A DNA stretch of 23,226 bases from a virus. The stretch is from IMG/VR virus record IMGVR_UViG_3300017598_000146, positions 1 to 23,226 of that record. One strand, written 5' to 3'. Position 1 is the first letter of the stretch, and each line of letters opens with the position of its first letter. Shown in pieces: positions 1 through 23,226 of this stretch. Below the pieces are notes generated by a model. That model was not told where the DNA came from. It saw only the letters and a program-made list of their open reading frames with translations, and did no database searches. Made by a program: the position numbers and the translations under genes.

Positions 1-140
1 CTGGTGCTTTCATTAAGTCAGAGGACATGCCACTACTTGGTGGTAAGAACAATGGATTCACGGCTGCCCTTAAAGATAAAGACGGCAACGTATGGACAGG
101 AGCTAACCACGGTCTCGCCTTAATAGACTTCATCTTGTAG
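1..140 (+). CDS. C-terminal fragment of a plus-strand gene (partial)
   Basis: The plus strand is open from the left edge to a TAG at 138-140 and encodes about 45 residues ending in DGNVWTGANHGLALIDFIL. The composition is balanced (acidic, basic, Gly, hydrophobic). The pattern of an aliphatic/Ala run, then DxDGxVxTGxxHxxAL, resembles a short motif common in small phage proteins of unknown function; this is recalled from family knowledge, not searched. The opposing minus-strand reading of the same bases is Leu/Ser/Pro-rich and almost without acidic residues, as expected of a non-coding shadow. It would be the only plus-strand gene in the window and would converge on the ejection-protein gene. 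A chimeric contig end is an alternative. Function unknown. Confidence 0.45.
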   Translation, partial: GAFIKSEDMPLLGGKNNGFTAALKDKDGNVWTGANHGLALIDFIL

Positions 141-1657
141 AAGTTTATTACTTGTTTACCATTCCTATCAAACCAGAAACCATCCTTCTTATGATACTCA
201 TTCCCTTTCTTGCTCTTCCAGACCTGACCGTCTTTGCCAAAGTCTCCGAGTTTAGCAACGTCACTCTTTGCCGGGACAGGTTTGTCTTCCTTTTTATGAG
301 GCTTCTTAGCTGATTCAGCTTTGCCTTTTTCTGCTTTCTCTTGGGCTTCCTTTGTGATTCTATCTGCAACTTGCTCCTCCAAAGACTTTAAAGCAGCAGT
401 ATCGGCAGCTTCTGTGTCGACACCCGCCTCTTCATTCTTCTTCTTTATATCTTGTAGCTTCTCGTCTACCTCTTTATCAGTATACAGTTGTTTGTTAGCT
501 GTGAATGCAGCACCACCACCTATAATAGAATAAGGTAAGGTGACAAGACCTTCATACGCACCACTCTTAGCAGTATCTACTATACCGTCAAGAAATATAA
601 GCAAAGCCTCCAGTTTACTCTTATCTGGATTGGATGCTATGACGTTAATAAAGTCATCAGGAAATGCCTGAACGAATTCAGTCAACCACTCCGTACCCAT
701 GACCTCACCCATAGCTTTGAGTTTCTTGACTATGAGCTTCCGCACTTTAAAGAACTTGGTTACCTTACTAATACCAAGTCCTTCCAGTGGGGCTAACGCT
801 ACTGCTTTTGCAGCAGCCAGTTTAGTAGCCCTAGCATGGTCTATTCCTTCTGCTCTGTACCGTTCATAAGAACCGCCAAGTATCTGTGCACCCATGAGTA
901 CAGTAGATCCACCAACTGTTATAATACCCAAGCCGATCTGACTCAGTACCTGCGGACCCAGACGTAATACATCCTCTAGAAATCCGTTTGTCTGTAAGTA
1001 TGCGGGATCAGCAGCTAGTTTATTCTGCAGGTATACCATGCTCTTTGTTGCTCTCTCTATAGTAGCTGCTGCTCTCTGCTCTAAGAAAGCTACTCTACTA
1101 TTAGCAAACATATCAGGATCCTTTTGCAGATCTAGTATGTCAACGCCTTGATCTTTCAAGTACATATCATAGTCTAAGAACTGAACACCCTGTTGTGTGA
1201 ATGTACTGAATGGTTTAGCTCTTTCTTGATCTAATAGATCCTGTCTAATAGATCCTTCAACTCCCATTACAGAAGCTGCAAGGACACCTATGCTTGTCTC
1301 CCTGACGAGATCCTTAGCACCTTCCTTGATCTGTCCTATACGTACGCCATCTCCTCCACTACCACTCATGACATCGTCATATGTTAGTTGTGCAGCTTTC
1401 TCTACTTTGTTCTTCGGTTCCTTAATAGGATTCTCAGCAATCTGGGTTGGCACTGGTTGTTTAGCAGGTGTAACTTCTGGTTCTTCTGTTCCAGCTTGCA
1501 TCTTCTGCATCTTTTCCAACGGAGACATTGCGCTTTCTGGCATCTCGCCAGACTGAAGCATCTCCATTTTTTGCAGAGGACTTAGATTACTCGTGTCCTG
1601 CTCTGTTGCATTACCAGACTCTGGTGTCGGTAAAAAATTATTTAGTATATTTCCCAT
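1..1657 (-). CDS. putative internal virion (ejection) protein, C-terminus cut by window edge or ending near 145
   Basis: The frame opens with ATG two bases after the stop of the 495-residue gene and stays open to the left edge. Residues 1-90 look disordered and hold a short peptide repeat (SPLQKMEMLQSGE near 26-38 and SPLEKMQKMQAGT near 45-57). Residues 120-400 are mainly helical, with a hydrophobic Gly-rich stretch (about 231-262, including IGLGIITVGG). After it comes the pattern GGSYERYRAEG...A..A, then EGLGISK and TEWLTEFVQ, which I recognise from large internal/polyvalent phage virion proteins. Residues 395-465 are a charged, coiled-coil-like linker. A small domain follows near 466-504 (DGQVW...DGFWFDRNGKQ). 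Past about base 160 the translation stops looking like protein although no stop occurs. No catalytic domain is visible. Role as an ejected virion protein is inferred from position and composition. Confidence 0.72.
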   Translation of the reverse strand, partial: MGNILNNFLPTPESGNATEQDTSNLSPLQKMEMLQSGEMPESAMSPLEKMQKMQAGTEEPEVTPAKQPVPTQIAENPIKEPKNKVEKAAQLTYDDVMSGSGGDGVRIGQIKEGAKDLVRETSIGVLAASVMGVEGSIRQDLLDQERAKPFSTFTQQGVQFLDYDMYLKDQGVDILDLQKDPDMFANSRVAFLEQRAAATIERATKSMVYLQNKLAADPAYLQTNGFLEDVLRLGPQVLSQIGLGIITVGGSTVLMGAQILGGSYERYRAEGIDHARATKLAAAKAVALAPLEGLGISKVTKFFKVRKLIVKKLKAMGEVMGTEWLTEFVQAFPDDFINVIASNPDKSKLEALLIFLDGIVDTAKSGAYEGLVTLPYSIIGGGAAFTANKQLYTDKEVDEKLQDIKKKNEEAGVDTEAADTAALKSLEEQVADRITKEAQEKAEKGKAESAKKPHKKEDKPVPAKSDVAKLGDFGKDGQVWKSKKGNEYHKKDGFWFDRNGKQVINFYKMKSIKARPWLAPVHTLPSLSLRAAVNPLFLPPSSGMSSDLMKAP

Positions 1658-1659
1658 AA

Positions 1660-3147
1660 TTATTGTTTAGTTTGCTCCAATAGTAATGATGGTGTATAAA
1701 TAGGAGTACTAGGCGGTAAGCCTACTTCACTCCGTATTGTATTCTTAAAATTGTATAGTAAATCTGCCTCAATTAACGTTTTAGCAGCAGCCTCAAACTC
1801 TCCTGATCCTGACTTAAAGAAAGCCTTCGGTACTCCTGCTTTGCCATACACTCTTTCTACCAGTGTCTGTAACTGTTTAGGAGTATATGCTTGTTTCATC
1901 AATTTAACTACATCTTCAGATTCCATCCTTCTATAATGATTCCTCTGAGTAAAGTATTGCTTTTCTTGTGAATCAACGAAGTCCTTGGTAGCATTAAACG
2001 CATCAAGTACGTCTCCGTTTATTGGTATCTTCATCATCTTTCTGATCCTACCAAACACACTCTGCAAAGTATCACGCTTGTCTGCAGCAGAACCAGTAGT
2101 CATGTCACCAAAAGGTCCACCACGTTTAACAGCCTCTGCAAAGCCCTTCATAGCTGATGCTGTATTGTATGCTGCTCTCTCTCCCTCTGTATCAAATGGG
2201 CTTTTTGTATTCCAATCTGAACCGGGACTTATTTCCTTTTGACCAGCATTAAATCTCTCTATGCGTACATCTCCTGCCTTATACTCTTTACCATTATGTA
2301 CTGTGTCTACCTGTGCAAATAACTTCTGAGGACTAGACATCTTACCAGTACCAGAACCACCATCGAGAACTTTCTTCAGTATCGCATTCTCATTAACAGC
2401 AGCAGTTGCTGCATACCCGTCCATTGCTTTAGCCTTTTGTTCATCACCAAGCTGACGGTAGTACTGAGCACGCTTCTGCTGTCTTATCTTCTTAGATCCG
2501 TAGTGTGTGAGCAGACCATCGTTAGTTAGGAAGTGTTCATGCTCTTTCTTCTTGTCCTTCAGTCCCTGCAGTGTCTCGTGCATACGCACCAGTTCCTGCT
2601 TGTTCCTTGGATCCTTACGAAGAGCAGCCATGTCACTCTTGTATGACTCAATCTGTTTATTTATAATAGGTAGGTTCTTGTAGACACCTGATACCGAATC
2701 AGTTACGTTGTCTATCTCTCCGAAGATAGCAGGTGCTACGTCCTGCATCTGAAAGTTAGATAACCGAAGCGGTTCTCCTGTTACTGGATGTTCCCACTTC
2801 TTAGTGGCCTTATCAAAAGTGTACCCAATACCATCAGGATCCAAATGACTTGTGATCCTCTTTATAGTTTCAGGATCCTTGAGTATATCCTTCATCCCCT
2901 CATTACCGCCTTGGTTAATACGACCAAGGTCTATTATTTTAGGGGTGTGAAACTTCTCCTGTTCAGCCAGCTTGTACTGCATCAACTCTTGCTGTTGTCT
3001 CTGTCCCTCTAACTGACCTTCTATCATCATATTTTTTATACCCTGCTGGGCTGCATTAGCCTCATGCTGGGCATCCCATGCAGTCTTCTCCGTTATCATA
3101 CGGTTCAACTCACGGAAGGACTCTGTCATAGGTCTGTACTGTACCAT
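1660..3147 (-). CDS. putative internal virion protein, coiled-coil rich (495 aa)
   Basis: A soluble, charged protein of 495 residues. Residues 1-65 form a Gln/Glu-rich helix (many QQ and EQ pairs) and residues 165-245 a second long charged helix region; there is no signal peptide or membrane segment. The start ATG overlaps the previous stop in a TAATG, so translation is probably coupled to the 549-residue gene. Its place in a run of ejection-like genes downstream of the fibres matches internal virion proteins of podoviruses such as P22 gp16/gp20 or T7 gp15/gp16, but I see no residue-level signature of those families. Function is inferred from context only; it could also be a hub-like structural protein. 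No homology-based name is justified. Confidence 0.8.
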   Translation of the reverse strand: MVQYRPMTESFRELNRMITEKTAWDAQHEANAAQQGIKNMMIEGQLEGQRQQQELMQYKLAEQEKFHTPKIIDLGRINQGGNEGMKDILKDPETIKRITSHLDPDGIGYTFDKATKKWEHPVTGEPLRLSNFQMQDVAPAIFGEIDNVTDSVSGVYKNLPIINKQIESYKSDMAALRKDPRNKQELVRMHETLQGLKDKKKEHEHFLTNDGLLTHYGSKKIRQQKRAQYYRQLGDEQKAKAMDGYAATAAVNENAILKKVLDGGSGTGKMSSPQKLFAQVDTVHNGKEYKAGDVRIERFNAGQKEISPGSDWNTKSPFDTEGERAAYNTASAMKGFAEAVKRGGPFGDMTTGSAADKRDTLQSVFGRIRKMMKIPINGDVLDAFNATKDFVDSQEKQYFTQRNHYRRMESEDVVKLMKQAYTPKQLQTLVERVYGKAGVPKAFFKSGSGEFEAAAKTLIEADLLYNFKNTIRSEVGLPPSTPIYTPSLLLEQTKQ

Positions 3148-4796
3148 TAGAAAACCCCCTGTTGTGCGCTTTCCATATCCTCCATCGGATCATAGAACTC
3201 GCTGTCTGGTAATTTCATTCCGAAGATGCCAGCCGGGGCACTAGCTGCAAAGGCTGATCTGGCTTGTGATACACTAGCCTGTCTTGCGCTACCTTGGTCG
3301 CTCATTGCTCCTCGCTGTGCTCGTACTCCTTCTTGCAGGGCTTGATCATCAGCATACTGTTTAATACCTTCATCAAGTATACCGCTACCCTTACTGAGTA
3401 CGTCATCTTTAGTTAATCCTGTAGTTCCTACTCCTCCACCGCCACTGTATTGTAGACCGCTATGATCAAATGACTGTATGCCACCTTGACCTACGTCTCC
3501 ACCACCCATCACGGAAGGGCCAAACTCTTGCTGACCAACAATACTTCTACTTTGTCCTGCACTTGTACCAGTAGCACCACCTGTTGTCTGAGGTGTACCA
3601 GCAAACTTGGATGCAGCGTAGCCACCTGCGCCACCTAGGGCAGCACCGATACCTACCTGTTTCCAGTTAAACTTCTCGCCAGATCCAAGCTGACTCATTG
3701 CTCCACCAGCCCCACCTGCTACCATACCAGCAGCAACTGGACCGATCATAGGAGCAAGTGCTCCACCAGTAATACCAGTAAGACCCATTATCACAGCAGT
3801 CTTCATGATGTTACCCGTCCAGTCAGTCTTCGGGGCAGAGGTTTGACGAATGTCTCTGCCTTGTCTCTTCTGGTATTTATAAAGAGAGTCTTCAGCATCA
3901 TTGCCTATGCCTTTATCATATCTTACTCCGCCCCAACCTCCACCAAGCTCCTGTCTACCCATATTAGCTATATGTGCTATCTGTTCTGGTCTGTGTAGTT
4001 TTAAATCCATACCAGACTGACGACCTGTCGCCTGATCTGCACCACTTGAATATTTACCACCGTCACCTGACAGCTTCATTAACCCACGCAAGAAGGCAGC
4101 TTCATCTCTGATACCGCCCTTTCTTTTTGTGAGTTCGCTGATGTCAGAGTCTACTACCCTACTGCGTTTTAGATCATCTAGGTTAAGACCCTGTTCAAGT
4201 GCCTGTTCTTTGGTCATCGCTGTACCAACTCTACTAGTACTTACTCGACCCTCTTCGTTCTCTTTAGATTCAGTCTTATAGTATTGATCTTTATATTTGA
4301 CATTCATAAGTTGGTCGATGGCTTCATCTTTCATACCCATGCCTTTACCTATAGCTTTAATGTCAAACATCTGTGTTCTTTGTGATGTCCCTTCAAATCC
4401 ACTAAGCCCTGCTATCTGTTCACGACCACGCAATGACATAGGATTTGAGATGTCACTGAATCCTGTTAGTCCTTCATACTGACTTACGTTACCTGTCGCT
4501 ATGTTTCCATAACGCAAGGGTAACTGCTTATCATACAGTTCACCAGTCATTCCTGATTCTTTTGCTTGCTGTAGTCCATGTCCTGTGTATGCAGAACGGG
4601 CACGTGGATCACGCTGTGCCATACCTGTAGTAGCTTCTGCTCTTGGGTTCAACGAATGCTCTGTGAACCTGAACGGTAGCTCCTCAGTAGGACCTTCTTC
4701 TTCTATCGGCTGATCTTCACCATAAGGATTTAATGCTGCTATATCCTCTTCTGGTAGTACATCATCGTAATATCGTCTCCTCACTCCTTGTGCCAT
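3147..4796 (-). CDS. putative internal virion/ejection protein with glycine-rich membrane-like segments (549 aa)
   Basis: The acidic N-terminus (residues 10-45) and long polar region (50-325) are followed by a strongly hydrophobic Gly/Ala/Met segment at about 330-368 (including GLTGITGGALAPMIG and AAGMVAGGAGGAM). A second such segment lies at 380-400 (VGIGAALGGAGGYAASKFAG). The region 400-500 is Gly/Gln/Ser-rich. Glycine-zipper segments of this kind are seen in phage ejection proteins that insert into the host envelope (family knowledge); no catalytic motif is visible. Both gene ends lie in TAATG junctions (stop of the 197-residue gene at the start, start of the 495-residue gene at the end), which implies coupled synthesis of the set. 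Function is inferred from composition and neighbours. Confidence 0.82.
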   Translation of the reverse strand: MAQGVRRRYYDDVLPEEDIAALNPYGEDQPIEEEGPTEELPFRFTEHSLNPRAEATTGMAQRDPRARSAYTGHGLQQAKESGMTGELYDKQLPLRYGNIATGNVSQYEGLTGFSDISNPMSLRGREQIAGLSGFEGTSQRTQMFDIKAIGKGMGMKDEAIDQLMNVKYKDQYYKTESKENEEGRVSTSRVGTAMTKEQALEQGLNLDDLKRSRVVDSDISELTKRKGGIRDEAAFLRGLMKLSGDGGKYSSGADQATGRQSGMDLKLHRPEQIAHIANMGRQELGGGWGGVRYDKGIGNDAEDSLYKYQKRQGRDIRQTSAPKTDWTGNIMKTAVIMGLTGITGGALAPMIGPVAAGMVAGGAGGAMSQLGSGEKFNWKQVGIGAALGGAGGYAASKFAGTPQTTGGATGTSAGQSRSIVGQQEFGPSVMGGGDVGQGGIQSFDHSGLQYSGGGGVGTTGLTKDDVLSKGSGILDEGIKQYADDQALQEGVRAQRGAMSDQGSARQASVSQARSAFAASAPAGIFGMKLPDSEFYDPMEDMESAQQGVF

Positions 4797-5389
4797 TAGC
4801 TAAGTAACCCTCCAAACAGTCCACCTATTCCACCAGACATGATGCCAGATAGACCTCCACCACCTAGTATGCCAGTGAGTGCGCCAGCACCAGCACCGAA
4901 TAACATTTTCTTTCCCTTTTTTCCATCAGCTAGTTTACCTACTCCAAAGCCAGCGAGTCCACCAGACACGCCCACTCCCGGTTGAAGATTGCTACCCATG
5001 AATGGTTTAGATGCACCAATTGGTTTAGTTGCACTTGCTCCCATCGGACCTCCCGGTGCAGGAGCAGTACCTTTAAACTTATTAACCATATTACCTATGG
5101 TTGGGCCACCCTTTAGAAGGTCACTAGTACTTAAGTTGACACCCATCTTAGCAGCTTCAAGACCAAATGCCTGTCTGTTCTGTTGTTTCTGAAACTGTCT
5201 AGACTGTTTGTCTTGCTTCTTGCTTTGTTTAAGTTGCCTGTTTCTGAACTTATCTTCACGTTCCATCTGCTCACGTGCTTGTTCAGCCTGTAAGATTCCC
5301 GGCAGTAAGCCAAGTCTCGCGTTCAGTTCTGCTCCTTGATTTCGTTTTAAATTACGTGCTCCAGTAATTCCGAACATCTGTGATGCCAT
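4796..5389 (-). CDS. putative ejection protein, coiled coil plus glycine-rich C-terminus (197 aa)
   Basis: Residues 32-75 form a very polar Lys/Arg/Gln/Glu helix (QMERED, KQSKKQDKQSRQFQKQQ), a probable coiled coil. Residues 95-140 are a Pro/Gly/Ala linker. Residues 141-197 are almost purely Gly, Leu, Ile, Ala and Met (FGAGAGALTGILGGGG, GGIGGLFGGLLS), a probable membrane-interacting tail. The gene starts in a TAATG overlap with the 148-residue gene and ends in another with the 549-residue gene. The layout of a coiled coil plus a Gly-rich hydrophobic end fits a DNA-ejection or pore-forming virion component, by inference only. The small size is closer to P22 gp7 than to gp16 or gp20, but no direct sequence similarity is claimed. 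Confidence 0.8.
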   Translation of the reverse strand: MASQMFGITGARNLKRNQGAELNARLGLLPGILQAEQAREQMEREDKFRNRQLKQSKKQDKQSRQFQKQQNRQAFGLEAAKMGVNLSTSDLLKGGPTIGNMVNKFKGTAPAPGGPMGASATKPIGASKPFMGSNLQPGVGVSGGLAGFGVGKLADGKKGKKMLFGAGAGALTGILGGGGLSGIMSGGIGGLFGGLLS

Positions 5390-5835
5390 TAGTATTTTCC
5401 TCCGAGATTGCCAAAGATCCCTGCTATTTTCTTTTTATGTTCTGCATTGTCTGACAATATCTTTCTTTGAAATGTCCTATCTGACTCTGCCTGTGCTTGT
5501 AGTTTCTTTCTTCGATCCATTCCTATCAGAGTAGCTACCAAAGAGGTACCTACGCCACCTATTAGACCTAACTTCTGTTCAGCCTTGGCGACCTTCAGAT
5601 TCTTTTTGAATGAGTGCTTCTGCCAGTCTGCCTGTTTCTGGGCAAACTTCATCCCTCTATTGAACCTCTCCTTCTGATCAGCGAGTCCTTGGAACTGACT
5701 AAGCACACCTAACTGTTGATTAGCAAACTGACCAGTGATCTCCTTCTGTGCTGCCATCTTGTTAGATATAGGATTAGCTTGTGCTCTCAGCACTGCTGTC
5801 TGATATCTAGGGTCTCTATAATTAATATTTGGCAT
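5389..5835 (-). CDS. putative small internal virion protein with one membrane-like segment (148 aa)
   Basis: A basic, Gln/Lys-rich helical protein with one hydrophobic segment at about residues 89-106 (LGLIGGVGTSLVATLIGM) flanked by Lys/Arg on both sides (KVAKAEQK before, DRRKK after). It thus looks like a single membrane-spanning or pore-lining helix between two coiled-coil arms. The ATG sits one base after the stop of the 87-residue gene (TAATATG), with a GGAAGGA Shine-Dalgarno inside that gene's last codons. It is first in a chain of TAATG-linked genes. T7 gp14 and P22 gp7 are analogous in size and placement, but the assignment is contextual. A holin is less likely, since the protein is dominated by soluble charged helices. 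Confidence 0.8.
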   Translation of the reverse strand: MPNINYRDPRYQTAVLRAQANPISNKMAAQKEITGQFANQQLGVLSQFQGLADQKERFNRGMKFAQKQADWQKHSFKKNLKVAKAEQKLGLIGGVGTSLVATLIGMDRRKKLQAQAESDRTFQRKILSDNAEHKKKIAGIFGNLGGKY

Positions 5836-5836
5836 A

Positions 5837-6100
5837 TTATTCCTTCCTCATATAGTGGTGACATCCACAATGTGGACATTCCCATGCTTTTGTATCGTCT
5901 GTCTCACAATCAGTTCTTTCTATTAGTTCATCTGCACAAGGGCAATCGTTCATAGCAGCGTGTATTAGTTTTGATATATCTACTGTCTGATCTTCATGCT
6001 CATATCGTTTAGCTTGTGCTATGTTTACTACAGCCTCGGCATGTGCTCTGACTATCTGACCCTTGCTCATCTTTTTAGTATTATGTTTTAAGATCTTCAT
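5837..6100 (-). CDS. small Cys-rich, putative zinc-binding protein (87 aa)
   Basis: The N-terminal half is basic and helical. The C-terminal 37 residues carry a CPC pair, a lone Cys ten residues later, and a terminal CPHCGCHHY cluster, together enough ligands for one metal site resembling a zinc ribbon. The ATG directly follows the TAA of the collar-like protein, with GGAGG overlapping that gene's last codons, so it is probably coupled to it. It lies exactly between the fibre block and the ejection block. Whether it is a virion part, a fibre-assembly helper or a regulator cannot be told from sequence. Confidence 0.75.
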   Translation of the reverse strand: MKILKHNTKKMSKGQIVRAHAEAVVNIAQAKRYEHEDQTVDISKLIHAAMNDCPCADELIERTDCETDDTKAWECPHCGCHHYMRKE

Positions 6101-7243
6101 TTATCCTCCGTACATTATAAAAGCCAGACAGTAATATGCGGGCCACCATGAAACAGAAGTGTCTATCTGAGTATGTGCTGTCATAGCTACATTTTCAGCG
6201 TGGTATGAATTATTATTGTTACCACCACCTGATTCATTATTACCATCCTCATGTGTATGATTAGCATGTGTCAACGTACCTGCCGTTTCATAGTATGCTT
6301 TACCGTCACCCTGATTTGAACCAGCACTTGCTTGTGCCACTGGTATAATCATCCTGTCTAATAAATTAGGAGTACCGTTGTTACCATCACATAGATACCA
6401 CCCAGAAGGAGGTGTTGTATTCTCGTACATTGCTATGATATTTGATCCGTAGTCTTCAAGAGATACTGCACCAACTGCGTCACTCCATGCTGCCATAAGT
6501 CTTGCCCACCACATGTTAGACATAGTAAATGTTTCTGTATGTGTGTGTGCACCCCTTACACGAGATGTAGTAAGACCACTACTATTACCACAATCAAGTA
6601 TACCATGAGCGTGACCACCTGCTGAATCTGATACTTGATCTGTCAATGTATTAGATCCACCCGTTCCGACACTGTTGTTGGCTTTAAACATATAGCCGTC
6701 TGTCCATACATTAGTAGCAACACCAGACTTGTCTTCACTATCTGTAAATAGAACAGAACCAGCAGGAAACTCTGTCTCGTTGCCAGAAGTAGTTCTAATA
6801 AGATAACATTCCTGATAAGGAGGATCATACGCAAGTGTGAAATCATGTGTATGATCTCCAGTAGAACTTGAGTTACGATACTTACCACCACTATTATTCA
6901 AGTTAGTTTCCATTGGGGTCACACCAGTATGTGCTCCAGTTGTGTTTGTAGAAGCAGTTATATTTCCTGCACTAGCACCACTAGCATCAACTGCCCATGT
7001 GTTACCAGCACCAAATATAGTGTTACCATCTGCTGCAGCATACAGTTCCCAACCAGCAGGAGCACCACCTGCTCCAGCGGTATAAGGTATAATCAAATTA
7101 TCTGGTATCGGCGGTGTATAAGAAGTTACAGAGTTCATCTTTTTAATTTCACCAGCAGCAGCAGCGTCATCAGCGTCTATAACAATGCCGTTGATCTTTG
7201 CTATGTTAGCTCCCGGTACTTGATTTAATTTACTCCATGTCAT
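6101..7243 (-). CDS. tail-collar-type fibre/receptor-tip protein with three collar-like modules (380 aa)
   Basis: Probable host-contact protein at the virion tip. I see three successive modules. Residues 48-151 hold APAGWELY, GNTIFGAG and HTHDF, ending in CYLIR. Residues 158-255 hold DGYMFKA, HAHG and AHTHTETF, ending in WWARLMAAWS. Residues 268-379 hold PPSGWYLCDGNNGTPNLLDR and ANHTHED, ending in WWPAYYCLAFIMYGG. The PSGW..CDG...TPNL.DR pattern is typical of the phage tail collar domain (Pfam PF07484), and HxH motifs bind metal in T4 gp12 and gp37 tips (family knowledge). The start ATG overlaps the previous stop (TAATG), tying it to the fibre upstream. Confidence in the collar identity is high for the third module and moderate for the first two. 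Confidence 0.85.
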   Translation of the reverse strand: MTWSKLNQVPGANIAKINGIVIDADDAAAAGEIKKMNSVTSYTPPIPDNLIIPYTAGAGGAPAGWELYAAADGNTIFGAGNTWAVDASGASAGNITASTNTTGAHTGVTPMETNLNNSGGKYRNSSSTGDHTHDFTLAYDPPYQECYLIRTTSGNETEFPAGSVLFTDSEDKSGVATNVWTDGYMFKANNSVGTGGSNTLTDQVSDSAGGHAHGILDCGNSSGLTTSRVRGAHTHTETFTMSNMWWARLMAAWSDAVGAVSLEDYGSNIIAMYENTTPPSGWYLCDGNNGTPNLLDRMIIPVAQASAGSNQGDGKAYYETAGTLTHANHTHEDGNNESGGGNNNNSYHAENVAMTAHTQIDTSVSWWPAYYCLAFIMYGG

Positions 7244-8760
7244 TATGCAATCTCCAAATAGTCTGGACTAGGATTAAAATATACAGTCGTTGCTGCCGTA
7301 GCCCATCCTACTACCTGTACAAAGTCTCCACTTGCGCTAGGAGCAGTCGACGTAATAGCACCAGAATCTCCTACAAAAAGCTGTTGTCCTGCAGTGAATG
7401 CCCAACCAGTATTGGTTGCATAACCTCGACTCATTACTGTTTTAGTTCCTGTTCCACTGTCTACTGCGAGAACAAGTCTACCTACTGTCGCTTCAGCGTC
7501 CTTGTCTGCATCATCGTAACTACCATCTGCACTGAGTACCAGACATCCAGTAGCTCCTACTGTATTTTGATCTACATCTACTTCTTCAGTCTCTCCACTG
7601 CACTCACTATTTGCATTAGGGATACCATCTCCCCAACTAATCTGTCCAGTGTTAGCAGCAGTAATGCTTGTAAAGGTAGCCGTTGCTGCAGCACCTAGTG
7701 TGATTCCGTCTACGCTACCACCATTGATGTCACATGTGGCTACACTACCCAGATCGGTTACTGTCGGGGCAGCAGCCCCTCCAATAGTAACACCATCAAT
7801 AGCACCACTGTTTATATCTACATTTGTTAGTGCTTGATTATTAAGATCCTGTGCAGCACTCCACGTTAACGATCCGTCAATAGTAACTCCACTAATCGTT
7901 CCACCGTTGATATCACAAGTAGTAACAGATCCCAAATCAGTGACGGTAGGTGCAGAAGCTGCTCCAATCGTGACTCCATCTATACTACCTCCATTAATAT
8001 CCACATCATTACAACTGAATTGAATATCTGTCAGTTCAAATGTTTTAGCAGTGGCATCATAATACATAATATCACCAGAAGTATTCGAATACCAAATCTG
8101 GTTAGCCCCAGTACCATTGTCGTCACCAACTTGAAAAGTGCCAGTAACTTCTAAAGCACCAGCAACTTTAAATCCACCTGCATCTGTCAACACACCGTCT
8201 GTTATAACGGTATTACCTACAGTAAAGTCAGTACCTGCATCTATGGTTGTGCCTACGATACTACCCGGAGTTCCGCCACCAAGAGCAGCAATGTCTGCTG
8301 TTCCTGATACTAGATTAATATCTGTAAGCGTAAAAGTCTTGGCAGTCTTATCAAAGACCATATGATCTCCTGCAGTATTGGAGTAGAAGGTTGCATTAGC
8401 ACCCGTACCGTCAGCATCTCCAATTTGCATTGATCCTACTACCTCTAAGAAGTCTCCTACCTTCACGTCATCTGTTGCTAGAATGATGTCATCAGATATA
8501 GTAATATCATTGACATATAAACTTTGCAGTTCCCAGTTCTTATTGTCATTATCATTGTTATCATTTGGCACAATTACCGTGGGGCTTGACTCTGCTTGAG
8601 CACCTGACGTGTTCATCTTATAAAAATAGACAGTACTACTTGAGCTATCTACAACCATACACATATCGTTGTTAGCTAGATCTGCACCATCTATTGTATC
8701 TAAATCACCTGTTGTGCCACCAATAAGACCAGTCGCACAATACATTCTTAATATTGCCAT
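7243..8760 (-). CDS. tail fibre/spike protein with internal repeats (505 aa)
   Basis: Residues 1-105 form an attachment-type domain shared with the next upstream fibre (LDTIDG, then VVDSSSSTVYFY, ESSPTVIVPNDN, WELQSLYV). Residues 114-148 and 212-246 are one duplicated beta unit (GTGAN...YSNT.GD...D.TAKTF.LTDI). Residues 253-294 and 314-355 are a second duplication (VDIN.G.IDGVTIG, APTVTDLGSV), the repetitive beta pattern of phage fibre shafts. The C-terminal 100 residues form a distinct beta domain (GDSGAITSTAPSASGDFVQ, ending in NPSPDYLEIA). The start lies two bases after the previous stop, with GGGGA upstream. The protein is rich in Gly, Thr, Asp and Asn with no Lys-rich or membrane region, as expected of an extracellular trimeric fibre. 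No enzymatic motif is visible. Confidence 0.85.
   Translation of the reverse strand: MAILRMYCATGLIGGTTGDLDTIDGADLANNDMCMVVDSSSSTVYFYKMNTSGAQAESSPTVIVPNDNNDNDNKNWELQSLYVNDITISDDIILATDDVKVGDFLEVVGSMQIGDADGTGANATFYSNTAGDHMVFDKTAKTFTLTDINLVSGTADIAALGGGTPGSIVGTTIDAGTDFTVGNTVITDGVLTDAGGFKVAGALEVTGTFQVGDDNGTGANQIWYSNTSGDIMYYDATAKTFELTDIQFSCNDVDINGGSIDGVTIGAASAPTVTDLGSVTTCDINGGTISGVTIDGSLTWSAAQDLNNQALTNVDINSGAIDGVTIGGAAAPTVTDLGSVATCDINGGSVDGITLGAAATATFTSITAANTGQISWGDGIPNANSECSGETEEVDVDQNTVGATGCLVLSADGSYDDADKDAEATVGRLVLAVDSGTGTKTVMSRGYATNTGWAFTAGQQLFVGDSGAITSTAPSASGDFVQVVGWATAATTVYFNPSPDYLEIA
7696..7821 (-). repeat. fibre repeat B, copy 2 (codes residues 314-355)
   Basis: Second copy of the 42-residue fibre unit, offset by 61 residues from copy 1. 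It shares the VDIN.G.IDGVTIG and APTVTDLGSV.TCDINGG segments. Confidence 0.8.
7879..8004 (-). repeat. fibre repeat B, copy 1 (codes residues 253-294)
   Basis: Codes for a 42-residue unit that matches copy 2 (7696-7821) at 32 of 42 positions by direct comparison. The two DNA copies differ at most third codon positions, so the similarity is kept at protein level rather than by recent duplication. Confidence 0.8.
8023..8127 (-). repeat. fibre repeat A, copy 2 (codes residues 212-246)
   Basis: Second copy of the 35-residue unit (GTGAN, YSNTSGD, ATAKTFELTDI), 98 residues downstream of copy 1. Confidence 0.8.
8317..8421 (-). repeat. fibre repeat A, copy 1 (codes residues 114-148)
   Basis: Codes for a 35-residue beta unit (GTGAN, YSNTAGD, KTAKTFTLTDI) that matches 24 of 35 positions of copy 2 at 8023-8127. 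Confidence 0.8.
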
Positions 8761-8762
8761 AT

Positions 8763-10046
8763 TTACATCCCCTTCGGAAAATAGTAACCTAATGAATTAA
8801 TCAGTACCTGCGATTGTCCATCGCTTCTTGTCACCATCATGTCTATACTTTGTGAAGTACTACAAGCCACAGGCATAACAACATAGACTATTCTTGACCT
8901 AGCATCAGATCTATACGCTTCTTCAATCTTCTGTCCTACTGTTGCAGTGGAACCTGTAGGTCTAATGTATAAATAATATACATCAGTATTACCCGTTGGT
9001 TTAAGTTTAATTCCACAGTGTGCTAGTGTACAGAAAGGAGGTACCGTTAGTGTCGCAGTAGTTGTCCCATATACATGATGTGGATGCGCTATAGTATAAG
9101 GTACATATGTTGCTGTACTCTGATAGTTCATCAATCTACTACCATCGTGACTGAACTCTTCAAGTTCATTAGAGGCATTAGCCATGAAAGCACCAAGACA
9201 TCTGTCTGGACCGGGAACTCCTGCACCAGCATTGTTGTACCAAGCAAGTTGATCTGCATCCCACACTGGGGCAGTCTTACTATTGATAAAGCAATCAGCG
9301 TTGTCTACCTCATTATCACCATTAGCTACAATAGCTGTATCATCCACAAAGAGATAGTGCCAGTCATATGCTCCTGCGTCTATATCGTCTGAACTAGCAT
9401 TAGATCCACCACTACCAAACGTAAAGGTATATTCTGCATCACTCTTTAAGATCTGTTCTGTGGTTCCATTAGCGTGCATACGAAACCCACTTATCTTTAT
9501 TGAGCTAGTAGAGTTCCATGTGAACATTGGTCTAAAGTACATACCTGCCATAAGGTCAGGTGTTACACTACCCAGTATAGTAGCGATATATGCTTTAACG
9601 CTCTGCTGTGTTACCAATTTAGTAGCACTGTCAGAAGCCATATCGTCTTCATCCAGTACCTCAGTAATAGCAGGACCAGCACCATCGAAGGTAAGAGTCC
9701 CGTCTATGTCTACGTTACCAGTAAAGCCAGCGTTACCTGTCTGTGTAAGAGTTCCATCGATCACGGCATTGCCATAAACCTTGAGATCTTCTACAGACAA
9801 GTCAGTTAGAATCCACGCACCAGTATCACCCGGATCTCTATTGTCATTTGGTTCTACTACCTCTGGATCTGACTCAGGATTAGTATCGTTGTCATTACTA
9901 GACTCATATCTGTATACGTAATGCTCTTCTGTATTATCTGCAACGATTGCTATATCACCGTCTGACAAGGTAGCTACTTTTATGCTATCAAGTGCACCTG
10001 ATCCACCGCCTGTGGTTGCCAGTGCTCCAAAAAGTTTATTCGCCAC
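8763..10046 (-). CDS. tail fibre/baseplate-type structural protein (427 aa)
   Basis: Residues 1-100 match the N-terminal domain of the 505-residue fibre (GALDSIKV, DGDIAIVADN, VYRYESS, DPEVVEPNDN, WILTDLSVEDL), so both probably dock on the same site of the tail. Residues 92-118 form a short beta-helical neck (VYGNAVIDGTLTQTG, GNVDIDGTLTF). A helix-like linker (SDSATKLVTQQSVKAYIATI, about 138-157) leads into a beta-rich C-terminal domain (180-427) with conserved-looking WHYLFVDD and NGTTEQILKSD stretches, resembling fibre distal domains in many phages. Translation starts at GTG; AAGGAAGG lies just upstream, inside the end of the 96-residue gene, which it overlaps by 11 bases. No enzymatic signature is visible. 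Confidence 0.83.
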   Translation of the reverse strand: MANKLFGALATTGGGSGALDSIKVATLSDGDIAIVADNTEEHYVYRYESSNDNDTNPESDPEVVEPNDNRDPGDTGAWILTDLSVEDLKVYGNAVIDGTLTQTGNAGFTGNVDIDGTLTFDGAGPAITEVLDEDDMASDSATKLVTQQSVKAYIATILGSVTPDLMAGMYFRPMFTWNSTSSIKISGFRMHANGTTEQILKSDAEYTFTFGSGGSNASSDDIDAGAYDWHYLFVDDTAIVANGDNEVDNADCFINSKTAPVWDADQLAWYNNAGAGVPGPDRCLGAFMANASNELEEFSHDGSRLMNYQSTATYVPYTIAHPHHVYGTTTATLTVPPFCTLAHCGIKLKPTGNTDVYYLYIRPTGSTATVGQKIEEAYRSDARSRIVYVVMPVACSTSQSIDMMVTRSDGQSQVLINSLGYYFPKGM

Positions 10047-10326
10047 GTGTTACCTTCCTTTGATTAATATTCTGTTTCTTAAATATCTTACTTGTTTTAT
10101 TACCTGCTACCATAGCACGCTGTCCTCTTGCTACATACTTAGCTACAGCAGGTTTCTTTATTGCCTTTACGCCAGTGCCCTTCTCTCCTCTAAGATGAGC
10201 GAGCCAACTATTCTCTTGATTGACTTCCTCTTCTTTATTCGTCAGTACTGCTGGCGGTGTTATCTTTTCTTTCGACTCTGTATTGTAATCCCCAGATAAT
10301 GGGTTGCCATCCTTTATTAACGTCAT
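10036..10326 (-). CDS. small basic protein of unknown function (96 aa)
   Basis: Unrecognised. The N-terminal half is acidic/polar (TKEEEVNQEN-like) and the C-terminal half strongly basic (KAIKKPAVAKYVARGQR, KIFKKQ). Its first 92 bases lie inside the 3' end of the nozzle gene in another frame. The start is supported by an ideal GAGGTGA six bases upstream of ATG, also inside that gene. It ends 11 bases into the following GTG-initiated fibre gene. The charge pattern could suit a nucleic-acid-binding or assembly-chaperone role, but nothing specific supports either. Confidence 0.72.
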   Translation of the reverse strand: MTLIKDGNPLSGDYNTESKEKITPPAVLTNKEEEVNQENSWLAHLRGEKGTGVKAIKKPAVAKYVARGQRAMVAGNKTSKIFKKQNINQRKVTRGE

Positions 10327-13300
10327 CTGTTATCACCTCAAACTCAAAACTATGTGCCCATCCCTTTTCATTCATGTCTTGTATCAATCGTACAACTCGA
10401 TCAAGACCAACATCCATTGACAAGTCCAGTACTGCAGCAGCAGCACTTTGCCATACTGTCTCAGGATCACCATCACCATCTGCATCCATATCCCAGAAGT
10501 CAACGTATACCCCAGAAGCTATATCTGAATCCTGAAAGATAACATTGGCTGCATCTTCAGCAGCACTAGAGTAATAGTTTATGCCGAGGTTATGTGATGT
10601 AGTCGATACCGTTGATGGGATCTTCTTACATATGATTTTAAACTTACGAATCAGGGTCTCATCCCATATATTGTTACTGGGCCAAAAGTCACCCGTGCGT
10701 AGGCTTTGTGTTATGCCTGTACCGCTTGATCCATCTGAATACTGACAGTTCCAGCTAGTTCCCTTTTCGTAGTGAATCATATATCCAGTGTCTATACCAC
10801 CGAATACCATCTGCTCACCTGTATCAGGGTTCATGATGTTCCAACCGCACTGAGGAAACTCGGCAACGCCAGTATCTTTTCTGAACCATTTCTTCTTTAA
10901 TAGATCGTAGACCAACCAGATGTTATTTGTTGACTGTGTATCACTAGATGGGATAAGGAGATTATATTCCTTATAGGTCTGGTCGACCCATCCCCTAGCT
11001 CTGCTTATGTAATCCCACTCAATGTATTCATCCTCATTAGGATCAAAGTAATTATTGATACCAGTAAGGGGAGCTAAGATTGCACCGTCAAACATCATCG
11101 GTCCATAATGTGATAGCCATATGGCTACGTTTCGAGTTAGCCCTTTACCTACTTCGAGACCCACCTCTGCTGTCGCTAGCGTGTCAGGTGCAGGGCACCC
11201 AACTGTCTGCGATACAGGATAGATTATAAAGTCTGTAGGACTATTACCTACCATTAGATACACTTCTGTATCTTTCATTACCAAGAGCATACTATATACT
11301 GATGCTCCAAATCTATTGTATAACTGCGTCGAGCAGGTTATAGGTTCGACTCCACCAAAGTACAACGACTGCGTGCCGTCCATTGAAGACTCCGGTCCGT
11401 TAAAGACATCAGGTGCGTTTGTCACGGAGAAATCCATACGGTTTCCTTCGCCCCCGGCACTAAAACCTCCTAACATCAAACGGTTCTGGTAAATGGTGGA
11501 GAAATTAAACGGTTTAGACTCATGGAGTCCAGCCGTATTAAGTAGCGCTGGTATCCCTACAATAAGGTCAATCAGTACATCAGCTTCGCCACCCTCTTCA
11601 TCACCACTGAGGGCATCGGTTACAACTAGTTTATAGGCATATCCTAGCGAGTTAAATAGTGTTTGTTTCTGTTCATCTGAAGGCGGTGACCAACTAAGTA
11701 GTCCCGTCTTAGTAAAAGATTTCGTACCTGCGTCATTACGTGTACCGTCTACAAAGTTATGTGCGTCTGCTAGATCTACCCACTCATACCCATTCCAGTA
11801 GTGCACGGTTGCCACTGATGCTGCTGTATTCAAGAGGTCGCCAAGCATCGTTACTCTGATACCTGCTGCTTGCTCTTCAAACATAATGTTAACGTAATCG
11901 TTCTCGTCTAACCAGTCTATTTGCCCACCGACAGGTGAGTTCACATCAGAACTCTGGTTAACGTGTAAGGTATAATCCTCAAATGCTGAATCAGAGTTGT
12001 TCCATACCTGAAACTGTATAGGCTGTCTGTATACACCATCCCATACGTTCTGTACAGTCTGAAAACCCGGATCACATGTCATATGATATATCTTTGCGCT
12101 ACCCGCTGATAGACGTACACGGTATGCATACAGGTATAGCTCTTGGAAATGTCTAAAGTCTGCAAATTTATTGTTATTACCAAGACCATCTGCGTTACCA
12201 TCAGTGTGTGCAAATCTATAAAATTCAGTTTGATTTAATGTCTTAGTAGATGTTGCTGTATCTAGTGTATCGTCATCATCATCTGCGACATCAACCCAAG
12301 TAATACCATTCCAGTATTCAAAATCAAGTGCTGAAGCTGTATCATTCTTACCAGTGCTATCTATATAAAATTTAAATCCTTGTACTGGTCTGGTTGTCAT
12401 CAGGTGTAGTTCATTAGCTACCTGAGAGTCATCATCTAGTATGTGTAGCGCTGAGTCATCCATATACCATGTTTCTGCTGAAGTGGCAGACACATAGAAG
12501 TATGCACCTGCACCTGCTCCAACACTAGTGAACTTATAAGTAACCTTGTTCCACGTTTCTAACTCCAAGGGATATGCTGTCTGCTCTACATCAATAGCAG
12601 CCCCACCACCATCGTACATTCTATAAGTTACAGACGTATCTGCCATAGGGTACACCCAGAATGTAAGAAGGTAGTCAGATGATCCATCTAACGTACACGT
12701 AGCAGACTTCAAACCATCATCGTCTGCAGCACACACATTCTTATAGCAGTATTGTCCAGAGTGAGCACCACCTATTCCGTCTCCGTCAGCATCTCCATCA
12801 TACTGTGTCATAGTGTTGCCAGCATCTATTACTGTCCAGCTAGCATCAAGTTCCATGTCACCATTAGGTATTAAATTAGCAGACAGTATGATAGATTGCG
12901 TGTCTAGTTTATTATTTAAGTCTTCTGTTACGTCTACAATGTTAGATCCAGTCTGATCCGTGCACAAAAAGGCAGAGGCCAGCCTGTGCTCATAGCCAGA
13001 GAATATCTTAGTATCCTCGCTATTGCAGTACACAACTGAGTTCTGCGGTGCATTGGAAAAAGAAGGAATCAGTCCTGCGGAACTGTCTACTATATATGGT
13101 ACCTTACTAGAGGGCTTACCAGTAGGATCTAAATTCTTGTCATCCTCAAATTCCCCTTTGGCAGCAAATGCATCAGTATAATTGTATACTCGTGCGGGAT
13201 TGGAATCATCTGTCGCATTTACTAGGATGTGAGATTTCTGTGTCTTATCTGATCGAAGCTGATGACCATTACGTATCTTGATGTAAGTGCCCCCAGCCGT

Positions 13301-13534
13301 TGGACTGGATTTGTCACCACCATCAACGACATAATCTTCATTGATTCGTGTATAACCATTGACACCCTCGATACTTCTGTCGTTGTATCGAAGGTTAATA
13401 ATACTTGCAAAGTTTCGTGGTCCAATTAGAGCAGGGTCTACGTCAGGTAACCACTCACCATCGAATGGATACTGAACATCTGCCCACGGTATATCCGGTG
13501 CTTGACCCGGAGCTATATTAGCGTCTTGAGGCAT
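10235..13534 (-). CDS. tail nozzle / stabilisation-like beta-propeller protein with inserted domains (1099 aa)
   Basis: Probable main short-tail protein, analogous to P22 gp10 or the T7-type tubular B nozzle. The N-terminus (INLRYNDRSIEGVNGYTRIN, residues 46-65) and the region from about 675 on (FSTIYQNRLMLGG, SVTNAPDVFNG, VEVYLMVG-like strands, IWLVYDLLKKKWFRKDTG) have the blade-like pattern of propeller nozzles. Inserted between are a carbohydrate-binding-like module at about 220-366 (NLIPNGDMELDASW, LLTFWVYP, ETWYMDDSAL) and two related WNG domains at about 404-475 and 577-642 (YWNG..WVD.AD, ending YAYRVRL / YAYKLVV). Asp-rich DGDADGDG-type loops occur near 246-253 and in the C-terminal 100 residues. 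It starts 17 bases inside the adaptor gene, behind GGAG. It is more than twice the length of P22 gp10. Nozzle role is inferred with good confidence; glycan binding is speculative. Confidence 0.82.
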   Translation of the reverse strand: MPQDANIAPGQAPDIPWADVQYPFDGEWLPDVDPALIGPRNFASIINLRYNDRSIEGVNGYTRINEDYVVDGGDKSSPTAGGTYIKIRNGHQLRSDKTQKSHILVNATDDSNPARVYNYTDAFAAKGEFEDDKNLDPTGKPSSKVPYIVDSSAGLIPSFSNAPQNSVVYCNSEDTKIFSGYEHRLASAFLCTDQTGSNIVDVTEDLNNKLDTQSIILSANLIPNGDMELDASWTVIDAGNTMTQYDGDADGDGIGGAHSGQYCYKNVCAADDDGLKSATCTLDGSSDYLLTFWVYPMADTSVTYRMYDGGGAAIDVEQTAYPLELETWNKVTYKFTSVGAGAGAYFYVSATSAETWYMDDSALHILDDDSQVANELHLMTTRPVQGFKFYIDSTGKNDTASALDFEYWNGITWVDVADDDDDTLDTATSTKTLNQTEFYRFAHTDGNADGLGNNNKFADFRHFQELYLYAYRVRLSAGSAKIYHMTCDPGFQTVQNVWDGVYRQPIQFQVWNNSDSAFEDYTLHVNQSSDVNSPVGGQIDWLDENDYVNIMFEEQAAGIRVTMLGDLLNTAASVATVHYWNGYEWVDLADAHNFVDGTRNDAGTKSFTKTGLLSWSPPSDEQKQTLFNSLGYAYKLVVTDALSGDEEGGEADVLIDLIVGIPALLNTAGLHESKPFNFSTIYQNRLMLGGFSAGGEGNRMDFSVTNAPDVFNGPESSMDGTQSLYFGGVEPITCSTQLYNRFGASVYSMLLVMKDTEVYLMVGNSPTDFIIYPVSQTVGCPAPDTLATAEVGLEVGKGLTRNVAIWLSHYGPMMFDGAILAPLTGINNYFDPNEDEYIEWDYISRARGWVDQTYKEYNLLIPSSDTQSTNNIWLVYDLLKKKWFRKDTGVAEFPQCGWNIMNPDTGEQMVFGGIDTGYMIHYEKGTSWNCQYSDGSSGTGITQSLRTGDFWPSNNIWDETLIRKFKIICKKIPSTVSTTSHNLGINYYSSAAEDAANVIFQDSDIASGVYVDFWDMDADGDGDPETVWQSAAAAVLDLSMDVGLDRVVRLIQDMNEKGWAHSFEFEVITDDVNKGWQPIIWGLQYRVERKDNTASSTDE
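10333..10339 (-). promoter_or_regulatory. ribosome-binding site inside the nozzle gene
   Basis: GAGGTGA, with a six-base spacer to the ATG at 10326. This near-perfect Shine-Dalgarno within coding sequence fixes the start of the 96-residue gene. Confidence 0.75.
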
Positions 13535-14165
13535 CTGTAGGTGCTCCTGCTTTCACAGACTTTGGCCCTTCGGCTGGTCTGGTAGTAGTATCAGCCCTCT
13601 CAAATTGTACTTCTGTGTAGAAGGTCTGCTTAATACCTGCAGCTTGAGCATGCTTCATGTCTTTCTCATACGCACGTGCTTGTGCCCATAGTACAGGTAG
13701 GTGCTGGAACTCATCCGGTAACTCTGTAATGTCGTCTGTCTCTTTAGCGTACAGCGTTGATATCGTATTGCCGTTCTCCGTAGTAGTCGGGAGAGGCCAG
13801 ATATAAAAGGTACGGTTATGAAACGAATAGTACCGAGGAGGACCAGCGGTAAAGGTCACGGTGTTACCTATCTGTTTAGGATGGATAAACTCAAGACCTT
13901 TATACTTGTTAGCGCCATCATCATAGAGAGCACCATATACTGCAATACAATCCCCTATCCATGATTCATCAGAGGATGTATATGTTAACTGATTTGTGAC
14001 TAAGGTCAGGTCATCGTCTGCCTCTACACCACGTAGTTTGGAGACAATGATCCTTGTGCCTTCTTTAATCCAATCTTCTATTTCTGCGTCAAGCCAAAAG
14101 ACTGCAGTGGGTTCGTTGAGCAACTGACGTACATCTGCCGTTGCTGCTGATAAAGTTAAACTCAT
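13518..14165 (-). CDS. head-tail adaptor-like protein, gp4/SU10-adaptor type (215 aa)
   Basis: The N-terminal helices (LSAATADVRQLLNEP, FWLDAEIEDWIKEGTRIIVSKL) precede a beta insertion (about 50-130, including YYSFHNRTFYIWPLP). A C-terminal helix pair follows (LPDEFQHLPVLWAQARAYEKD, then GIKQTFYTEVQFERAD). This helix/beta/helix layout with the P.EF..LPV..A.ARA.EKD pattern is characteristic of adaptor proteins that ring the portal (family knowledge, P22 gp4 and phage SU10 adaptor). The ATG is one base after the stop of the 302-residue gene (TAATATG). It sits directly before the nozzle gene, as in podovirus tail operons. Good confidence in adaptor class, lower in the exact ring position. Confidence 0.82.
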   Translation of the reverse strand: MSLTLSAATADVRQLLNEPTAVFWLDAEIEDWIKEGTRIIVSKLRGVEADDDLTLVTNQLTYTSSDESWIGDCIAVYGALYDDGANKYKGLEFIHPKQIGNTVTFTAGPPRYYSFHNRTFYIWPLPTTTENGNTISTLYAKETDDITELPDEFQHLPVLWAQARAYEKDMKHAQAAGIKQTFYTEVQFERADTTTRPAEGPKSVKAGAPTDASRR

Positions 14166-14166
14166 A

Positions 14167-15075
14167 TTACCAATCGATATGGTAGTACTTTTCTACGAAT
14201 TTCCTACGTATCGTCTCCTCATTAGCTCGTTTCCTGAAGATGTCACTGTATATTGCTTCAGGTTGTCCTATCTTACCCGTAGTCTTTGCTCGGGCGTGCA
14301 TCACTAGCATCTCACGAAAGTGTTCGTCGAATGCCCCATCGAAAGGCATGACATCATCACCTAGGGTTATAGTATGCGTACCACTACCTGTGGCTGTGAT
14401 ATCAACAACAGTACCTTGCAGGGCATTAACCTTGCTAGATGCCAGTTTGATACCATCCAGATCGTCGTCTTGAAATATAAGCCAGTAGTTGGTACTTGCA
14501 GCTAAACCTGTAGGTAAGGCTCCACCTGAGTTTGATACGGTGAAAGGTCCATCACCAGTAACAAAGGTATGAGCGCCAGTGGCGAGTGTACAGATATCAG
14601 AAGTAGCAGCAGTGAATGTGTCACTCCAACTAGCTAACCGAGATCTGTGTTTCTTATTGTAATGTATTCCTAGATCGATATGTGCACTGTCACAGTCTTG
14701 TTCCCATAACAGTAACTTACCATCTGTAGACCAGTATTGAGGTTCTGCACTACCAGAACGGAACTTCCGTTTGAAGTACAGAGTGTCAAGGGAATTGGGA
14801 TACTTACGATCTTGCCCTATCCAGACATGACGCAAGCTATCCCAGTTTCCATTATTCATATTAGTTAAATCTACATAGTTCTGATCCGCAACACAGTCTA
14901 TGCCCTCCTCAAAGCCGTGAGTGTAGTCACTACGGAGTGAGGTGAGGACAGAGTCCATGATCCTAATCATACGGTTCAGGTATACATAGAGCAACTTATC
15001 ATCATATTCGAGACCCTTCTCATAATCTACAAGATCATACCGAGCACTTTCTATTAATGCTGCGACTGTTCCCAT
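14167..15075 (-). CDS. second adaptor-like protein with an inserted beta domain (302 aa)
   Basis: The N-terminus (LIESARYDLVDYEKGLEYDD, then LYVYLNRMIRIMDSVLTSL) and C-terminus (FDEHFREMLVMHARAKTTG, SDIFRKRANEETIRRKFVEK) form helices like those of portal-ring adaptors. The middle holds a beta region (64-147). Residues about 153-238 form a separate domain (TLATGAHTFVTGDGPFTV, ALPTGLAASTNYWLIFQDDD, TATGSGTHTITL). I recognise that pattern as a small beta module found inserted in many unrelated phage tail proteins. Spacing and coupling: AAGGAGA follows the TAA of the 97-residue gene, nine bases before ATG. With the 215-residue gene next to it, the two probably build successive rings below the portal; which ring is which is unknown. 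Confidence 0.75.
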   Translation of the reverse strand: MGTVAALIESARYDLVDYEKGLEYDDKLLYVYLNRMIRIMDSVLTSLRSDYTHGFEEGIDCVADQNYVDLTNMNNGNWDSLRHVWIGQDRKYPNSLDTLYFKRKFRSGSAEPQYWSTDGKLLLWEQDCDSAHIDLGIHYNKKHRSRLASWSDTFTAATSDICTLATGAHTFVTGDGPFTVSNSGGALPTGLAASTNYWLIFQDDDLDGIKLASSKVNALQGTVVDITATGSGTHTITLGDDVMPFDGAFDEHFREMLVMHARAKTTGKIGQPEAIYSDIFRKRANEETIRRKFVEKYYHIDW

Positions 15076-15084
15076 TAGGTCTCC

Positions 15085-15378
15085 TTATGCTTTATATAGT
15101 GCTGCTCCGTGCTTACCTTGAGTCTTATGTATCTTTCGCCATTTCCACATGCGAAGGATATTATACCACTCTAGTTTCTTCTTTGATCCACCCCTATACT
15201 TACCTGCAGCCGAGTAGCTCTTCGCTTTCTCGCGTGTATAGGCAGCATCAGTAGGCTCTGTGTTAGCAAGCTCATAAGCAAAGTCATCAACAGATTGAAT
15301 AACAGCATTACCTGCGCTGTCATTCTTTGTGTTGTCTTTCTCATGATTGCCAGTAGCCCATTTATGTAACATAGCCAT
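15085..15378 (-). CDS. small basic protein of unknown function (97 aa)
   Basis: Unrecognised. The polar N-terminal half is Asn/Asp/Thr-rich. The C-terminal half is strongly basic and aromatic (YRGGSKKKLEWYNILRMWKWRKIHK). The ATG follows AAGGAG with a seven-base spacer, and the gene lies between a virion-type beta protein and an adaptor with 9-12 base gaps on either side. It could be a minor head-completion protein or a DNA-contacting protein; neither is shown by the sequence. Confidence 0.72.
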   Translation of the reverse strand: MAMLHKWATGNHEKDNTKNDSAGNAVIQSVDDFAYELANTEPTDAAYTREKAKSYSAAGKYRGGSKKKLEWYNILRMWKWRKIHKTQGKHGAALYKA

Positions 15379-15390
15379 AGTTAATCTCCT

Positions 15391-15837
15391 TTATGAAATA
15401 TCCATATCACATGGTTCGCTATCTGCTGGACTAGCCAGAACAAGCAGCATAACTTCCAGATTACCATTAGCGACAGCAGCACCGAGTGCCTCACACGTTA
15501 CGTAGGTGTCGGCTGTTAGTTCGCCATAAGCAGTCAAACCGTCTATCGTGTTAGCGGAAACAGTCCAATTTGAGGTAGCGGTAGAGATGTCAAGACCTGC
15601 TTTGATTTCCTGTCCAGTACCGTCTTTCGTAATACCAATATCCATAGTAGCAGTTGATGTTGATACTGCTGCACGATAAAAAGCTGCCATTACGATCCAT
15701 CCATTTTTTAGTTTCGCCAGTTGAAAAATGTCATTCTGCGCCATGTTATGGGCAGTGAAATCTACTTTTGCGTACACAGTAAACATACCAGATTTAACAT
15801 TCCCTTGACTTAATCCTGTTTTGTTATAAGTTGCCAT
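15391..15837 (-). CDS. beta-rich virion-type protein, paralogue of its upstream neighbour (148 aa)
   Basis: Unrecognised by family. Its start MATYN and the segment at residues 36-50 (DIFQLAKLKNGWIVM) match the preceding 165-residue protein at 52-66 (DVLQAIKIKAGQTIM). The following strand (STATMDIGITKDGTG) matches GAKVSIGYGDDDG, and the C-termini also align (NGNLEVMLLVLA against VGKMRLIVHLME). Its Ala/Thr-rich beta composition with no hydrophobic helix fits a capsid-decoration, head-fibre or tail protein. The ATG overlaps the stop of its paralogue in a TAATG. Function is inferred only from position among structural genes. Confidence 0.78.
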   Translation of the reverse strand: MATYNKTGLSQGNVKSGMFTVYAKVDFTAHNMAQNDIFQLAKLKNGWIVMAAFYRAAVSTSTATMDIGITKDGTGQEIKAGLDISTATSNWTVSANTIDGLTAYGELTADTYVTCEALGAAVANGNLEVMLLVLASPADSEPCDMDIS

Positions 15838-16334
15838 TATTTATCATCCTCCATTAGATGTACGATCAAACGCATTTTACCAACCGTGATCGCCTTATTT
15901 ATTGTTATATCGATTGTATCCGAACTTGAAAAATACAGCGGATTACCGAAATTATTCTGATGATCTTTATGCTCACCATATCGTCTAGCGCTTGCCCTCT
16001 CTTGAGGGATTTCAAACTTAGGAAAAGCGTTAGGGCCGATTTCATAAGACCCCCAAAAACCATCATCATCTCCGTAGCCAATAGATACCTTAGCACCAGA
16101 CGTTGTGCTACGTGTAATTAATTCAAACTCTACGCCCATTATTGTCTGTCCAGCTTTAATCTTTATGGCTTGCAGAACATCTGCTGCTGCCCATGCTGTG
16201 GTTATCGGGTTACTAGCATCTGTGCCCGAAGTCCACGGGGCATTAGAGAAATCCACAACCCTCTCGACTAAAGCATAGCGTTGTTTCTTCCTCCGTGGAG
16301 GATTCCATCTATATTCTCTGTTGTATGTTGCCAT
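15837..16334 (-). CDS. beta-rich virion-type protein, tandem paralogue (165 aa)
   Basis: Shares the MATYN start, a D-[VI]-[LF]-Q-x-x-K-[IL]-K-x-G-x-x-[IV]-M segment and the C-terminal strands with the next gene downstream. It differs by a basic N-terminal arm (RWNPPRRKKQRYA, residues 9-21) and an extra loop (FPKFEIPQERASARRYGEHK) before the last strands (IDITINKAITVGKMRLIVHL). The basic arm could contact DNA or a capsid partner (inference). An AAGGGA lies about 13 bases before ATG, a somewhat long spacing. It probably arose with its neighbour by gene duplication. Family not recognised. Confidence 0.78.
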   Translation of the reverse strand: MATYNREYRWNPPRRKKQRYALVERVVDFSNAPWTSGTDASNPITTAWAAADVLQAIKIKAGQTIMGVEFELITRSTTSGAKVSIGYGDDDGFWGSYEIGPNAFPKFEIPQERASARRYGEHKDHQNNFGNPLYFSSSDTIDITINKAITVGKMRLIVHLMEDDK

Positions 16335-16354
16335 GTCTTTTTAGTCCCTTCGAC

Positions 16355-16675
16355 TTATAGTTTGTATTTTTCTTCCATCACTTTACATTTTGCTTCCATC
16401 CACTTGTTCCACCCATGAGGAAACCTCTTACATATCGTAGGACGAGTCTCGTAGATTGTACAAGCAAACCCTTCTTCATTCATTTTATAGTGAGGACAAG
16501 GTTGACTCAGATAGAACACATACTCATCATCTGTTTCAATCTCTTCCTTACTTCTGGCTCTATAAAACTCTGCTGATTGTTTTATCCAGTTTGCCCCACG
16601 TGAATCATTCTTTGATATTTGGTGAATGTTCATAATACAACACCATCCGCAATCCTTACAATCAGGAAAGCTCAT
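16355..16675 (-). CDS. YkgJ-family CxxCxxCC cysteine-cluster protein (106 aa)
   Basis: The N-terminus reads CKDCGWCC at residues 6-13. After a helical stretch come PCPHYKMNEEGFACTIYETR and PTICKRFPHGW. The CxxCGxCC plus PCPH...C.IYE.RP..C..FP arrangement is the signature of the YkgJ/UPF0153 putative zinc- or iron-chelating family (PF03692), whose biochemical role is not established. I choose ATG at 16675, preceded by GGTGA; GTG and TTG codons nine and twelve bases further upstream are possible. The gene overlaps the end of the 330-residue Cys-rich gene by 14 bases, suggesting coupling. Such proteins are common in bacteria but unexpected inside a virion structural operon. Confidence 0.85.
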   Translation of the reverse strand: MSFPDCKDCGWCCIMNIHQISKNDSRGANWIKQSAEFYRARSKEEIETDDEYVFYLSQPCPHYKMNEEGFACTIYETRPTICKRFPHGWNKWMEAKCKVMEEKYKL

Positions 16676-17654
16676 CTTGATCACCAATCACATGCGGTTC
16701 AAGTTGCAGCGGATTTCGCCAGTTGTGTCCCATATCCAAGATAGCATTTGGATTAACCTGATACTTCTCAGCAGCCTTGTAAATAGCCCCAAGCATCTGC
16801 GTACCCTGTTCGCCTGTAATACCATCAAGTATATTAGCTTTAGCTAACGCCATCTCTTCTTTTAATGTAGCTCTGTCTTTATTATCATAGCGCACGTAAT
16901 CTGGAAACAAGGACTCTCCACCATTATAAGGCTTATAAGACATGTCTCCGTTAGCATGTGCCCACAGAAACCACTTTGACAGTACATGATGTTTTGCTTC
17001 TTTACTCTGCTCAACATTGGTAGACTCATAGTCTATATAATGTTCTATCAAAGAAAGTACTTTCTCTTCTCTTCTATTCATGTGCCAACTAGGAGACGGG
17101 CCTTTAACAAACTCGTACTCTGTACATCCACGTTTCAAAAGAACATTGTCAGCTACTTCGTCGCCAAGTTCTCCCCTGACCGCTTCACGCACTACTTCGC
17201 ACATTTCTAATCCTTCATCCAAACTATCCGCATAATGATACCCACCGTAGAACTTAGGTGTGTAATCTCGAACTTCAATACCACACTTGCACGGAAAATT
17301 AAAACCCTTTTGGATCTCTCTCAACTGCATCAGTTGATCAAAACTGGTTGGAGTTACCACTGTTTTCCAGCACTCCAGACATTTAGGTGGAATGATTCTA
17401 AACTGGTTAAAACAAATCTGATGATCCATCCCACACCGTTTTGATTGTCCTTGGTTTGTGTGTATCCACGGAGTATCAGTAGCCATTGCGGTTACACCAC
17501 CACGAATCAACTTACATTTATCTGCAGACCAGTGGAACCCAGCAGCCTGTATTGGTTTTAATGTTTGAACAACGTCAGTTTCTATTAACTCTTTTGCGTA
17601 TCCACTCCACGTCATCGTGTTGTAGATCATATCTGGTGATTGTAAAAATCCCAT
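16662..17654 (-). CDS. Cys-rich protein of unknown function (330 aa)
   Basis: Unrecognised. Residues 74-124 are rich in potential metal ligands: C74, H78, C81, a C92-x2-C95 knuckle (PPKCLECWK) and C122-x-C124 (FPCKCGIE). C152 and C177 (KRGCTEYEF) follow. The C-terminal third is helical and charged (ATLKEEMALAKANILD, AIYKAAEKYQVNPNAILD). There is no signal peptide or membrane helix. It has a very strong site, AAGGGGG, six bases before ATG, and lies after an intergenic pseudoknot. It ends inside the YkgJ-type gene, so the two Cys-rich proteins are probably made together. A metal-binding, possibly cytosolic accessory role is inferred; a structural role cannot be excluded. Confidence 0.82.
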   Translation of the reverse strand: MGFLQSPDMIYNTMTWSGYAKELIETDVVQTLKPIQAAGFHWSADKCKLIRGGVTAMATDTPWIHTNQGQSKRCGMDHQICFNQFRIIPPKCLECWKTVVTPTSFDQLMQLREIQKGFNFPCKCGIEVRDYTPKFYGGYHYADSLDEGLEMCEVVREAVRGELGDEVADNVLLKRGCTEYEFVKGPSPSWHMNRREEKVLSLIEHYIDYESTNVEQSKEAKHHVLSKWFLWAHANGDMSYKPYNGGESLFPDYVRYDNKDRATLKEEMALAKANILDGITGEQGTQMLGAIYKAAEKYQVNPNAILDMGHNWRNPLQLEPHVIGDQDELS

Positions 17655-17688
17655 ATGTTCCCCCTTTTACTTTAAATTTAAGTAACGT

Positions 17689-17726
17689 GGACTTGTTTGG
17701 ATATAGGTACAAGTCCCTAAACCTAT
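17689..17726 (-). promoter_or_regulatory. H-type RNA pseudoknot in the intergenic region
   Basis: In transcript order the elements are ATAGGT, TTAG, GGACTTGT, ACCTAT, ATCCAA, ACAAGTCC. The first and fourth elements are perfect complements (stem 1, 6 bp) and the third and sixth are perfect complements (stem 2, 8 bp). Loops are 4, 0 and 6 bases, the classic H-type geometry with coaxial stems. It begins seven bases after the TAA of the 251-residue gene and ends about 25 bases before the AAGGGGG site of the 330-residue gene. No U-run follows, so it is not a standard terminator. mRNA-end protection, processing or translational control are possible roles. Confidence 0.6.
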
Positions 17727-17733
17727 TTTTAAT

Positions 17734-18489
17734 TTATTCAGGTACGTATTCACAATTAGCTTTCATTTCCCATACACCAGAATTGGTGACGGTCAATGCA
17801 TTAACTTCAGCATCTACATCAGCAACAGTCCCACCCAGTTGACAAAGTACACGTCCACCGTGAGGAAAGTATCGCGGAATAAAATACGAACCAGCATCAA
17901 CTGCGTTACTGGCACTAGGGTCAATAACAAGTGGCAACACACCAAGATACGGAGTGGTGGCACTAGATGCGACAGCAGGAATAGCAATTGGGGCAGTACC
18001 GAGGATAGAGTTTTTGATCAAACTACCAGAGGATAACGCCTTAGCCAAATTGATTGTTCCCATTGTAGCGGTTGCAGAAGAAGCAGAATTGTAAGTAGCG
18101 GTTGTAACACCACTAGCCACAGTTTTCTTCATAATATTCTGAGCATAAAAAGTAACTGTAAATACATAGTCACTGTCAGACAGAGAGCAAGATCCGGGTG
18201 CCAATGTAGCATTGACATCAGGTGCATCTTCTCCCGGTACAGAGAACAGAGACAGTCCAGTTACCATTGTTCTGTCAGGTACATCTAAGACTGCAACAGG
18301 TGCGTCAGCAATAGCACTGGAAGCTCCGGTTACTGCAGAAGCAGCCAACCAGTCAGCAAGTCCAGCACCAAACCGATTCCGCAACGTAAATCCACCCTGT
18401 CGTGGGGTAGACATTGGAGCAGCATCAGGATTAGTTGCAACACTTGTTAAGTCTATTAATGAACCCGTGTGTTTAAAAGCAATAGCCAT
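17734..18489 (-). CDS. virion-type protein encoded after the capsid gene (251 aa)
   Basis: Unrecognised. It is rich in Ala, Ser, Thr and Val with a beta pattern. Conspicuous segments are GGFTLRNRFGAGLADWLAASA (in pieces, residues 32-52), YVFTVTFYAQN (near 107-117) and a C-terminal YFIPRYFPHGGRVLCQLG region. The position just behind the major capsid gene, with its own strong AAGGAG nine bases before ATG and structured flanking intergenic regions, suggests a high-copy virion protein. Capsid decoration or a head-stabilising protein is the favoured inference. No signal peptide or membrane segment is seen. Confidence 0.8.
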   Translation of the reverse strand: MAIAFKHTGSLIDLTSVATNPDAAPMSTPRQGGFTLRNRFGAGLADWLAASAVTGASSAIADAPVAVLDVPDRTMVTGLSLFSVPGEDAPDVNATLAPGSCSLSDSDYVFTVTFYAQNIMKKTVASGVTTATYNSASSATATMGTINLAKALSSGSLIKNSILGTAPIAIPAVASSATTPYLGVLPLVIDPSASNAVDAGSYFIPRYFPHGGRVLCQLGGTVADVDAEVNALTVTNSGVWEMKANCEYVPE

Positions 18490-18533
18490 TTTAAAATTCT
18501 CCTTGAGGTTACGATCCTCTAGTTAGATTTGGT

Positions 18534-18575
18534 GGGGGTCTCTGGAGAGATACGTCAACTCCGTCACAGACCCCC
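18534..18575 (-). promoter_or_regulatory. stem-loop between capsid gene and following gene
   Basis: An 8-bp perfect stem (GGGGGTCT with AGACCCCC), with an inner 4-bp stem (GGAG with CTCC at 18544-18547 and 18559-18562), lies about 30 bases after the capsid gene stop. No U-tract follows, so I read it as an mRNA 3'-end stabiliser, processing site or partial, factor-assisted terminator rather than a canonical intrinsic terminator. Confidence 0.55.
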
Positions 18576-18584
18576 TACGATATT

Positions 18585-18598
18585 CCACCTAGTGGTGG
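18585..18598 (-). promoter_or_regulatory. short hairpin just after the capsid gene
   Basis: CCACC and GGTGG form a 5-bp stem around a four-base loop, immediately downstream of the capsid gene stop and before the larger stem-loop. It is weak alone and more notable as part of a structured 3' leader/tail pair. Confidence 0.4.
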
Positions 18599-18604
18599 GG
18601 GATT

Positions 18605-19657
18605 TTAGGTATGAGCAGCGCCATACGAAGATACGGTTATCAAACCGTAGTCTGCACTATTAAAGACAGACTTATTGATACCGAAGATAGAGCCAACGGA
18701 GATACCCTTCTCGTTGCCATAATCATCAGCTTCCTCGTACCAACTCATGAGGTTGTCTTTGCCTACACGGGATTTCTCGATGCTGTCATACGCACCGCCC
18801 ATTGCAAACACGCCAGCCTGAGCACCAAGGAACAGGTTTCGCCTAACGTTCGCAACCGGGGAATAAATCCGAGTAGATTCAAACAGAATACAGTTGTTAT
18901 ATACACCCAAAGCGCCAGTGAAGATCGGGTTATTCGATCCGCGCTGGTTCGCCATCATCTGAATCGTGGGCCAATCGACATAAGCCGAGTTAGCAACGTC
19001 CAGACGAAGGTCCGTTACACTATAAGGATGAAGTATTACAACATACATCTCTTTACCGTCAACCGTGGTTGGACGGATCGGAGGCGTAAGGGTCTTCGCC
19101 TTCTCTTTCGCGTAGTCAATGTCTGCCAAACTAAACTGATCAGCAGAATCAAGACCCGCCTGAGAAGTCGCGTCACCGGAATAGATTATATGGTTACTCG
19201 TAGGTGCGGTTGCCGTCTGACCATGAGCCAGAGTGGTATCTCCACACAAGGTACGGAACATATAGTCGTCAAACTTACCAGCAAACCAGTCAGCCAAGTT
19301 AGCCTTAGCATCCATACGCATGTCGTGCAGCGTTCTCTGCTGACTCATGCGCCTGAAAGCGTGAGCGTTTCTCAACTGGTCGATGTTAACGGTGTCTTGG
19401 TAATAGACCAGCGCTTCTTCGTTGTCTCGCATACGATTGTCGCCAGTTACACCAGCACCCGTCATTTGCATCAACAGATCATATTTGATCTGGTCGCCAG
19501 CGGATTTCTCTAATTCAACCAGTCTCTGGATGATAGAGGTTTTGGAAGTACCCAACAGTTTCTCAAACAACGTGGCTTTGAGGGCCTCGCGCAGAGTAAG
19601 GGAACTCCAGATTTTTACGGTCTGAGCATCATTTGTGCCAAAAGCTGTTACTGCCAT
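18605..19657 (-). CDS. major capsid protein, N4-gp56 / DUF4043 type (350 aa)
   Basis: Forms the icosahedral shell. It carries the family pattern of the N4-gp56-type coat (TIGR04387/PF13252). Signatures are a GDQIKYDL...GAGVTGD segment, then NEEALVYYQDTVNIDQLRNA at about 79-98, followed by R.MSQQRTLHDMR and LADWFAGKFDDYMF. The C-terminal half contains the usual substrate-like loop and VILHPYSVTDLR and GGAYDSIEKSRVGKDNLMSW strands. Length is near the family's usual 350-400. AAAAGGAG lies nine bases before ATG. Codon choice is biased: over some 300 codons TTA, CTA and TCA are not used, in contrast to neighbours, consistent with very high expression. It follows a scaffold-like gene, as expected. 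Confidence 0.92.
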   Translation of the reverse strand: MAVTAFGTNDAQTVKIWSSLTLREALKATLFEKLLGTSKTSIIQRLVELEKSAGDQIKYDLLMQMTGAGVTGDNRMRDNEEALVYYQDTVNIDQLRNAHAFRRMSQQRTLHDMRMDAKANLADWFAGKFDDYMFRTLCGDTTLAHGQTATAPTSNHIIYSGDATSQAGLDSADQFSLADIDYAKEKAKTLTPPIRPTTVDGKEMYVVILHPYSVTDLRLDVANSAYVDWPTIQMMANQRGSNNPIFTGALGVYNNCILFESTRIYSPVANVRRNLFLGAQAGVFAMGGAYDSIEKSRVGKDNLMSWYEEADDYGNEKGISVGSIFGINKSVFNSADYGLITVSSYGAAHT

Positions 19658-19686
19658 TTTCGTTTCTCCTTTTCATTATATAGCTT

Positions 19687-20640
19687 TTAGAATTTGATGC
19701 CCTCCTTTTGCTCGTCGTTATCAATGTACTTACTTAGAGCCTCTACCTGAGCATCCGTGAGATCCATGATATCCATAGAACTCAAGTTTCCTACACGCTC
19801 AGTTAGGGATAGTTCGCCACCTTTTGCATTGGCAGATTTGCCAAGTCCCGAGGGCTTCTGTAGGACTTGACGGAATCTATTATCAGGTTCCTGTTTCGGA
19901 GTAAGATTCTTGACAGTATGTTTCAACATCCTTTCAAAGTGCACAGCAGAATCCTCTGCCGTAGCAACATCGAATAGGTCCATCTCTGGGAACTGCTGGT
20001 TAAACTCATTCGTCATGCTCTCATCGAACACGTGAGTCATAGCATCTCCACTTGAGACCTGACCTCCATAATTATTCTGTCTTTGAAAATCAATTACCCT
20101 ATCATTAACCCAACGTCGAGCAGCTTTATACTTGTTGTAGGCTGGAGTATAGCTCTCGTCCTCGCCAACAATGCTCTGGATTAACTGTTCGGATTCCCGT
20201 ACAGCATCCTGCTGTTGTGTGGCAAGCTGAAGTCTTTCATTCAGGTCGTCAATCTCTTCTTGCATTGGACTGACGATGGCATCCAATTTTTCACGAGGTA
20301 TGAATGCATCCCCGTCATCTGTAATGTCGACGTTTATCACGTCTTGTTCAGATCCGGTGTTCCCGGCACTTGTTGCTTCTTCGCGTGCTACCAAAATAGA
20401 GTTAATGGTATCTTTCATATTGTCTACTGTACCTCTCAACTCTTGGCGTTTACCGCGCTCACCTTTCAGTGTCTGCAGCAAGCCATTGTTCTGACGTTTT
20501 GTCTCATCTAGTTCTGCCTTCAACTCTTTCAGTGCCTCGCTGTCGAGTGCACCTTCTGAATCATCTCCACCTTCGTCTTCTGGCATAAATAGATCATTCA
20601 ATATTTCGTCATCTAATACATCATCTAATTCATCTGGCAT
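19687..20640 (-). CDS. capsid scaffold-like protein (317 aa)
   Basis: Highly acidic at the N-terminus (DELDDVLDDEILNDLF), then a long coiled coil (about residues 30-85, EALKELKAELDETKRQ and following). A second helical region (QEEIDDLNERLQLATQQQ) precedes a helical C-terminus with SLTERVGNLSSMDIMDLTDAQ. This is the composition and gene position of scaffolding proteins that direct coat assembly inside the procapsid, directly upstream of the coat gene. I chose the ATG at 20640 because AAGGGAGAG lies six bases upstream; longer in-frame starts run back through an RNA hairpin region without a ribosome site. Scaffold function is inferred from position and composition, as such proteins rarely share sequence. 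Confidence 0.8.
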   Translation of the reverse strand: MPDELDDVLDDEILNDLFMPEDEGGDDSEGALDSEALKELKAELDETKRQNNGLLQTLKGERGKRQELRGTVDNMKDTINSILVAREEATSAGNTGSEQDVINVDITDDGDAFIPREKLDAIVSPMQEEIDDLNERLQLATQQQDAVRESEQLIQSIVGEDESYTPAYNKYKAARRWVNDRVIDFQRQNNYGGQVSSGDAMTHVFDESMTNEFNQQFPEMDLFDVATAEDSAVHFERMLKHTVKNLTPKQEPDNRFRQVLQKPSGLGKSANAKGGELSLTERVGNLSSMDIMDLTDAQVEALSKYIDNDEQKEGIKF

Positions 20641-20694
20641 TTTTCTCTCCCTTACGTTCGGAGCTACGATGTTGACTCCCATTTTTATTTTGTT

Positions 20695-20724
20695 GAGACG
20701 GGGGCGACGAATCGCCCCTATCTC
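20695..20724 (-). promoter_or_regulatory. TTCG-loop hairpin upstream of the scaffold gene
   Basis: In the transcript, GGGGCGA and TCGCCCC form a 7-bp stem closed by a TTCG loop. After a 2x2 internal loop the stem is extended by GAGA pairing with TCTC. It lies in the 113-base gap between the 72-residue gene and the scaffold gene. No U-run follows, so attenuation or processing is more likely than intrinsic termination. Confidence 0.55.
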
Positions 20725-20731
20725 GGACACA

Positions 20732-20749
20732 CATGTTTGGGGGAACATG
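20732..20749 (-). promoter_or_regulatory. hairpin with C-rich loop
   Basis: CATGTT and AACATG form a 6-bp stem presenting a CCCCCA loop in the transcript, just after the stop of the 72-residue gene. The loop and its 5' flank are complementary to the GGGGGAACA ribosome-site region of that gene and of the 330-residue gene. A role as an anti-Shine-Dalgarno element is possible but unproven. Confidence 0.45.
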
Positions 20750-20753
20750 GTGG

Positions 20754-20972
20754 TCAGGACTTCTTTACTTTATCTTCTCGATAGATATGCTTCCAGTTCG
20801 CTAGGTTCTGGATTGCCACGCTCGTTAACTGCAGCGTGTTCGCCATTCCTTGTAAGGCGCTCTCTTTGAGTTTAGCATCTAGACCTGCACTGTCGTACAG
20901 GGCTTTTACTTTGCCGTGTTCATCTACATAACCACGGACGATCTTCTCTAACTTCTCTGCTGTTTTCTCCAT
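20754..20972 (-). CDS. small helical protein of unknown function (72 aa)
   Basis: Unrecognised. Predominantly helical and charged at the N-terminus (EKTAEKLEKIVRGYVDEHGK), with a mixed second half (LQGMANTLQLTSVAIQNLANWK) that could form an amphipathic helix. A very strong site, AAGGGGG, lies six bases before ATG and directly follows the stop of the upstream small gene. Position between portal and scaffold suggests a minor head-assembly factor, but this is inference. Confidence 0.75.
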   Translation of the reverse strand: MEKTAEKLEKIVRGYVDEHGKVKALYDSAGLDAKLKESALQGMANTLQLTSVAIQNLANWKHIYREDKVKKS

Positions 20973-20982
20973 TTGTTCCCCC

Positions 20983-21201
20983 TTAATAGTTGTATACTGT
21001 CTTGTTCCCGACCTTTTTGATAGCCTTGGCTCCTGACTTCTTGCCGTTCTTCCCCCAGTCTACGGCATCCCAACGACCACCTTCATCTACTGCTTTCATA
21101 AAATCATTGTACCCGTGCACGAAGCCATACCAACCCTTACGGTTTCTTAGGATCGGCCTTTGGCTTGACTTCTGCTGCTTGCTTTCGTTTAGCCTCGACA
21201 T
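20983..21201 (-). CDS. small basic protein overlapping the portal gene end (72 aa)
   Basis: Unrecognised. Basic, with an aromatic/Gly core (KGWYGFVHGYNDFMKAVDEG) and a Lys-rich end (GKKSGAKAIKKVGNKTVYNY). I place the start at the ATG at 21201, because GGGGGA sits six bases upstream inside the portal gene, giving a 65-base overlap. A further upstream ATG at 21231 lacks such a site, and downstream GTG or ATG starts after the portal stop would shorten it to about 40-50 residues. Start uncertain. The end is immediately followed by the ribosome site of the next gene. Confidence 0.65.
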   Translation of the reverse strand: MSRLNESKQQKSSQRPILRNRKGWYGFVHGYNDFMKAVDEGGRWDAVDWGKNGKKSGAKAIKKVGNKTVYNY

Positions 21202-23226
21202 CTGCTTCCCCCTTTTTCTTCTGCAAGTCAATAGTCACCGCATTCTTTTCCTTTTGGAAATCTATTCCTTGCTTATGTTTCTGTGCAGACATACGCATTC
21301 CCTGACTGTGTTTCTCTGCGTCCTGCGCCATATCCTGACCGTGGCTCATAGCATCTAACTTCTGTTGCATCAACTCACCCGCTTGCTTGACCTTCTCGCT
21401 GTCAGCCTGAGCTTCAGATGCTTGAACCTGCTGCATAACATTTAGCATATTAGTCATGGCTGTTGCCATGTCTCGTTTCTCCTCTAAACTCATGCGTGCA
21501 AAACTATCAACCAGCTTCTTTTCATCCTTCTCAGCCATCTGGTTAATCTTAGCCACGTCAACCATGAAGTCCATCTGGTTTGCTTGCTCTTCAAGATCCA
21601 GCTTACGTGTCTCGATACCCATCTGAAACTGCTGTTGCTCCTCCTGCTGTTCTGACTGAGACTGTTGCTGCTGATTAATGTAATCAGTCCAACGTTTCTT
21701 CTCTGTCGCTGGCAGTTCCAACTTCTCGATAATCTGTAGCGGATCGACGGGGAACTCAGCTTGCATCATTTCCATGAGTGCTGACAACTCCATCATGCGC
21801 TTACCCATATTACCCGGAGCTTCTTCTGTACCAACATTATACTCTAGACTTCGCACGTCTCTGATATTAGCCGTCAGTGTAGGTCTGCCTGACTGATCTA
21901 CGGAGGCTGTATCGATTATGATTCCATCTGGTGTAATTTGATACCTATCATTCTGACCTAGAATACGTTTGATTTGTTCGTCTGGCATGTATTCCATGAT
22001 GATTGCCAGTTGCCGTTTGAACAAGTCCTTCTTCATTCTGTTAAAGTTCCTGAATAACGGCTTCAGCAGTGTAACGCCCTGCTGTTGGCGCAGCCGAATA
22101 ACAACACCCGGCTCATGCCTCCCCCTGTCTTGTCCGAGAAGGTCAGGATTGATACCTGTAATCTTTTTCATTATGTCTTGACTGTACTGTTCCATCTGCA
22201 TAGGTGCATTTGGAAAGGTTGGCACTGTACGTTCCTTAATCTTACCGCTTGTCAGTGCACCGCTGTTGGTCCAAGTGACCTCACCAGCGCTTTTCATACT
22301 TTGTTTAGCTTGCATCTCGTCTACGAACGCATCAGTCTCCGCGAATACACCCGGAGCAGTCTGATTGTTCAGCATGTTGAGAGTCTGAGACCAACGTTTA
22401 TTGATCTCGCGTTGTGGATCCTTCATCAAACGAACCAAACCGAAGTGGTTCATGGTTCTTTTGCTCACGTCACTGTACGCGAACATAGGCAATACAGAAA
22501 ATCCATCAAATGGTAAGGGACTATCGTCGTCATACAGTATCATATCACCAGTAAACTGCAGCCAGCGGACTTTTTTGTCCATCATAGCCTCTATTACCAT
22601 CTCTTCTCCAAATTCTTCAGCGTAGAGAGACCTCACGTCCTTGGTGGGCTTCTCAGGAGCCTCCTCGAAGACACCCGCCTGTGGATTCCAGACATAGTAT
22701 CTTTGGAACGCTTCCCAGTACTCCATATGGATAACTCTAATCATCTGTCGACCCGCATCGTAGAAGTTTAGGTCAAGAGGTTTGTTATAGTCGGAGTCAT
22801 CGCCCATATTGTCTACCGGAGTCTCAAACGGAGGTTGATTTTTCAATCCTTCGCTATCTCCGAAGCGCCAATTGCGTGCTTCCTCTATAATATGCTCTAT
22901 CTTTCTACCCTTTACGTGTGGGTAACGCATCTTAAAGTCTTCTATATTCAACCACCTATCCCAACAGAGGTATGCAGCGTCCTCAAGATTAGGTCGACGT
23001 GCTGATGGATCGAAATGTATCTCATGTACAGATACTTCGATCTCTGTCATCTCGATTTCACCAAATCTCTTGGGATCTGGACCAAAGTCGATGGCACAAT
23101 AGCCTCTACCACTGATTGCAGCAGATTCTAGAGCAGCATCTTCTTCGTCTTCAAAGGCATTGGTCTCCTGTTCCCACACAGCTAGGTCATTTAAGACCTC
23201 GCATAAGAATCCGTCAGTGGGATCTA
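21137..23226 (-). CDS. portal protein, P22-like (5' end outside window)
   Basis: Forms the dodecameric vertex through which DNA is packaged and to which the tail attaches. The frame is open through the right edge, so the GTG near 23179 is not the start; at least 695 residues are present. Family pattern: GRGYCAIDFG and EIHFDPSARRPNLEDA, WLNIEDFKMRYP, then a stem/wing region with KVRWLQFTGDMILYDD, LPMFAYSD and GLVRLMKDPQREINKRWSQT, and VTWTNSGAL further on. The last 170 residues are a Gln/Glu/Lys-rich long helix (QQQQSQSEQQEEQQQFQ to the end), like the barrel helix of P22 portal. P22 gp1 is about 725 residues, close to the expected full length here. High confidence. Confidence 0.9.
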   Translation of the reverse strand, partial: DPTDGFLCEVLNDLAVWEQETNAFEDEEDAALESAAISGRGYCAIDFGPDPKRFGEIEMTEIEVSVHEIHFDPSARRPNLEDAAYLCWDRWLNIEDFKMRYPHVKGRKIEHIIEEARNWRFGDSEGLKNQPPFETPVDNMGDDSDYNKPLDLNFYDAGRQMIRVIHMEYWEAFQRYYVWNPQAGVFEEAPEKPTKDVRSLYAEEFGEEMVIEAMMDKKVRWLQFTGDMILYDDDSPLPFDGFSVLPMFAYSDVSKRTMNHFGLVRLMKDPQREINKRWSQTLNMLNNQTAPGVFAETDAFVDEMQAKQSMKSAGEVTWTNSGALTSGKIKERTVPTFPNAPMQMEQYSQDIMKKITGINPDLLGQDRGRHEPGVVIRLRQQQGVTLLKPLFRNFNRMKKDLFKRQLAIIMEYMPDEQIKRILGQNDRYQITPDGIIIDTASVDQSGRPTLTANIRDVRSLEYNVGTEEAPGNMGKRMMELSALMEMMQAEFPVDPLQIIEKLELPATEKKRWTDYINQQQQSQSEQQEEQQQFQMGIETRKLDLEEQANQMDFMVDVAKINQMAEKDEKKLVDSFARMSLEEKRDMATAMTNMLNVMQQVQASEAQADSEKVKQAGELMQQKLDAMSHGQDMAQDAEKHSQGMRMSAQKHKQGIDFQKEKNAVTIDLQKKKGEADVEAKRKQAAEVKPKADPKKP
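21206..21212 (-). promoter_or_regulatory. ribosome-binding site inside the portal gene
   Basis: A GGGGGAA run with a four-base gap to the ATG at 21201 supports the overlapping start of the small basic gene. It lies in the Lys-rich portal C-terminus, where purine-rich codons could also occur by chance. Confidence 0.4.

Follow-up and report, generated by a model that had tools for sequence, protein, structure and literature searches.

The closest described systems are (i) bacterial operons in which stem-loops in 3′ untranslated regions set stability and stoichiometry (PMC8219983, PMC4423207), together with 3′ structures that withstand 3′ exonucleases (PMC3997798); (ii) phage T4 gene 32, in which UUAA(A) repeats that cover the ribosome-binding site come after a pseudoknot ∼67 nt upstream, and whose product, gp32, is a zinc protein (PMC3014915); and (iii) the int-alpA RNA (Rfam RF02996). 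For the leader of a neighbouring gene, a parallel is the operator of Escherichia coli thrS, which contains two hairpins that mimic the anticodon arm of tRNA-Thr(CGU) (PMC11088916). Here we compare these systems with a structured intergenic gap and its surroundings in a phage virion operon.

The window, i.e. the whole 23,226-nt stretch that was analysed, is a 23-kb IMG/VR phage record with a P22-like portal, a PF13252-family capsid and an SU10-type adaptor, and all genes considered lie on its minus strand. The gene of a 251-aa protein (17734–18489, minus strand; stop codon at 17736–17734) lies directly 3′ of the major capsid gene. Searches of Pfam and PHROG give no match for this protein, and its predicted structure is too poor for use (mean pLDDT 50). 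The next gene (16662–17654, minus strand; start codon at 17654) encodes a 330-aa protein without a family match in domain and family searches and, with a predicted structure at pLDDT 78, without a fold match. An alignment of the 330-aa family reveals four invariant residues, C74, H78, C92 and C95 (C-x3-H-x13-C-x2-C). The adjoining gene (16355–16687, minus strand) encodes a 110-aa CxxCxxCC putative metal-binding protein (PF03692).

The gap between the 251-aa and 330-aa genes spans 79 nt (17655–17733). Apart from this gap and the 115-nt gap between the capsid and 251-aa genes, no intergenic gap of the window is longer than 30 nt; these two are both structured. Towards its 3′ end, the 79-nt gap contains an A+U-rich tract, ACUUAAAUUUAAAGU (17669–17683, minus strand), between the pseudoknot described below and the ribosome-binding site, and the Shine–Dalgarno (SD) sequence AGGGGGA of the 330-aa gene (17659–17665, minus strand), which has an equivalent of the same type in relatives L002, L009, L012, L043 and L046.

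The pseudoknot occupies 17726–17689 on the minus strand, with coordinates re-derived by script. Read 5′ to 3′, it consists of the 5′ strand of stem 1, AUAGGU (17726–17721), which is a perfect complement of 17703–17708; loop 1, UUAG (17720–17717); the 5′ strand of stem 2, GGACUUGU (17716–17709); the 3′ strand of stem 1, ACCUAU (17708–17703), which directly abuts stem 2 so that loop 2 has zero length; loop 3, AUCCAA (17702–17697); and the 3′ strand of stem 2, ACAAGUCC (17696–17689). All 14 pairs are Watson–Crick (6 bp in stem 1 and 8 bp in stem 2), and the loops measure 4, 0 and 6 nt. The initial annotation, which had proposed interleaved perfect stems of these lengths with these loops, is therefore exact in this respect; it was also right to place the element 7 bases after the 251-aa stop codon and over half of the gap (38/79 nt). 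Judged on sequence, the interleaved stems and sterically possible loops are those of an H-type pseudoknot. Pairing potential and position are plain features of this locus; from them we infer that the RNA of 17726–17689 may fold as a pseudoknot.

First-order Markov simulations give an expectation of 0.05 perfect 6 + 8 bp pseudoknots per window strand and place one in 0.1% of composition-matched 79-mers. The arrangement occurs once on the minus strand of the window, and the plus-strand match is the reverse complement of the same element. Summed nearest-neighbour stacking energies are −10.0 kcal/mol in stem 1 and −15.2 kcal/mol in stem 2, so that, by these sums alone, the pseudoknot fold is energetically plausible. 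In nested folding the region does not stand out (z −1.15 over a 101-nt stretch, −1.6 over the gap), and stem 2 is ∼88% formed in the nested ensemble. Once the stem 2 hairpin is given, 4.6% of flank shuffles yield an equally stable helix between its loop and upstream bases. Stem 2 is a clear hairpin and stem 1, taken alone, is modestly significant.

We then compared the homologous gaps of related phages. A capsid search returned 44 viral loci, and aligning the 251-aa protein and the 330-aa protein brought in more. After removal of duplicates, 23 distinct gaps lie 3′ of a 251-aa homologue, or 24 with the window. As a set, these 24 gaps show more folding than shuffled sequence, with a mean z of −1.92 and a combined z of −9.4 (the latter is indicative since some phages in the set are related), and the gaps of L002, L012 and L066 are, like that of the window, unexceptional in this comparison. 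A stem-loop recurs in this slot, but arms and loops are unrelated in sequence between phages: L009 has a GAAA-loop hairpin, L026 a UUCG-loop hairpin, and L020, L061, L062 and L067 have long hairpins. In L037, the SD sequence of the 330-aa gene lies inside a hairpin (GTACCTGCGGGAGGTAC, 7199–7239) in place of a separate stem-loop. In L002, L009, L026, L043 and L046, the hairpin precedes a small open reading frame, which is missing in the window, where the 330-aa gene comes directly. Group I introns (RF00028) lie within the capsid region or close to it in L009 (3690–3936), L012 (4716–4969) and L026 (5198–5451), the last of which splits the capsid match.

Stem 1 is distributed far more narrowly than the hairpin. 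It is absent in L009, L026, L012, L020, L043, L046 and others, although the hairpin is kept. Only L002–L004, which share one sequence, could form a comparable but shorter knot, in which stem 1 (AAGGU/ACCUU) has 5 bp and adjoins the hairpin stem without a linker, and loop 3, at 2 nt, is tight. Searches of the viral collection found no close relatives of the window's gap, and the exact pseudoknot sequence has no other copy in IMG/VR; a looser pattern retrieves two contigs in coding-like sequence without a match to the window's proteins. Since the other relatives lack stem 1, this stem is restricted to one or two lineages, and it is stem 2 that belongs to the conserved slot. The initial annotation had named homologous gaps without compensatory substitutions that lose either stem as evidence against its proposal; this is largely what we see, in that the hairpin persists and stem 1 is mostly lost. 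Such a pattern, together with the 4.6% of flank shuffles, is consistent with stem 2 being a real stem-loop and stem 1 a chance complement, in which case no functional pseudoknot would exist. This reading is well worth weighing, but we regard it as unlikely: stem 1 is perfect over 6 bp, has a zero linker and leaves sterically sensible loops, L002–L004 could form a comparable knot, and 3 of the 24 gaps (window counted), against 0.18 expected, contain a perfect knot whose two stems have no fewer than 5 and 6 bp, albeit one of the two outside the window, in L062, is A+U-rich and may be due to chance.

The reading that we favour, with a probability of roughly 45%, is that the pseudoknot may be a variant of the stem-loop slot found in nearly all relatives and would most likely act as an intercistronic mRNA barrier. 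Stem 2 would be the stem-loop of the slot and stem 1 a lineage-specific addition that would let the loop of stem 2 pair with bases just upstream. The structure would shield the capsid/251-aa segment of the mRNA on its 3′ side and set this segment apart from the next gene; we infer every functional step of this model. As in operons regulated by selective processing and stabilization, a cistron that lies inside an operon and is strongly needed has a stem-loop directly 3′ of its stop codon. The locus differs from those operons in that it belongs to a phage virion operon, has a pseudoknot in place of a plain hairpin and is known from its sequence alone. Exonuclease protection fits this anatomy best among the three functions that had been offered for the element, while the downstream gene could also be under its control and nothing supports a ligand-binding RNA. 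Three observations sit uneasily with the barrier: (i) the nested fold of the window's gap barely beats its shuffles (z −1.2 to −1.6); (ii) the model gives no reason for the added stem 1 in this phage; and (iii) it does not explain the three-way-junction RNA that occupies the same slot in other relatives.

The position 3′ of the most expressed block would also suit weak attenuation or termination of transcription between the head block and the genes that follow it. Short T runs indeed follow the hairpin in some relatives (TTTTAAT in L002, CTTTTC in L026, and also in L012 and L055), so some of their hairpins may be terminators. Most gap elements, including that of the window, are without a U-tract and are therefore not ordinary terminators. 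At the pseudoknot, the G+C-rich stem followed by a U-tract that marks an intrinsic terminator is absent, the bases 3′ of the stem being ACGUUACUU, and no terminator-like match falls at the site on the coding strand. We consider an attenuator or terminator here improbable. The 79-nt gap likewise gives no promoter match, and a promoter in it was rejected.

Pseudoknots that direct stop-codon readthrough or frameshifting typically follow a 7-nt spacer. These functions were rejected by inspection: the C-terminus of the 251-aa protein (YVPE or similar, then the stop) is conserved, the spacing of the hairpin differs from one relative to another, and a slippery site 5′ of the stop was not seen. At the DNA level, the stem 2 arms form an 8-bp inverted repeat, GGACTTGT-N12-ACAAGTCC, with half-sites 20 bp apart, i.e. 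two helical turns, as a dimeric regulator might bind. Nevertheless, allowing three mismatches reveals no second copy of the full motif in the window, the half-site occurs at chance frequency and the arm sequences of homologous hairpins are unrelated. A DNA operator is thus very improbable, and we rejected it for want of a repeated motif in the window.

The layout of the gap (pseudoknot, UUAAA-type tract, SD sequence and start codon) recalls that of gene 32 of phages T4, T2 and RB69, where an H-type knot likewise lies 5′ of an A+U-rich tract and the ribosome-binding site (PMC3014915). The knot of the window starts 72 nt 5′ of the start codon, compared with ∼67 nt in T4; ACUUAAAUUUAAAGU (17683–17669) is an A+U-rich tract of the UUAA(A) type near the ribosome-binding site; and the invariant C-H-C-C pattern raises the possibility that the downstream protein binds zinc, as gp32 does (PMC3014915). 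A protein, possibly the 330-aa product, could thus bind the knot, spread over the A+U-rich tract and block the ribosome-binding site. However, the knot of the window differs from gene 32 in belonging to a virion operon, in its loops of 4, 0 and 6 nt and in its loss from most relatives. The 330-aa protein, encoded in that operon, matches neither a single-strand-binding protein nor any family or fold, RNA binding by it is purely hypothetical, and in several relatives (L002, L009, L026 and L046) the hairpin and the 330-aa gene have a small gene between them. We give an operator of the gene 32 type a slim chance, and a marginally slimmer one to the specific proposal that the 330-aa or another late protein would bind the knot and shut off 330-aa translation via the UUAAA tract. 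Were the knot an operator bound by a protein, it would add to the rare examples, among viruses, of translational control through a pseudoknot.

Some relatives carry a different RNA in the same slot. The int-alpA RNA (Rfam RF02996) scores above the gathering threshold in L069 and L072, its core is recognized by pattern in L019, L058, L061, L062, L064 and L074, and by eye in L063, L075, L092 and L147. In location, the RF02996 matches of L069 and L072 and the shared core of L058, L063, L064, L074, L147 and L019 occupy the gap, and the elements of L058, L063, L064, L069, L072, L074, L147 and L092 lie 5′ of the 330-aa gene or its neighbour. Unlike the knot of the window, int-alpA forms a three-way junction, and the complement of its loop lies in downstream bases. 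The window does not reach the covariance-model gathering threshold of 35.8 bits for RF02996 and has no match even at E up to 5. In L061 (5465–5545) and L062 (5473), a further int-alpA-like core lies ∼2 kb downstream of the start of the 330-aa gene; the element therefore also occurs outside the slot.

Sites complementary to the apical loop were listed by script and are raw counts without a shuffle background. Of the 10 elements, 8 (all except L075 and L019) have a loop that is complementary to the SD sequence of the next gene over 5–8 bp, as one would partly expect from its likeness to an anti-SD sequence. A further site just 3′ of the element is Watson–Crick complementary to the loop in 7/8 cases, L063 needing a G–U pair, and in L064 the same ACCGAGG is also present at the SD sequence of the gene for the 330-aa protein and in the leader of the 251-aa gene. 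This complementarity suggests that the int-alpA-type RNAs may act in translational control.

Sharing a slot with int-alpA-type RNAs is what speaks for the pseudoknot of the window being a degenerate int-alpA RNA or a riboswitch-like ligand-binding pseudoknot. Yet the window's gap has no credible Rfam match up to E 5, no three-way junction and no conserved loop residues, and its loop pairs upstream rather than downstream, which leaves this reading scarcely credible. The small pseudoknot riboswitches of Rfam (preQ1, SAM-II and others) give no family-model match to the gap either, which bears out the initial impression that the element resembles none of them. At present the locus adds a further structured gap among phage head genes, and its main use is to show a slot that is conserved while its contents are exchanged, i.e. 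a plain hairpin, a pseudoknot or an int-alpA-type junction.

The int-alpA-type RNAs and a set of hairpins in the leader of the 251-aa gene are better supported than the pseudoknot and look more interesting. A leader scan places the latter at 18505–18519 and 18534–18575 (minus strand) in the window, and leader hairpins also occur in L002, L009, L012, L019, L020, L026, L037, L043, L046 and others. A hairpin with an AUCGUAA loop and the core GAUCGUAAC is found in 24 distinct 251-aa-gene leaders, just 5′ of the SD sequence in nearly all of them; these leaders were gathered by that loop, so its invariance partly reflects selection. A stricter script did not place this hairpin in L055 and found none in L066, and Rfam gives no match to it. 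Its stem covaries, with 13 double-sided cells (0/500 shuffles). Most leaders contain a second hairpin further upstream, with an AUCGUA, AACGUAA or similar loop. The AUCGUAA loop is one base off UUCGUAA, the anticodon loop of E. coli tRNA-Thr(CGU), and the leader anatomy, with two anticodon-loop-like hairpins, is like that of the E. coli thrS operator, as a matter of resemblance only (PMC11088916). A phage protein would be an equally good candidate ligand of these hairpins.
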